A stretch of DNA of 58,889 nt, from NCBI RefSeq assembly GCF_000949295.1, contig NZ_JXYS01000034.1, forward strand, positions 114-59,002, written 5' to 3'. A program made the translations under genes and the position numbers. The stretch comes from Acidithrix ferrooxidans. GTDB lineage: Bacteria > Actinomycetota > Acidimicrobiia > Acidimicrobiales > Acidimicrobiaceae. The notes beneath the pieces are model-generated. The model was given only the letters and a program-made list of their open reading frames with translations. It did not search any database and was not told the origin of the DNA. Within the stretch, counting starts at the first letter, position 1. Each line of letters starts with the position of its first letter. Below are positions 1 to 58,889 of this stretch, one piece after another.

Positions 1-816
1 CATCGAAGAAATGCAGCATCTTCGAGCTCCACTTTTTCAATGTAAATCTTGTCACCGTCAAACTAGCGTTACCTCCGGAACCATCTTCCATCGAAGCCAT
101 ATCTCTTTATCCAAGTGGTTCTCCGCTATCTATCTATTGTCCAACGACAAGCGTGGTCTTTCGGCTACTACCATTGCTAAATTCGTTCAAGTATCTTATT
201 CGACTGGCTGGTTGATGCTAAATAAGCTACGAAAAGCAATGGCTGACCGAAATGGTTTATATAAACTTGGAGAAAACGCCTGAGTAGATGAGTTCTTTTT
301 AGGTGGTGAGAGCCATGGCGAAGGCAGAAGAGGAAAGGGAACAAAACAAACCAATGTCCTAATTGGAGTGTCGATTAGCAATGGTGCTCCTACTCATTGC
401 TTCATGGAAGTAATCAAAGATACCACTGCTAAATCATTCAAAGATGTTTTTGTGAGACGTTTAGATTCCGATACCAAGCTGATAAGTGATGGTAACCCAA
501 GTTACGGGGTATGTGCTCGAGACCTTGGACTAGCGCATTCGATCACTCTATCCAAAGACGAACAAGCACATGTAACATTCAAATGGCTCAACATCCTGAT
601 AGGGAACTGCAAGAAATTTATCGACGGAACATACCACGGACGTGAGGAACATAAGCAACTTTACCTCGAGGAATTCGCATACCGATTCAACCGAAGGCAC
701 TTTGAAATGTCCTTGGTAGAGCGACTTCTCAATACATGTGTGTTTGCGTCTCCACATCCGCTACTCCGCGAATCTGATTCCAAAATGGCTCTTGCTTACT
801 AAACTTGATAAGTATG
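1..816 (+). mobile_element. IS1595-type insertion sequence, copy 1 (left end outside window)
   Basis: The element enters from the left edge. Its right part matches two other copies in this window, at about 22690-23100 on the minus strand and 50715-51616. The common sequence with the third copy runs through the transposase stop and ends at about 816. The other two copies share roughly a dozen further bases that are missing here, so the right tip of this copy looks trimmed. Terminal repeats cannot be defined because the left end is not in view. Confidence 0.75.
11..802 (+). pseudogene. IS1595-family transposase (ISXO2-like) with one in-frame stop
   Basis: The first 90 codons encode the second half of a zinc ribbon (CKSC) and the family motif SGTIF...LSKWF. 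A TGA at 281-283 interrupts the frame. The same frame then continues without further stops to 802 and carries the DDE-type domain: VDEFFLGG, SDGNPSYG and the C-terminal EFAYRFNRRHFE signature. The NxK-type third catalytic motif is degraded (HVTFKWLN). Read through the stop, the product is of near-normal length, so this is a recently inactivated copy. Its start may lie left of the window. The single TGA could also be a sequencing error, in which case the gene would be intact. Confidence 0.8.
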
Positions 817-1308
817 CAATATTATACAAATGCGTATACCGTAAGCTTCTTGGCTCTTATTGAAGGGAAGTTAGGCGAACCCTTAAAGGCAGACAAGTCG
901 ACCTTCTTCGGACCGAACGAAACCCTCATAAATTTACAAGATAGAGAACCACTTGCAATCTCATCATACGAAGATGATGAGATCAAACAAAGATACAGAA
1001 AGCTTCCGTCGATCTACGTAGCTTCAAAACGAAGAAGAATCACGGCACCATTTATTCCAACCACGTTCAGAATAGAAACCGAGCCATTCATCTCCTTTTC
1101 AGATGAGGGGTATATGCCGACGATAGTCGTAACCTTGCCTAACAATGAGATTTGCGAAATCGCTATAGCCTCATCTTTGGCGAGTGACTTAGAAGTAATT
1201 CGTAAGAATCACGGTGCCATCCGAAACGCAGTAGTTAAAGTTGATCAAGTGCCTAACCACGAGGGAAGTAGAAGCAAAATTAAATTCATGGAGTACAACT
1301 ATGATTGA
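805..1308 (+). CDS. Unrecognised 167-aa protein sharing a C-terminal domain with the 5350-6075 product
   Basis: I do not recognise a named family. The TTG at 805 and the ATG at 814 both lie inside sequence shared with the IS1595 copies, so the original 5' end may have been cut off by the element. Residues about 87-150 line up without gaps with residues about 160-230 of the 241-aa protein encoded at 5350-6075: F-I-x-x-EP-x-I, then GY, TI-x-V, a run of A/S residues, LE-x-x-R and G-x-I. The 3' end overlaps the start of the GIY-YIG gene by 8 bases, so the two are probably translated together. It is most likely a component of the cassette that follows. The role is unknown. Confidence 0.6.
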   Translation: MISMQYYTNAYTVSFLALIEGKLGEPLKADKSTFFGPNETLINLQDREPLAISSYEDDEIKQRYRKLPSIYVASKRRRITAPFIPTTFRIETEPFISFSDEGYMPTIVVTLPNNEICEIAIASSLASDLEVIRKNHGAIRNAVVKVDQVPNHEGSRSKIKFMEYNYD

Positions 1309-1780
1309 GCACTCAATACTGTTTGAAAAGTCCAAATTTGAGAGCCTTTCGCAAAGCTCAATTGTCCTCAAGCCGCATGGCGGAAAACGACAGCTCAAGG
1401 AAAGTACTATTTCAGCTGTACCTGCTGAACCTGGGATTTATGTACTTTGCGCACGAAGCCGCTTTGAAGATCCAAAAAATCGCACCGGTATCAACTTACT
1501 GCTGTCGAGCTTGTACTACGTTATATATGTTGGGAAAAGCAATGACTTGCGCAAGCGATTGAAAGAACATATCAAGGCAAGCCATAATCCTGATCTTTCA
1601 AGATACATTAGGGGATTAGATACCAACTCTACAATTGATTTTTGGTGCTTCACGTGTCCTGCCGAACAGCTAAATGAAGCTGAGTCCCATTTAATTAGCC
1701 TTCTCAATCCAGCAACGAACAAAATAAATGGTGCACGGATATTGGAAGGGGTACCTGCATCTGGATATAGATCAAAATAA
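1301..1780 (+). CDS. GIY-YIG nuclease-domain protein
   Basis: The 159-aa product carries a GIY-YIG core: GIYVL about 50 residues in, then YVIYVGKS after a longer loop, an RKRLKEH helix (R and H positions of the family), and a C-terminal AESHLISLLNP-x-x-N segment that supplies the usual Glu and Asn. Enzymes of this fold cut DNA. I chose the ATG at 1301, which overlaps the preceding stop (ATGATTGA); an in-frame ATG at 1241 would overlap the preceding gene much further. It is small and has no obvious DNA-binding domain, so it may be the nuclease subunit of the neighbouring DGQHR/SNF2 module rather than a homing enzyme. That assignment is inference. Confidence 0.8.
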   Translation: MIEHSILFEKSKFESLSQSSIVLKPHGGKRQLKESTISAVPAEPGIYVLCARSRFEDPKNRTGINLLLSSLYYVIYVGKSNDLRKRLKEHIKASHNPDLSRYIRGLDTNSTIDFWCFTCPAEQLNEAESHLISLLNPATNKINGARILEGVPASGYRSK

Positions 1781-1863
1781 AACCCTGTGCGTCATAAATT
1801 GGATTACAAACAATATCAGCAAAAGTAACGAGAGCGTTTAGCTACAACAAGGAGAAATATAAA

Positions 1864-3303
1864 GTGAAGACCTTTCCCGCAATACGTGCACATATGGGCA
1901 GATGGACTTATTACATCACGAAGATGTCAATGACGGAACTAGCCATGCACGTAAAGTTATCCACAGGCGTATACGAAAGTCGAGATATCAGTGACGCTCT
2001 GCAACGTGAACTTAATACCTCCCGTGCTAAGGGTGAAATTCTCTCGTATATTCAAAAGCATGAAGATAGGTTTTTCAATTCGTTAGTAATCGCTGCGATA
2101 GGGGGAGAAGCTGAATGGTTTTCAGTCGACGTCTCGCAAGATGAGAAATTCATAATGCTAAAAAATGATCCTTCATTGAAAGACTTTGGAATTCTCCTCT
2201 TTACAGGGAAAGAGCAGTATTACGCTTTAGATGGCCAGCACCGGCTCACTGCAATCAAAGAATTGCTCAATCCGGACTCGCCCGAATACCGAAATGCTCC
2301 TGATGACTTTCGAAACGAAGAGATCAGCGTCATTCTAGTAATGCCCACGATTGACGAAAAGGGTCAAGAGACCCAAGAACGGATGGCAGAATTTCGCCAA
2401 CGATTTAGGCGACTATTCGGCCATCTCAACCGGTACGCAAAGCCGATGGATAACGCTACCAACATAATTATGGACGAAGACGACGTTCTCGCAATTATTA
2501 CTCGTCGCTTGCTTCTAGAGAGTTCTATCTTTGCGAAAACAGATGATGCGGTTATCGGAGGAATCAACGTTGACACTACCAAAGGTAAAAATATGAAGGC
2601 TTCCTCTCAATACTTCACGAACATCGAAACGTTCTACGACCTAAATACGACCCTAATTTCCTCTAAAACACGTGAGAATTTGGGGTGGGGATCGAAAAAC
2701 GAAAAACTGAAGGACTATAAGCGATTTAGGCCAGAGGATAACGAGATAGACGAGCTTTACAATGAATTGGTAGAAATATGGAGCGGAATGGTAAAAGCGC
2801 TTCCTGAAATTTCAACACAAAATCCTTCTAACTTCCGTGACCATACAGCCGCGAATGAACAAAGTGACAGCAAGAAAGATACCTCTTTCTTCTGGCCGAT
2901 TGGACAGATGGTTCTAGCACGTGTAGTCCGAGAGCTTCTTGACGTAATAAAAGCAGACTCCGTATCTGAAAAGCTTGCTTACTTGTCTAGGCTCCCATGG
3001 GAACTAACAGAATTTCCATGGCGAAATCTTATCCTAGTCCAGACCGCTAACGGCGAGATTGACCATACGGCCAATGCGTCTTGGAAAATGCGCAGCGAAG
3101 AACGAACTAAGGCGCTTAGCGCCATTACCAATATTATGCTGCAAGCAGTGGACTTCGTAGTTGGCAGTATCGATGAAAAAGACTGCATCGACGATATTGT
3201 GAAAAACTACAGTACGGTGGCGATACCTCCAAATGGGTCAATCTTGAATCATGATGAACTTCGAGTGGACGCGGAATTAATGCTTCGTAAAGCTAGTGAA
3301 TAA
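1864..3303 (+). CDS. DGQHR-domain (DndB-like) protein
   Basis: The 479-aa product contains the defining motif ALDGQHRLTAI near residue 122 and, downstream, an RFRRLFGHLNRYAKP segment followed by DEDD and ITRRLL, as in DndB-type proteins. DndB is the regulatory component of the Dnd DNA phosphorothioation system, and related DGQHR proteins occur in several modification and defence loci. No dndA/C/D/E-like gene is visible nearby, so a stand-alone role with the SNF2 helicase and GIY-YIG genes is more likely than classic Dnd. The GTG at 1864 follows an AAGGAG ribosome binding site at proper spacing. The gene is same-strand with its neighbours and separated by about 80 bases on each side. Confidence 0.85.
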   Translation: MKTFPAIRAHMGRWTYYITKMSMTELAMHVKLSTGVYESRDISDALQRELNTSRAKGEILSYIQKHEDRFFNSLVIAAIGGEAEWFSVDVSQDEKFIMLKNDPSLKDFGILLFTGKEQYYALDGQHRLTAIKELLNPDSPEYRNAPDDFRNEEISVILVMPTIDEKGQETQERMAEFRQRFRRLFGHLNRYAKPMDNATNIIMDEDDVLAIITRRLLLESSIFAKTDDAVIGGINVDTTKGKNMKASSQYFTNIETFYDLNTTLISSKTRENLGWGSKNEKLKDYKRFRPEDNEIDELYNELVEIWSGMVKALPEISTQNPSNFRDHTAANEQSDSKKDTSFFWPIGQMVLARVVRELLDVIKADSVSEKLAYLSRLPWELTEFPWRNLILVQTANGEIDHTANASWKMRSEERTKALSAITNIMLQAVDFVVGSIDEKDCIDDIVKNYSTVAIPPNGSILNHDELRVDAELMLRKASE

Positions 3304-3384
3304 GCGTTTTATCAAAACCTTTCAGTGTTCGATAACGCTGCGAGACTTAGGTTCAATAAGCTCCGCTTCAAAAGGAACATTTAG

Positions 3385-4794
3385 TTGAATCATTTTGAAC
3401 TAGCCCTTGAGGAGGAGTGTGAATCACTAAAGAGGCATATCCATGGCGAACGATCGCACCTCCCGCAGAGGGATTTTGCGAGACCAAGCCTTTATAGCGC
3501 TGATGTCAGGTCAGAAATCGATGGAAATAATTCGGGAATGATTCCACTCTACAATTTTCAGCGCGAAGGTGTTGAATGGCTGTCAAATAATACGCGAATC
3601 CTCTTGGCCGATGACATGGGACTCGGCAAAACGGTACAAGTATTGTCCGCGATTGAGAGAATGATTGGCGATAGACGCATTAATCGTGTTCTGATCATTG
3701 TGCCACGTACGCTGATTGGCAACTGGCTAGATATTGCGTCGAGATTTACGCCGTCACTTTGTGTTTCTGCATGTATCGCGCCGGAGAAATCCATCGACTA
3801 TGTATGGCATGCGGCCTACATTCATAACCACGTAACCGTCACAAGTTACGAAGTAGCGCAATATTTCTCAAAAGCCGCTTCAAAGCGATTTGATCTCCTC
3901 GTAGCGGATGAGGCCCACAGAATAAAAAATCCTGCTACCAAGAGAACTAAGGCAATCGGTGAATTTGAGACTCAACGGATGTGGTTACTTACAGGTACAC
4001 CTCTAGAACGACATCCCGAAGACTACATAAACCTTATGGTCCTTCTAGATCAAAATAAATTCTCAAAACGAGATCTCAATAGAGGTTTGCCTACTTTAAG
4101 AAACAGAGCCGCACCTTATATATTGCGAAGAAATAAAGCGGAAGTACTAAGTCAACTGCCTCCCCTGACCGAACGGTCAGAAATTCTCGAGCTATCGGAA
4201 GCGCAACGAAAGAGCTACGAATTAGTAATACGTCGAATGAATAATCGAAACCACTTGGCTGACTTTAACGAACTTAGGAGCGTTTGCGATTTTGATCCAG
4301 TCACTAAAGAGTCATCCAAGATCGATCGAACTTTTGACATCATCAATAATGCAATCACCGATAACGAAAGCGTCGTAATCTTTTCGTTCTGGAGAGGGTT
4401 ATTAAAGTTAGCAAACGACCTCGTAAATGAAAAATTTAATGACATTCCTAAATACTTACTCACCGCGGAGACGTCTTCAGCAAAGAGGCAAGAACTAGCA
4501 GCCCAATTTGGAAATTCAGGAGGCATATTCTTGGCATCTGGAAAGATTGGATCAGAAGGCCTAACGCTGACAAGAGCTAACCACGCAATCTTTCTTAACC
4601 AATGGTGGAATCCTTCCCAAAACCATCAAGCGGCAGATCGAATACGACGAATCGGACAGGATAAGCCAACATTTGTATATAAGTTCACCTGTAGAAATAC
4701 AATTGAAGAAGCAATCAAAGAAATCCATGCGAGGAAGGACTATAGTTCGAAGATTCTTGTCGAAGCATTATCTGAAACCATTAGCACGAGTTAG
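3385..4794 (+). CDS. Compact SNF2-family helicase/ATPase
   Basis: The 469-aa protein is almost only the SNF2 motor. It has a Q-like motif (YNFQREGVEWL), Walker A ADDMGLGKT at about residues 75-83, ADEAHRIKNP at about 174, LTGTPLE, and the C-terminal RecA lobe with GSEGLTLTRANHAIFLNQWWNP and the arginine-finger motif QAADRIRRIGQ near 420. SNF2 proteins translocate on double-stranded DNA. No nuclease or reader domain is attached, so partners must supply specificity and cutting. The TTG at 3385 follows AAAGGAA. It sits about 80 bases after the DGQHR gene on the same strand and fits an operon with it. The family call is firm; a defence role is inference. Confidence 0.88.
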   Translation: MNHFELALEEECESLKRHIHGERSHLPQRDFARPSLYSADVRSEIDGNNSGMIPLYNFQREGVEWLSNNTRILLADDMGLGKTVQVLSAIERMIGDRRINRVLIIVPRTLIGNWLDIASRFTPSLCVSACIAPEKSIDYVWHAAYIHNHVTVTSYEVAQYFSKAASKRFDLLVADEAHRIKNPATKRTKAIGEFETQRMWLLTGTPLERHPEDYINLMVLLDQNKFSKRDLNRGLPTLRNRAAPYILRRNKAEVLSQLPPLTERSEILELSEAQRKSYELVIRRMNNRNHLADFNELRSVCDFDPVTKESSKIDRTFDIINNAITDNESVVIFSFWRGLLKLANDLVNEKFNDIPKYLLTAETSSAKRQELAAQFGNSGGIFLASGKIGSEGLTLTRANHAIFLNQWWNPSQNHQAADRIRRIGQDKPTFVYKFTCRNTIEEAIKEIHARKDYSSKILVEALSETISTS

Positions 4795-5349
4795 TACCTA
4801 ACAAAAAGGAAGAACTTAGAATAGCAATCCAATGAGCTAAAATCTCAAGTAGATCATAGACCTGCGCTGATGAAAATGAAATCCGATATCTTGGCTACTT
4901 CACAACCGTGGTAATCTTGATCCTATCAACGAGATAGTCAACCATCCCAGCTTGTTACTTAGCATGGTCGGTTAGAAGCGAAACATTTAGGCGCAGCCTG
5001 ATAGCTATTAAGCGTTTGATCAGTTCGACAAAAAATTAAATTAGGACTAGGAAAGGAAGTTAATATAATGGTCAAGTTCGTGAAAATGACATCGATTTCA
5101 ACGATCGCTGGTATTGCGCCAATAAGTCACGTGCGTAAGTAACTAAATTGATGTTGAACAAAGTCGATAATTTTCAACTCAGATTACGCCCATAGGCAAT
5201 GGTTACGTGCTGCATATTTCCTCCTTAAACGAAACTCAAGAAAATGGTTAAGATTTCAATAAAGTGTTTGAAGCGAGTCAACAACGGTAGTGATACAAAG
5301 AGTAAAATGTATTCCAAGTACCATTGCAAATTAGAGGTAAGGTAATTCA
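4795..5349. other. 555-base gap between the SNF2 gene and the 241-aa gene
   Basis: No gene of normal size is visible. The only item of note is a 24-codon frame at 5068-5142 with a good ribosome binding site, listed separately. The rest is AT-rich with scattered stops in all frames. It may hold the promoter of the downstream gene, but I cannot point to a convincing -35/-10 pair. Confidence 0.5.
5068..5142 (+). CDS. Possible 24-aa peptide with strong ribosome binding site
   Basis: An ATG at 5068 opens a 24-codon frame preceded by AAAGGAAG at ideal spacing. The peptide is mildly hydrophobic and resembles nothing I know. It could be a leader peptide, the 5' stub of a decayed gene, or chance. It lies between the SNF2 helicase gene and the 241-aa gene. 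Confidence 0.2.
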   Translation: MVKFVKMTSISTIAGIAPISHVRK

Positions 5350-6075
5350 GTGGGCATTTTTCCTGAATTGAAAGTCACACAACTCGGAAATTGGATCGCA
5401 GGATACGTAGATAAAAGTATTTTTGAAGCGATCTCATTCTTTCCGCAGTCACAAATATACGACAGCCGTATTTGGCTACCAGGCTTTGCTCTACTTGACG
5501 GTCGAAAAAGTTTCAAAGCTATTGAAACAAATAATGAAACTTTCGCGATTGTCAATTCGGCTCCGATAATCAAGTTAGATATTGATCTAAGTCAAATTTC
5601 GATGGTTCCATTTATTGCAATTGTAAGTGGAGACCTACCTCCTGATTCGAGCTTCAATAACCACTCAACTTCACCAGCGACAATGATCGAAGATTTGAAT
5701 AGAAGTTTAACGCCAGCACTTTCATCCGCTAATCGAACTCGAAGTAAATTAGGCCAGCAGGAACTAGAATTCGAACGACGACATTTAGCTAGCTATAGAG
5801 CAAGGCTTACAGTGAGCGAGACGCCTGTTGAATTCATCATCCAAAGCGAACCGTATATTCGCTCGACAGCTCTCGGTTACACTGCTACGATCGACGTTCT
5901 GACATCGGACGGGGAGGAAATGTTCATATATGCGAGTGCCAAGAGCATCGCCGAACCGCTTGAGGATCTGCGTTCAGAGATGGGAAATATAGTTGGGGCG
6001 AGATACCAAATTTACAAAGAATCACCAGATGTACGCGCACGGTTTGTTTTAGAATTCCTCGGATTTATGCAATAA
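5350..6075 (+). CDS. Unrecognised 241-aa protein, end of the GIY-YIG/DGQHR/SNF2 cassette
   Basis: No named family is recognised. The N-terminal part (about residues 1-95) is rich in beta-type hydrophobic alternation. A polar linker with a charged helix (about 110-150, LEFERRHL) leads into a C-terminal domain at about 160-235. That domain aligns by eye with the C-terminal half of the 167-aa protein at 805-1308, with conserved EP-x-I, GY-x-x-TI, LE-x-x-R and G-x-I positions. The GTG at 5350 follows a weak AAGG. There is no signal peptide or membrane segment. The two related proteins bracket the nuclease/DGQHR/SNF2 genes, which suggests a common role such as a recognition or scaffold subunit. 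That is inference. Confidence 0.65.
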   Translation: MGIFPELKVTQLGNWIAGYVDKSIFEAISFFPQSQIYDSRIWLPGFALLDGRKSFKAIETNNETFAIVNSAPIIKLDIDLSQISMVPFIAIVSGDLPPDSSFNNHSTSPATMIEDLNRSLTPALSSANRTRSKLGQQELEFERRHLASYRARLTVSETPVEFIIQSEPYIRSTALGYTATIDVLTSDGEEMFIYASAKSIAEPLEDLRSEMGNIVGARYQIYKESPDVRARFVLEFLGFMQ

Positions 6076-6350
6076 GACAACCAAATACCCGAAGCAAAGT
6101 AGGAGGGACTCCTTTGGCATGGAAGGAGGCGTTAAACTTGGGGTAATGTTCGTTAGCTTTCGTATACACCCATTTATCCAACATGGAATTAACTATGAGC
6201 AATCCCACGCTCAAATCCCAAACCTAGGATACACAACATTTCTTTCGCGCGAGTAAGGACATAAGGGTCGTCAATCAATAGCTCACTAATGGATAAATCA
6301 ATCTGCTTTAGCCAGCGGAGGAATTATCCCTCTGAACTTTCGATCAACTC

Positions 6351-7295
6351 CTAACTTTGACCACTTAACCGATCACTACTCGTGTTGCTCGCAGTAGTCG
6401 AACCCATCGCCATGTCGCGAACCCCTGACAGCAGGTTCGTCAACTCCATCGGAAAAAGGATCTTTGTAGAAGGGGAGTTGGCTAGCTCTTTCAATGCACC
6501 AAGGTATTGAAGCAGCAAAGTATTTGAGTCTGAGTCCTTGGCAATCTGACCAACAACAGATAGGGCAGTAGAAAGGCCTTCCGCCCGCAAAATCGCAGAT
6601 TGCCTCTCTGCTTCAGCAGTCAAAATTGCCGCTTGCTGGGCACCTTCAGCTGAAAGAACGTCAGCTTGCTTCTGTCCTTCGGCGACAGTGATGGCAGCCT
6701 GCTTCTTTCCTTCAGATTCAGTAACAACTGCTCGTCTGGTACGCTCTGCTGACATCTGGCGAGTCATAGCCTCTTGAACTGCCGGTGGCGGATTGATCTC
6801 ACGAACTTCAACGTTGGTGACCTTGACTCCCCATCGTTCTGTTACTTCATCGAGTTTTACTCTTAGCGATGTATTCATCGCCTCGCGCTTGGAGAGGACA
6901 TCGTCGAGGGCCATGTCTCCGACAACGCTTCTAAGCGTGGTAGCAGCAATATTCAGTGCAGCACCGGAGAAGTCACGGATGTTGACAACCGATGTAACAG
7001 GATCAAATACGCGGTAGAACATAATGAAGTCAATAGAGATAGGAGCATTGTCCTTAGTAATAGCTGTCTGATGTGGGATCTCAAGAAACTGCTCTCGAAG
7101 ATCTACTAAGGATATTCTGTCGGTAATTGGGTTTATAACAACAAGCCCTGGCCCCTTTGCGCCATTGGACTTACCCAACCTAAAGACCACCAACCTCTGG
7201 TAATCTCTCGTAATTTTGAAGGTCGAAAAGAGAACCCGCACAATTGCGAACAAGAGGACTAAAGCTACGGCTAGTTCAATGATCGTCTTTACCAT
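6351..7295 (-). CDS. SPFH/Band 7 protein (slipin/stomatin-like)
   Basis: The product (314 aa) has one N-terminal membrane segment (about residues 8-25), then an SPFH domain starting around YQRLVVFRLG with GPGLVVINP and the VDLREQ motif. A long alanine/glutamate/glutamine-rich coiled coil (AEGQKQADVLSAEGAQQAAIL and similar repeats) follows, typical of slipins and HflC/QmcA relatives that form membrane-associated oligomers. I chose the ATG at 7295 because TAAGGAAAA stands just upstream; the ATG at 7322 has no binding site. It overlaps the 3' end of the NfeD-like gene by about 20 bases. NfeD/slipin pairs are a known operon type linked to membrane microdomains. Confidence 0.9.
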   Translation of the reverse strand: MVKTIIELAVALVLLFAIVRVLFSTFKITRDYQRLVVFRLGKSNGAKGPGLVVINPITDRISLVDLREQFLEIPHQTAITKDNAPISIDFIMFYRVFDPVTSVVNIRDFSGAALNIAATTLRSVVGDMALDDVLSKREAMNTSLRVKLDEVTERWGVKVTNVEVREINPPPAVQEAMTRQMSAERTRRAVVTESEGKKQAAITVAEGQKQADVLSAEGAQQAAILTAEAERQSAILRAEGLSTALSVVGQIAKDSDSNTLLLQYLGALKELANSPSTKILFPMELTNLLSGVRDMAMGSTTASNTSSDRLSGQS

Positions 7296-7800
7296 TATTG
7301 TTTTCCTTACCGGTTGATTCATTTAATTCAACACTCGTTGAAGTGCTGGTATTGAAAGTGTCGATGGCGACCTTGAGGTGGATTTGGTCGGCCTCTACCA
7401 CGAAGATATTGTCACCCTTACTAATGACACCCTCAAGTGCATCAGCGCTCCAGCTCTCCCCATCGACCGTTACGGTCCCCGAGGGAGCTAAATCAGTCGA
7501 AGCCACCCCTGTTCTACCAAGTAGCGACTTGTACCTCTGTGGTGTCGATGTCTTTGGCTTTGATAGAACGCCTTTGAGCCCCAAGGCAATCGTTCCCAAC
7601 GAGATCAAAAAGATAAGTCCGTAGATTAGCAGCGTAAGGGTAGTAATCGATGAGGTGCGACTAGCCAGAACAGAGACGGCTACTCCTGCAACTACAAACG
7701 AAGAGACTCCTGCTCCTACGGAGGAGTGTGGGCCTAGGTGCAGTCCAGCCGCAATGACCAATAGGGTAAGTGCCAATAACACTAGGGAAACAATGACCAT
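7276..7800 (-). CDS. NfeD-like membrane protein
   Basis: The 174-aa product has three or four hydrophobic segments in the first 85 residues and a C-terminal OB-fold of the NfeD type: LLGRTGVASTDLAPSG followed by VTVDGESWSA and GDNIFVVE. This is the short NfeD form lacking the ClpP-like protease domain. GAGG lies upstream of the ATG. It is the first gene of a two-gene operon with the slipin. In known pairs the OB domain and the slipin cooperate at the membrane, and I expect the same here. Confidence 0.88.
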   Translation of the reverse strand: MVIVSLVLLALTLLVIAAGLHLGPHSSVGAGVSSFVVAGVAVSVLASRTSSITTLTLLIYGLIFLISLGTIALGLKGVLSKPKTSTPQRYKSLLGRTGVASTDLAPSGTVTVDGESWSADALEGVISKGDNIFVVEADQIHLKVAIDTFNTSTSTSVELNESTGKENNNGKDDH

Positions 7801-8403
7801 CGCAAACCTCGCTGATCTATTGCCCTAACTCTATTGCAGTTTCAACCACTATGTCGTTCATCAAAGGTTATTCGTTCGCGGCGCTTAATTATTGAGAACT
7901 GAAGTTCGCTGGCGATTCAAACATAATTCACGATGTCACAGAGCATTAAGAGGACTCCAGCACTCTATTGTCTCCCGTATAGTCCTATGGGAACGTCTTT
8001 GTCACGAAGACCCTTCCCTCGATATATTCGCGGCAGCTCAGGTAGAACGTCGCGGATAAGCAAAGTCAAGATGGGCGATAATGGACCGATTCATCGTCGG
8101 AATTACCAGTTTGTTAGAACTGTGATCGTGGCAAACTCAGAAGGAACGTAGACGCGGGCATTTGGTATTCTTGGCATTCCCACACCGTTGCCATCGGCCT
8201 AAAATATCAAAGATAAAATACCAGTCCCAGTCGCCGTTACTTTACCCTTGCAACTATGGAAACGAACGGTGGGCTCCGGGAACCATTCAAGCTACCAGTG
8301 ATCTCCATCGCCAACGAAAATCGCCGATGTATCGCAAATACGGTTGATTTGATCAACACAGGGGACTAACGGCGATCTCCAAATGAGCGGTCTCTAACAA
8401 ACA
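7801..8403. other. Gap without recognisable gene
   Basis: Roughly 600 bases between the divergent end of the NfeD/slipin operon and the carbonic anhydrase terminator. Two short plus-strand frames (7933-8151 and 8162-8347) have no family likeness, no good ribosome binding site and arginine/serine-rich composition typical of chance frames. The promoter of the NfeD operon should lie close to 7801-7870. Confidence 0.5.
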
Positions 8404-8454
8404 CAAAAGAGCCCACTACCTTCGAAGACAATTCGGTGGGGTAGTGGGCTCTTT
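8404..8454. terminator. Bidirectional hairpin terminator downstream of the carbonic anhydrase gene
   Basis: A perfect 16-base inverted repeat (AAAAGAGCCCACTACC at 8404-8419 against its complement at 8439-8454) is flanked by A-tract and T-tract, so it would work as a rho-independent terminator on either strand. It lies about 30 bases beyond the stop of the carbonic anhydrase gene. Confidence 0.9.
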
Positions 8455-8485
8455 TGCAAGATATCTTCTCGTGCGAGACGAATCG

Positions 8486-9064
8486 CTATCGAGCTTGACC
8501 AACCTTGGTCGCCTCTGGAACTTCAATTAGGCTTCCAGTTGAAACATCGTAGATATATCCATAGACCGGGATCGACGCTGGCACGAGAGCATGCGATTTG
8601 ATTCGAGTTACATCCTCAAGTACTGACGATGCCTGATCAGGAATCGTCAACCAATTGATGTACTTTCCTTCATTTGAGCCAGGTCCTTGACCAACATCTT
8701 TGAATCCCGCAGCACCAAGTTCAGCGGTCTCAAGGCTCGAAGCCAAAAGGTTACTCATGAGGTCGTTGCTGAAGAACTCCATACCACAATTGGTGTGATG
8801 GATGACAAACCACTCTTTAGTTCCCAATAACTTGTATGAGATAACCAATGAACGAATGGCATCGTCGCTAGCTCTTCCTCCGGCGTTTCTAATTACGTGA
8901 GCGTCGCCTTCACTTAATCCCGCATACTTTGCTGGATCAAGACGTGCGTCCATACAGGTAAGGATTGCGAAGCGGCGTGCTGGAGGAATTGCAAGGTTGG
9001 CCTTGTCTCCGAACTCCTTTGCGTAGCCCTTATTCGCCTCTAGTATTTCATTTAGGACTGACAT
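8486..9064 (-). CDS. Beta-carbonic anhydrase (small, Rv1284-like)
   Basis: The 192-aa enzyme should interconvert CO2 and bicarbonate in the cytoplasm. The zinc and catalytic set is visible: Cys37 with Asp39 and Arg41 (CMDAR), and His90/Cys93 (HHTNCG). [13 protein letters not shown] is the usual active-site loop. The length and the short CMDAR-type motif fit the compact beta class found in actinobacteria. AAGGGAG precedes the ATG at the right distance. It appears monocistronic, with its own terminator at 8404-8454. Confidence 0.93.
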
Positions 9065-9468
9065 TTTCTAACTCCCTTGGCTTGGTTTCACCTTCGTTGA
9101 AGATTATAAAGCTAAACCTGAGTAAGTTTATCAACTTTTGTAACTTCAGTACTTGCAAGCTATATGAGTCGACGAGCAGAGTTGCTCAAATGGCGCCTCG
9201 AGGAGCTTCATGGTTATGAAGGGAGGGCGAAACGTCTTGCATTTCGAAATGAATTGACCTACACACGTCAAACCTGTTCAACTAATTGAATTACCGGGGT
9301 AGAGTCTGCCGCTTTCCCTGCTGCGTGGTTTGTTTACAATTAACCTTTTCCGTGACCGGATTCCCAAAGATCTGCCCCTCGGTAGCTCAGCCCTCGCACC
9401 TTCAATTCAATTGAGATCCTTGATAGGCGGACCAAAAGTAGTAATTCTCCAGCAGGAACTAATAAGGA
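9065..9468. other. Intergenic region between carbonic anhydrase and anti-sigma genes
   Basis: About 400 bases that must contain the carbonic anhydrase promoter (right after 9065 on the minus strand) and the end of the anti-sigma transcript. I see no clear hairpin terminator and no credible gene; the 9116-9219 plus-strand reading is not protein-like. Confidence 0.5.
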
Positions 9469-10803
9469 TCAAGCCGGTTGCGTCAATTTGAATCCACCGT
9501 AGCTCGTTTCTGTGGTCGCCATAGTGGCGTGGCCAACCACAGTTGATCCGTCGTAGAAGGTAGCAGTTACTGGCTCGGAGCACACACCATTGCAAGGGGC
9601 TGTTGCTACTCCCATGGGCAAGATAAAGAAGCTCCAGCCATCGAGTGTAGTTGGAAGTAGGGCAGTCGATTGATTGCTCGGACCTGAGACACTGACACTA
9701 GTTACCCAACTCGGCACAGTTCCAGAGAGAAAGGTCTCTCCGTTGCTTGCATTGTCCCAATTTACAGTTGCCATTGGTTTTGTGCTTCCGCTAGAGGTCA
9801 CCACCACATTGCCGTATACAACTTCCATCCATGAGTTACTAGCACTCACTGAAGCTGAAAATACCCACGGCTGGTTCTTGATGGTTCCATATGCCAACTC
9901 TGTTCCACCAATTGGAACCTGCGGAGTATTGATGGGCGGCGATGCAATTATCCCTGGAGCACATTGGCCACTATGAATCGGGTTCCCGCCTGGCATGCAA
10001 TTGTCGAGGGAAGGATTAATTACCAAGGCTGAAGCGATGTCCTGAATCTCTGCTGGGCTTAGGTTGAAGCCAACTATCTGCACCCCAAGTATCGGTGATA
10101 GTTGCCACTGCAAAATGGTATTGGGACCTTTATGGTTCGGTTGGGTTGTGCCTTGGCATGGATTCATTAACGGAGAACCAACGGAGTTAGTCGGTATCGC
10201 ATCGGTACAAGCACCGCTAATAGTCATTGATTGGGTACCGTTTGGTCCCTTTACCGATGTGTATGAAATTTGATTAGAAACTTGCAACAAGAGAGCCTTT
10301 TGCCCCTTCACCGTTACTTGATCTATGGTTGCATTTGCAATGCCTCCTGCCGGAGGTGTTACGAAATCAGGATTCACCGTTCCCTGATTGATAGTGATGG
10401 TAAATGATTTTCCATTCGTCGTCGAATCATTTTCATAGGTGATCGACGATGAGTAGTTGGCTGGAGTCGTAGATATGTTTGTTTGTCGATCGGAGATTAG
10501 TCTCCAACCGCTTAGTTGAGGGCCAAGGCTAACCTCGCCATTCAGAAGGTGCGGCGGACCAGGGTTGACAAAGGCTGTCACTTGGGCACTTAGCAATGGT
10601 GCATTTGAACTCGAGCCCTTGTTTAGCTCAAACGTAGTTCCAGAAATTGCGACTCCTAAAACCGCGATGGCCCCAAAGATTAAACCGCGGCGACGGCGAT
10701 CAATTCGCCGGCGGTTAGCTCGCTGGCTAAGTGTAGAAATTGAAGGTGCTTCGGCTAGCGGCACCTCTTGTAGCGACTTCGTAAGTTCTGTCAATCGTGA
10801 CAT
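9469..10803 (-). CDS. Membrane-anchored anti-sigma-factor-like protein
   Basis: The 444-aa product has an N-terminal cytoplasmic stretch of about 38 residues ending in a very basic patch (NRRRIDRRRRG), one membrane helix (about 40-58) and a large serine/threonine/proline-rich extracytoplasmic part with immunoglobulin-like character. It is encoded directly after an ECF sigma factor with a 13-base overlap, and AAAGGAG precedes its ATG. This is the layout of sigma/anti-sigma pairs, although no zinc-binding anti-sigma motif (HxxxCxxC) is visible, so the inhibitory role is inferred from context and topology. A truncated, about 95 percent identical copy of its 3' part lies at 14434-15182. Confidence 0.72.
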   Translation of the reverse strand: MSRLTELTKSLQEVPLAEAPSISTLSQRANRRRIDRRRRGLIFGAIAVLGVAISGTTFELNKGSSSNAPLLSAQVTAFVNPGPPHLLNGEVSLGPQLSGWRLISDRQTNISTTPANYSSSITYENDSTTNGKSFTITINQGTVNPDFVTPPAGGIANATIDQVTVKGQKALLLQVSNQISYTSVKGPNGTQSMTISGACTDAIPTNSVGSPLMNPCQGTTQPNHKGPNTILQWQLSPILGVQIVGFNLSPAEIQDIASALVINPSLDNCMPGGNPIHSGQCAPGIIASPPINTPQVPIGGTELAYGTIKNQPWVFSASVSASNSWMEVVYGNVVVTSSGSTKPMATVNWDNASNGETFLSGTVPSWVTSVSVSGPSNQSTALLPTTLDGWSFFILPMGVATAPCNGVCSEPVTATFYDGSTVVGHATMATTETSYGGFKLTQPA

Positions 10804-11495
10804 TGTGCTCCTTTGGTAATCTGCGCTTTACTTGCTTGTCGCGTTTCATCGGGCAATTGTGTTGACGGGTTCTTTTGTTCATTTTCGATTTGGAAATCGT
10901 CATGATTTCCTCTGTCTTTATTGCTTTTCGCAATGTCACCCGACTCGGTAAGTGGTTCTGCCAAGTCGGCTGCGAGTCTTTGTCGAGCCGCACCCAAGGT
11001 TCGCGAGACTGTACCTCTTGTAATTCCTAGTGAGTCTGCAACTTCGACTTCGGTAAGATCCCCAACATATCGAAGCATTACGACCTCTCTTTGCCGACAC
11101 GGAAGTTCGTTGACCAAGAGCCAAATCTCTCCAGCTGGAGCAGGCAGGTCGAAAGGTTTTGTTTGGCGGTTCAGGAAGCGCCTTTCAAAAGTTCGCCTCC
11201 TTGCTCGCCGACGAAAGACGTTGTAGGCAACTCGATAGGTCCATCCCTCGGGTCGCTCGGCTTTAGAGATTTTGGGCCAATGGATAAGTGCGCGTACGCA
11301 AGCTTCATCGACAACCTCCTTTGCCTCTTCGAGGTCACCAATCACAAGGACCATTGTCGCTAGGAGTTTCGGATAGAACAACTCATACCATCTTGCGAAG
11401 CCGTTGTTTTCGTTACCGCTTCCATTGCTGGTTGTCGACCCGTCTTCATTGTCTGATGACACAGGATGCAATTTTCGTACGGGCCTTTCATTCAA
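10791..11495 (-). CDS. ECF-type RNA polymerase sigma factor
   Basis: The 234-aa protein has a sigma-70 region 2 (about residues 36-100: YPKLLATMVLVIGDLEEAKEVVDEACVRALIHW, then PEGWTYRVAYNVFRRRARR). Region 4 lies at about 128-180 (LPCRQREVVMLRYVGDLTEVEVADSLGITRGTVSRTL), which would bind the -35 element. A polar C-terminal tail of about 45 residues follows, longer than usual. The apparent start is TTG at 11495 with a weak binding site, so the exact start is uncertain. It is translationally coupled to the membrane anti-sigma-like gene, fitting an extracytoplasmic stress response. Confidence 0.9.
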   Translation of the reverse strand: MNERPVRKLHPVSSDNEDGSTTSNGSGNENNGFARWYELFYPKLLATMVLVIGDLEEAKEVVDEACVRALIHWPKISKAERPEGWTYRVAYNVFRRRARRRTFERRFLNRQTKPFDLPAPAGEIWLLVNELPCRQREVVMLRYVGDLTEVEVADSLGITRGTVSRTLGAARQRLAADLAEPLTESGDIAKSNKDRGNHDDFQIENEQKNPSTQLPDETRQASKAQITKGAQCHD

Positions 11496-12493
11496 GGTGC
11501 TGCTTCGACTCTTGCCAAATCATTAAATAGTTAAGTCACAAGTAAGGTCTTTTGCTGAGTGTATCGACGATTTTTAATTCGGAATGGCAACCTGACTGTT
11601 GCTACGGGCGTCGACGTGGGTAGGTTCGCGAAACGGAATAGTCACGTCGACCTCCTATGTTCGCTATATTCGATGTGCTGTGACCCTAGGCGTTGTTACG
11701 GAACTGAGCGTACTCGATGCAGCCCACATTACGCCAACGGAAATATCCGCGGCGAAGTGTTGCGTGACCGAAAAGCCGTCTCGCCGGTCCGACCCAAATA
11801 ATGGCATAACGTAGGATGGTAAGAGACGCTACTTGAACCAGCAGTGAGCGAGGATTAACTTGCAATTAGATAACTTCTCTACCACGATGGTAGAACGATA
11901 TTATCCATAAAAATTTACGCCGTGAACGCTGTAAGGCGTGTCGGCCGTTTCAAATGGCGTTTGATTCGACTAAACATCGTCGCCAGATTCCGCCTCCTTA
12001 CCCGCATTGATCCCCACGATCAAAATATCGGCCCCTTCGCGGATGCCCTTCTACTAGCAATATTGAATGCATCCACTTGACGTTTGCAACTTACAATGCG
12101 CAATGCAGTGCGAACACAGCGGGGGCCAGATACCCGATCCACAAATCTAGGCGTTGGTGGTTTTAGCGGATATCTATTCATTCGATAATTGCGGACTCCG
12201 CCTGCGCACCAGTTTTAAAGCGCTGATGAAGGATCGTCTCGTTTTTCAGACGGCCCAGAAGCTGTCAACGGGGGCGACTGCTATGGCAATATCCCTTCCT
12301 CGATCTGGATGTTATAGTCCATTTTATGGATATTGGTACGGTAACTCTCTGAACGGTACTAACTTCCACGATCAGAATTTGTTCGAAGTCGGCATAAATC
12401 CGACCATAGCTCGCTGGACACAAGTTACGGGTTCAGAGAAATTCTCAGCCTCTCTCAGTTCTCCAAGTCGATGGGAAATCTCGGCGATTCACA
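11496..12493. other. About 1 kb without convincing genes
   Basis: Several short frames exist, the longest at 12154-12498 (114 codons). None shows family likeness, a good ribosome binding site or normal codon texture. The promoter of the sigma/anti-sigma operon should lie just right of 11495. The rest looks like decayed DNA. Confidence 0.5.
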
Positions 12494-12556
12494 GTTAACC
12501 GGCTAATCGTGAGGCTCCATTCCCACGAATCAATTTGCCTCGATTAGCAGGTTAAC
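12494..12556. repeat. Long imperfect inverted repeat, first of a pair
   Basis: GTTAACC plus GCTAATCG (12494-12509, one unpaired base between) pair with CGATTAGC plus GGTTAAC (12541-12556). An inner AGGC/GCCT pair (12512-12515 with 12537-12540) closes a loop of about 20 bases. It is followed within six bases by the three-way structure at 12562-12619. Confidence 0.7.
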
Positions 12557-12561
12557 AGGGC

Positions 12562-12619
12562 ATTATCCGGGCTCGAATCGGAGGTTCGAGCGCACTAATG
12601 TACCCATTAGCCGGATAAT
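12562..12619. repeat. Three-way-junction inverted repeat
   Basis: An outer 9-base stem (ATTATCCGG at 12562-12570 with CCGGATAAT at 12611-12619) encloses two perfect inner hairpins. These are GCTCGAA/TTCGAGC (12571-12577 with 12585-12591, 7-base loop) and CTAATG/CATTAG (12595-12600 with 12605-12610, 4-base loop). All arms pair perfectly. No flanking gene explains it. Confidence 0.75.
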
Positions 12620-13060
12620 CCCACGACAATGCAATGGCTGAGCCGCTGTTGGCATCTTTGAAAAAAGAGCTCGTGTATCGAACGCCCTTTTAAACCAAAA
12701 GGGCGGCGAGAATCGAAATGGCTAACTGGATTCAGTTGTGCAACGGGAATAAAACTTATTCAAGCGTCGGTGATATTTCACCAACTGGGTTCCCTCAAGT
12801 CAGCTATGTTGAAGGCTGCATCGTTGAGCGGACGTACGTGTTGCGTTTGGTTACCATGGTGAGCAATCCAAATCTAGGGAATTAGTTTTTGGGTACCTTT
12901 CCGATTAGGACCTGACTACGCCCTCTTGAGCTGAAAAATCGAGCCAGTTAACAACATCATCGCCCGAGAGGGATGCCTACCATTTTCAGCTCTATTGACA
13001 TAGATGTGGGTCCCAGGTGCCACTAAAGCAAGTGATAATCCCAGTACACATCTTGATTTC

Positions 13061-14425
13061 AGGGCTGAAATAGCCCCTTAAGAAACGTACACAGATCCAA
13101 GCCCCTAAATTTGGAGTTGCTAAACATTCAAAAAGGGAGACCGGATCCGTGCACGCTACCACTCTAGTTAAGCAGATCCTTGGCTTAAAAGGTGTCGTTA
13201 TAAGTGAAGTTTCTCTCTCACAAGGAGAGATAGTTGTAAAGCTCAAGCTCACTCGTACCAAGCTTGTATGTCCGAATTGCAACTACAGTACGTACTTTCG
13301 CTACGACACTAGAACTGTCAACTCGCGCTGGAGACATATGGACATGGGAGTCCGCCAGACATGGCTTTATTGTCAACTTAGACGACTCAAGTGTCCCAGC
13401 CACGGAGTAATAACTGAATCAGTGCCATTTGCACGACCAGTAAGTGAATCACGTTTTACCAGAGACTTCGAGCACCTGGTTGCCTGGTGCACATCCAAAA
13501 TGGACAAAACCACCGTTACCAAGCTCACCCGCATTGCGTTTCAGAACAGTAGGGATGATATGTGAGCGGGTAGTAGCTGAAGAGCTCGATCCCAAACGAC
13601 TAGAGAACCTCTTTTTGGTAGGGGTGGATGAGATCTCCTATCGAAAGCATCACAACTATCTGACTCTGGTAACCAACCACGAAACCGGAAAGATTATCTA
13701 TGGAGCAAAAGGGAAAAGTGCAAGTAGTCTCGATGGGTTCTTCAATGATCTAGGCCCGGAAAGATCTGCGGAGATAAAAGCAGTCACCATGGATATGGGA
13801 CCCGCTTTTGCCAAAGCATTTACGGATCATTGCCCTGATGCACGGATCTGTCTCGATCCATTCCACGTGGTAAAATTAGGAACAGAAGCCCTAGAAGAGG
13901 TTAGAAAAGATCTCTGGCGTCAGATGAGAAAGCTTCCTTCGCCAGAATATGCCCGCAAATTCGCAGGTGCGCGGTGGGCACTACTAAAGAATCCTGGTGA
14001 TCTAACGGAACGTCAGAACGAAACCCTTTACCAAATCAAGCGTACCGGTGGAAAACTCTGGCGGGCATACGAGATGAAGGAGTCCCTCCGGGCGGTCTTC
14101 GCTGGAGATCTATCTAACGATGAGGTAAATGAACTTCTAGAGAGATGGTGCTCGCGTGCAGCTCGGTCTCGGATTGAAACCTTTGTCCGATTGTCAAAGA
14201 CAATTCGGACCCATAAGGCGGGCATCATGGCCGCAATCGAACTCGGTGTATCAAATGGTCGAGTTGAAGGTTTGAACACCAAGATCCGCTCGATCATTGC
14301 TAGATGTTACGGGCTTCATTCTGCTGAGGCGACTCTAGCTTTGGTGATGCTTTCTTGTGGACCAATTGATCTCAAACTTCCCTATGAGAGGGCGAGTTGA
14401 TCCACATGAAGGTCAATTGAGCCCT
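13061..14425 (+). mobile_element. ISL3-family insertion sequence
   Basis: The ends are proposed from a short inverted match: AGGGCT-x-AA at 13061 and its complement ending in AGCCCT at 14425, with loose similarity further in. No clear 8-base target duplication is visible. The right end abuts exactly the start of the duplicated anti-sigma fragment. It contains one frameshifted transposase gene. Confidence 0.65.
13149..14400 (+). pseudogene. ISL3-family transposase, frameshifted
   Basis: The first frame (13149-13565) gives the N-terminal zinc-binding and HTH part (CPNC, then CPSHGV, FARPVSESRFTRDFEHLVAW, TTVTKLTRIAF). The continuation RTVGMICERVVAEELD is in another frame from about 13542 and runs to 14400 with the DDE core: VGVDEISYRKHHNYLTLV, MDMGPAFAKAF, CLDPFHVVK and the C-terminal VSNGRVEGLNTKIR. 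One extra base near 13542 accounts for the shift. ISL3 transposases are normally a single frame, so this copy is probably inactive unless the base is a sequencing error. Confidence 0.85.
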
Positions 14426-14433
14426 AATAAAGA

Positions 14434-15182
14434 TCAAGCTGGTTGCGTCAATTTGAATCCGACGTAGCTCGTTTCCGTTGTTGCCATAGTGGCGTGGCCG
14501 ACCACAGTTGATCCGTCGTAGAAGGTTGCGGTTATTGGCTCGGAGCACACACCATTGCAAGGGGCTGTTGCTACTCCCATGGGCAAGATAAAGAAGCTCC
14601 AGCCGTCGAGTGTGGTGGGAAGTAGGGCAGTTGTTTGATTGCTCGGACCTGAGACACTGACACTAGTTACCCAACTCGGCACAGTTCCAGAGAGAAAGGT
14701 CTCTCCGTTGCTAGCATTGTCCCAATTTACAGTTGCCATTGGTTTTGTGCTTCCGCCAGAGGTCACCACCACATTGCCGTATACAACTTCCATCCATGAG
14801 TTACTAGCACTCACTGAAGCTGAAAATACCCACGGCTGGTTCTTGATGGTTCCATATGCCAACTCTGTTCCACCAATTGGAACCTGGGCAGTATTGATGG
14901 GCGGCGAGGCGATTATCCCTGGAGCGCATAGGCCACTATGAATCGGGTTCCCGCCTGGCATGCAGTTGTCGAGGGAAGGATTAACTACCAAGGCTGAAGC
15001 GATGTCCTGAATCTCTCCCGGGTTTAGGTTGAAGCCAACTATCTGCACCCCAAGTATCGGTGATAGTTGCCACTGCAAAATAGTATTGGGACCTTTATGG
15101 TTGGGTTGGGTTGCGCCTTGGCATGGATTCATTAACGGAGAACCAACAGGATTAGTCGGCGTCGCATCGGTACAACTACCGA
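14434..15182 (-). pseudogene. Truncated second copy of the anti-sigma-like gene (3' part only)
   Basis: This segment repeats the last ~250 codons of the 9469-10803 gene at about 95 percent nucleotide identity. It keeps an open frame from about 15132, but the region encoding the cytoplasmic part and membrane helix is missing. Similarity stops abruptly near 15182. The other end is the ISL3 right border at 14425. There is no promoter or partner sigma gene, so it is probably not functional. Confidence 0.85.
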
Positions 15183-15328
15183 TTAGACGGTACCAGAGTT
15201 ACAACTTTATTGGCAGGCACTGCTCCGTTCATTCGCACACGGCTAAATGAGAGGCGATAACCCTTGCCTTTGTGGGCGCCTAGATTCGGCTTGTGAACTT
15301 GGTTCGAATCGGGGCGCACGCTAAAGGC

Positions 15329-15976
15329 TCAATTTCGGTCGAGATTCCGTGCCACCTCTACTGTCCGGTTATGCCAGAAATCAACCACAACCTGTCTGGC
15401 TACCGGAACTGTCTCGTCCTCGACGACGTCATCTAGATACCCTAATGATTGGACCACAATTATTGCCGATTGTTCGGGTACCTGCGGGCGGTATCGCTCA
15501 AGGAAGAAATAAAACCCTTGTTCGATCGGGTATCCAGTTTGCTGATCGATAACCATGAGATCGAAATAGTCCCGCAGTTTTGCTCGCCCGGTTACCGCGT
15601 TCAATTTCATTGCCAGTATGTCAGGAATAGAGGCGACGTCTGCGGTATCTATTCGAGAAGTTTAACTGAGCTGTTTTTGCCCTTCTACAGATAGAAACTG
15701 CACGACTACTGAACCGCAGAGCACGTTCAGGGTACCTGGGGAGAGGTTCAAGACCGCGATAGGCAGGTTGTGGGCTTTTGGCGCATCAAGAATCTCTTGC
15801 GGCTCAAAATCCGAGTGCGCAAAGAAGTCAAGGTCAGTGCTTTGCCGGTGGTGGAGGTAGAGGGCCAATCCAGTACCGTCCGCCAAATAGAAACCCCACT
15901 GAGACGCAATCTCCGTTGCAATAGTCCAGGTTTCATGGCTTCGAGCAGGCATGATACCTTCTAATGGATGGGGCAA
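15329..15976 (-). pseudogene. AbiEii-like nucleotidyltransferase toxin, frameshifted
   Basis: The N-terminal part (stop at 15662) has the typical start of the family: WTIATEIASQWGFYLADGTGLALYLHHRQSTDLDFF, where GTGLAL and DLDFF are the nucleotidyltransferase core. One-base slippage near 15655-15662 moves the rest to another frame (DVASIPDILAMKLNAVTGRAKLRDYFDL, ending at 15329). Both halves are well preserved, so inactivation is recent or an assembly error. It lies 3 bases after an HTH gene that would be its cognate antitoxin. AbiEii toxins nucleotidylate cellular targets and give abortive infection. Confidence 0.82.
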
Positions 15977-15979
15977 TAG

Positions 15980-16708
15980 TTACTTGCTTTCAGCTATGTG
16001 CGAAGCCAAGGCTAGGGTCTTGGGGGAAAGTCCGCGCCGCTGGCCAGCAGCTACTGAAAATGCCTCCTTGTCGAGGTTGTTAATGATCCAAGCTAGGGCG
16101 TGAGGGTCGTACTGTTCGAGGATGGATATCGCAATCGCAGGGCCATGAGTCCTGGTATTTAGTTTACTGAGATCGGCATTCCAGAACAGGTGCTTGAAAC
16201 GTTGGGGCACGTACACTGCTCGTTCGTTGCATTGGCTTGGCGTTGGTGGTACAACACTTCGGATCAGTGCCGCAAGATCATCTGTCATCCAGTAGGGGTC
16301 TATTCTTAGGGTCCACACTTCTATTTGTTTAGCGTGTCCTTCCGCGACTGTAACGCACCGGTGTTCTACGATGCCTCGCTGTTCTAGCTCACGAAGAGCA
16401 TCAGATGCAGTCGAAGGGGAGATGCCTGCGCACCGTGCGACAGCTCGAGCTGACCTGAGGTCAAACGGACGCTTCTGAAGGACATGGAGGATGAACAGCT
16501 CTTCTCGCCTGAACCCATCCAGCTTTGGAGCTTTACCAAGATGTTCGAGTAGGGCTTGTGCACCCTTCTCGCTCAATTGCAGGATTCTTTTGGTACCACG
16601 ACGAGGTTCGAGATTTAATCTCAAAGCTGCCCTGTGGATCGTGGGGACACTCACTCCGAGGCTTTCAGCAATTTCATTAGTGGAAAATGTAGGGCCAGTA
16701 GTGTCCAC
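15980..16708 (-). CDS. Winged-helix DNA-binding protein, likely antitoxin of the AbiE-like pair
   Basis: The 242-aa protein has an N-terminal HTH (TNEIAESLGVSVPTIHRAALRL, about residues 9-30) and a second MarR/ArsR-like winged helix near 90-115 (ARAVARCAGISPSTASDALRELEQRGIVEHR). The C-terminal half shows no known domain. It starts with GTG at 16708. It is directly followed by the AbiEii-like toxin gene, the usual antitoxin-toxin order, so it should neutralise the toxin and repress the operon. The local DNA is more GC-rich than its surroundings, which suggests separate acquisition. Confidence 0.72.
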   Translation of the reverse strand: MDTTGPTFSTNEIAESLGVSVPTIHRAALRLNLEPRRGTKRILQLSEKGAQALLEHLGKAPKLDGFRREELFILHVLQKRPFDLRSARAVARCAGISPSTASDALRELEQRGIVEHRCVTVAEGHAKQIEVWTLRIDPYWMTDDLAALIRSVVPPTPSQCNERAVYVPQRFKHLFWNADLSKLNTRTHGPAIAISILEQYDPHALAWIINNLDKEAFSVAAGQRRGLSPKTLALASHIAESK

Positions 16709-16991
16709 ATTGTTATTCTACCACTTCGTAGTGCAGATTTCGGAATCTGTCCTCGCCTGCTGAGAGGTCGCGACAAGATAGATATTCTTTGCGTACCCGC
16801 TGGGCGATACCACCTATACCTTCGCCTTCAAGATGGACCTTTGGAAAATCCAGGGATTCGTGGTTTATAGTGGTTGAGGGATATTCAGAGTTGTCACATT
16901 TGCTTATGCTGCACTCTGGGTAAATATAGATGTAGAAAGTTCCTTTTGACGCACCGTATTGGGAATATCTTCTTCCTTGGGAGGAATCAGC

Positions 16992-19900
16992 GTGTCAATG
17001 TCAGAAGCGCAGAATAACCGAGAGCATATCCGAGAGCAACTCGTGCAGTGGCGAAATGATCTCATCGACCTTAGTAAACGAAATGGATTACTCAATTTTC
17101 GACATAACAAGGTGTCTACTTTTGAAATTTTAAGCCCCTCCTGGCAAATCATTACCGAACGGTTGGGTGATGGCAAAGCGTTGGAGTTCTTTTTACCCGA
17201 TTTGGATGAATCCATCTTGAGCGAAGAGCCTGAAACCGAAGAGCTCGATTCGGCTTTTCTCGAGAACGCAAATCGGCCAAATCAAAATGGGTTGTATCTC
17301 CCAATTGACGAGCTCGAGATCGAGAGAATTGCCATTTCGAACGGGAAACTTCCGACTGAGTTTGAGCTAATGACCAACAAGGAAGACAATAGTTCCATAT
17401 CTCGGTCCCTCAGTTCTCTTGACCGAGTTTCTGGCCAGCTATTCATGGATAAAGGGCTATGGGTACTGTACCTTGCAGTAGGGTTATTGAACTGGGTTTG
17501 GCCCAAAGATTTGGCAAGCGATAGAGTCGTAAGTCCGCTCATACTTATCCCAGTGACTCTCCAGCGAGAATCGCCAGCTGAATCATTCAAGCTACGGCGG
17601 ACCGATGGCGACTCTGTCCTAAATCCAATTCTGGCTGTGAAACTGGAAAAGGATCTCGGATTTGCAATGCCAGATTTTGATCCCAATAGCGATACGGACT
17701 TTGACACTTTTTTCGACGAACTTGAGTCCATGGCTTCTGGACGTGGCTGGCGCGTGGAACGGAGAGTCGTGGTTTCCCGGTTTACCTTCGCCAAAGAAGC
17801 GATGTACCGAGATCTCGTAGAAAATGAAGAATCAATCATAGAGCACGAGATCATTGCTGCAATTGCTGAGAACTCCTTCGAGGATTCGTCTGGACCCGTA
17901 TTCGAACCCGTTTCACAAGAGCAACTTGACGAGAAGGCTCCGCCCGAGCAATTAGTTAATATTCTCGATGCTGATTCCAGTCAACTTCAGTGCATTGTAG
18001 CAGCAAGATCTGGTCAGAGTTTTATTATGGATGGACCTCCAGGGACAGGAAAAAGTCAAACCATAGCCAATATCATTGCAGAACTTCTTTACCTTGGCAA
18101 AACTGTCCTCTTCGTCAGTGAAAAGGCTGCTGCCCTCGATGTTGTGTATTCGCGATTAAAAGAAGCTGGCTTGGCTGACTACGTGCTGGAATTGCACAGT
18201 CATAAAGCTACAAGAAAAGAAGTTGCGATGTCTCTAGGGGCCGGACTAGATCAATTCCCTAAGCCGGCTGAAGGAATGCCTGAAATTGAACTCAAAACGC
18301 TTCTTCAACGCCGCCGAGAATTGAGCGCCTATGCGGATGCGATGAATATGGTTCGGCATCCCTTAGGGCTCACCGTATATTCTGCCATCGGAAGAATATC
18401 GAACATAGATGGCGAAAAGATTCCAGTTGCACCCCAGATATCGACTATCGACCGAGGTCTTGAAGCTGAAGAATTTGCTCGGCTTATTGCAATTGCGGAA
18501 AGTCTTTCGAGGAATTGGAAACCGGTGGAAGACGGAGCGAATTTTCTTTGGCGGGAACTGGGTGATGTCGAGAAGCTGATTCGGCGTCAGCCAACACTAA
18601 CTGGCGAAATCAACACCGCAAAAGAGCAACTCGATCTGCTTGAGAGCTTATGGGAAGCGGGATCGGAAGAATGCGGATTTTGGACGAAACGCTCTCTCTC
18701 TGGAGCAAGGAAGCTCGCTGAGCTATTGGAACATCTCAGTGCCAAGCCAGACTACGTAAACCCGGATTGGCTGTCAAACAACGACTTCGACCCTGTAACA
18801 GTACTATTATCTCAGCTCAGGGAGCTTTCAGCTAGATATCTGGAAACTGCCTCGCAATTGAGTCAGGCATTTCCCGATTGGGAGTCGATGGACCCTGCAA
18901 AAAATGATTTGTTTGCCGCAGCGGCTAGCACTATTAAAGTCCTTGATGCAGGAATCACCCTAAGCGACAACCAGACTTCTGAAGTCTTACGACGAACGCT
19001 GAAAGTAATTGAGGAAAACTCCGGGGGCTTTGCCAATTGGTCAGAAATATCCACACGGCTGATAGAAGTGTTGGGAGTACAGGACAAAGATCCTTCTCTG
19101 AGTCGTGCCCTGGAAATTGGCCAACTCTATCTTCTTTCGAGCTCTCCGCACAAGCCGGAAGCAAATTGGCTAAACAGATCATCGCTTCGTGAACTTCAAG
19201 ACATTATAAGTCTTCTCCGCAAGTCAGTTGCGGAATATCTTGAGTTGAAGACCGAGCTGGATTCAGTCTTTTCGGAAAAAGTAATCGACCTTAACCTCTC
19301 CACATTGGTTCCGCGTTTTACTGCCCTTTACAAAGGTATAGGAAAACTTAGAAGCACTTATCGTGAAGATAGGAAAACTCTCAGTACCGCAACGAAAACT
19401 GGCGTTGTCACCGAGCAGGCAATCGCCTTGCTTCCTAAGGCCCTTCAGTTGCAACAACTAGCATCTCGGATTGGACAAACCGAACTGAAGAACGCCCAGC
19501 TTTTGGGAACACACTATTTTCAAGGAGTCGATACTGACTTCGGTCAACTCGACGAAGCTCTTAGGACGGCGGAAAGAGCCATTAGTTTGGCGGGAAACTC
19601 AGTTGACGAGTACGTCTTAGCCCAACGTATAGGTTACGGTACTGAGTCAGACAGAACCCTACATGCACTTGCGACCAATCTTGTTGAAAACCTTAGCCGG
19701 TTGAAAGAAGCGGTCCTAGCTTCGGAGTTTGACCTAAAGACAGTAACCTCATCCCTTTCTCTCATGGATCTCGCAAATCGATGGAGTAGCGTACGTCATC
19801 CATTAGAAGAGTTAATCGAAGGATTCGCCACTGTGGAGCGGGGAGCCATTGCGCCAGTATCGTTGCCTGTCTGTCAGCAGGCGCTTGAACAGCGAGCAAT

Positions 19901-22586
19901 ACTGGAAGCGATCACCACTTCCATATCTCGTTTTGATGAAGAAGCCAAAATGTGTTTTGGGAAATACTATTCCGGTGCCTCGACTGACTTTGGAGCAATC
20001 GATTCAGCCCTCAGGTGGGCAAAGACTTTAGTTTTTATCACGGAGGGTCCCCTCAATGCTCATCAACTGCGAGCTCTTCTCAATTGTGCTCTTCCTCCAG
20101 ATGAACTAGCCGCGTCGATTCAAAATTGGTCAAAGAGTCTGGACCAACTTTGTTCGTATTTTCAGGAAACAAGAGCTGAGGGCCTCCGGGAGTATTTCGA
20201 GGATTCGTTTGAGGATGCTCGGGAACTCTTGGATCAGTTACGAGCGAGCATTTCGGAAATCTTGATATGGAACAGTTTCCAAAACGCAAGTATCACGCTC
20301 AAGGAAGCAGGGCTTGAACCGGTAGTTTCCTTTGCTGTTGAGCAGCGAGTTCCATCCAGTGAGGTTGTGAAAGTGATTGAGAGGAGCATTCTTGCTAGTT
20401 GGCTGGAAGACGTTCTTGCTAATGATCAGCGGTTCAAGTATCAGCATTCATCCGACCGCGATGAATTCGTGCGAAACTTCAGGGATCTCGATAGAAGGGT
20501 TGTAACCGCTTCGGCCAGCAGGGTAATGCAAGCATGTAATAACCGTCGCCCGAAAACTAACGTTGGGGCACCAAGCCTTATTCGCCGTGAGGCCGAAAAA
20601 AAGAACCGCCATATGCCGGTAAGAGATCTCATTGCCAAAACTACCCCAGTAACGCAGGCTATCAAGCCTTGCTTCATGATGTCTCCACTTTCTGTGAGTC
20701 AGTTTCTACCGAGCGAAAGGATGTTCGATGTAGTGATTTTCGATGAAGCATCGCAGGTTCGGCCGGGAGATGCGGTGAACTGCATTTATCGGGGAAAACA
20801 ACTAATAATTGCTGGGGACCAAAAACAGCTACCTCCAACGTCTTTTTTCGCTGGCTCTGGATCTGATGACTCAGATGTTTACGAGGAAGGCCAGCTCGAA
20901 GACTACGAGTCCATACTCGACCACTGCAAAGGATCGGGTGCCCTACCATCTCTGTCTCTAAAGTGGCACTACAGAAGCCAGCACGAGGATCTAATTTCAT
21001 TTTCAAACTATTCGTTTTACGATGGCCGCCTTATCACTTTCCCAAGCAGTCTTGTAACTGGCGATGACGTTGGAATCGAACTCTTTCGAGTAAATGGCAT
21101 CTACCGAAGATCTGGTGCGCGTGACAACCTAATTGAGGCTGACAAAGTGGTAGAGCGAATACTGTTTCACGCCCGTACGAATCCAAGCTTAAGTCTCGGT
21201 GTGGTTGCATTTTCGGAGGCGCAAGCGTCGGCAATCGACTCCAGACTGGAAGTCGCGCGGAAAAATGCTCCCGACTTGGACGAATATTTTTCCTCAGATC
21301 GCCTCAGGGGCGTATTTGTGAAAAATCTAGAGAGCGTACAGGGTGACGAGAGGGATGTAATTATCTTTAGCATCGGATACGGACCCGACGAACATGGAAA
21401 GTTCACCATGGACTTTGGTCCAATCAATAAGCCTGGAGGTCAGCGTAGACTCAATGTCGCCATAACACGGGCGCGCAGAAGAATCGAAATCGTTTCATCG
21501 ATAGGGGCCGAAGATTTCTCAGACACTCCAAATGAAGGAGTGCGTCACTTTCGAAGATATATGGATTTCACAGAGCGCGGAATCCAGGCGTTAGCCATGG
21601 ACCTATCGTCAAGCGAAGGAGATGTCGAGAGTCCATTCGAGGAAGAGGTAATTAGAGTACTCCGCAGCCATGGACACGACGTTGTGCCTCAAGTTGGCAC
21701 AGCAGGGTATCGTATAGATCTTGGAGTTCGACACCCGGACAAAGCAGGACGTTTTGTTCTAGGGATAGAGTGCGACGGTGCAATGTATCACTCTTCAAAG
21801 GTAGCTAGAGATCGAGATCGATTACGTCAGCAGGTGCTTGAGGGTTTGGGTTGGCGGCTCTATCGAATTTGGGGAACGTCATGGTATCGTGACAGAGAAA
21901 ATGAGATAAAGCGATTACTCGACGCCGTAGAGTCGGCTATTCAAGGTGGTCCACTCGGTTTACCGATACCTAAAGCGCCTGAGTCAACGACGGAATTGGA
22001 ATATGAGCAGTGCGTCTTTAGCGCGGTGCCAGAATGGGTCAAGCCTTACCAGGTCGCTCACGTGGAAGTTGCGAGAGATCAGATAGGAATGGATCGGGCT
22101 TCTTCGCTACCAGAGATGAAGCGTCTAATCCTCCAGATAGTTGCCATCGAAGGTCCTTTACACCAAGATTTAGTTTTGCGTCGCTTACTAAAAGCATGGG
22201 GTATCAAGAGATCCGGGCAAAATATAAAACACAATTTTGCTACGGCTGTAATACAACTCATCTGGAGCGGAGAAATAATCAGGAGGGAAGAGTTTCTTTA
22301 TACCGCTAAGACGAAAGAGGTCTCTGTTAGGATTCCCGTAGCCGGTGAGGAAAATAGCCGTCGTGGACCACTGCAAATAACTAGAGAAGAGTTGGGCCAC
22401 GCAATCATGAATTTAGTTGACGATGCTCAAGCAATTCAACGAGACCAACTCCTGGCAGAGGTAGCTCGAATATTCGGCTGGCAGCGGAAGGGAAGTGAGG
22501 TAACGCGAGTTCTTGAATCTGTAATCGATGAGCTGGCTGAAGCTGGAAGAATATCTGAAAAAGAAGGCCGTATTCAAGTCATGTAA
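16992..22586 (+). CDS. DUF4011 superfamily-1 helicase with Vsr/DUF559-like nuclease and DUF3320 (Hhe-like)
   Basis: This 1,864-aa protein has an N-terminal DUF4011 region (LVQWRNDLIDLSKRNGLLNF) and an SF1 helicase split by a long helical insert. Walker A is GPPGTGKSQT near residue 345, FDEASQ near 1250, GDQKQLPP near 1275 and the C-terminal QGDERDVIIFS/LNVAITRARRR motifs near 1445-1500. A PD-(D/E)XK/Vsr-type domain follows at about 1545-1640 (RIDLGV, GIECDGAMYH, LGWRLYRIWGTSW), then DUF3320 from about 1700. This domain order matches single-gene anti-phage proteins described as Hhe. GTG at 16992 is preferred because GGGAGGA precedes it; TTG at 16959 and ATG at 16998 are alternatives. It lies alone upstream of the DISARM-like operon. 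Confidence 0.88.
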   Translation: MSMSEAQNNREHIREQLVQWRNDLIDLSKRNGLLNFRHNKVSTFEILSPSWQIITERLGDGKALEFFLPDLDESILSEEPETEELDSAFLENANRPNQNGLYLPIDELEIERIAISNGKLPTEFELMTNKEDNSSISRSLSSLDRVSGQLFMDKGLWVLYLAVGLLNWVWPKDLASDRVVSPLILIPVTLQRESPAESFKLRRTDGDSVLNPILAVKLEKDLGFAMPDFDPNSDTDFDTFFDELESMASGRGWRVERRVVVSRFTFAKEAMYRDLVENEESIIEHEIIAAIAENSFEDSSGPVFEPVSQEQLDEKAPPEQLVNILDADSSQLQCIVAARSGQSFIMDGPPGTGKSQTIANIIAELLYLGKTVLFVSEKAAALDVVYSRLKEAGLADYVLELHSHKATRKEVAMSLGAGLDQFPKPAEGMPEIELKTLLQRRRELSAYADAMNMVRHPLGLTVYSAIGRISNIDGEKIPVAPQISTIDRGLEAEEFARLIAIAESLSRNWKPVEDGANFLWRELGDVEKLIRRQPTLTGEINTAKEQLDLLESLWEAGSEECGFWTKRSLSGARKLAELLEHLSAKPDYVNPDWLSNNDFDPVTVLLSQLRELSARYLETASQLSQAFPDWESMDPAKNDLFAAAASTIKVLDAGITLSDNQTSEVLRRTLKVIEENSGGFANWSEISTRLIEVLGVQDKDPSLSRALEIGQLYLLSSSPHKPEANWLNRSSLRELQDIISLLRKSVAEYLELKTELDSVFSEKVIDLNLSTLVPRFTALYKGIGKLRSTYREDRKTLSTATKTGVVTEQAIALLPKALQLQQLASRIGQTELKNAQLLGTHYFQGVDTDFGQLDEALRTAERAISLAGNSVDEYVLAQRIGYGTESDRTLHALATNLVENLSRLKEAVLASEFDLKTVTSSLSLMDLANRWSSVRHPLEELIEGFATVERGAIAPVSLPVCQQALEQRAILEAITTSISRFDEEAKMCFGKYYSGASTDFGAIDSALRWAKTLVFITEGPLNAHQLRALLNCALPPDELAASIQNWSKSLDQLCSYFQETRAEGLREYFEDSFEDARELLDQLRASISEILIWNSFQNASITLKEAGLEPVVSFAVEQRVPSSEVVKVIERSILASWLEDVLANDQRFKYQHSSDRDEFVRNFRDLDRRVVTASASRVMQACNNRRPKTNVGAPSLIRREAEKKNRHMPVRDLIAKTTPVTQAIKPCFMMSPLSVSQFLPSERMFDVVIFDEASQVRPGDAVNCIYRGKQLIIAGDQKQLPPTSFFAGSGSDDSDVYEEGQLEDYESILDHCKGSGALPSLSLKWHYRSQHEDLISFSNYSFYDGRLITFPSSLVTGDDVGIELFRVNGIYRRSGARDNLIEADKVVERILFHARTNPSLSLGVVAFSEAQASAIDSRLEVARKNAPDLDEYFSSDRLRGVFVKNLESVQGDERDVIIFSIGYGPDEHGKFTMDFGPINKPGGQRRLNVAITRARRRIEIVSSIGAEDFSDTPNEGVRHFRRYMDFTERGIQALAMDLSSSEGDVESPFEEEVIRVLRSHGHDVVPQVGTAGYRIDLGVRHPDKAGRFVLGIECDGAMYHSSKVARDRDRLRQQVLEGLGWRLYRIWGTSWYRDRENEIKRLLDAVESAIQGGPLGLPIPKAPESTTELEYEQCVFSAVPEWVKPYQVAHVEVARDQIGMDRASSLPEMKRLILQIVAIEGPLHQDLVLRRLLKAWGIKRSGQNIKHNFATAVIQLIWSGEIIRREEFLYTAKTKEVSVRIPVAGEENSRRGPLQITREELGHAIMNLVDDAQAIQRDQLLAEVARIFGWQRKGSEVTRVLESVIDELAEAGRISEKEGRIQVM

Positions 22587-22689
22587 GTCGTCCGCCATTC
22601 CGCCGGGATTGCCAATCTTCTTCTTGATGTTCAGAGTCTGATTTATTCGAAATGGGAGTATCTTTTAGCGTCAATTGAGTCATTGGAAT

Positions 22690-23105
22690 TCATACCTATC
22701 AATTTCGTAAGCAAGAGCTATTTTGGAGTCAGATTCTCGGATAAGCGGATCTGGAGAAGCAAGACACCCATGAATTGAGCGGTCGCTCGACTAATGACAC
22801 TAAGAGTGCCTTCGGTTGAATCGGCATGCGAATTCCTCGAGATAAAGTTCACTATGTTCTTCTGAGTCAGCGGTAGGTTCCGTCGATAAATTTGTTGCAG
22901 CTTCCAATTGACGATCTTGAACCATTTGAATGTTACGTGTACTTGTTCGTCTTTGGATAAAGTAACTAAAGTGCACTAGTGCACGCTCGTTCAGCACATG
23001 CCTCAGGACTTGGGTTACCATCGCCTATTGGCTTGATATCGGAATCTAAAAGTCTCACAAAAACGTCTTTAGGTGATTTCGCGGTGGCATCCTTGTTTAA
23101 TTCCA
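22690..23105 (-). mobile_element. IS1595 copy 2, degenerate 3' half
   Basis: The reverse complement matches the second half of the IS1595 transposase at the left edge, from the AKSPKDVFVRLLDSD segment to the LYLEEFACRFNRRHS signature and on past the stop codon. Many substitutions and small indels leave no intact frame. The 5' half of the transposase is missing. Confidence 0.8.
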
Positions 23106-23491
23106 TGAGGCAAGTAGACCTTTGCCCTTACTGAATCCCAAAATGAACAAGAGGGCTCTAGTCGCCTTAATTGATAGTGATCCTGATGGGGATATCGAGG
23201 TCCTTTCCTCAAGACATGGCGAGGGGTCGACGAATATTGTGGTGTAACCAAATTTCGTGGGCAGAGGTTGAACCTTGATTCCGAGATATTTTCCATCGGC
23301 TCCCGTAGATGGTGATCGAATCACTTGATCAGCGAAGACGATCGACAATGATACGTTATCCAGCAAAGAGTTCTTAGATTACCGAACAACAAGATCACTT
23401 ATTACTTGCCCTGAGGTCGACTTTGACGCAAGGGTTAGCGACCGAATTCATGCTTTTCATTCATCAGGCCCGGTGGGAAAGTGGAGAGCCT
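23106..23491. other. Gap next to IS1595 copy 2
   Basis: About 385 bases. An 89-codon minus-strand frame (23097-23366) has no ribosome binding site or family likeness and runs into the IS fragment; I regard it as debris. Confidence 0.4.
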
Positions 23492-23962
23492 TCAGCTACT
23501 TGCGTGATTCTTGATTCTCTTGCGCGATCGAAAGGTTCTAAAACTTATCCAAAAGAGAACGCTGACAACGTCAACTCCCCAGCCGTAAGAGGTAAATCCT
23601 AACTTCTCAACGTAAAAACTCAATGCAACCAGGATCGCGATCACTATCCACTGGGAAATCGCACGGCGACCATCATTATCCGGGGTACTATCACTACCCT
23701 TTATAAGTAGGCCAGGGATCAACTGTCGAATGACCTCAATAACATCTTCAACCGTTGGATTTATAAGGTTCGTATCTCCGATGGCTACGGTTGGAACGGT
23801 TTCGTTACCGCTAGCGACCTTGCGAACATATTCGCGGGCTGAAGGGTCGGCCCAGATGTTGCGTTCAAGAGTTTCAATCCCCAACTTGCTAAGACCACGC
23901 CGAAGGTACATACAATCAGGGCAACCAGGACGCCAATAAACCTCTATATTTGCATCATTCAC
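23492..23962 (-). CDS. Glutaredoxin/mycoredoxin-like protein with C-terminal membrane segments
   Basis: Residues 1-80 form a glutaredoxin fold: the CPDC active site at about 15-18, TVPTVAIGDT (cis-proline loop, about 56-65) and the NPTVEDV helix. This matches actinobacterial mycoredoxin-like proteins that reduce mixed disulfides. A short linker leads to two hydrophobic stretches (about 103-120 and 125-142) and a basic tail (RSRKRIK), so the domain is probably tethered to the inner face of the membrane. GTG at 23962 follows a GAGG. It stands alone, between IS debris and the DISARM-like operon. Confidence 0.85.
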   Translation of the reverse strand: MNDANIEVYWRPGCPDCMYLRRGLSKLGIETLERNIWADPSAREYVRKVASGNETVPTVAIGDTNLINPTVEDVIEVIRQLIPGLLIKGSDSTPDNDGRRAISQWIVIAILVALSFYVEKLGFTSYGWGVDVVSVLFWISFRTFRSRKRIKNHASS

Positions 23963-24722
23963 ATCGTGATCAACCTCACTTCGATATCCAAGATTTCAGC
24001 ACTGTGCGATTTTAGATATATCGAAACGCGTACATTGAACCACCTAACCACCAAACCGTGAGACAGCCCAATCGCAGCAGTTAGAGACTATTTCGATTAT
24101 CCAAACGTTGAGAGCGTGCTTCTGTAGCCTGGAAACGCTTGACTGGAATGGCCCGAGCCGAACTAAATGAGTGCCTCTCTCGATTGTGACTTCTATCGGA
24201 GACCTCTAGTCAATCTTTGCACCATAACTCTGTCATCATTGGACCATCAACAGGAAGCCGCGCAGTTCGGTCCCCCTAAAGTTCACAGGGTCGCGCTCGA
24301 ACCATTTACGTAAAGACCGAAAAACGGCGCCAAGTATGAAGGCTAGATTCGACTTATTTTTAAAAGCTTTTGCGCAAAATCCGTTCGCTGCGAGAACCTC
24401 AATTTCAAGAATACGAATTTCTAATTTCCAGTAATTGCGCTAAAGAACTTTGCGAAGAAACCTAGTTGCACCCTTCAGCCATAGGTACATTAGCAATACC
24501 GCGCTGTCCACGTTCGGATTTTACAACTGCTTCGAATCCAGCTCTAACGTTAATCTCGCAGTCATTACGCCTCTCAATTCCCATTTGCGCTCAATGGATC
24601 GATTTTCGAACGATAATTGCCACTAAAGAGAACAGGCAGGTAGTAAGGTAAAGAAATTGAGGTGGATTTAGAAACTATATCCACGAAATAGTTCCCAGAA
24701 CCTGAGATAGAAAGTTACCACC
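23963..24722. other. 760-base gap upstream of the DISARM-like operon
   Basis: No gene is visible on either strand. The region should hold the promoter of the helicase operon and, at its left end, of the glutaredoxin gene. I cannot assign either with confidence. The short plus frame at 24466-24651 has no supporting features. Confidence 0.45.
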
Positions 24723-26556
24723 TTGGACGTCTTTGAGCTCCGAGATCAGATGGTCGGCGAGTACGCCGACTACGTCCAAAGCTTTCTGAAAATAGCAGAT
24801 GAGCGCATCAAGGATGCCGTTGAGCAAGAAATAAAGTCAGGGCTCCTCTGGCCAGACCCACGCATCGGACTAAATCCAAGCTTCGAATCCGGTGGACGCA
24901 TTGACACTCTGGCCGATGGAGAATTTCTCCACCAAGAATGTCGCCGCATATTTCAAATCAAAGATAGCACTGGGAATGTTATAAGTCCCTTGGAGCTCCA
25001 CCGACATCAGACAGAAGCTATCGAAGTCGCCAAGCGCGGCGTCAACTATGTCCTTACTACGGGCACCGGATCCGGCAAAAGCCTCGCGTACATAATTCCA
25101 ATTGTTGACGCAATCCTCCGAGAAGGACCAGGAAAGGGCATAAAAGCTATTGTCGTCTACCCCATGAACGCACTTGCCAATTCACAAGCCCAAGAGCTTG
25201 AAAAATTTCTAAACTTCGGCTATCCCAATAAAAAAGGTCCGGTTACTTTTCGGAGGTACACGGGGCAAGAGAGTGACACGGATCGTCAAGAGATCATCGA
25301 ACAGCCCCCCGACATACTTTTGACCAACTACGTCATGCTTGAGTTGATCCTTACACGTACAGATGAGTCTCGTCTTGTCGATGCTGCCAGAGACCTTCGA
25401 TTTCTTGTTTTCGACGAGTTTCACACCTACAGGGGTCGCCAAGGAGCCGATGTTGCCTTCCTTGCGCGACGCGCCCGTATTGCGTGCGGAGGAGAAAAAC
25501 TTCAGATAGTCGGAACTTCGGCAACTATGAGCAGCGCTGGTGACTCACGGGCTGAAGTCGCACGAGTTGCAAGTCTCTTATTCGGAAGTAAAGTCACACC
25601 GGATTCAGTCATCGGAGAGACTCTCAGACGCGCTACCAAACCCTACGACTTTTCTGATTTCGCGTCGATTGAACTCCTCCGCCAGCGAATAATCTCTGGT
25701 GAAGATCCATCTTTAGAGGCCGATCAATTTGCCAATGACCCATTGTCTTCATTCGTAGAACAAAACTTTGGGCTGAGGGAAGATGAATCAGGAAAGCTCG
25801 TGCGACAGTTGCCGAGCCCTATCGGAAAAGATACGGGAGCCGCTGCAAAACTAAGTGATTTGACTGGGATCGAAATCGACACTTGCATCAACGCGATTCG
25901 AAGACAGCTTCTGGCCGGCTACAAGATCATGCGTCCAGGGGGCCGTTTCCCCATCTTTGCATTTCGATTGCATCAATTTCTATCTCGCGGGGACGTCGTA
26001 TCCGCAACAGTTGAAGGCGCTGAAGACCGCGAGCTTTCATTCGATGGCTCCGTTTGGCGTGCAAAGTCAAATGAGAAAAGAGAGGCGCTCTTTCCGCTTG
26101 TGTTTTGCCGTGAATGTGGGCAGGATTACTACCTAGTCCACTTACTAGGAACCACAGCAGAGCGCCTTGCAAAGAACCAAGGACTTAGTGGAAATACCGT
26201 TCCGCGCTTTATCCCGCGCTCCCTTAGCGATAGCAACTCGGATGACGATTCTCAAGCTGGATATCTTTTCATTGGCGACTGGTCAACCAACGAATCCGAT
26301 GTAATCGACGCGATACCTGAAGATTGGACAGAGGTATCGAACAACACCTCAAGAATTACAAGTAAAGCGAGGGTTCTGGTACCGATTCCGGTTCGAGTTG
26401 GCATCGACGGTACAGTCGACGAAGGTGGACACAAGGCGTTCTACTTCAAGGGTCCTTTTAGGTTCTGCCTCAATTGCGGAGTCACCTACAGCAACCGCCA
26501 GAGATCGGATATACCGAAACCGGAGCCTGCCAAGGAAGTTGTCACTTTCGCACCAT

Positions 26557-27660
26557 CTAAGCTACCTCCTTTCGTCTCCCTTTTGGTCCATCTCCAACCG
26601 ACTTATTCGTAGGAATAATAGGTACCTCTGATACTGGATCCCAGTCTCTGCATTTGCCCGAGATCCACCGTCCTGGTTTGGATTTGCGAGCTCCCTCGTA
26701 GAGCTCGCGCCGTCTATTTAGTAGCTCGATGTGTTCTCCACTGTGTGCCTGTTGTGGGGTTACGAACTTGATACCAGAGTGCTGGTGATCATTGTTGTAG
26801 TGATCAACGAATTCACTCATCCACCTGCGTGCAGCATCGATGGTTGCAAATCCTCCATAGGGATAGGTTGGAAAGTACTTCACCGTCTTAAAGAGCGACT
26901 CGATATGAGCATTATCGTTAGATACCCGAGGCCTTGACCTCGATATATTTACATCTAGCTCATATAAGTACTCAACTAGTGACCATCCCTTCATGGGTGA
27001 TCCATTGTCACTATGGATCACTTTCGGAGCCATATTCTCTCTAGCCATTGCTCGCTTTACGACTCTCTTTAGCTGCTCAGAGCTTTCGGATGCGTATATC
27101 TCCCATCCGACTATCTTGCGTGAGTACAGATCAATGATCACATATGCGTAGTAGTAGATTCCCCTAGCTGGTCCATTTAGCCAGGTGATATCAAGTGTCC
27201 AGATGTCACCTGGTTTTACTGCTGTGTGCACTGGTCTAGCTCTCTTCTTCGGCGGTTTCGTCCTGCTCCTGCGCTTGTTTAGATTGCTATCCTTTAGTAC
27301 TCGATAGAAGGTCCTCTCAGATGCAATGTATCTGCCCTGATCAGCGAGCTTTGGAACTATTTGGGCAGGAGTAAGAGAGGAGAACTTACTCGAAGTACAT
27401 ACTTCGATGATCTCATGTCTCTCTTCCTCCGATAGTGCGTTAGAGCGACGTTTGTGTACAGCTCCTCGCCGGCGATCTGTAGCACCAGATTCCCATCGCC
27501 TAAATGTACGAGTGGATATCTTCAAAACTTCACAGGCTTTGTAACATCTAGCACCTGCATCTACTGCTTCATTGATTAGAGCTACAGCTTGAGCTCGATC
27601 TGAGGGAGAGACTAAACGTCCCCTTCTTCCCCCCAGATCTCTCGTACTTTTTTTTGAAGA
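26557..27660 (-). CDS. IS3 orfB transposase, expressed by -1 frameshift
   Basis: From the A8 slippery run the -1 frame reads on without stops (STRDLGGRRGRLVSPSDRAQ..., then VLKISTRTFRRWESG) into a complete DDE integrase core: WTLDITWL with YYAYVIIDLYSRKIVGWEI, VIHSDNGSPM, and SRPRVSNDNAHIESLFKTVK (the final Glu). The first ATG-like start is internal at 27525, consistent with synthesis as an orfAB fusion. All catalytic residues are present, so the transposase could be active apart from the orfA shift noted for the upstream frame. Confidence 0.88.
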   Translation of the reverse strand, partial: SSKKSTRDLGGRRGRLVSPSDRAQAVALINEAVDAGARCYKACEVLKISTRTFRRWESGATDRRRGAVHKRRSNALSEEERHEIIEVCTSSKFSSLTPAQIVPKLADQGRYIASERTFYRVLKDSNLNKRRSRTKPPKKRARPVHTAVKPGDIWTLDITWLNGPARGIYYYAYVIIDLYSRKIVGWEIYASESSEQLKRVVKRAMARENMAPKVIHSDNGSPMKGWSLVEYLYELDVNISRSRPRVSNDNAHIESLFKTVKYFPTYPYGGFATIDAARRWMSEFVDHYNNDHQHSGIKFVTPQQAHSGEHIELLNRRRELYEGARKSKPGRWISGKCRDWDPVSEVPIIPTNKSVGDGPKGRRKEVA

Positions 27661-28174
27661 ACCAATAGGGCAGCAGCTTCTGCTAGTGCCTTTTCTTTTC
27701 TAGCTAGTTCACCTTCAATACGAATTCTGGCTTTACGCTCTTTATCAAGTTCCGCCTGGTGAGCCCTATTAGCAGCACTCTTGTTGTCAAGAGCTGACTC
27801 TAGGGTGTTGCGCCACTCCTCTAAATCTTCTGCTAGAACTCCATTTGATCTCAACCAAGAACCGAGTTCGTGTTCATTCATCGCGGCTGTGTCAACAACA
27901 GCTTTGATCTTGTTGATCTTATCGCTAACTGCATTTGCACTAGCCTTGCGCTCTGAGTTCCACTGGTAGAGAAACGTTTGCATTGATTTCGTTATCCCTT
28001 GCAATCTTGGCGATAGCACCAGGTGTAGCATCTCCTGAATTGTCGAGCTCATATAGAGCTGCAACTACTTTATTCTTTAGTTCTTTGGGGTACCTTTTCA
28101 TGACCATTCCATCTTCGCCCTCTTATAAACAAAAATCAAGCTAGGTGACAACAATCTTGGCAGAGAGGGAAACT
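26564..28174 (-). mobile_element. IS3-family insertion sequence inside the DUF1998 helicase gene
   Basis: Boundaries are inferred from where the host helicase reading frame stops and resumes, which places the element at about 26564-28174. The ends show only weak inverted similarity (TTTCGTCTC against TTTCCCTCTC), and no clean target duplication is visible. The element is oriented against the host operon and carries overlapping orfA and orfB transposase frames. Confidence 0.8.
27612..28101 (-). CDS. IS3 orfA, with a one-base shift near its start
   Basis: An ATG at 28101 opens MKRYPKELKNKVVAALYELD...AIAKIARD. The rest (LYQWNSERKASANAVSDKIN, then a charged coiled coil) is one frame over because of an extra T near 27978. 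Without that T it would read INANVLYQWNSE. The fragment at about 48966-49128 shows the same extra base. The frame ends at 27612. An A8 run (T8 at 27648-27655 on the plus strand) lies in its last codons and is the likely slippery site for -1 frameshifting into orfB. The product would be the HTH/leucine-zipper part of the transposase. Confidence 0.7.
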
Positions 28175-31100
28175 CACAACCTTAGGATCCGGAGGAAGGT
28201 CAACCTCGACCACTATCCTTTCTCTTTCACTGCTAAGACAACTGAGGAAAACGGCAACGCTTCCTAAGGAAGCACGTAAATTGCTCGTCTTCACCGACAA
28301 TAGACAAGACGCCTCTCTGCAAGCGGGTCACTTCAATGACTTTATAGAGATGACCCAACTGCGTTCAGCTCTCTATAAAGCCCTTCAGAACGTGGGTACG
28401 GATGGGGTTTCTTACGAGAAGTTGACCCAAGCAGTATTTGAAGCGATAGAGATTCCCTTTGAAGAGTACGCAGCATCGCCAGACGCGCTCTTTTCGGCCA
28501 AAACAGATGCAGAAAAAGCATTTAGGGACATCCTTGGCTATCGGATCTACCGCGATCTCGAACGAGGTTGGCGGATAATGTCACCGAACCTCGAGCAAAC
28601 GGGCCTATTGAAATTCGCCTACAACGATATCGATGAAATAGTAAAATTAGATTCGCTTTGGTCTGACAGTCATTACGGACTGTCATCAGCCTCACCAGAA
28701 CTCAGGAAGAAGATCGCCATCGTCCTCCTTGATTACCTGCGTCGGGAATTGGCCATAAAGGTCGATTTTCTAGAGGCGGAATTTCAAGAACGTCTTCAAC
28801 AAAGATCGGGGCAACTTCTTAGACCACCATGGTCAATTGATGAAAACGAACAATTAACGCGGTCACAAATTGCATTTGTAGGCTCCAGAGGAAAAGCGAA
28901 TCTCCAAGGAGCCGTATGGATATCTCGCCTCGGAGGATTCGGGCAGTGGCTGCGCAAGCCGTCTACCTTGGACCATTTGAACGTCCGGATTCCCTCCAAT
29001 GAGGTCGAGACGGTAATTTCAGATCTACTCGAGGTTCTAACAACGAGTGGGGTAGCAGCTGAAGTACCACCTCCCAAAGGAACCACCAATAAGGGGTATC
29101 AACTAAAGGCCTCCGCTATGACTTGGTTCGTAGGCAATGGAGCTATCGCAGAAGATCCAATTCATATTCATCGTCCGCCAGCGGAAGGACGAAGACCCAA
29201 TGAGTACTTCAAAAAGCTTTACACCGGAGCGGCGTCGTCTTTTGCCGGACTTGAGGCGCGTGAACATACCGCTCAAGTTCCGGCTGATATCAGGGAGGAG
29301 AGGGAACGACGCTTCCGCGAAGGAAAGTTAGCTGCTTTGTTCTGTTCTCCCACCATGGAACTAGGCGTAGACATTGCTGAGCTTGCAGTAGTAGGTCTAC
29401 GAAATGTTCCACCAACACCTGCCAATTACGCCCAGAGATCAGGACGCGCAGGAAGGTCGGGGCAACCTGCACTTGTCTTTACATATGCGACAACAGGCTC
29501 ACCTCATGACCAATACTTCTTCCGGCGACCCGACAAGATGATTTCTGGTCAGGTCACGCCACCTCGTCTTGACCTTGCGAATCAAGACCTTGTCAGGGCA
29601 CATGTTCATTCTCTATGGCTTAGCTCTGCAAAGTTCAACCTTCACTCGAAGCTAACCGAGATACTTGATGTAAGTGGAGAAAGACCAAAGCTCACACTGC
29701 TCGACAGTGTTGCCGATGCACTGCAAGAGCGAACTCCTAGAGACAATGCCGCCAAAAAGGCAGTCAGTATGCTCGCTGATGTAAATTCACAACTTGAAGA
29801 ATCCGGGTGGTGGAGCGACCAGTGGCTAAATGAAACCGTAAATTCAATAGCAATTAGATTCGACAGAGCTGCAGATCGATGGAGGGACCTTTATCGCGCG
29901 GCAAGTTCACAAGTAGCGCTGCAAAACCGCATCAGCAATGACGCCTCACGCTCTCAAGATGATCGAAGGAACGCCGATCGGCTGAGACAAGAGGCTAGGT
30001 CGCAACTCGAACTTCTGCTTGCTGAGACGCGTAATTCGTCAAGCCAATCGGACTTCTACTCCTACCGGTACTTTGCAGCTGAGGGCTTTCTCCCCGGATA
30101 CTCCTTCCCTCGCCTACCTCTCTCAGCATTCATACCCGGAAGAAGGCGGGGATTTGGCGAAGATGGATTTCTATCGCGACCTCGTTTTCTTGCTATTAGC
30201 GAATTTGGCCCACGTAACTTCATTTATCACGAAGGTTCGCGCTACGAGGTGAACAGGGTGATAATTCCAATCGCCGGTGCTGAAGTGGGCGAACGCGCTG
30301 ACCAACTCATAACGCGACGTGCAAAAGTCTGCGAAAGCTGCGGATACTTACATCCGATTGAAGGCGAAGCTGGTGTTGACCTGTGTGAAGGTTGCAACGT
30401 CGAATTAGGCGTCGCTATGAGCAACCTGTTTCGATTGGAAAATGTTGTCACAAAGCGCCGAGAGCGAATTAATTCAGACGAAGAGGAGAGGAGGCGTCAC
30501 GGTTATGAGATACTTACCTCTTATCGTTTCGGCCAAACAACTCCCTTGCGAGGTAATGCGATCATCGACGACGAAGTTGCCATCAACTTCTCCTATAGTC
30601 AGGCAACAACTCTTTGGCGAATCAACTTAGGTTGGTCAAGACGATCGAACCCGTCGCAAAACGGCTTCGGCCTTGACATCGAGCGTGGATACTGGGCGAC
30701 ACGGCCAGAGAGCGACGGCACAGTTGAGAACGACGATCCAATCAATTCCAACGCAACGAAGGTTGTAGTACCTTTCGTAGAAGATACAAGAAACTCCCTA
30801 GTGGTCGAGGTGCAAGGACTGCCATCTGACAGCGCGGAGCGCATGGAGTTTATGGCTTCTCTACAGGCAGCCCTAAAAACTGCGATCCAGATTCAGTATC
30901 AGCTCGAAGATAACGAATTGAGCGCCGAACCGCTACCTAGCAACAACGATCGGCGAAGGCTCTTCTTTTATGAGTCGACTGAGGGTGGAGCTGGAGTTCT
31001 TCACCGTCTTATCGAAGAGCCTGATGCGCTAGCCAGAGTTGCTCTCGAGCTGTGCCACGTCGATCCAGAGACAGGAGAGGACAGAGAAGAACTAGGAGCA

Positions 31101-31579
31101 TCTCACTGTAGTGTTGCATGCTACGACTGTCTCCTTTCATACTTCAACCAAGTCGATCACCGAATACTCAACAGGCACCGCGTAATTGGTTATCTAATGG
31201 ATCTAACTCGTGCCAAAGTAGCGGCAACCGGTGGCGCTAGAGATGCAGAAGACGCAATGAAGAAGCTCAAAGCTGCTACGGCTAGCGATCTCGAGGATAA
31301 GTTCTTGGATTTTCTATCGGAGCGCGGTCTACACCTTCCATCAAGTGCCGCTCGCTTGGTCGAAGCGGCAAATTGCAGACCTGACTTTTTATATGAACGC
31401 GAATCAGTGGCCGTCTTCATCGATGGCCCGGTCCACAACTATCCAGAAGTTTCACTTCGTGACGAAACGGCGGCGAAAAGACTCCGCTCGCTTGGGTGGA
31501 GTGTTGTGCGGTTTAGTTATCAAGAGGATTGGTTGGATAAAGTTCGGTCGAGACCGGAGGTATTTGGAAAGGTGCAACC

Positions 31580-34399
31580 TTGACTTTTTCAATTGGAAGT
31601 CTCGTTAAAGCCAGAGGGCGAGATTGGGTAGTCTTACCCGAATCAGACGACACTTTACTGATCCTTAGACCACTCGGTGGCTCTGATCGAGAGATAGCAG
31701 GAGTTCTAACTTCACTTGAAACAGTTGCTCCGTCGTCCTTTTCTCTACCGACGATTGGCGACCTTGGTGATCTTGCTTCGGCGCGGATGCTGACCAACGC
31801 ATTGAAGTTGGGGTTCCGTTCTTCTGCCGGTCCATTCCGCAGTTTTGGACGTCTTGGATTTGACCCCAGGCCATATCAATTTGTCCCCCTGATGATGGCA
31901 CTCAAGCTTGATCCCGTAAGAATCTTGATCGCGGATGATGTTGGGATCGGAAAGACAGCAGAAGCTCTCATGATCGCAGCTGAGTTACTAGCACAAGGAG
32001 AGATCAACCGTCTAGCGGTTCTTTGCCCGCCTCACTTGGCAACGCAATGGCAACAGGAGATGGCCTCCAAGTTCGGCCTCGAAGCAGAGGTTGTATTGGC
32101 ATCAACGGCAGCCACTCTAGAGCGAGGTTGTCGAACAGGCGAGACCCTCTTTGACCACTATCCAATCACAGTAGTTTCAACCGAATTCATCAAAGCTGAG
32201 AGACGTAGAGCGGAGTTTTTGCGTACAGCACCGGAACTTATTATCGTCGATGAAGCTCACGGTGCTTCAGCTGATCTACGATCTCGATCGTCACGTCACC
32301 AACGCCATGAATTGGTGAAGGCGCTGGCTAGCGACGAATCTCGCCACCTAATTTTAGTAACCGCGACACCACACTCTGGAAACGAGGGCGCATTTCGCTC
32401 ACTCCTCGCCCTGCTCGATCAAGATTTTGCAAACTTACCTGAAGAACTCTCTGGGGATGCAAACCGTCGCATACGAGAGAGAGTGGCTCGTCATCTCGTC
32501 CAACGACGTAGGGCAGATCTAAAGAGTTACCTGGGAGAGACTTACTTTCCCGAAAGGTTATCGAGAGAAGTTGCATATCAGCTGTCAGATGAATACAAGG
32601 ACCTCTTCGACCGAACGATATCGTATGCAGCTAGCCGGACTTCAGAGAACGAAGGAGATGAACGTCTAAAGCGCGTCACTTGGTGGTCGGTTCTGGCACT
32701 ACTACGGGCGATGGCATCTTCACCTGCTGCAGCCGCCGCCACTCTCAGGAAGCGAGCGGAGACCGCTGGGGCAAAAGACGTGGAAGAGGTTGAGCGCATA
32801 GGACGTCAACGTGTCTTAGACCTTGGAGATGACGATGACTTATCTGAGATCGATGAAGGTTTAGGTGCAGATGACCGAGTTGTCGACGAAGGAGAGTCAG
32901 AGACACTTGAATCTTCGGAGAAACGACTCCTTCGCGATTTGGAGCGCCGAGCGCTAGCTTGTCAGGGCGATAAAGATGCGAAGTCGCAACAACTTGTAAA
33001 AGAGGTCAAGGGTCTGCTTGCAGAAGGATACTCACCGATCGTCTACTGCCGGTTCATAGCGACCGCAGACTACGTCGCTGATTACCTCAAGGAAAAGCTC
33101 AAAAACACAGAAGTTATTGCAGTCAGCGGTAGGGTTCCCTCTGCTCTTCGTCAAGATTTAGTCGAAACACTTATCGAACATCCAAAGAGGGTCTTAGTGG
33201 CGACTGACTGTCTTTCTGAAGGTATCAACCTCCAAGAGGGCTTTGACGCTGTCATACACTATGACCTTTCATGGAACCCAACACGCCATGAACAGCGGGA
33301 GGGACGAGTCGATCGATTCGGACAACGATCCAAAGAGGTCAGGGTTATCACGTGCTACGGAAGCGATAATCGCATCGACGGCCTAGTGATGGATGTACTT
33401 CTTCGAAAGCATCAGTCGATTCGAAATTCACTTGGAATATCGATTCCTATCCCCGGAGATCCAAACGCTGTAGTTGAGACACTCATCCGAGGAGTTCTGA
33501 GCAGCGGGGAACGTCTGGGGCAGGGAACCCAATTGACACTGGAAGGGTTGGGGCCGAGCGAACGTGAACTTGCTAGCGCATGGGAGATAAGCGCCGAGCG
33601 AGAGCGAAAGCTTAGGTCCATCTTTGCACAAGACACCCTGGGGCCTGACGTAGTTTCAATTGAATTGGAGTCGGTAAAGGAAGCAATAGGCAGCATCGCT
33701 GACATGAAAGCATTCGTTGAAGATGTGATTGGTTCAGTCGGCGGAAGTACGCTCGGCAATGACCCAGTAAGGATAAGCCTCCAAAACGCCCCGATTGCAA
33801 TCAGAGAGCTGTCGGATAGTAAATCCGATAGCAAAAAGGACTTTTATCTGAGCTTTGATACTGGGGTCAATAGACCCAATGAGCGAAAGGCATCGAGAGT
33901 AGATTCATTTATCTCCGGGCTAGCGAGTTGGGTGGTGGACTCTGCCCTTGATAACTCCGGTCCAGCAGCTAGAGCGGGTGTTAGGCGGACGTCGGCTGTG
34001 GAAGAAGTGACTACGGTGCTAGTTACACGACTTCGATTTGAGCTCATATCACCCAAATCGCAGATGCTAGCAGAGGATCTTTTGATTACTGGCTATCGCG
34101 GATTTGGAGATGGGATCACTTGGCTAGATAACGCAAGTGCGGCCCAATTACTTGATGCTCAAGTGACCGGAAATGTACTTCAGTTTCAAGCAGAGGAGTT
34201 CATTGGCGACGCACTTAGCGACTATCACAACTGGATTGGCGAACTTGAAAATCAAGCTGAGCAACGGGGAGAGTTCCTCAAAGAGAGTCATAGACGAGTT
34301 CGTGAAGCTTCGAGAAGTCGCGGTGAAGTAGAGGTTAAATTGATGAAGCCCCTTGACATAATAGGCGTTTACCTTCTTCTTCCAGGAGGCGCCAAGTGA
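31580..34399 (+). CDS. drmD: DrmD-type SNF2 helicase of a DISARM-like system
   Basis: The 939-aa protein matches the class 1 DISARM helicase DrmD. After an N-terminal beta domain it has FDPRPYQFVPLMMALKLDPVRILIADDVGIGKTAE (Walker A near residue 118), VDEAHGASADLRSRSSRHQR near 221 and TATPHSGNEGAF. Lobe 2 carries ATDCLSEGINLQEGFDAVIHYDLSWNP and RHEQREGRVDRFGQ near 545-580. The C-terminal third is helical. It should translocate on DNA during restriction of unmodified phage DNA. TTG at 31580 overlaps the stop of the DUF1998 helicase gene, and its own stop overlaps the methyltransferase GTG, so all three genes are translationally coupled. The IS3 insertion upstream may have polar effects on it. 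Confidence 0.87.
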   Translation: MTFSIGSLVKARGRDWVVLPESDDTLLILRPLGGSDREIAGVLTSLETVAPSSFSLPTIGDLGDLASARMLTNALKLGFRSSAGPFRSFGRLGFDPRPYQFVPLMMALKLDPVRILIADDVGIGKTAEALMIAAELLAQGEINRLAVLCPPHLATQWQQEMASKFGLEAEVVLASTAATLERGCRTGETLFDHYPITVVSTEFIKAERRRAEFLRTAPELIIVDEAHGASADLRSRSSRHQRHELVKALASDESRHLILVTATPHSGNEGAFRSLLALLDQDFANLPEELSGDANRRIRERVARHLVQRRRADLKSYLGETYFPERLSREVAYQLSDEYKDLFDRTISYAASRTSENEGDERLKRVTWWSVLALLRAMASSPAAAAATLRKRAETAGAKDVEEVERIGRQRVLDLGDDDDLSEIDEGLGADDRVVDEGESETLESSEKRLLRDLERRALACQGDKDAKSQQLVKEVKGLLAEGYSPIVYCRFIATADYVADYLKEKLKNTEVIAVSGRVPSALRQDLVETLIEHPKRVLVATDCLSEGINLQEGFDAVIHYDLSWNPTRHEQREGRVDRFGQRSKEVRVITCYGSDNRIDGLVMDVLLRKHQSIRNSLGISIPIPGDPNAVVETLIRGVLSSGERLGQGTQLTLEGLGPSERELASAWEISAERERKLRSIFAQDTLGPDVVSIELESVKEAIGSIADMKAFVEDVIGSVGGSTLGNDPVRISLQNAPIAIRELSDSKSDSKKDFYLSFDTGVNRPNERKASRVDSFISGLASWVVDSALDNSGPAARAGVRRTSAVEEVTTVLVTRLRFELISPKSQMLAEDLLITGYRGFGDGITWLDNASAAQLLDAQVTGNVLQFQAEEFIGDALSDYHNWIGELENQAEQRGEFLKESHRRVREASRSRGEVEVKLMKPLDIIGVYLLLPGGAK

Positions 34400-37300
34400 G
34401 TACCTCGGAAAGCCATGGAAGTGGCATTCGAAGCGTAGGGGGTCTACTACCGTCTGAGTTCTTGGCCAGAGTCCGCGATCCCAGAAGTGGCGTAGGCGGA
34501 TTACGAGAGGCCGATTACCACTTAGCCGTAAACGAACGCTTGGGCGAGATAATCACGCGCTCTTGGAATCGCCTTGTAGAGGCGTGGCGTTCCTTTTCGG
34601 AACGCCTTCGAGAGTCGGATGATCCAACTGATACGGCTAGGGCACTAACAAGAGAGAAATGGCTAGGGCCGCTATTCAATGAACTAGGATTCGGTCGCCT
34701 ATCGACGGCGAAGAGTATTGAAATCAACGGACAGATTTATCCGCTCTCAAATGAATGGCAGAAGGTACCGATTCACTTAGTCGGAGCCAAAGTTCCACTT
34801 GATCGTCGAAGTGCGGGGGTGCGGGGTGCGGCAGGCATGAGTCCGCACGCGCTGGTGCAAGAGATACTGAATAGATCCGAAACCTACCTGTGGGGTATGG
34901 TGTCAAACGGCCTGATATTGCGCCTCCTTCGCGACAGCACGAGCCTAACTCGCCAGTCATATCTTGAATTTGACCTAGAAGTCATCTTTTCAAATGAACG
35001 TTACGAGGACTTCGTCACGCTTTGGATGGTTATGCACCAGAGTCGCTTTGAAGGTGAAGATCTGACCCAGTGTTGGCTCGAAAAGTGGCGAGCAGAGATC
35101 AATACGTCGGGAGTAAGAGCCCTCGATGCACTTCGTGGTGGAGTAGAAAAAGCCATCGAGTCATTGGGGAGAGGATTTATAGCGCACCCCGATAATCAAA
35201 GTCTCAGGGAGGCTTTACGCAACCGGGATCTAACAGGTAGCGACTACTACAGAGAAATTCTTCGACTCGTTTATCGAATCTTGTTTCTCTTCGTTGCAGA
35301 AGATAGAGATCTTCTGCACGCTCCGGATATCGACAGAGAAATAAAAGACAGATATAAGAAGTGGTACTCTACTGAGAGATTGCGCAATCAAGCGTGGGGG
35401 ATTCGCTCTGATAGACACGACGATATGTGGCAGATGCTTTCGGTCGTCATGGAGGGTCTTGGGAACCCCGATGGGATTTCCGATCTTGGCATAGCGCCTC
35501 TTGGAAGTTTTTTATGGTCAGAGGAGGCGATTTCCAACCTAGTCAAGTGCCGAATCGTCAACAGTTACTTTGGAGAGGCACTTGTTCATCTTTCGACGAC
35601 ACAGTCAGAAGGAGTTCGAAGAAGTGTTGACTTCGCCAACCTGGGAGCAGAAGAACTCGGAAGCGTCTACGAGGCTCTACTAGAGCTCTATCCTGAGATT
35701 GAAGTTGATACAGCTAGCTTCAAATTGCTTAGCTCCTCGGGAAATGAGAGAAAGACGTCGGGGAGCTACTATACCCCGAGTGAATTGGTCGCTAGCCTTT
35801 TAGAAAGCGCCCTTGACCCTGTATTGGAACGTGCTGCTAAGGAGAAGGACCCCGAAAGTGCAATACTTGCGCTCAAAGTCTTCGACCCTGCTTGTGGTAG
35901 TGGCCACTTCTTGATAGCCGCAGCGCACCGGATCGCTCAAAAGTTAGCTCAAGTTAGAACAGGGGAGCCCGAAGCTTCACCGTCTGAAGTCCGCCACGCA
36001 CTTCGAGAGGTAGTTGCGAAGTGCTGTTACGGAGTCGACATCAATCCAATGGCGGTGGAATTAGCTAAAGTGAGCCTTTGGATGGAGGCGATGGAGGCTG
36101 GTAAACCACTTACATTTTTGGAGCGACATATCGTTGTCGGAAATGCGCTGTTTGGCACAACGCCGGCGCTAGTCGCCGCGGGCGTCCCGGACGAAGCGTA
36201 CAACTACCTTGAAGGAGACTCCAAACCCAAGATCAAGGACACGAAAGCTCTAAATAAGAAGATCCGACTACAGGGTCTACAAACTCTGAACCTGCTCGCT
36301 AGTGCCCCGAAGACCTCTGATATTGTTGACAAGGTAGTGCTTCTTGAATCGCTACCGGACGATGACCTAATGGGCATTCAAAGAAAGGCTGCGCTCTGGG
36401 ACGAACTTAAATCTTCGTCTGAGCTGGAGACTACAAAGCTCGCAGCAGATGTTTGGTGTGCCGCGTTTGTAAATGAGAAATTACCTGACGCCGCGGAGAT
36501 AACAACTGAGACCGTAAATCGGGCGCTAGAAATTGGGCGGTCAGGGGTTGCGTTACGGGAATTAGAGGCGGTAGATAGGCTGGCCAATCAGTATCGATTC
36601 CTGCATCTTCACGTTGTATTTCCTGAAATCTTTAGAAGCTCCGCAAGTGGAAGAGGTGGTCAGGATCTTGGCTGGGCGGGCGGGTTTGACGTTGTACTTG
36701 GTAACCCCCCGTGGGAGAAGGTAAAGCTCGCCGAGAAGGAGTTCTTTGCGACCAGCGCACCCGAGATCGTTAAAGCAAAAGGGGCTAATCGTAAAGCGCT
36801 AATCAAGAAGTTAGAAGTTGAAGATCCAGGGCTCTTTGCTTCGTATCAAAGTGCTCTACGCCAAGCATCTGGTGAAAGTAGCTTTCTTATAAAAAGCGGT
36901 CGATATCCTCTCACTGGAAAAGGCGACGTAAACACTTACGCGATCTTCGCTGAGATGGCACGAACTTCACTTAGCCCGACAGGGCAGTGTGGGATAATCG
37001 TCCCTACTGGAATAGCTACAGATGATAGTACCAGTGTGTTCTTCAGCGATCTAACAGGGCGTCAATCGATAGTTAGTCTTTATGACTTTGAGAATTCTAA
37101 GCCAGTATTTCCGGGCGTCCATCGCAGCTATAAATTTTGCCTCCTTACAATCACTGGATCCGCGCTACCAGCCAAAGCGGGTACCGATTTCGTCTTCTTT
37201 GCACATGAACTATCTGATTTGAGTAACGCAGATCGTCGGATCCGAATTAGTGCTGATGAAATCAGACTATTTAATCCCAACACGGGCACAACGCCAATAT

Positions 37301-38304
37301 TTAGAAACCGGAACGACGCTGAGATAGCCAAGCAGGTATACCAGAAAGTTCCAGTCTTGATCAAAGAGGGGCCACCGGAGGAAAACCCATGGGGAATTAG
37401 CTTCAAACGACTCTTCGACATGACCAACGACTCTGCTCTCTTTGCGACGCGGTCTCAGTGCGAGGAGGCGGGCGCAAAGCTGGAAGGAAATATCTTCGTC
37501 AACGAAGATGGAACGCGTCTTCTACCTCTCTATGAGGGCAAACTGATTCACCACTTCGACCACCGCTTTGCAACTTACGAAGGAGTCACGGGGGACAAAC
37601 CAGACGAGGTGAGTAGTCGCAGCAAAGAAGATCCGAACTTTACGGTTTTACCCTGGTATTGGGTTCCCGAACACGAGGTGGACGCAAAACTGGAGGGTTG
37701 GGATCGCAAGTGGTTGATGGGCTTTCGAGGCATTGCCAGGACAACGGACGAGAGAACGGTAATTTCTGCCGTTTACCCAGTTACCGCTGTTGGCAACAGC
37801 CTACCGCTTCTACGCTCGATGGTCGCGAATGGCCACTTGGCGGGAGCATTGATCGCTTGTATTTCATCCTATGCCCTCGACCTTATTACCCGCATGAAGG
37901 TGGGAGGGTCAAACTTCAACTTTTATATCGTTAAGCAGCTCCCTGTTCTTCCACCAGATGCATTCGAAACACTAGCAACATGGTCAGACGTAAATTCAGA
38001 AACGGTGGCAGCATGGATATCACGCAGGGTAGTAGAGCTAACGTATACATCCCCGGACATGAAACCATGGGCGGAAGAATTGGGATATGACGGACCGCCG
38101 TTTAGCTTCAATGAAGAAAGGCGACAAATTCTCAGGGCAGAGCTCGATGCATGCTTCTTTCATCTGTATGGATACAGCAAAGAGCAGGTCGAATATGCGA
38201 TGGACAGCTTCCCAATCGTAAAAAAGAATGACATTGACGAATTTGGGAGCTACCTCACAAAAGAGCTGATTCTCAAGGAATTCGATGCGATGCAAACTGC
38301 CTGA
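34396..38304 (+). CDS. drmMI: Large N6-adenine DNA methyltransferase, DrmMI-like
   Basis: The 1,302-aa protein has a helical N-terminal region, then SAM motif I FDPACGSGHFL near residue 497, a GVDINPMAVELAKVSLWME segment near 548, and the catalytic motif VVLGNPPWEKV near 768 (NPPW, N6-adenine type). A long target-recognition and helical C-terminal part follows. It resembles Eco57I/PglX-type and class 1 DISARM methyltransferases. In DISARM this enzyme marks host DNA as self. The GTG at 34396 overlaps the stop of the drmD-like gene. A decayed duplicate of the last ~257 codons lies at 43460-44231. If the upstream helicase is inactive, this gene may persist as an orphan methylase. Confidence 0.87.
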   Translation: MSTSESHGSGIRSVGGLLPSEFLARVRDPRSGVGGLREADYHLAVNERLGEIITRSWNRLVEAWRSFSERLRESDDPTDTARALTREKWLGPLFNELGFGRLSTAKSIEINGQIYPLSNEWQKVPIHLVGAKVPLDRRSAGVRGAAGMSPHALVQEILNRSETYLWGMVSNGLILRLLRDSTSLTRQSYLEFDLEVIFSNERYEDFVTLWMVMHQSRFEGEDLTQCWLEKWRAEINTSGVRALDALRGGVEKAIESLGRGFIAHPDNQSLREALRNRDLTGSDYYREILRLVYRILFLFVAEDRDLLHAPDIDREIKDRYKKWYSTERLRNQAWGIRSDRHDDMWQMLSVVMEGLGNPDGISDLGIAPLGSFLWSEEAISNLVKCRIVNSYFGEALVHLSTTQSEGVRRSVDFANLGAEELGSVYEALLELYPEIEVDTASFKLLSSSGNERKTSGSYYTPSELVASLLESALDPVLERAAKEKDPESAILALKVFDPACGSGHFLIAAAHRIAQKLAQVRTGEPEASPSEVRHALREVVAKCCYGVDINPMAVELAKVSLWMEAMEAGKPLTFLERHIVVGNALFGTTPALVAAGVPDEAYNYLEGDSKPKIKDTKALNKKIRLQGLQTLNLLASAPKTSDIVDKVVLLESLPDDDLMGIQRKAALWDELKSSSELETTKLAADVWCAAFVNEKLPDAAEITTETVNRALEIGRSGVALRELEAVDRLANQYRFLHLHVVFPEIFRSSASGRGGQDLGWAGGFDVVLGNPPWEKVKLAEKEFFATSAPEIVKAKGANRKALIKKLEVEDPGLFASYQSALRQASGESSFLIKSGRYPLTGKGDVNTYAIFAEMARTSLSPTGQCGIIVPTGIATDDSTSVFFSDLTGRQSIVSLYDFENSKPVFPGVHRSYKFCLLTITGSALPAKAGTDFVFFAHELSDLSNADRRIRISADEIRLFNPNTGTTPIFRNRNDAEIAKQVYQKVPVLIKEGPPEENPWGISFKRLFDMTNDSALFATRSQCEEAGAKLEGNIFVNEDGTRLLPLYEGKLIHHFDHRFATYEGVTGDKPDEVSSRSKEDPNFTVLPWYWVPEHEVDAKLEGWDRKWLMGFRGIARTTDERTVISAVYPVTAVGNSLPLLRSMVANGHLAGALIACISSYALDLITRMKVGGSNFNFYIVKQLPVLPPDAFETLATWSDVNSETVAAWISRRVVELTYTSPDMKPWAEELGYDGPPFSFNEERRQILRAELDACFFHLYGYSKEQVEYAMDSFPIVKKNDIDEFGSYLTKELILKEFDAMQTA

Positions 38305-38421
38305 TAAACAAAGAGCACCCTACTTCGAAAAGGAGCACGCCACTACGGCGCGTCGCTTAACACTTCACAAATTGCAAATACAGGTGTAATTGATTCACCA
38401 ACTTACCAAAGGAAACCGTGA

Positions 38422-40569
38422 TTGGATACAAACGTAGTTCCACCAAAAGATGTATTCTCGAACAATCTCCAGTACTTTATACCGCTTTTTCAACGGCCAT
38501 ATGTTTGGACTGAGAAAGACCAATGGCAATATTTATGGGAAGATATAGCTTCCCTAGCCGACGCTGAAGATAGGGGAGTACCACTACCAAGGCACTTTTT
38601 AGGCGCAATAGTTCTCCAAGAGCAATCAACGCGCGCCAGCGACATCAGGAGATTTCTAGTCGTGGACGGTCAGCAGCGGCTAACAACACTCCTTGTTATC
38701 TTCGATGCGGTCAGCAGATCTTTGAATTCAATTGGCGAAAATCGATTGTCGCGAAAGCTCTCCAAGCTAGTCGAAAACGATAGCGACTATGTAAAGCACG
38801 AAAAAGATCGTTATAAAGTACTTCCGACAAACAGCGATCGGAAGGCATTTGAGCAAGTGATGACTCATGGTTACGAGGCGATCCAGCAAGACGCTTTAGG
38901 GCAGAATCGAATCGCTCAAGCCCATAATTATTTCTTTCATAGATCAAAGGAGTGGCTAGCCGAAAACAAAAACTCATCTACCCACGCAGAAGCACTCGCT
39001 GATACGCTTATGGCCCACCTTGAACTTGTGTCGATAACTCTCACGGTGGACGAAAATCCTCAGCAAATCTTTGAAACCTTAAATGCCAGAGGTAACCCTC
39101 TGACCGCAGTAGACCTGATCAAGAATTATGTTTTCCAAAACCTCGCAGGTGATGATCGAATACAAGAAAAATTTTACCTCGACTATTGGAAGATTTTTGA
39201 AGAAGAATTTTGGAACTCTGAAATTACTGTAGGTCGACTGAGGATGGCAAGATCGTCTCAATTTATTACCCATTGGCTAATCGCAACTACTGGTAGAGAA
39301 GTAATTACAACTGAGGTCTTCAACACCTTCAAAGGTTTCACAAAGACGTCGGGTAAAGCGATCGAAGAAGTCGTTCCGAATTTATCTCAGCTAGCTAAAA
39401 GCTATCAGGTTTTGATTGAAGCAGAGAAGAGCAGTGCTACGAGTGTTGACCTTTTGCCTACATTTCTTTACCGCACTCGAATTATTAATGCTTCGACGGT
39501 CATTCCGCTTTTCTTATGGCTTATCAATCCAGAATTGCCTGCAATACCATCCGACCAAATGGAAAAGGCAATTGACTCGCTCGAAAGTTGGATGGTACGG
39601 AGGGCGATTCTTTCAGTCACAACAAAAAACTACAACCGCTTTATTCTAGACATAATTACAAAACTCAACTCCACAAGTCGAACTAGGGTAGGCGACGCGA
39701 TTAGGGATATCCTCGAGAATGAAACGGGTGAATCAACTTTTTGGCCTTCAGACGAGATGATTCGCGAAGTACTCTTCCAGTTCCCTACCTACAAAACGTT
39801 GGGCAAAGCGCAAACGCGAATGCTGCTTGAAGCCATTGAAGACTACAAGCGAGGGTACCCCGAAAAGTCAAGTTCCAGCTTCCATGAAGCACCTCTAAAA
39901 CGAGACATTTGTAGTGTCGAGCATATTATGCCTCAAAAGTGGGAATCTAATTGGAACGCTCCGATCGACGATTCAGCATATGATCGCAACCTCACGGTAC
40001 ATCTATTGGGAAACCTAACACTCGTGAAGGATAAGCTAAACAGCTCGCTTTCTAACGCAAAGTGGCAAGGTGTAGGAGGAAAACGCCAGAAAATGGAAGC
40101 CTCGACTTCGATTCTTCTAACTCGTGAAGTAGTGGAACTCGGCAAAAACGAATGGACCGATGAAATTATTACAGATCGAACAAGGTCGCTTATAGAGGCT
40201 GTCCTAAAGATTTGGGAGTCACCCACGAAGCACAAAAGTGAACTTTACCATCGAGTCTTGCCGAAACTCCAAGTAAGTCCTATGTTAGACGACCGGCCCT
40301 CAATTTACCAACTGCTAAGACTAGGCGTATTGAAGGTGGGACAAATTCTGTACGCGGGACCAGCTCGCTTTCAGGACCGTACTTGTGTTGTAACTGCCAG
40401 TGGTTACCTCGAATGCTATGGCAATACCTTTGAATTTCCAACAGGGGCCGCTAAAGCCGTAAATGGTAACCAATCTGTCAATGGGTGGACATTTTGGAGG
40501 ACGTCAAATGCGGGCAAAGAAACTCTGAGCGATCTATGGCAATCGTACCAATTGAGACTGGGCAAGTAA
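38422..40569 (+). CDS. DUF262/DUF1524 protein (GmrSD-type modification-dependent nuclease)
   Basis: The 715-aa product has an N-terminal DUF262 domain: IPLFQRPYVWTEKDQWQYLWEDI (about 15-40), FLGAIVLQ and VVDGQQRLTTLL near 82, a ParB/DndB-like fold that uses NTPs. A C-terminal DUF1524 HNH-type domain holds SVEHIMPQKW near 498 and LGNLTLV, then NAKW. Fused forms of this pair are type IV enzymes that attack modified phage DNA. A short beta domain follows the HNH region. TTG at 38422 follows AAAGGA. It lies 117 bases after the methyltransferase gene on the same strand, so it may be an added fourth gene of the operon or an independent barrier against phages that modify their DNA. Confidence 0.87.
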   Translation: MDTNVVPPKDVFSNNLQYFIPLFQRPYVWTEKDQWQYLWEDIASLADAEDRGVPLPRHFLGAIVLQEQSTRASDIRRFLVVDGQQRLTTLLVIFDAVSRSLNSIGENRLSRKLSKLVENDSDYVKHEKDRYKVLPTNSDRKAFEQVMTHGYEAIQQDALGQNRIAQAHNYFFHRSKEWLAENKNSSTHAEALADTLMAHLELVSITLTVDENPQQIFETLNARGNPLTAVDLIKNYVFQNLAGDDRIQEKFYLDYWKIFEEEFWNSEITVGRLRMARSSQFITHWLIATTGREVITTEVFNTFKGFTKTSGKAIEEVVPNLSQLAKSYQVLIEAEKSSATSVDLLPTFLYRTRIINASTVIPLFLWLINPELPAIPSDQMEKAIDSLESWMVRRAILSVTTKNYNRFILDIITKLNSTSRTRVGDAIRDILENETGESTFWPSDEMIREVLFQFPTYKTLGKAQTRMLLEAIEDYKRGYPEKSSSSFHEAPLKRDICSVEHIMPQKWESNWNAPIDDSAYDRNLTVHLLGNLTLVKDKLNSSLSNAKWQGVGGKRQKMEASTSILLTREVVELGKNEWTDEIITDRTRSLIEAVLKIWESPTKHKSELYHRVLPKLQVSPMLDDRPSIYQLLRLGVLKVGQILYAGPARFQDRTCVVTASGYLECYGNTFEFPTGAAKAVNGNQSVNGWTFWRTSNAGKETLSDLWQSYQLRLGK

Positions 40570-40827
40570 TTTATAGATGGGGTAAGAGCCCTTCATTTCC
40601 AGAGAATTTCTAAAGTGCGAACTGTCAGATGTATAATCAATTTCGATGAATAATGCAATCGAGTTCTTTCCATTACGCAAAGATAGATTCAGCGATGAGG
40701 TGAAATTACTTCCTGCGAGTGTCCCTGTTGAAATTTCTTAGGTTCAACGAGAAATGATGACCATCCGCAAAAGGGAGTCCGGACTAACCTGCGACAATAA
40801 ATTGGTCATCCACGCCAAGATAGGATT
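40570..40827. other. 258-base spacer before the Mrr-STAND gene
   Basis: There is no gene. The spacing and AT-rich composition suggest that the following gene has its own promoter, but no clear promoter hexamers stand out. Confidence 0.35.
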
Positions 40828-43092
40828 GTGCCTCTAATGTCCACGGTGTTGGAATTTAAGCTCCATCAGCTTGGCTGGTTCTCATTTGAACAGTTGTGTC
40901 GGACAATCGTGCGCGAGAGTTGGCGCCAACCTGTGGAGGTGTATTCAAGGGGACCTGACGGGGGTAGGGATGGCTTCCTTTATGGGAATCGGCAAACGGG
41001 ATCGACATTGTCACCCACAATCCTGCAATTCAAACATAGCTCAGCCGCTGATGCACACTTCTCTCCCTCAAAACTAAAGCTCGAACTGGATAAGGTCAAG
41101 AAACACGTCTTAGAAGGGAGATGTGAGGTCTACGTTCTAATGACCAACTTCAAAGTTACAGGTGACTCGGCTTCAGAAATCCAGAATTTATTCAAGGAAA
41201 TCGGCGTGCGTGAGGTAATTATTATGGGGTACGAGGCGCTGTGTGAAATACTTACTGAACAAAAAACACTACGTTCCATGGTACCGCGGCTCTACGGGCT
41301 TGGAGACCTTAGTGAGATTTTAGATGAGCGACATTATGCTCAGGCTGAAGAAATCCTGGCACTGATGCACGATCATCTTGCGAGACTAGTTCCGGTTAGG
41401 GCTCATCGTGCAGCGGCTAAGGCCCTAAGGAACCAGCGATTCGCGCTTTTAATAGGTAAACCTGGTTCAGGAAAGACTTCGATTGCCGCCAGCCTAGCCA
41501 TCGGAGCGATGGACCTTTGTGACGCTAGGCCAGTAATGTTATCTCGGATCGATGATCTACATGAACGATGGAACCCCCGAGATCCGAATCAATTATTTTG
41601 GCTTGATGACGGCTTCGGTGTTACACAATATGATTCCACAACAGCTGAGGCTTGGAATCGTGCCGCAAGTCAAATCGCTGCCGCCATTAGAGGTGGTGCA
41701 CGGTTCATTGTGACCTCGAGGGACTACGTATACGCGGCCGCGAGAAGAGATCTCAAGATCAGTGCATTCCCGCTACTTGAGGAGACAAGGGTCGTAATCG
41801 AGGTGGAGTCATTCTCACCGGAAGAACGTGAACAAATACTTTACAATCACCTCAGACTAGGAAACCAGCAAAACGAAGTGCTTATGTCCATGAGTCCTAT
41901 TGACCTAGAGGAAGTGGCAGCGGACGCAAGTTTTCTTCCGGAAATTGCACGTCGGCTCGGGGAGCCCCTGTTTACACAAGGTTTGCGAGTAAGTAAGCTC
42001 GATAGTCTCCTGGATTTCTTCCGCAAGCCCACCGCCTTCTTACTTGAAGTACTTACGAACCTAGACGTTGCCTCTCAGGCCGCTCTAGGCTTGGTGCATC
42101 TTCACAGCAATCATCTACCAAGCCCTTACGTTGCGACAGACGACGATAAGGAATTCCTTCAACGACTCGGAGTGTCACTAGGCGCAGTCCTTCGAGCACT
42201 TCCTACACTTGAGGGTAGCTTCCTAAGGTTGACCTCGGTCGCCGGGGAACGCTGGTGGAAGTTTCAACATCCAACCTTCACGGATGTATATCAAGGCTGG
42301 ATCGAAAAGGAGCCCGAGCTTCTAGCTGAATACATCGGAAGTGCCCGGTTGGACGATCTAATCCGGACTATCACTTGCGGGAATGTGGGGATCAAGGGCG
42401 CGGTAGTTGTTCCTACCTCTCTCTGGGAGAACGTGTCAGCTCGATTGATAAAGATTCAATCGTCATCAAAACTGCCCCGTATAACAGTCGCTTGGAATGA
42501 CGCAGTATTCCAATTTATCGCCAAACGCTGCGATAGAGAATTTCTCCGACTGCTTATTAATCGCAAACAGACTCTAGTCGAAGAGGCATTTACCATTGAA
42601 TCGTCAATCTCAGGCTACACTTCCAAGCGACTACTTGCCCGTGTTCTCCTAGACGAGGGATTTGCTGGTGACTCAGACAGGGTGCGGCTCGTTGAATCGT
42701 TGACGCGGAAGGTTGTGGAAGAAATGGGCGGCTCCTTCTTCGCTGATGAAGAGTGGCTTGGGTTTTTCACTGAAGCCGAGCTTAATGAACTCGACCGAAG
42801 AGTACTTGAAGTGCTTAGCGACCTCGACGATTGGGTTAGGGACGAGTTGCAAGACCCAGAATTTGGCCTCGCTTTCGCAGACGAATCAGTCGCCGGGTAC
42901 GAATCTCGATATTCGGGGAACCTTCACGTCCTAGAAGCGCGGCGACGTATTGAGGAATTTACTGACTATGAACCGGATGTCAACAGCGATGCTTGGGAAG
43001 ATGAGGGTCTAGCAACCATGTCGGCACCATCCCAGGCAGCAGATTTAAATCGTAGCATTTTTGAGGATCTTACATTTTCTCGTGTTGGATAA
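40828..43092 (+). CDS. Mrr-like nuclease fused to a STAND-type NTPase
   Basis: Residues about 10-150 look like an Mrr-type PD-(D/E)XK domain: FEQLCRTIV, GPDGGRDG near 42-49 and LQFKHS near 67 give the D...QxK core. A P-loop follows (LLIGKPGSGKTSIAASL near 209), then Walker B FWLDDGFG near 258 and a sensor-type FIVTSRDY. This fits the nSTAND3 group. A winged-helix region near 440-480 and a long helical C-terminal part complete 754 aa. Nuclease-STAND fusions such as Avs proteins sense phage proteins and then degrade DNA. This protein is much shorter than typical Avs. GTG 40828 or ATG 40837 may be the start. Confidence 0.8.
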   Translation: MPLMSTVLEFKLHQLGWFSFEQLCRTIVRESWRQPVEVYSRGPDGGRDGFLYGNRQTGSTLSPTILQFKHSSAADAHFSPSKLKLELDKVKKHVLEGRCEVYVLMTNFKVTGDSASEIQNLFKEIGVREVIIMGYEALCEILTEQKTLRSMVPRLYGLGDLSEILDERHYAQAEEILALMHDHLARLVPVRAHRAAAKALRNQRFALLIGKPGSGKTSIAASLAIGAMDLCDARPVMLSRIDDLHERWNPRDPNQLFWLDDGFGVTQYDSTTAEAWNRAASQIAAAIRGGARFIVTSRDYVYAAARRDLKISAFPLLEETRVVIEVESFSPEEREQILYNHLRLGNQQNEVLMSMSPIDLEEVAADASFLPEIARRLGEPLFTQGLRVSKLDSLLDFFRKPTAFLLEVLTNLDVASQAALGLVHLHSNHLPSPYVATDDDKEFLQRLGVSLGAVLRALPTLEGSFLRLTSVAGERWWKFQHPTFTDVYQGWIEKEPELLAEYIGSARLDDLIRTITCGNVGIKGAVVVPTSLWENVSARLIKIQSSSKLPRITVAWNDAVFQFIAKRCDREFLRLLINRKQTLVEEAFTIESSISGYTSKRLLARVLLDEGFAGDSDRVRLVESLTRKVVEEMGGSFFADEEWLGFFTEAELNELDRRVLEVLSDLDDWVRDELQDPEFGLAFADESVAGYESRYSGNLHVLEARRRIEEFTDYEPDVNSDAWEDEGLATMSAPSQAADLNRSIFEDLTFSRVG

Positions 43093-43459
43093 GGACTCGC
43101 ACGAACCTTCTCGCGATACGCGCCACGGTTTTGTTTAATTCGAAGGAGAAGGGTAGTCATGGAAGAATTGCGTCCACAAGAGGCAAGGCCTCGTCGAAGG
43201 TTTGACCCGTAACTTCAAAAAGTGACATTGCTCAAAAGTAATGCATTCAAACAGGTACAGATCTCAGAACCGATTCATTAGGCGGGTAGCTAATGAGTGA
43301 GGTATCTCTATCGACATGCCAGAAAGCGTTCTTATTTTTCAGAAGCGCGACTTCAGGGTCGATGAAACGGATTGACTTTGGGTTAGTGACATTACCTTTA
43401 ACGGCTCCAGGGAGGGCTAGCAATAAGGAGGTGCGCTGCATTATGGATGCATCGCTTCT
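43093..43459. other. Gap with a possible orfA-like stub
   Basis: At 43159-43212 an 18-codon frame with a GAAGGAGAAGG binding site reads MEELRPQEARPRRRFDP and then stops. This resembles the first residues of IS3-type orfA proteins, but too little remains to be sure. The rest shows no gene. Confidence 0.35.
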
Positions 43460-44231
43460 TTGAGGGCAAACTGATTCACCACTTCGACCACCGCTTTGCG
43501 ACTTACGAAGGAGACACTGGAGACAAACCGGATGAGGTGAGTAGCCGCATCAGCAAGGAAGATCCGAACTTCGTCGTTCTGCCCCGTTATTGAGTTCCCG
43601 AACATGAGGTTGACGCAAAGCTGGAGGGTTGGGATCGTCAGGGGCTGATGAGCTTTAGAGGCATCACCAACACAACTATCGAAAAACCGTAATTTTTGCC
43701 GTTTACCCTATTTCCGGCATCGGTAACAGGCTACCCCTTCATCTCTTGACAGTCGCGAATGGTTAATTGGCGACATCGTTGATCGCTTGCCTTTCATCTT
43801 ATGCGCTCGACTTTATTGCTCGGATGAAGGTCGGGCGAACTAATTTCAACTTTTATATTACAAAGCAGCTACCGCTCCTTCCTCCGTCAACATTCGATGA
43901 GACAGCGCTATGATCCGAAGTTACATCTGAGACGCTCGCTAGTTGGATATCCCGAAGGGTAGTGGAGCTAACGTGTACAACCCCGGATATGCAACCATGG
44001 GCAGAAGAAATGGGATTTCACAGTCCGCCGTTTAGCTTCAACGAAAAAAGGCGTCAACTTCTTAGAGCTGAATTAGTTGCGTGCTTTTCTAATCTATAAG
44101 GGTACCACAAAGAACAGGTGGAATACGCGAAGGATAGTTTTCCAATCGTAAATAGGCAAGACGTAGATATTTACGGTGAATATCGAACCAAGAGGATGAT
44201 TGTTGAACACTTCGAAGACTACAACCGCTAG
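43460..44231 (+). pseudogene. Decayed duplicate of the DrmMI-like methyltransferase 3' end
   Basis: The segment aligns along its whole length with 37533-38304, the last ~257 codons of the adenine methyltransferase, starting at EGKLIHHFDHRFATYEG and ending at the stop. In-frame stops, small indels and many substitutions make it non-coding. The catalytic half is absent. It lies just beyond the Mrr-STAND gene, about 5 kb from the intact gene, in the same orientation. Confidence 0.88.
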
Positions 44232-44332
44232 GGGCTGCGAGCGTTCGAATCATCGATCAACCGTGCTGACTACGGGCAACCGGTGAGGTGAAATGTATTC
44301 GCCGCGCCCGCATTCGCAATTGCAAACTCAAA

Positions 44333-44369
44333 GTTTACAAAACACACATCCATAAGCTATATTGTAAAC
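44333..44369 (+). promoter_or_regulatory. Inverted repeat operator upstream of the XRE-ImmA gene
   Basis: GTTTACAA at 44333-44340 and TTGTAAAC at 44362-44369 face each other just before the ATG at 44371. A related site, GTTTGTAAAC, lies at 45964-45973 after the PIN gene. These are plausible binding sites for the XRE domain encoded downstream. Confidence 0.5.
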
Positions 44370-44370
44370 C

Positions 44371-45444
44371 ATGACAAGCGAACAAAGCTCCATCGGAATT
44401 CGCATCGAACGTGGTCGAAAGGCTTCTGGTCTATCGTTGCGTTCCCTAGGGGAAGAGGTAGGAATCTCACACACAGCTGTGAGCAAATATGAACAAGGCT
44501 CGGTTATACCTTCATCAACCATGTTGATAAAACTTTCGCGGGCTTTGGGAGTTCGGATTGAATACTTCCTTCGACCAGAGACTTATGAACTATCTAATAT
44601 TCAATACCGAAAGAGGCAAGGTCTTACCAAAGCAGAACTTAGCGCCATTGAATTTGATGTCATGGATCAAATCGAGCGACAATTCGAACTCGAGTCACTC
44701 CTACCTTTACCAGAAAACAAATTAGGCAAGTGGTATTCTCAACCTTCAAAAATCGCCAATAATTACAGCGGCATCGAAGAGATCGCTGACGAAGCGCGAA
44801 GTAATTGGCATCTTGGCTCAAGCGCGATATCGAACTTCGTAGACATCGTAAAAGAGAAGGGAATCCGAATAATCTTCACGAAAGTCGAAATTCCTGCGAA
44901 ATTCGATGGGCTTTCAGCAATGATTGGGGAAACACATCTAATTGTCGTGGCTAAAAATGTAACCGGGGACAGGCAGCGGTTCACGATTGCACACGAACTA
45001 GGTCACCTCGTGTTGGATAAGCGAATATCTTCAGAATTAGATATTGAAAAAGCATGCAACCGCTTTGCGGGCGCTTTTCTTTTACCAAGGACTTCTGTGA
45101 TTGAACGACTCGGGCGGACACGTAAAGACATAGACATTGCAGAATTATCAATCCTAAAGGCTGAATTTGGAATAAGTATGGTCGGAATTCTCTACCGCGC
45201 ACTTGATCTCGGCATAATAAGCCGCGAACTACATCGCAGGATGATGATAGATTTTCGCAAAAATGGTTGGAATAAGATTGAACCAGGAGATCAATACCCA
45301 ACCGAAACTGATTATGCCTTTCAGCAGCTGATCTATCGTGCATTAAGCGAAGAATATATTGGCCCAAGCAAGGCCGCTGAACTCCTTGGAGTCTCAATTG
45401 ATGAATTCAACGAAATACACGACTTCACTGCTACATGCGAGTAG
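44371..45444 (+). CDS. XRE regulator fused to ImmA/IrrE-type metallopeptidase
   Basis: Residues about 8-65 form a Cro/CI-type HTH (SLRSLGEEVGISHTAVSKYEQGSVIPS). Residues about 150-260 form a DUF955 peptidase with the zinc motif HELGH near 208-212, preceded by RFTIA, and the CNRFAGAFLLP segment that follows it in this family. ImmA-type proteases cleave a cognate repressor or antitoxin in response to stress or phage. The gene overlaps the next one (PIN domain) by 10 bases, so the pair is co-translated. It probably regulates its own promoter through the repeats at 44333-44369. Confidence 0.9.
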   Translation: MTSEQSSIGIRIERGRKASGLSLRSLGEEVGISHTAVSKYEQGSVIPSSTMLIKLSRALGVRIEYFLRPETYELSNIQYRKRQGLTKAELSAIEFDVMDQIERQFELESLLPLPENKLGKWYSQPSKIANNYSGIEEIADEARSNWHLGSSAISNFVDIVKEKGIRIIFTKVEIPAKFDGLSAMIGETHLIVVAKNVTGDRQRFTIAHELGHLVLDKRISSELDIEKACNRFAGAFLLPRTSVIERLGRTRKDIDIAELSILKAEFGISMVGILYRALDLGIISRELHRRMMIDFRKNGWNKIEPGDQYPTETDYAFQQLIYRALSEEYIGPSKAAELLGVSIDEFNEIHDFTATCE

Positions 45445-45914
45445 TTGTCTCCGACGCAAATGTACTGATAGATCTCGTAGATGGCGGTATCGCATCTGCA
45501 CTCAGTCACCTTCCGTACCAGATAGTGGTACCGGAAATACTTTTCGAAGAAGAACTTAGGGCCCGGCACGGCAATTTGCTCGATTTGGGCATTTCCACTG
45601 AACCATCGGCGGAAGATTCGATTTTAGAGGTTGAACGCCAAATTCGGAGATATCCACGAATAAGCCGCAACGATGCTTTTGCACTTGTGCTTGCACAAGA
45701 AAAGCAGTGTGTGCTTCTTACAGGGGACCAAAATCTTCGTAAAGCGGCAGAAAATTGTGAAATAGAGGTCCACGGAACAGTTCACCTTATTGAAAATTTT
45801 GTGGCGATGGATTTACTTACTACCGAACAGATACGCAGGGCCGTCGAACTAATGCGGTCTCGCGGAAGGAGGCTTCCTTGGGCTACAGTCGACCAACTAA
45901 TTGGTAGATTGTGA
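45435..45914 (+). CDS. PIN-domain protein co-expressed with XRE-ImmA
   Basis: The 159-aa product starts with VVVSDANVLIDL (first acidic residue Asp7), has a central acidic position in the FEEELRARH region and ends the fold with SRNDAFALVLAQEKQCVLLTGDQNLRKAA, which supplies the conserved D/N-D and GD motifs of PIN ribonucleases. It overlaps the XRE-ImmA gene at ATG 45435. PIN proteins are usually toxins that cut RNA. Here the HTH-protease partner takes the place of a normal VapB antitoxin. The C-terminal 40 residues (LTTEQIRRAVELMRSRG) form an extra helical tail. Confidence 0.85.
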   Translation: MRVVVSDANVLIDLVDGGIASALSHLPYQIVVPEILFEEELRARHGNLLDLGISTEPSAEDSILEVERQIRRYPRISRNDAFALVLAQEKQCVLLTGDQNLRKAAENCEIEVHGTVHLIENFVAMDLLTTEQIRRAVELMRSRGRRLPWATVDQLIGRL

Positions 45915-46404
45915 AAGCCATGGCTTCTTACTTCATAAATTTTACATAATATATATTTTCGGCGTTTGTAAACAGGGCAGTCAAGCAACCTGTTGACGCA
46001 TTACCAATGGCACCGCATCCGTCGTATTGGCCCATTACGGTTGTCTTTAATATCTTCATAGATCAACTTCGAACTCAATTCAACTGCGCAACTGTCGGTT
46101 GAATTTTTACTCTCCGGATTAGATCAGTGATTGAAGCAATTGGATACACATAATCTTCATTGACATTGGCGCTAGCTGGCCATTTGGGAACGTTCGAATT
46201 TCGTGAGCATTTGGAGTGATCCGAAAATATACAAATCTAAATTAGATCGTCCTACGTTAATGCCATCCCGAAGATATCGCATTTTACCACGCTGCGTGGT
46301 ATGTGTCCCACATTGCGAACCCTAAAAGAATCTCTACAGCAAGTACTGCACCGAATTGCTGATTGTTTACCCGAAAACCATTTACAGCGAATCCTCCTGA
46401 ATGA

Positions 46405-46436
46405 AGTTTGTACTTAGTTGGAAATAAGTACAAACT
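46405..46436. repeat. Perfect 12-base inverted repeat
   Basis: AGTTTGTACTTA (46405-46416) and TAAGTACAAACT (46425-46436) are exact reverse complements with an 8-base loop. No T-tract follows, so it looks more like an operator or a structured element than a terminator. No adjacent gene explains it. Confidence 0.6.
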
Positions 46437-46601
46437 ATCCCAATTGCATGTTTGAGATCGCTTTTATCACCTTAGTGACGTCCTATCTAGCGAACATCCA
46501 TCTACCTCTGAGTGTCTACCGTTTGAATATTCGCTATCAAGTACTGTAGAACTTCTCGAAACTATCAATTATAAATGACCGCATCCTCCTCTCGACAGAG
46601 A

Positions 46602-46627
46602 AAATGATACCGAATACCGTATCATTT
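46602..46627 (-). terminator. Probable terminator of the BtuF-like gene
   Basis: AAATGATAC (46602-46610) pairs with GTATCATTT (46619-46627) around an 8-base loop, about 57 bases beyond the stop of the minus-strand BtuF-like gene and followed on that strand by TTTTCTCTG. The stem is AT-rich, so termination strength is uncertain. Confidence 0.5.
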
Positions 46628-46683
46628 CGTCCCCCCTTGGCATTCACCCCCAGTTATCGGTACTAAAAATCCAATTGGCAGTT

Positions 46684-47349
46684 CTAGTAAGCCGAAAGCT
46701 TCCTAGCAAGTCTTTGGAGTGCCACTTTAGTCCGACTTCCCCACCAAAAGAGATCTTGACCATCTACGAAGATCACTTCAGAGATTGCACCTAGTTCAGG
46801 AAGTTGGCGTTTAGTAAATTTATATGGCTCGCTTGGGGCGATGATCAAATCGACTCGTCCTACAAAGTCCCCAAGGTCGATCTTTGAATATGTCGTTTCA
46901 CCCCCAATAACCTCAAAGCCTAGGTGAGACAGGAGATCACCGCCATAAGTGTCAGGTCCGAGGGCCATATAGGGTCGTCGCCAAATTGGAACAAGAACTT
47001 TTATTCGAGAAGGTAACCTTATGAAATCATCGAACTTTGGAAGCTCTAAGTTGATAATCTTTGATAGCTCGGTAAAGTCGCGGTTCATGTCGGAAATTGA
47101 TGATATTGAAGTTGCAAAAGTATCTATTTTGGCTTGCCGCAGAAGTTCGTAATCTGCAAGTAAATTCTCGTGGCGATCCAAAATTACAAGATCAGGCTCT
47201 AAGCTCGCTATCTTTGCCAAGTCAGGATCCTTCGTGCCTCCTATTAATGGTAAGTCATCGCGATTGCAGTACCTCGTAACGCCGACGACGTTAGCACCTG
47301 CTTCGAGAAGCGTTTCAGATATTGATGGCACCAAGGAGACAATTCTCAT
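46684..47349 (-). CDS. BtuF-like periplasmic-binding-fold protein without signal peptide
   Basis: The 221-aa protein begins RIVSLVPSISETLLEAGANVVGVTRYCN and continues with IGGTKDPDLAKIASLEPDLVILD, the signature of helical-backbone metal receptors such as BtuF (cobalamin) and siderophore-binding proteins. It has no signal peptide or lipobox, and at 221 aa it is shorter than exported BtuF. Cytoplasmic versions of this kind exist and are annotated as cobalamin-binding proteins; ligand and role are not known here. No transporter genes are adjacent. Its ATG is at 47349. Confidence 0.85.
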   Translation of the reverse strand: MRIVSLVPSISETLLEAGANVVGVTRYCNRDDLPLIGGTKDPDLAKIASLEPDLVILDRHENLLADYELLRQAKIDTFATSISSISDMNRDFTELSKIINLELPKFDDFIRLPSRIKVLVPIWRRPYMALGPDTYGGDLLSHLGFEVIGGETTYSKIDLGDFVGRVDLIIAPSEPYKFTKRQLPELGAISEVIFVDGQDLFWWGSRTKVALQRLARKLSAY

Positions 47350-47689
47350 GGTATTTGAGCCTATTCAATTATTGACTTAGGGAGATTGCTGGATCGCTAC
47401 GTCTCGCTCAATACTTGGATGTTTGCAGCAAATTTCCTTGCGAATCTATAAGTCCGCCAAAGGCATTTTGACATCGAACATCCTCGGAATCTCGTGTGTC
47501 AAATCATATCTAGCGAGCGCCGATGGAAGGCTCCCATTTAATTGATCCGCTACCAATATCAGCTTTGTATCCATAATGTAGATGGAGGAAACTAATGTGA
47601 AGTCCAAAAGGCATACCCGTTCTACTCAAGGTAAGCAGGGCGCAGGTGCGCAAGAAGATCGCCCAAGGGGACAAGATGCTAAATGGCGG
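47350..47689. other. Gap before the IS3 remnant
   Basis: No gene. The region carries the promoter side of the BtuF-like gene and, from about 47595, weakly protein-like plus-strand readings that probably belong to the start of the following IS3 remnant. Confidence 0.4.
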
Positions 47690-48160
47690 TCAACCATAAG
47701 TGAAGTTGCCGCTTTGCCATAAAAGAACTAAGGCGCTGCAGTTACCGAGACGACCTGGCACCGATGGAAGAGTACCTACGCTGCATTGAAGGGAACCAAA
47801 GTAAAGCTTACTCATTGAACTTGAATCTAAAGAACCATCGTCTAAAGAGCATCGTTGCTGACCAGGCTCTTGATATTGCAATGGCCAAGGAGGTGACGAT
47901 AAGAAACTTCTAACCCCGAATCGTCGTCGCATAGTAGTTCGCAAACTACAGATACGATTCGGGGTTTATAAAGAGACGAGCCTGCAAAATAGCAGTTCAA
48001 AATCGTTCTACGCAGCGCACCGTAGCGCCTGAACGCAAAAGTTCAGATCTAGACGAAGAGATCACGCAATTCCTTAGAACGTTTGCCCTAGGACACAAAG
48101 CTCAAGGTTACAAAAGAGCATACCTGACACGACGTTGTGGCGTTTTCCTGTTCGAACCTA
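47690..48160 (+). mobile_element. Degenerate IS3-family element (orfA end and orfB start)
   Basis: Across shifting frames the plus strand reads ETTWHRWKSTYAALKGTK, LNLKNHRLKSIVADQALDIAMAKEVTIRNF (typical orfA end), PNRRRIVVRKLQIRFGV, RRACKIAVQNRSTQRTVAP and FALGHKAQGYKRAYLTRRCG (typical start of orfB). Frameshifts and stops abound and the DDE domain is absent, so it is a dead 5' fragment. It belongs to a different IS3 subgroup from the element at 26564-28174. Confidence 0.75.
47912..47966. repeat. Nested 13-base hairpin at the orfA/orfB junction of the IS3 remnant
   Basis: AACCCCGAATCGT (47912-47924) is the exact reverse complement of ACGATTCGGGGTT (47954-47966). Inside lies a second perfect hairpin, GTAGTT/AACTAC (47934-47939 with 47944-47949). 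It coincides with the end of orfA and the start of orfB. Confidence 0.7.
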
Positions 48161-48568
48161 CTTGAAAATTGAAGCATCATCTATGTCAATTTGTGCAATC
48201 TTTGCAATTCTGATTAGGTCAGCATCGGAAGTTAGCAATGAAGCTTCGTATCTGCTCGCTACTGAAGCGATCATACAGTCGACCATGCCACGAGGTGTTA
48301 TGCCTGAGAGGCGACATTTACGGTAAAGTCTCGCGGCACCTTCGAAATCTATGGCTGCATCGAAACCAAGAAGATCAAATCTAAGTAATAGACGGCGTAA
48401 GTCGGATTCATGCTGTTGGCTTCTTGCCTCAGCTATTATCTCCATGATTATTGGCTCTGTAACGACTAATGAACCGCTGTTACTTATAAGTTCGGTAATT
48501 CGCAAGTCAACCGAGCTTCCCGTAGCACGGTCGAATTCAATCCATGCCGATGTGTCAGCCAAAATCAT
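48158..48568 (-). CDS. vapC: VapC-type PIN ribonuclease toxin
   Basis: The 136-aa protein shows the PIN quartet: ADTSAWIEF (Asp4), TEPIIMEIIAEA (Glu), GMVDCMIASVA (Asp near 98) and LLTSDADLIRIA (Asp near 117). VapC toxins cleave tRNA or rRNA. Its ATG overlaps the TGA of the upstream vapB-like gene (ATGA), the usual coupling. All catalytic residues are present and the module looks intact. Confidence 0.92.
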   Translation of the reverse strand: MILADTSAWIEFDRATGSSVDLRITELISNSGSLVVTEPIIMEIIAEARSQQHESDLRRLLLRFDLLGFDAAIDFEGAARLYRKCRLSGITPRGMVDCMIASVASRYEASLLTSDADLIRIAKIAQIDIDDASIFK

Positions 48569-48774
48569 CGAGGCGTCGGTTCGCCGTCTACTGGAATTTC
48601 ACCGATAGCATGTGCACCACGCATCGCAAGAGCTTCTTCTCGGGTCATAGGTTGTCCTGCCATCCACCGCAAAGCTAAATTGACCGCTTCGGTTTTAGTG
48701 TGGATGCCGTACCGATCCATGATGGCTTCGAGGTAAACGCTCTCAATGTCAATATTGGTTCTGATCTTTGCCAT
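48565..48774 (-). CDS. vapB: VapB-type antitoxin
   Basis: The 69-aa product begins AKIRTNIDIESVYLEAIMDRYGIHTKTEAVNLALRWM, a ribbon-helix-helix domain, and ends in a short disordered tail that would wrap the toxin. I chose the ATG at 48774; a longer frame from 48789 runs through the operator palindrome. It should bind its own promoter together with VapC. Confidence 0.88.
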   Translation of the reverse strand: MAKIRTNIDIESVYLEAIMDRYGIHTKTEAVNLALRWMAGQPMTREEALAMRGAHAIGEIPVDGEPTPR

Positions 48775-48779
48775 ACACC

Positions 48780-48804
48780 AACTATACACAAAGTATGTAT
48801 AGTT
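48780..48804 (-). promoter_or_regulatory. VapBC operator palindrome next to the start codon
   Basis: AACTATACA (48780-48788) and TGTATAGTT (48796-48804) are perfect reverse complements with a 7-base spacer, ending 5 bases before the vapB ATG. There is no room for a normal leader and ribosome binding site, so the mRNA may be leaderless, with the palindrome covering the promoter. Confidence 0.65.
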
Positions 48805-48965
48805 AGTGTATTCTAGAAACGCTGTTTTTCGGGCTCTAGTTACAGTTGCTTGATTCGATACTCCCCTACCTAAGGTTAAGAGCCATACCTAAAAGTGCCT
48901 TCGGCGCTATGAACGTTGTTACTTCGCTTGATTTGTGTTTCCAAGAAAGCGAAGACAGAATAGCA

Positions 48966-49170
48966 ATGAATAAGTATCCAGAGGAACTAGAGATAAAAGT
49001 AGCAGCGGCTCTCTATGAGCTCGACAAGTCGAATCCGCTAAAAGCTGGCGCAATTGCCAAGATTTAAACGAGATTACGGTATCAATCCAAACGTTTCTTT
49101 ACCAGTGGAGTTCAGTGGGAAAAGCTGGAGCTACCAACCCTAAGGAATCGATCAAGAAGATCAGGTACTA
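48966..49170 (+). mobile_element. Fragment of an IS3 orfA, related to the element at 26564-28174
   Basis: MNKYPEELEIKVAAALYELDKSNPLKAGAIAKI closely matches the first 33 residues of the orfA frame inside the helicase-disrupting IS3. It then breaks by a stop, with RDYGINPN and FLYQW continuing in other frames to about 49170. Both copies contain the same GTTTC where GTTC would keep the frame. Confidence 0.75.
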
Positions 49171-49182
49171 AATAGAATTTCG

Positions 49183-49416
49183 TTAGCGCCGATAACGGGG
49201 GTAACCCTTGTGATCATCAAGGAATATTAATAGCTCGCGGATACCCCTTGATGCAATCGGCGCTAGGCCAGAGTCATCAATTATCATAACGTCTTTGGAT
49301 CTTAGGTTGGCTAAGAGTGACTTGTGAGAACCGATAACTCTCGCTATGGCTATTCGGTCCAGTAGGTGAGATATTGGAAAGTAACGAATGGGTATGAACA
49401 GCCACAATTGCGCCAT
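49183..49416 (-). pseudogene. IstB-like ATPase fragment (IS21 family)
   Basis: The 77-codon frame ends with LDRIAIARVIGSHKSLLANLRSKDVMIIDDSGLAPI, which is the Walker B region of IS21 helper ATPases (usual form: DVLILDDWGLAP). The Walker A part and the istA gene are missing. It is a short dead remnant. Confidence 0.75.
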
Positions 49417-50046
49417 TGGCGATAGAGCAGACCAGATCCTGTGGCTGGCCCTGCCCCGTTGACGCTAACCTTTCGTGAGACTACTGAAGCAGAACCACCG
49501 AGTTGACGGGAAACGGTACTTAATAAGTCGTCACAACCGAATCCCCGGAGGAGTTCATCGCATTGTGAGATAGTGAATGAATCTCTTCGTGTAGCTCAGG
49601 TAATCGCGACCGGACCATCTCGAGTCTGATCACGCAGCATGATCTCGGTGGCCATGCGGCAACAGCCAACCTGTTTGGCAAATGTTCGCAGACTCTACCT
49701 CGGCTCCGAAGACGCTAGCCAGGGGCGCGCTGTTCGATGGTGAACCTCCGGCAATGGGAACACTTCCGATAATTGAATCGTGCACCATTGAATTCTTCTC
49801 GAGCGTTGCAATCACTTGCTGATGCAAAGCTCCTCGCACCGACTGGGATTGCGTAGCCAGTGACCACTCGAGAAGCCTCGTCCAGGTTTCTTGTGTTCTG
49901 ACACCCAGTGGGAGCCACCGGGCAACGCAATCATCGCTGCGCCACGGGCTACATTCGGACATTTTGCTGCGTCGAGTTTTGCAATGGTCTGTATCTCACT
50001 GAGTTTGGGGTTCATCGAGACGACTTTTTGGTGTATCAGAGCCATT
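49417..50046. other. Debris between the IstB and PIN remnants
   Basis: About 630 bases of relatively GC-rich sequence. Minus-strand frames at 49630-49962 and 49812-50045 overlap one another in different phases and resemble no family; at most they are the shattered C-terminal part of the broken PIN gene. Confidence 0.4.
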
Positions 50047-50448
50047 TCAAACGGGAACTCCTACATAATTCGGGTCAACCTCCTCGGAGGAAAACCCGTC
50101 CTTATGGTTAGTGCAGATGATATCCACCTCGGCCGCCAACGCCGCAGCAAGGACGTGCTCGCCATCGGGATCCTTTAATTCGGGATCGTCGAAGACGTAA
50201 TACTCTGATTCCACGGCGACCATCGACTCAAGGAAGTGCTTCTCCAATAGCCAACGCAGCCGCGTTGCGTCCTTAGATGCGTTCGGGTTCTTGTCTGCGT
50301 ACTTGCGGGCCAGTTTGGTCTCCAATTCGACCATGATGCTGTCAGACCAGCGAAATTCGATTAGACCAAACTGATGGGTTTAGATCAAGTAGTCGCGGAC
50401 GGTCCTGCCAAACAGAACGTTGGTGTCCGTCAGGACAACGCGGAACAT
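50047..50448 (-). pseudogene. PIN-domain gene with an early nonsense codon
   Basis: An ATG at 50448 opens MFRVVLTDTNVLFGRTVRDYLI, the PIN start with the first Asp, and then hits TAA at codon 23 (50380-50382). The same frame continues FRWSDSIMVELETKLARKYADKNPNAS and DPDGEHVLAAALAAEVDIICTNHKDGF (second acidic cluster and final motif) to 50047. Only one mutation separates it from an intact reading frame. An internal ATG at 50334 would give a 95-aa product lacking the first catalytic Asp. Confidence 0.8.
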
Positions 50449-50714
50449 TAGTCGTCGAATCCAGCCTGTCAACGGCCATTTGAAAACATACTTATCGAGT
50501 TTCGTAAGTTTCGCCTCCACCGAGACCAGATTGGAGCTAATCCTTAGTAGAACAGATATTCTACTAAGGTGGCATGGTGGATATCTCAGGCTTTATGGTA
50601 CGCTTCGCTTCAAAGTAAGCATGTGAAGATCATTTGATCAAATTGCTATTGCTATGAGGGATTAAGATGCTCAAAGTGTAACTTCGATCAATTTACTTTA
50701 GTAAGGCCAAATCA
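50449..50714. other. Short gap before IS1595 copy 3
   Basis: About 265 bases, AT-rich, with no gene seen. Confidence 0.4.
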
Positions 50715-51616
50715 TTTCAAGAAATGCAGCATCTCGAGCTCCACTTTTTCAATGTAAATCTTGTCACCGCCAAACTAGCGTTACCTCCGGAACCATCTTC
50801 CATCGAAGCCATATCTCTTTTTCCTAGTGGTTTTCTGCTATCTATCTATTGTCCAACGACAAGCGTGGTCTTTCAGCTACTACCCCCTAGCCATTAGAGC
50901 CCTTGCTAAATTCGTTCAAGTATCTTATTCGACTGGATGGTTGATGTTAAATAAGCTACCTAAGGCAATGGCTGAGCGTAATGGCTGAGCGCAATGGCTG
51001 AGCGCAATGGCTGAGCGTACCGGCTGACCGAGATGGTTTATACAAACTTGGAGAAAACGCCTGAGTAGATGAGTTCTTTTTAGGTGGTGAGAGCCATGGT
51101 GAAGACTAAAGAGGAAAAGCAACGACCCAAACCAATCTCCTAATTTGAATATCGATTAGCAATGGTGCTCCTACTCATTGCTTCATGGAAGTAATCAAAG
51201 ATACCACTGCTAAATCACCCAAAGATGTTTTTGTGAGACGTTTAGATTCTAATACCAAGCTGATAAGTGATGGTAACCCAAGTTACGGGGTATGTGCTGA
51301 AAGACCTTGGACTAGCGCATTTTAGTCACTTTATCCAAAGACGAACAATCACATGTAACATTCAAATGGCTCAAGATCCTCAATTGTAAACTCCAAGAAA
51401 TTTATCGACAGAACCTACCACGGACTCACCAAGAACATAAGCAACTTATGCCTCGAGGAATTCGCATACCGATTCAACGCAAGGCACTTTGAAATGTCCT
51501 TGGTAGAGCGACTTCTCAATACATGTGTGTTTGCGTCTCCACATCCGCTACTCCGCGAATCTGATTCCAAAATGGCTCTTGCTTACGAAACTTGATAAGT
51601 ATGATTCAAAATGACA
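50715..51616 (+). mobile_element. IS1595 copy 3, degenerate
   Basis: This segment aligns along its length with the element at the left edge, from the GTIF zinc-ribbon region to beyond the transposase stop. Several indels and stops destroy the frame. A 13-base tandem expansion interrupts it at 50968-51032. Orientation is the same as copy 1. The right end continues to about AATGAC at 51616, a tip also visible in copy 2. Confidence 0.9.
50968..51032 (+). repeat. 13-base tandem repeat inside IS1595 copy 3
   Basis: Four units of ATGGCTGAGCG plus YA and one diverged unit (CCGGCTGACCGAG) stand in a row. The corresponding place in copy 1 (about 238-250) has a single unit, so the array arose by local slippage or duplication after the element decayed. 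Confidence 0.85.
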
Positions 51617-51650
51617 ATCTGCCTTGACAACTTTGCTCCGACAAGATAGA

Positions 51651-51881
51651 TTGACAATCGTGACGCATCCTGACCTAGCGGAAAGCGCGGGAAGTGACGA
51701 TCCTGCAGTTGGGCTTCGAGCCGTTGCTTCCCTTCGACGGCTAGCCGAACAGTTGGAGTACTTGCACGTTGACAGAGCCCGCGACCTTGGTTGGTCGTGG
51801 TCCCAGATCGCCTCAGAGCTCGGTGTATCCAAGCAGGCTGTAAACCTAAAGCATGGATTCCGTGCTGACCCAAGCACTTAG
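51651..51881 (+). CDS. Small helix-turn-helix protein paired with a Clp N-domain gene
   Basis: From TTG at 51651 the product reads LTIVTHPDLAESAGSDDPAVGLRAVASLRRLAEQLEYLHVDRARDLGWSW, then SQIASELGVSKQAVNLKH, an HTH at about residues 48-68. Such 75-80-aa HTH proteins are commonly encoded directly before a stand-alone Clp N-domain gene in actinobacteria. An in-frame TTG at 51624 is possible. Its 5' end lies only about 35 bases from the IS1595 remnant, so its native promoter may be altered. The DNA is clearly more GC-rich than the surroundings. Confidence 0.75.
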   Translation: MTIVTHPDLAESAGSDDPAVGLRAVASLRRLAEQLEYLHVDRARDLGWSWSQIASELGVSKQAVNLKHGFRADPST

Positions 51882-51897
51882 AAAAGGAGCTGAGCAA

Positions 51898-52455
51898 ATG
51901 TCGATATTCGCGGAGTCATCCAAAGCGGTCTTTTTCCAAGCACAGGATCTCGCCATAGAGCTGGGCTCTCGCTACTTGAGTGTGGGCCATCTTCTTTACG
52001 GCTGCGCCGAAGTCCGGGATGAGACTGCGGGTGGGCCCCTACGAGAGTGCGGTATCACGGCAGTGGCTATTCGACGAATTCTCCCACGTACGGCTGAACA
52101 GCCAGCAGAGCAGGCCGATCCTGAAGTGCTGAGCTCTATCGGGATCGACTACGGGGGCGTCCGAGCAGCGGGCGATGGAACCTTTGGGGCGGGCGCACTC
52201 GAAAGCGCCCCTGATCGGCGCGTATCGATCACTCGGACCTGCCCGCCAACCTTTACTCCCAACGCAAAGCGGACACTAGAGCTATCGCTTCGAACTGCTC
52301 AGGAACTGCACCACCATCACATCCTCCCTGGCCATTTGTTGCTAGGACTGCTTCGCCTCGACGATGAGCTCGTGTCGAACATCATCGAGCAGTCTTGCAC
52401 GACCGTGGCTGCCCTCTCGGCCGCGGTGCTAACCAGCCTTGCAGTCGTTGTTTAG
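51898..52455 (+). CDS. Stand-alone Clp N-terminal-domain protein
   Basis: The 185-aa product carries two Clp_N repeats: FAESSKAVFFQAQDLAIELGSRYLSVGHLLYG near the start and FTPNAKRTLELSLRTAQELHHHHILPGHLLLGLLR near 115-150. There is no AAA+ ATPase module. AAAGGAG precedes the ATG at 51898. Such proteins may act as adaptors or decoys for ClpC/ClpP. The gene directly follows and overlaps the region of the HTH gene, which probably regulates it. Confidence 0.85.
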   Translation: MSIFAESSKAVFFQAQDLAIELGSRYLSVGHLLYGCAEVRDETAGGPLRECGITAVAIRRILPRTAEQPAEQADPEVLSSIGIDYGGVRAAGDGTFGAGALESAPDRRVSITRTCPPTFTPNAKRTLELSLRTAQELHHHHILPGHLLLGLLRLDDELVSNIIEQSCTTVAALSAAVLTSLAVVV

Positions 52456-53121
52456 TCAACGCAATGTCAATTGCGAAGGTTTTTGGGATACTTACCTGAC
52501 TCTTCGTTGAGGTCGTGTAGTAGGAGTCCGAACAGGTCTCTGGTGGTTCGAAGTTCGAATAAGGACAACGCACCTCCACCAAGTTCTAGTATCGTCCCTG
52601 AAGGTTCTCCCATTAACTGCTAAAACAACAATTGAATAGGTCTGACTACACCATCCTAAGCATCCACTCAATGATGATTGTAACGAGCGAATTGCCCGAC
52701 TTATGGAGAGACCTAGCTGTTAGATACCCTAGGTGTCTGGATGGTTGGCATCTGCTCAAGTGGATTATGAATAACTCGACAGGACGAGAACTTGAGGAAT
52801 GTTGATAATTTATCCACAGGATCGAAAAGAATCCCAATTTGCAATATAAACAAAGCAAATCATGATCGATCCTTTCCTCAAAATTGCATCAATCGATTGA
52901 GAGATTAGGGAAGTTTTTTGTGAACTCGTCTCCTTAGAACCGTCAAACAAATTGCCACGTTGTGTCATTATTCGGCGACTCAATTTCGCTGGCACTACTA
53001 TAACGAGCGTAGCAATTCGCTAAGTGCTACGATTAGAAGTAGCTTGCCCCGCTCAAAAGTTGGCGAAGGGCAGCTCCGAATTCAGTCTTTCAATTTCACT
53101 ATTACTTACAGGGAGCCCTTC
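52456..53121. other. Gap with a possible 44-aa peptide and a DnaA-box-like sequence
   Basis: A frame at 52671-52805 reads TSELPDLWRDLAVRYP and ends RELEEC; it looks protein-like but lacks a good ribosome binding site. One TTATCCACA (DnaA box) occurs at 52809-52817 without neighbours. The promoter of the aldehyde dehydrogenase should lie near the right end. Confidence 0.45.
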
Positions 53122-54540
53122 ATGATAGTTAGAGATTCTATATACGTAGATGGATCGTGGATTAAGTCCAATGCAACCTCGACTATTGACGTCATCAATT
53201 CCACCACCGAAGAGGTTATGGCAACGGTCCCTGCCGGCACTGCTGCCGACGTAGAAAAGGCGGTAGATGCAGCAAAGAGGGCATTCAAGACTTGGTCAAA
53301 GGTATCAGTAGATGAGCGCTCAAAGTATTGCACAAGAATTGCCGAGGGGCTTCAAGCTCGCCTAGACGAAATCTCCACAATCGTTACTCAAGAGGTCGGC
53401 ATGGTAAAAAACCTAAGCTCCCTCATCCAAGTAGGTTTACCTATAAATTCATTCAGCACCGCAGCATCGATAGCATCAAGCTTTGATTTTGAAGAGCGCT
53501 CTGGGAACTCGACCATTGTTCGAGAGCCAATTGGTGTTGTTGGATGTATCACCCCATGGAACTACCCTCTCCATCAGATAGCCGCAAAGGTAGCCTATGC
53601 AATTGCTGCGGGTTGCACAGTTGTCCTAAAGCCGTCAGAGGTCGCACCATTGAACGCATTCCTTCTAGCCGAGATAGTGGACGAAGTTGGTTTACCTGCC
53701 GGAGTCTTCAACCTAGTTTGCGGGGTCGGTCCAATCGTCGGTGAGGCTATAGCTTCACATCCAGACGTCGACATGGTCTCTTTTACAGGATCTACTCGAG
53801 CAGGGAGCCGAATCGCTGAAATTTGCGGATCACGCATCGCAAAGGCTACTCTTGAACTAGGTGGAAAGAGTGCAAATATCATTCTCGAAGATGCTGACCT
53901 TGAACGCGCAGTCGCAGATGGAGTATCAAAGGCATTTCTCAATTCAGGACAGACCTGCTCTGCTTTGACGAGAATGCTCGTTCCGAGAAACAAAATTACG
54001 GAAGTAGAGCAGATCGCAGCGCAAACTGCTGAAAAGATGACTGTTGGCGATCCTTTTGCTAGGAATTCCCGCCTCGGTCCCCTAGTTTCGAAGTCTCAAT
54101 GGGATAGGGTGCAACACTATATCTCAATAGGTATCGACGAGGGCGCGACTCTAGTAACCGGCGGCCTTGGCAAACCCGATGGCCTTGATACTGGATTCTT
54201 TGTCAAACCAACGATCTTTTCAAATGTCTCTTCTGATATGACAATTGCTCAAGAGGAGATATTCGGCCCAGTGCTCGTCATAATACCCTTTGACACAGAA
54301 GAAGAGGCAATTGCAATTGCAAACGACTCTAATTACGGTCTTGCAGGCGGAGTGTGGGCATCGACTCAAGAACGAGCTCTATCAATTGCACGTCAGATAC
54401 GAACTGGACAAGTAGAGATCAACGGAGGGGCGTTCAACCCCAATGCTCCATTTGGAGGATACAAAAAATCAGGAATCGGTAGAGAATTTGGTCGCTTCGG
54501 CTTGGATGAGTTCCTCTTGGTTAAATCAATTCAAGAGTAG
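53122..54540 (+). CDS. NAD(P)-dependent aldehyde dehydrogenase
   Basis: The 472-aa enzyme oxidises an aldehyde to a carboxylate. Visible family motifs are PWNYPL (near 138), [15 protein letters not shown], the catalytic Glu in LELGGKSA (near 244), catalytic Cys in SGQTC (near 279), EEIFGPV (near 376) and the C-terminal [15 protein letters not shown]. The ATG at 53122 follows AGGGAG and matches normal family length; upstream in-frame starts would add an unusual 54-residue extension. Substrate cannot be told from the sequence. No pathway genes are adjacent, so it appears as a solitary metabolic gene within the island. Confidence 0.92.
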
Positions 54541-54649
54541 TGCCAAAAGGAGTGAAGGTCGAGGTGCTTGTCTTGCCTTTAGACCATGGTGGGTTCGGCA
54601 ACTAAATTATTGCGGTATTGAAGTCGTAAGCCAAGATTCGACGCGCTTC

Positions 54650-54844
54650 TCACTCTGGAAGCAACCCTCGAAGAAATGCGCGTACCTTTTTATCTCCATA
54701 GGGTTTTGAACTTACGGCCATTGCTACTGATACAAGAGGTGCTCCAATCGGACGTGCTCCATCTGTATAACGAAGTTGCATTCGCTTTCGCTTTTCGCTA
54801 ATTAGTGCGATACACTCACCATTTCGCCAAATTTCTAAGTCCAT
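54650..54844 (-). pseudogene. HipA N-terminal fragment
   Basis: The 64-codon frame reads DLEIWRNGECIALISEKRKRMQLRYTDGARPIGAPLVSVAMAVSSKPYGDKKVRAFLRGLLPE, compared here only as the N-terminal Couple_hipA domain (LxY-x-G...PLS...FLxGLLPE). The kinase domain is entirely missing: similarity stops at the family LLPE motif near 54650 and the aldehyde dehydrogenase ends at 54540. It lies directly downstream of a broken hipB-like gene. Confidence 0.78.
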
Positions 54845-55083
54845 ACCTCTATGAAACTTCGCTACGGGGTCGAACGATGATCTCTAGGTTCAGAGCATTA
54901 AATGCATCTACCAAATATTTGACTGCATTTGTAGTCGAACCAGTTTCGAGCTCTGCGATGTAGCCCGGATTTTCTTGCAAGCTCTACTTGAGTCACACCT
55001 ACGATGTTGCGAAATTCTCTAATCGCTAGTCCAAATGACTGAGGTACAATGATTATGAATTCACTATCTGTCTCTCTGGGCAT
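54845..55083 (-). pseudogene. HipB-like XRE antitoxin, frameshifted
   Basis: From 55083 the frame reads PQSFGLAIREFRNIVGVTQVELARKSGLHRR, an XRE HTH, and then goes out of phase; the continuation (FVSELETGSTTNAVKYLVDAFNAL-type) is recoverable in another frame down to about 54895. It lies next to its palindromic operator and just before the HipA remnant, so a complete hipBA module once stood here. Confidence 0.72.
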
Positions 55084-55134
55084 AGTGAATTCATAGTCAC
55101 TCTAAAGGCTCATTGTCTGATTATACAGACAATG
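55081..55134 (-). promoter_or_regulatory. HipB operator palindromes
   Basis: CATTGTCTG (55111-55119) and CAGACAATG (55126-55134) form a perfect 9-base inverted repeat with a 6-base spacer. A second palindrome centred on TGAATTCA (about 55085-55096) overlaps the start of the hipB-like gene. They fit autoregulatory sites of a hipBA operon. Confidence 0.6.
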
Positions 55135-55699
55135 ACTGATCTTGTAAAGTTATCTCATTTTACCGACAATATGTCGATCTCCGAACGTTCATCAAGAATC
55201 AACGGGTTGGCTCCTTGAGTACAAACCATCCCGGCTAATACTCTCTTCGAACATGGAGTTATCGCGCAAATCGATTCATCTGCCCATGAGAGTGAAGAGT
55301 CAATTCTGCTACGACAGCAAGCAAATGAGATAAAGTCTAAAAAGGATTTAACTCGAAGTTCTTGGCGGTCTATCAGTTCGATATTTCCAAGAGTGTCAAC
55401 GTTTCCGGTTGCCTTAATAATTCCGCGAACAGTTACCCAAATGGATTTACAAAGCAATAATTTTTAGCATATGGAGATATTAGAATTACTTGAACCGTTG
55501 GTAACGATTTACACCACAAATCAATACAACATCGCACCTTTCTACCTATCGAAGGAACCGATCGTCAAATTCGACGATCGGTTACCATCCATGGGCTAAA
55601 GATCACTTGAAGAATCAAGTAAATCCATCCAGAAGTCAAAGGTCTATGCCTTCGAGAAACCATGGTTTCAAAAAGAAAAGAAGAATCTTATCGCTTTGC
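55135..55699. other. Gap between the hipBA remnant and the BREX-like operon
   Basis: A 100-codon minus-strand frame (55155-55457) has no good ribosome binding site and no family likeness; it is cysteine/serine-rich and probably non-coding. The hairpin at 55556-55583 is listed separately. Confidence 0.45.
55556..55583 (-). terminator. Strong hairpin downstream of the BREX-like operon
   Basis: AACCGATCGTC (55556-55566) and GACGATCGGTT (55573-55583) pair perfectly around a 6-base loop, about 120 bases beyond the last gene of the minus-strand operon. No long T-run follows, so it may stabilise the transcript end rather than terminate by itself. Confidence 0.55.
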
Positions 55700-56980
55700 C
55701 TAAGAGTTATCAACCGACTCGAATAACGGGGACTGAGTCAAATCACCGTCTTCCCCATAGTCAATCTCAACCTTGGTTACGGTAGTCTGCGGTATGAAGG
55801 TAGGGTCAAGACGGATCAAATCCCACTCATTGATCCACGCTCGCACATACTGACGCATTCTATTTGAGCCCAACCTCTCTAGCCCACCCACATGTGGTGG
55901 GTCCCAGTTATAGGCAGCGCCGTGAATTCTTCGAATTGCCTCATAGGTTACGTTCAATTCATTATCATTTGGAGACTGAAGCTCTGATTGACGACTGCCC
56001 AATATCTTCATCCCAGCTATAGCGTCGATTGAAAGCATTGCCTCTTCGAGTCGGTCTTTGGCAGCTAAGCGTTGGGGAATCTTGTTATAGTCACCCTTAC
56101 CGATTAGGACTTCTCCTTCAAAGTCGTCCACACTGGTTAGAACCGAGATAATTGGCGAAGGTGGGTATTTCTTAGAACCCTCCACCCAGCGACGAATCTC
56201 CGCATAGGACTTTGCCCGTTGCATCAGGGAGTAACGTCCGATCAATTCAACTTCGTCGATCAAAAGCACCCATCCAGAAAAACCCGCCGCATGAATCAAG
56301 CGGGATACAAATGCAAATCTATCCAAGGAGAGATCCATTGCCTTGGTGGAACGAAGAGAATAACCTCCCAACCAACCAGCTTCGCGAAGGCGTTTTCTCA
56401 TCTCTGCTATAGAAAAGGGCTCTCCGGCCCAAAACTGAGTAAGCTTCTCGGCAAACTCCTCATCACCCTGAAAGCTCTCAAATAGCCGCAGTGACGCACT
56501 AAGGCGCTGGTCTAGCTTACACTCGGGCTGATGGAGCCAAGAATAGAGCGCGGCATATCGAGGTGAATCAAATTTCAATGCAGCTGCAATCTCATCGATA
56601 GCCGATCCAGATCGTTCTGGTACTTTAGCTGAAGCTATCGCCGCGCGAAACATTGCAGTAGGATTGTGAAGCGGAGTCTCTTTGGAGATGACAATCTTTG
56701 AGACCACAAAACGTTTGGCCAATGCGACTTCGCCTAGATATTCAAGCAGGTGACTCTTTCCTGATCCAAAACCACCCTTGATGACCATGCCAAGGGAAGA
56801 TCGATCGCTGGTAGCATCGGAGGTCTCGGTAAGCAAACCTTCAAATCGATCCACAATCGAACGCTGCGTTGTTCCAAGTGCCTTGACACTCTCGCCATTA
56901 GGAACTCCAGATCGAAGTGCCTCTATCGCTCGCCGGGCGATCTGTCGTACATCTTCTAAGCTCTCTTGATCCACGTTCAA
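55700..56980 (-). CDS. BREX-type ATP-binding protein (DUF2791/BrxD-like)
   Basis: The 426-aa protein has Walker A VIKGGFGSGKSHLLEYLGEVAL near residues 67-80 and Walker B GWVLLIDEVELIGRYSLMQRAKSYAEIRRW near 237-265, the pattern of DUF2791 ATPases such as BrxD. A C-terminal winged-helix-like region (MRQYVRAWINEWDL) follows. Its TTG start overlaps the stop of the preceding gene (TTGA). In BREX and related loci this ATPase works with helicases, a methyltransferase and PglZ; none of those is visible downstream. It is the last gene of a three-gene operon. Confidence 0.82.
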   Translation of the reverse strand: MNVDQESLEDVRQIARRAIEALRSGVPNGESVKALGTTQRSIVDRFEGLLTETSDATSDRSSLGMVIKGGFGSGKSHLLEYLGEVALAKRFVVSKIVISKETPLHNPTAMFRAAIASAKVPERSGSAIDEIAAALKFDSPRYAALYSWLHQPECKLDQRLSASLRLFESFQGDEEFAEKLTQFWAGEPFSIAEMRKRLREAGWLGGYSLRSTKAMDLSLDRFAFVSRLIHAAGFSGWVLLIDEVELIGRYSLMQRAKSYAEIRRWVEGSKKYPPSPIISVLTSVDDFEGEVLIGKGDYNKIPQRLAAKDRLEEAMLSIDAIAGMKILGSRQSELQSPNDNELNVTYEAIRRIHGAAYNWDPPHVGGLERLGSNRMRQYVRAWINEWDLIRLDPTFIPQTTVTKVEIDYGEDGDLTQSPLFESVDNS

Positions 56981-57996
56981 TGCGACACCTCCTTCAAAGT
57001 TGCCAAGTTACCATCTAAGAGATCTTGGGAGAGCTCCTCCGCGGTTGAAGAGGAGAGAGAAATAAGAGAAGAGTATGGGTTGTCACGGTTTTTATCTCTC
57101 ACCTCGTCATAAATCCGCAGCTTAAGGGCTTGATAGGCTGACAGGCCTCGCGAGTCGTCACTCAAAAACTCTGGTGAGATAACGACGATCGTGGCAAAAT
57201 TAGAAAATTCGTCCGCATTGTCGATGAGTTGGCGTAATGATTCATAGGCATCCATTACTGCATTGCGACTATAAATTATTCCGGGCGACTCAATGTCTGG
57301 TTCTTTTCTCAATTTCTGAAATTGACGGATATCGAGCGTCAATAGAAATCCCTCATAGCCATTCGCCACTATCCATCGAGAGAGAGAAAAGAGCATTGCC
57401 CTCGCATTCGAACGAGAGATCTTACGAAAGATTAGAGCACTCTTCAATAGAGAGATCTGCCTTAGGGATCCCTCCAGCCAAGCAATTATTGAATCACGCT
57501 CTAGTTCTGTAACCTGTCCGCTCTTGAGTTCGTACTGGCAAAGTCGCATCATTGCTATGCGAAACTCTCCAACCATAGAGTAATCTTTGAAGATCCTTTG
57601 CTGAAGAACGATATTGATATCGCGTTTAACTTCACGTTCATCAGCCCCATAAGAAAAAGCCAACATCGCTAGAGAAAGATCCTGATCGTCGTTGGGAACT
57701 GGATATCCTGCACTATGGGCTGCAATTCTGGTAAAGCTATTTGCTAGCTTTTGCCAATCGATCTGCCTTGCGATACCAAAAAAAATCTGCTCGATCATCT
57801 GCACCTTGGAGGTCGCTGAATCAATTCGTGCCACTAAATGTCCACTCGACTGTGCTTGCGAACAGATAGCATCAACAAAGTTAGCCTCTTCACCGGAAGG
57901 TGGTAAGACAAACTTTGTCGTAGTACCTCCCCTGGGTATATAGCTCGTTAGATATTCTTGAGAGAAAAACTCGAGATACTTATCGCTATCTATCAT
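56977..57996 (-). CDS. Second BREX-associated ATPase-like protein
   Basis: The 339-aa product begins FSQEYLTSYIPRGGTTTKFVLPPSG, resembling the N-terminus of BREX-system ATP-binding proteins, with a loop GEEANFVDAICSQAQ where a P-loop would be expected but no canonical GxxxxGK[ST]. Later it has a Walker-B-like GFLLTLDIRQF near 213 and a sensor-like ATIVVISPEFL near 268. It may be a degenerate NTPase that pairs with the DUF2791 protein encoded next. The ATG at 57996 overlaps the preceding stop (ATGA) and its end overlaps the following start, so all three proteins are coupled. Confidence 0.68.
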   Translation of the reverse strand: MIDSDKYLEFFSQEYLTSYIPRGGTTTKFVLPPSGEEANFVDAICSQAQSSGHLVARIDSATSKVQMIEQIFFGIARQIDWQKLANSFTRIAAHSAGYPVPNDDQDLSLAMLAFSYGADEREVKRDINIVLQQRIFKDYSMVGEFRIAMMRLCQYELKSGQVTELERDSIIAWLEGSLRQISLLKSALIFRKISRSNARAMLFSLSRWIVANGYEGFLLTLDIRQFQKLRKEPDIESPGIIYSRNAVMDAYESLRQLIDNADEFSNFATIVVISPEFLSDDSRGLSAYQALKLRIYDEVRDKNRDNPYSSLISLSSSTAEELSQDLLDGNLATLKEVSH

Positions 57997-58784
57997 TGCG
58001 TCACCTCGAAGGAGATTCCTGCGTATAGCTTGATCTGACCACCTTTAGCAACTGTCTCCATCGTGCCGGAACTTCGAGTCATTGCACTTGCTGGCAACTT
58101 CAAGACACGGCCACCTCTGGTGGTATCAATTCCACTTTGATCGAGCAGATAGATATCTCGCACAAACTCCGATTTCGTGTAACTCTTAGCAGCTGGAAGA
58201 ATCGTCAAAACTCTATAGAGATCCACAAGTTTGACAACTGTACCTGCTGGGAGCTCCTTTTCGGCAACTACTAGGTCATAAGCAGTTGCGATCATCTCAA
58301 TAAATGTTTCTGGCTTTAATCCAAATTGGCGCTTTGAGAGGCCTTTCAATTGAGCAACCAAAAAACTAGGGCGAATCCCCCGCTGTTTCTTCTTTTCAAT
58401 GATCACTGCGGCGTCTGAGGGAGAAAGCGAGATTATTGTCGGATAGGAGAGGAATTTTCCATCGGATTCAATAATCCTTATATCTTCCTCCTCGCAAAGA
58501 GAAAATAGTTCCTCCTTGTAAGAGCCCGACTCCATTATCTTTGAGACATCTACTTCAGCAAGGGAACTAAGTTCATCCACCACCGAGCCAATCCCCTCAA
58601 CCAATGTTTTCAATTCAGTCACAGCAAGGATGTAATCTCGAACTGAGCCAGTTTGAGAGGCCTTCTTAGCCTTTTTCCCCCGAGCGCTGATGGAATTTAC
58701 AATACGAACCAACTCATCAACCGTTGCTTCGGCCATCTCAAAGTGTCGCTCTAGAGAACTATCCTGCTTCAAATTGGGATTCAA
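57993..58784 (-). CDS. Unrecognised 263-aa protein, first gene of the BREX-like operon
   Basis: I recognise no named domain. The first ~80 residues form charged helices (EMAEATVDELVRIVNSISARGKKAKKASQ), likely a coiled coil or oligomerisation region. The middle (about 100-200) alternates helices and strands with a possible winged-helix element (LSKRQFGLKPETFIEMIATAYDLV). The last 60 residues are strand-rich. The start is TTG at 58784. Neighbourhood suggests a structural or DNA-binding partner of the two ATPases. The operon promoter should lie within 58785-58889. Confidence 0.6.
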   Translation of the reverse strand: MNPNLKQDSSLERHFEMAEATVDELVRIVNSISARGKKAKKASQTGSVRDYILAVTELKTLVEGIGSVVDELSSLAEVDVSKIMESGSYKEELFSLCEEEDIRIIESDGKFLSYPTIISLSPSDAAVIIEKKKQRGIRPSFLVAQLKGLSKRQFGLKPETFIEMIATAYDLVVAEKELPAGTVVKLVDLYRVLTILPAAKSYTKSEFVRDIYLLDQSGIDTTRGGRVLKLPASAMTRSSGTMETVAKGGQIKLYAGISFEVTQ

Positions 58785-58889
58785 ACAATCATCCTTTCGA
58801 TCACATATGAAAGCGGCTACACATCTAAAAACACGAAAAGTGCAAATGCAAGTTAGTACTACTTTAATGTATCATCCCAGCTAGTCGCC

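Follow-up and report, generated by a model that had tools for sequence, protein, structure and literature searches.

At the end of the Acidithrix ferrooxidans DNA analyzed here (hereafter the window: 58,889 nucleotides, bases 114–59002 of contig 34), three genes, which we call A, B, and C, run as an operon with affinities to BREX ATPases and, according to the first-pass annotation, with no BREX methylase, phosphatase, or helicase after them. That annotation offered two readings of this arrangement, a separate minimal ATPase module or a BREX-like system truncated by rearrangement on its hipBA side, and the question is which of these, if either, the locus supports. The A. ferrooxidans assembly (G000; 4,019,867 bases in 183 contigs) was compared with other genomes for this purpose.

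The three open reading frames are on the minus strand and each shares 4 bases with its neighbor, as originally described. Gene A (57993–58784; 263 amino acids) and gene C (55700–56980; 426 amino acids) start with TTG, and gene B (56977–57996; 339 amino acids) starts with ATG. The region upstream of A (58785–58889, minus strand) is presumed to contain the promoter and is recognizably conserved in G001 and G008 (same genus); approximately 100 bases upstream of A can be aligned among the three genomes, and the BLAST match in G001 has 80.6% identity over 310 columns, start of A included. Downstream of C, an imperfect palindrome of 28 bases (55556–55583; inverted self-match 26/28) could form a hairpin and is a possible terminator. 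Among the open reading frames of the left flank (50000–55700), Pfam recognized the remnant of a HipA N terminus and, weakly, a helix-turn-helix; one further frame was judged by eye to be aldehyde-dehydrogenase-like.

C and B match PF10923 (BrxC/D), which we take to be the former DUF2791, with 78.6 and 54.0 bits, respectively, against a Pfam cut-off of 22.2, which places both in this superfamily. C has the Walker A motif GGFGSGKS and the Walker B motif VLLIDE, in agreement with its initial description as a DUF2791-type ATPase, and both motifs are intact in the window and in G008. B had been described as a related protein lacking a canonical P-loop, and this is borne out by its relatives: the pattern GxxxxGK[ST] was found in 0/74 B sequences of at least 250 amino acids, that of the window included, versus 65/71 C sequences, with the remaining six C sequences reading AGFG[DE]GKS. 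A Walker-B-like pattern was found in 70/71 C sequences and also in 9/74 B sequences. Lacking the P-loop, B is presumed to be an inactive ATPase. The proposed kinship of B and C rests on their shared PF10923 match; a profile comparison of B against C was uninformative, and a sequence search of solved structures with C returned nothing credible.

Protein A, first described as an unknown helical protein, belongs to no family in the collections searched: Pfam, PADLOC, and NCBIfam gave nothing at E ≤ 1, nor did PHROGs at E ≤ 0.01. Its AlphaFold model (pLDDT 92.6) predicts a coiled-coil hairpin up to approximately residue 78, followed by alpha/beta and winged-helix-like parts, the latter at the C terminus. 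A sequence search of solved structures returned coiled coils only. Because the fold search with the whole protein was filled with coiled-coil structures, residues 79–263 were modeled alone (pLDDT 91.1). Foldseek then gave no match at E ≤ 0.001. In a further fold search, the matches listed for the last 107 residues included ORC1/CDC6 winged-helix domains with weak Z scores of 5.4–6.2 (rmsd 3.4–3.8 over 77–81 residues), listed alongside unrelated winged helices; these scores may reflect just a common arrangement. Frataxin or SH2 structures were among the matches listed for the alpha/beta part.

Membership in BREX was not upheld. PglZ (PF08665) was found in neither G000 nor G008 (0/2), whereas the same search, as a control, was positive in 2/14 genomes. 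C and B scored 69.6 and 34.9 bits, respectively, against the BrxD equivalog NF033438, far under its cut-off of 350, and the BrxC score of C was 14.3 against a cut-off of 400. The only PF10923 matches in G000 and G008 were these operon genes and a further copy on contig 115 of G000, with no large BrxC/PglY ATPase. We therefore reject BREX, intact or truncated. Shango was also rejected, because A is not a TerB protein (neither Pfam nor PADLOC recognized it at E ≤ 1) and SngB scores were low.

The relatives of the operon suggest what may be missing. C was found in 14/98 genomes (Acidithrix included; one match weak) and A in 13/98. In the family to which the window belongs, the order is A-B-C-D, where D, directly after C, is an SF2 helicase (ResIII, DEAD, and Helicase_C domains; XPB-like) whose best matches are to PbeA (approximately 198–215 bits for the four D proteins scanned). 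A D orthologue was found in 11/13 genomes picked for holding C, and in neither G000 nor G008, where the best matches to the D query reached 94 bits (contig 96) and 52 bits, respectively. Among these orthologues, that of G030 runs off the end of its contig, that of G037 is split between two contigs, and that of G079 has an in-frame stop. The G079 locus reads B-C-D, with A not detected, C in two frames, and both C and D interrupted. In G039, the end of C and D were present and A was not found; G001 and G006 have no C and show A only as a piece beside the end of a contig. The observation that no helicase or phosphatase gene follows the operon is borne out for D and PglZ: a search of 50001–58889 for D was empty, PglZ is absent from the assembly as noted above, and tblastn detected no trace of a decayed D next to the copies of the operon or within the 18 kb of G008. 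Across 3128 columns, A-B-C of G008 has 78% DNA identity to that of the window; the two C genes stop at the same position, beyond which the DNA is unrelated. Rearrangement on the hipBA side is rejected as the cause of the loss, because D is also missing from G008, whose flank differs and whose C ends alike.

A wider survey of named genomes, seeded with an alignment of A, yielded 106 relatives. Eighty were retained; nine of the 80 had no C and were left out, giving 71 loci in which A is present by construction. All 71 have A-B-C in this order on one strand; the B genes of L037 and L039 are seen in L096 and L094, which judging by length and source are the same contigs. A-B-C is conserved as a unit. 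What follows C is more variable: by the rule used, D in 22/71, E and/or F in 18/71, and neither in 31/71, six of which have less than 1.5 kb of DNA remaining. E is a protein of 185–206 amino acids in 16 loci, and neither of the two tested matched a Pfam family. F is an SNF2 helicase resembling ZorD/DpdE; of the F proteins tested, the long one (L117) carries an Mrr nuclease, and the two shorter ones (L145 and L146) do not. The partner helicase changes by clade, being either the PbeA-like D or the ZorD/DpdE-like F. An upstream gene, G, occurs in 13 loci, 11 with D and two (L092 and L098) at contig ends, and the G proteins scanned gave only weak helix-turn-helix-like matches. Six actinobacterial loci adjoin divergent TerB genes, and four of these also have SngB- and SngC-like genes; those of L125 score 198 bits to SngA, 550.5 to SngB, and 873 to SngC. 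Beside 24 loci with neither D nor E-F, 124 neighboring open reading frames, a set that left out three longer than 1100 amino acids, gave no constant partner: the most frequent families were PIN (5), BrxC_BrxD (4), TerB_N (4), AAA_16 (4), DEAD (3), and Helicase_C (3). Class rules differ between counts, such that L116 is partnerless in one and has an SNF2-like frame in another, and L136 has TerB in the neighbor listing and is not so counted in the partner tally. In the search for constant partners of A that the first-pass annotation had proposed, B and C are constant in the 71 loci holding C, whereas the helicase varies or is absent. The refuting condition it had named, that homologues always have downstream genes that are lost here, holds for the window's own clade, through D, but not for homologues in general.

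A tree of A, B, and C together (70 rows, quick method, SH-aLRT support only; L098 and L106 left out because of a short C) separates three clades. One has 19 rows, 17 with E-F and two at contig ends; another has 23, comprising 21 with D, the window, and L085, which judging by length and identity is the contig of G008; the third, actinobacterial, has 28, of which 20 have no partner, six lie beside TerB, and two have an SNF2 helicase. The window and L085 form a pair (SH-aLRT 100) that is joined by two D loci (99) inside the D clade (100). Because the window nests in the D clade, yet neither G000 nor G008 has a D orthologue, D appears to have been lost in this lineage, most simply once, before the split of the two genomes; there may also have been two separate losses. 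The stem leading to the pair is long (0.48), but relative-rate counts vary with the outgroup and give no grounds to claim faster evolution after the loss. All three frames are open in G000 and G008, and dN/dS values between them (NG86/YN00) are 0.055/0.063 for A, 0.083/0.129 for B, and 0.072/0.088 for C, ratios that are rough because dS of 1.0–1.5 is near saturation. A, B, and C are under purifying selection despite the missing cis helicase. Each of the two original readings therefore holds in part. A separate minimal module is favored by the constant order in 71/71 loci, the mostly helicase-less actinobacterial clade, and purifying selection, but the window's own clade has D; truncation is correct in that the D of same-clade relatives is missing, but it came neither by way of hipBA nor from BREX.

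The operon, with its upstream region, is present at least twice in the Acidithrix genome. The repeated unit (55737–58889) stops just short of the C stop codon. The start of contig 28 is identical to 57983–58889 (907 bases) and that of contig 15 to 58211–58889 (679 bases), and the two diverge from each other directly after 58889. Contig 115 holds 55737–56568 (833 columns, one gap), followed by an altered C end, and a fragment of C with 95% identity at 4961–5195. Contig 34 ends at base 59002, and thus at the end of the window, because 55737–58889 is a repeat.

Taken together, we favor, at roughly 55% probability, the interpretation that A-B-C forms the invariant core of a probable anti-invader (anti-phage) system, apparently unnamed, built on BrxD-type (ORC/Cdc6-like) ATPases, and that Acidithrix has lost its cis helicase. 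By analogy with BrxD and BrxHI of BREX, we infer a mechanism in which A, through its coiled coil and winged helix, would provide DNA contact and a scaffold, B would be a non-hydrolyzing partner, and C would hydrolyze ATP as the motor of an ORC-like assembly. This assembly may recognize foreign or abnormal DNA and load or switch on a helicase, either D or E with the SNF2 helicase F. In Acidithrix, DNA binding by the core could suffice by itself, or a helicase could be supplied in trans, and the mostly helicase-less actinobacterial clade presumably works likewise. In a second formulation, which we hold only tentatively, A-B-C would be a self-sufficient ORC-like DNA-binding defense core into which lineages plugged unrelated helicases (PbeA-like or SNF2) as optional effectors, and Acidithrix and its sister would represent a reversal to the helicase-free state.

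"Without helicase" here means without a cis gene, and the phrase helicase-free may be functionally wrong, as both genomes have helicases that could serve in trans. In G008, a ZorD/DpdE-like SNF2 helicase of 1111 amino acids (best match ZorD1, 425 bits) is encoded at a distance of 1.9 kb upstream of A and is oriented oppositely to it, and contig 96 of G000 encodes a PbeA-like helicase (437 bits to PbeA). A D orthologue in trans was rejected, because the contig 96 protein is only 27–29% identical to D and is itself a strong PbeA. By eye, its surroundings look like a Pbe/Dnd-type cluster of its own. That the core functions only with a helicase supplied in trans is suggested by the presence of these two proteins, but we regard it as unlikely given the low identity to D, the apparent membership of the contig 96 helicase in another cluster, and the need for G000 and G008 to be using unrelated helicases. 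Somewhat harder to sustain is a broken remnant, a system that died with the loss of D and whose A-B-C genes are now decaying: the missing D, the changed C end and single gap of the contig 115 copy, and the 95% identical C fragment on that contig are what such decay would leave, but open frames in both genomes, dN/dS of 0.055–0.129 at dS 1.0–1.5, and a C gene with P-loop and Walker B intact in G000 and G008 argue against it.

A different kind of alternative concerns function. Repair, too, employs ORC/Cdc6-like ATPases and helicases of the XPB or SNF2 type, and many of the neighboring genes are metabolic, as would fit a housekeeping role, for example in repair or in restarting replication, instead of defense; we consider this improbable in view of the patchy distribution (C in 14/98 genomes, one weakly, and A in 13/98), the resemblance of the partner helicases to defense helicases, and Shango beside six loci. 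The duplication, with sharp ends near those of the operon, and the two closely related A-B-C copies in one other MAG (L099 and L100) would also be expected if A-B-C were itself a mobile unit. This seems very improbable: the repeated unit contains no recombinase, inverted ends or a clear target duplication were absent by eye (a 7-base resemblance was indistinguishable from chance), most related genomes holding A-B-C have a single copy, and A had no match in the plasmids, phages, and viral contigs searched, nor C in the viral contigs.

If A-B-C is a defense core that lost its helicase in Acidithrix, as we prefer, it would separate the job of the ATPase from that of the helicase, as the core keeps its two ATPase-type proteins whether the helicase has been exchanged or is absent. 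In Acidithrix, the helicase gene is gone, yet the three genes are intact and even duplicated. One genus shows both states, with D in G009 and without it in Acidithrix and G008, and a direct test is therefore possible. The core also marks a candidate defense family: a single genome scan gave 106 relatives, and the 80 retained come from several bacterial phyla.

The open-license literature searched contained no recognized description of the A-B-C core, and comparison with known systems gives partial likenesses. In BrxD-BrxHI of Type-2 BREX, a PF10923 ATPase of ORC/Cdc6 type is likewise tied to an SF2 helicase. PMC12839542 places BrxD among the ORC-Cdc6 ATPases that have acquired no DNA-binding domains, describes its role as uncharacterized, and proposes that it loads BrxHI. 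A-B-C differs in having two PF10923 genes, one without a P-loop, together with A, and in the helicase, which belongs to other families in the relatives and is absent in cis at the window. Shango (SngA TerB, SngB ATPase, and SngC helicase) also combines a BrxD-like ATPase with a helicase, and its genes adjoin A-B-C in some actinobacteria, but C and B score only 32.5 and 31.9 bits to SngB, compared with 550.5 for the SngB of L125. The helicase D of the relatives is nearest to PbeA of the phosphorothioation-based system PbeABCD, but none of A, B, and C matches a Pbe model at E ≤ 1; according to PMC6459918, PbeC is SMC-like and PbeA has a PLD domain. SNF2 helicases of the ZorD/DpdE type resemble F, the partner in the second helicase-bearing clade, although F is paired there with A-B-C-E and none adjoins the operon of the window. 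Finally, BrxA-BrxB-BrxC offers an analogy only, with a DNA-binding protein, an inactive STAND/ORC-type NTPase, and an active ATPase, and PMC12839542 proposes inactive STAND partners in BREX as sensors; A has no BrxA match in PADLOC at E ≤ 1, and C has 426 amino acids compared with 1200–1300 for BrxC.

Among the loci compared, the product of gene C, the P-loop ATPase of the A-B-C operon, carries the motif AGFG[DE]GKS in six (L097, L104, L108, L110, L112 and L129), the usual residue at the first P-loop position being G, and these six proteins form one clade in the tree of A, B and C. An additional gene, G, lies upstream of A in L081, L083, L084, L086, L087, L092–L096, L098, L102 and L120 and overlaps A by four bases in several of them. 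Its product is 533–732 aa where full-length and gave weak HTH-like matches only against Pfam.

The MAG Umea1p3_bin-980 holds two closely related D-type copies (L099 and L100; D is the PbeA/XPB-like helicase gene directly after C in related loci) and is a second case of one genome holding the operon twice. The "proteobacterium" record title of both disagrees with their position in the tree. L088, titled as a Bifidobacterium breve MAG, clusters with acidimicrobial D-type loci, and this title may be a misassignment. In the genome of another relative, G079, a B-C-D copy (C5:70408–73254; L041) is decaying: its C is split between two reading frames, its D is interrupted by an in-frame stop, and A was not detected at this locus.

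Left of the operon in the window, positions 54650–55083 hold a 64-aa remnant of the HipA N terminus and a 61-aa HTH-like ORF, together a putative hipBA pair that is broken. Elsewhere in the same genome, contig 115 (4961–6466) carries a fragment matching gene C at 95%, adjoining short ORFs that by eye resemble pieces of a recombinase and of an IS21-type transposase.

Contig 96 of this genome (2062–8361) encodes a 474-aa PbeA-like helicase (437 bits), adjoined by ORFs judged by eye to be SMC-like (706 aa) and cysteine-desulfurase-like; this is probably a separate phosphorothioation-type defence cluster. In the same-genus sister genome, G008, an oppositely oriented gene 1.9 kb upstream of A (L030, 10368–13703) encodes a 1111-aa SNF2 helicase, whose best matches are ZorD1/DpdE.
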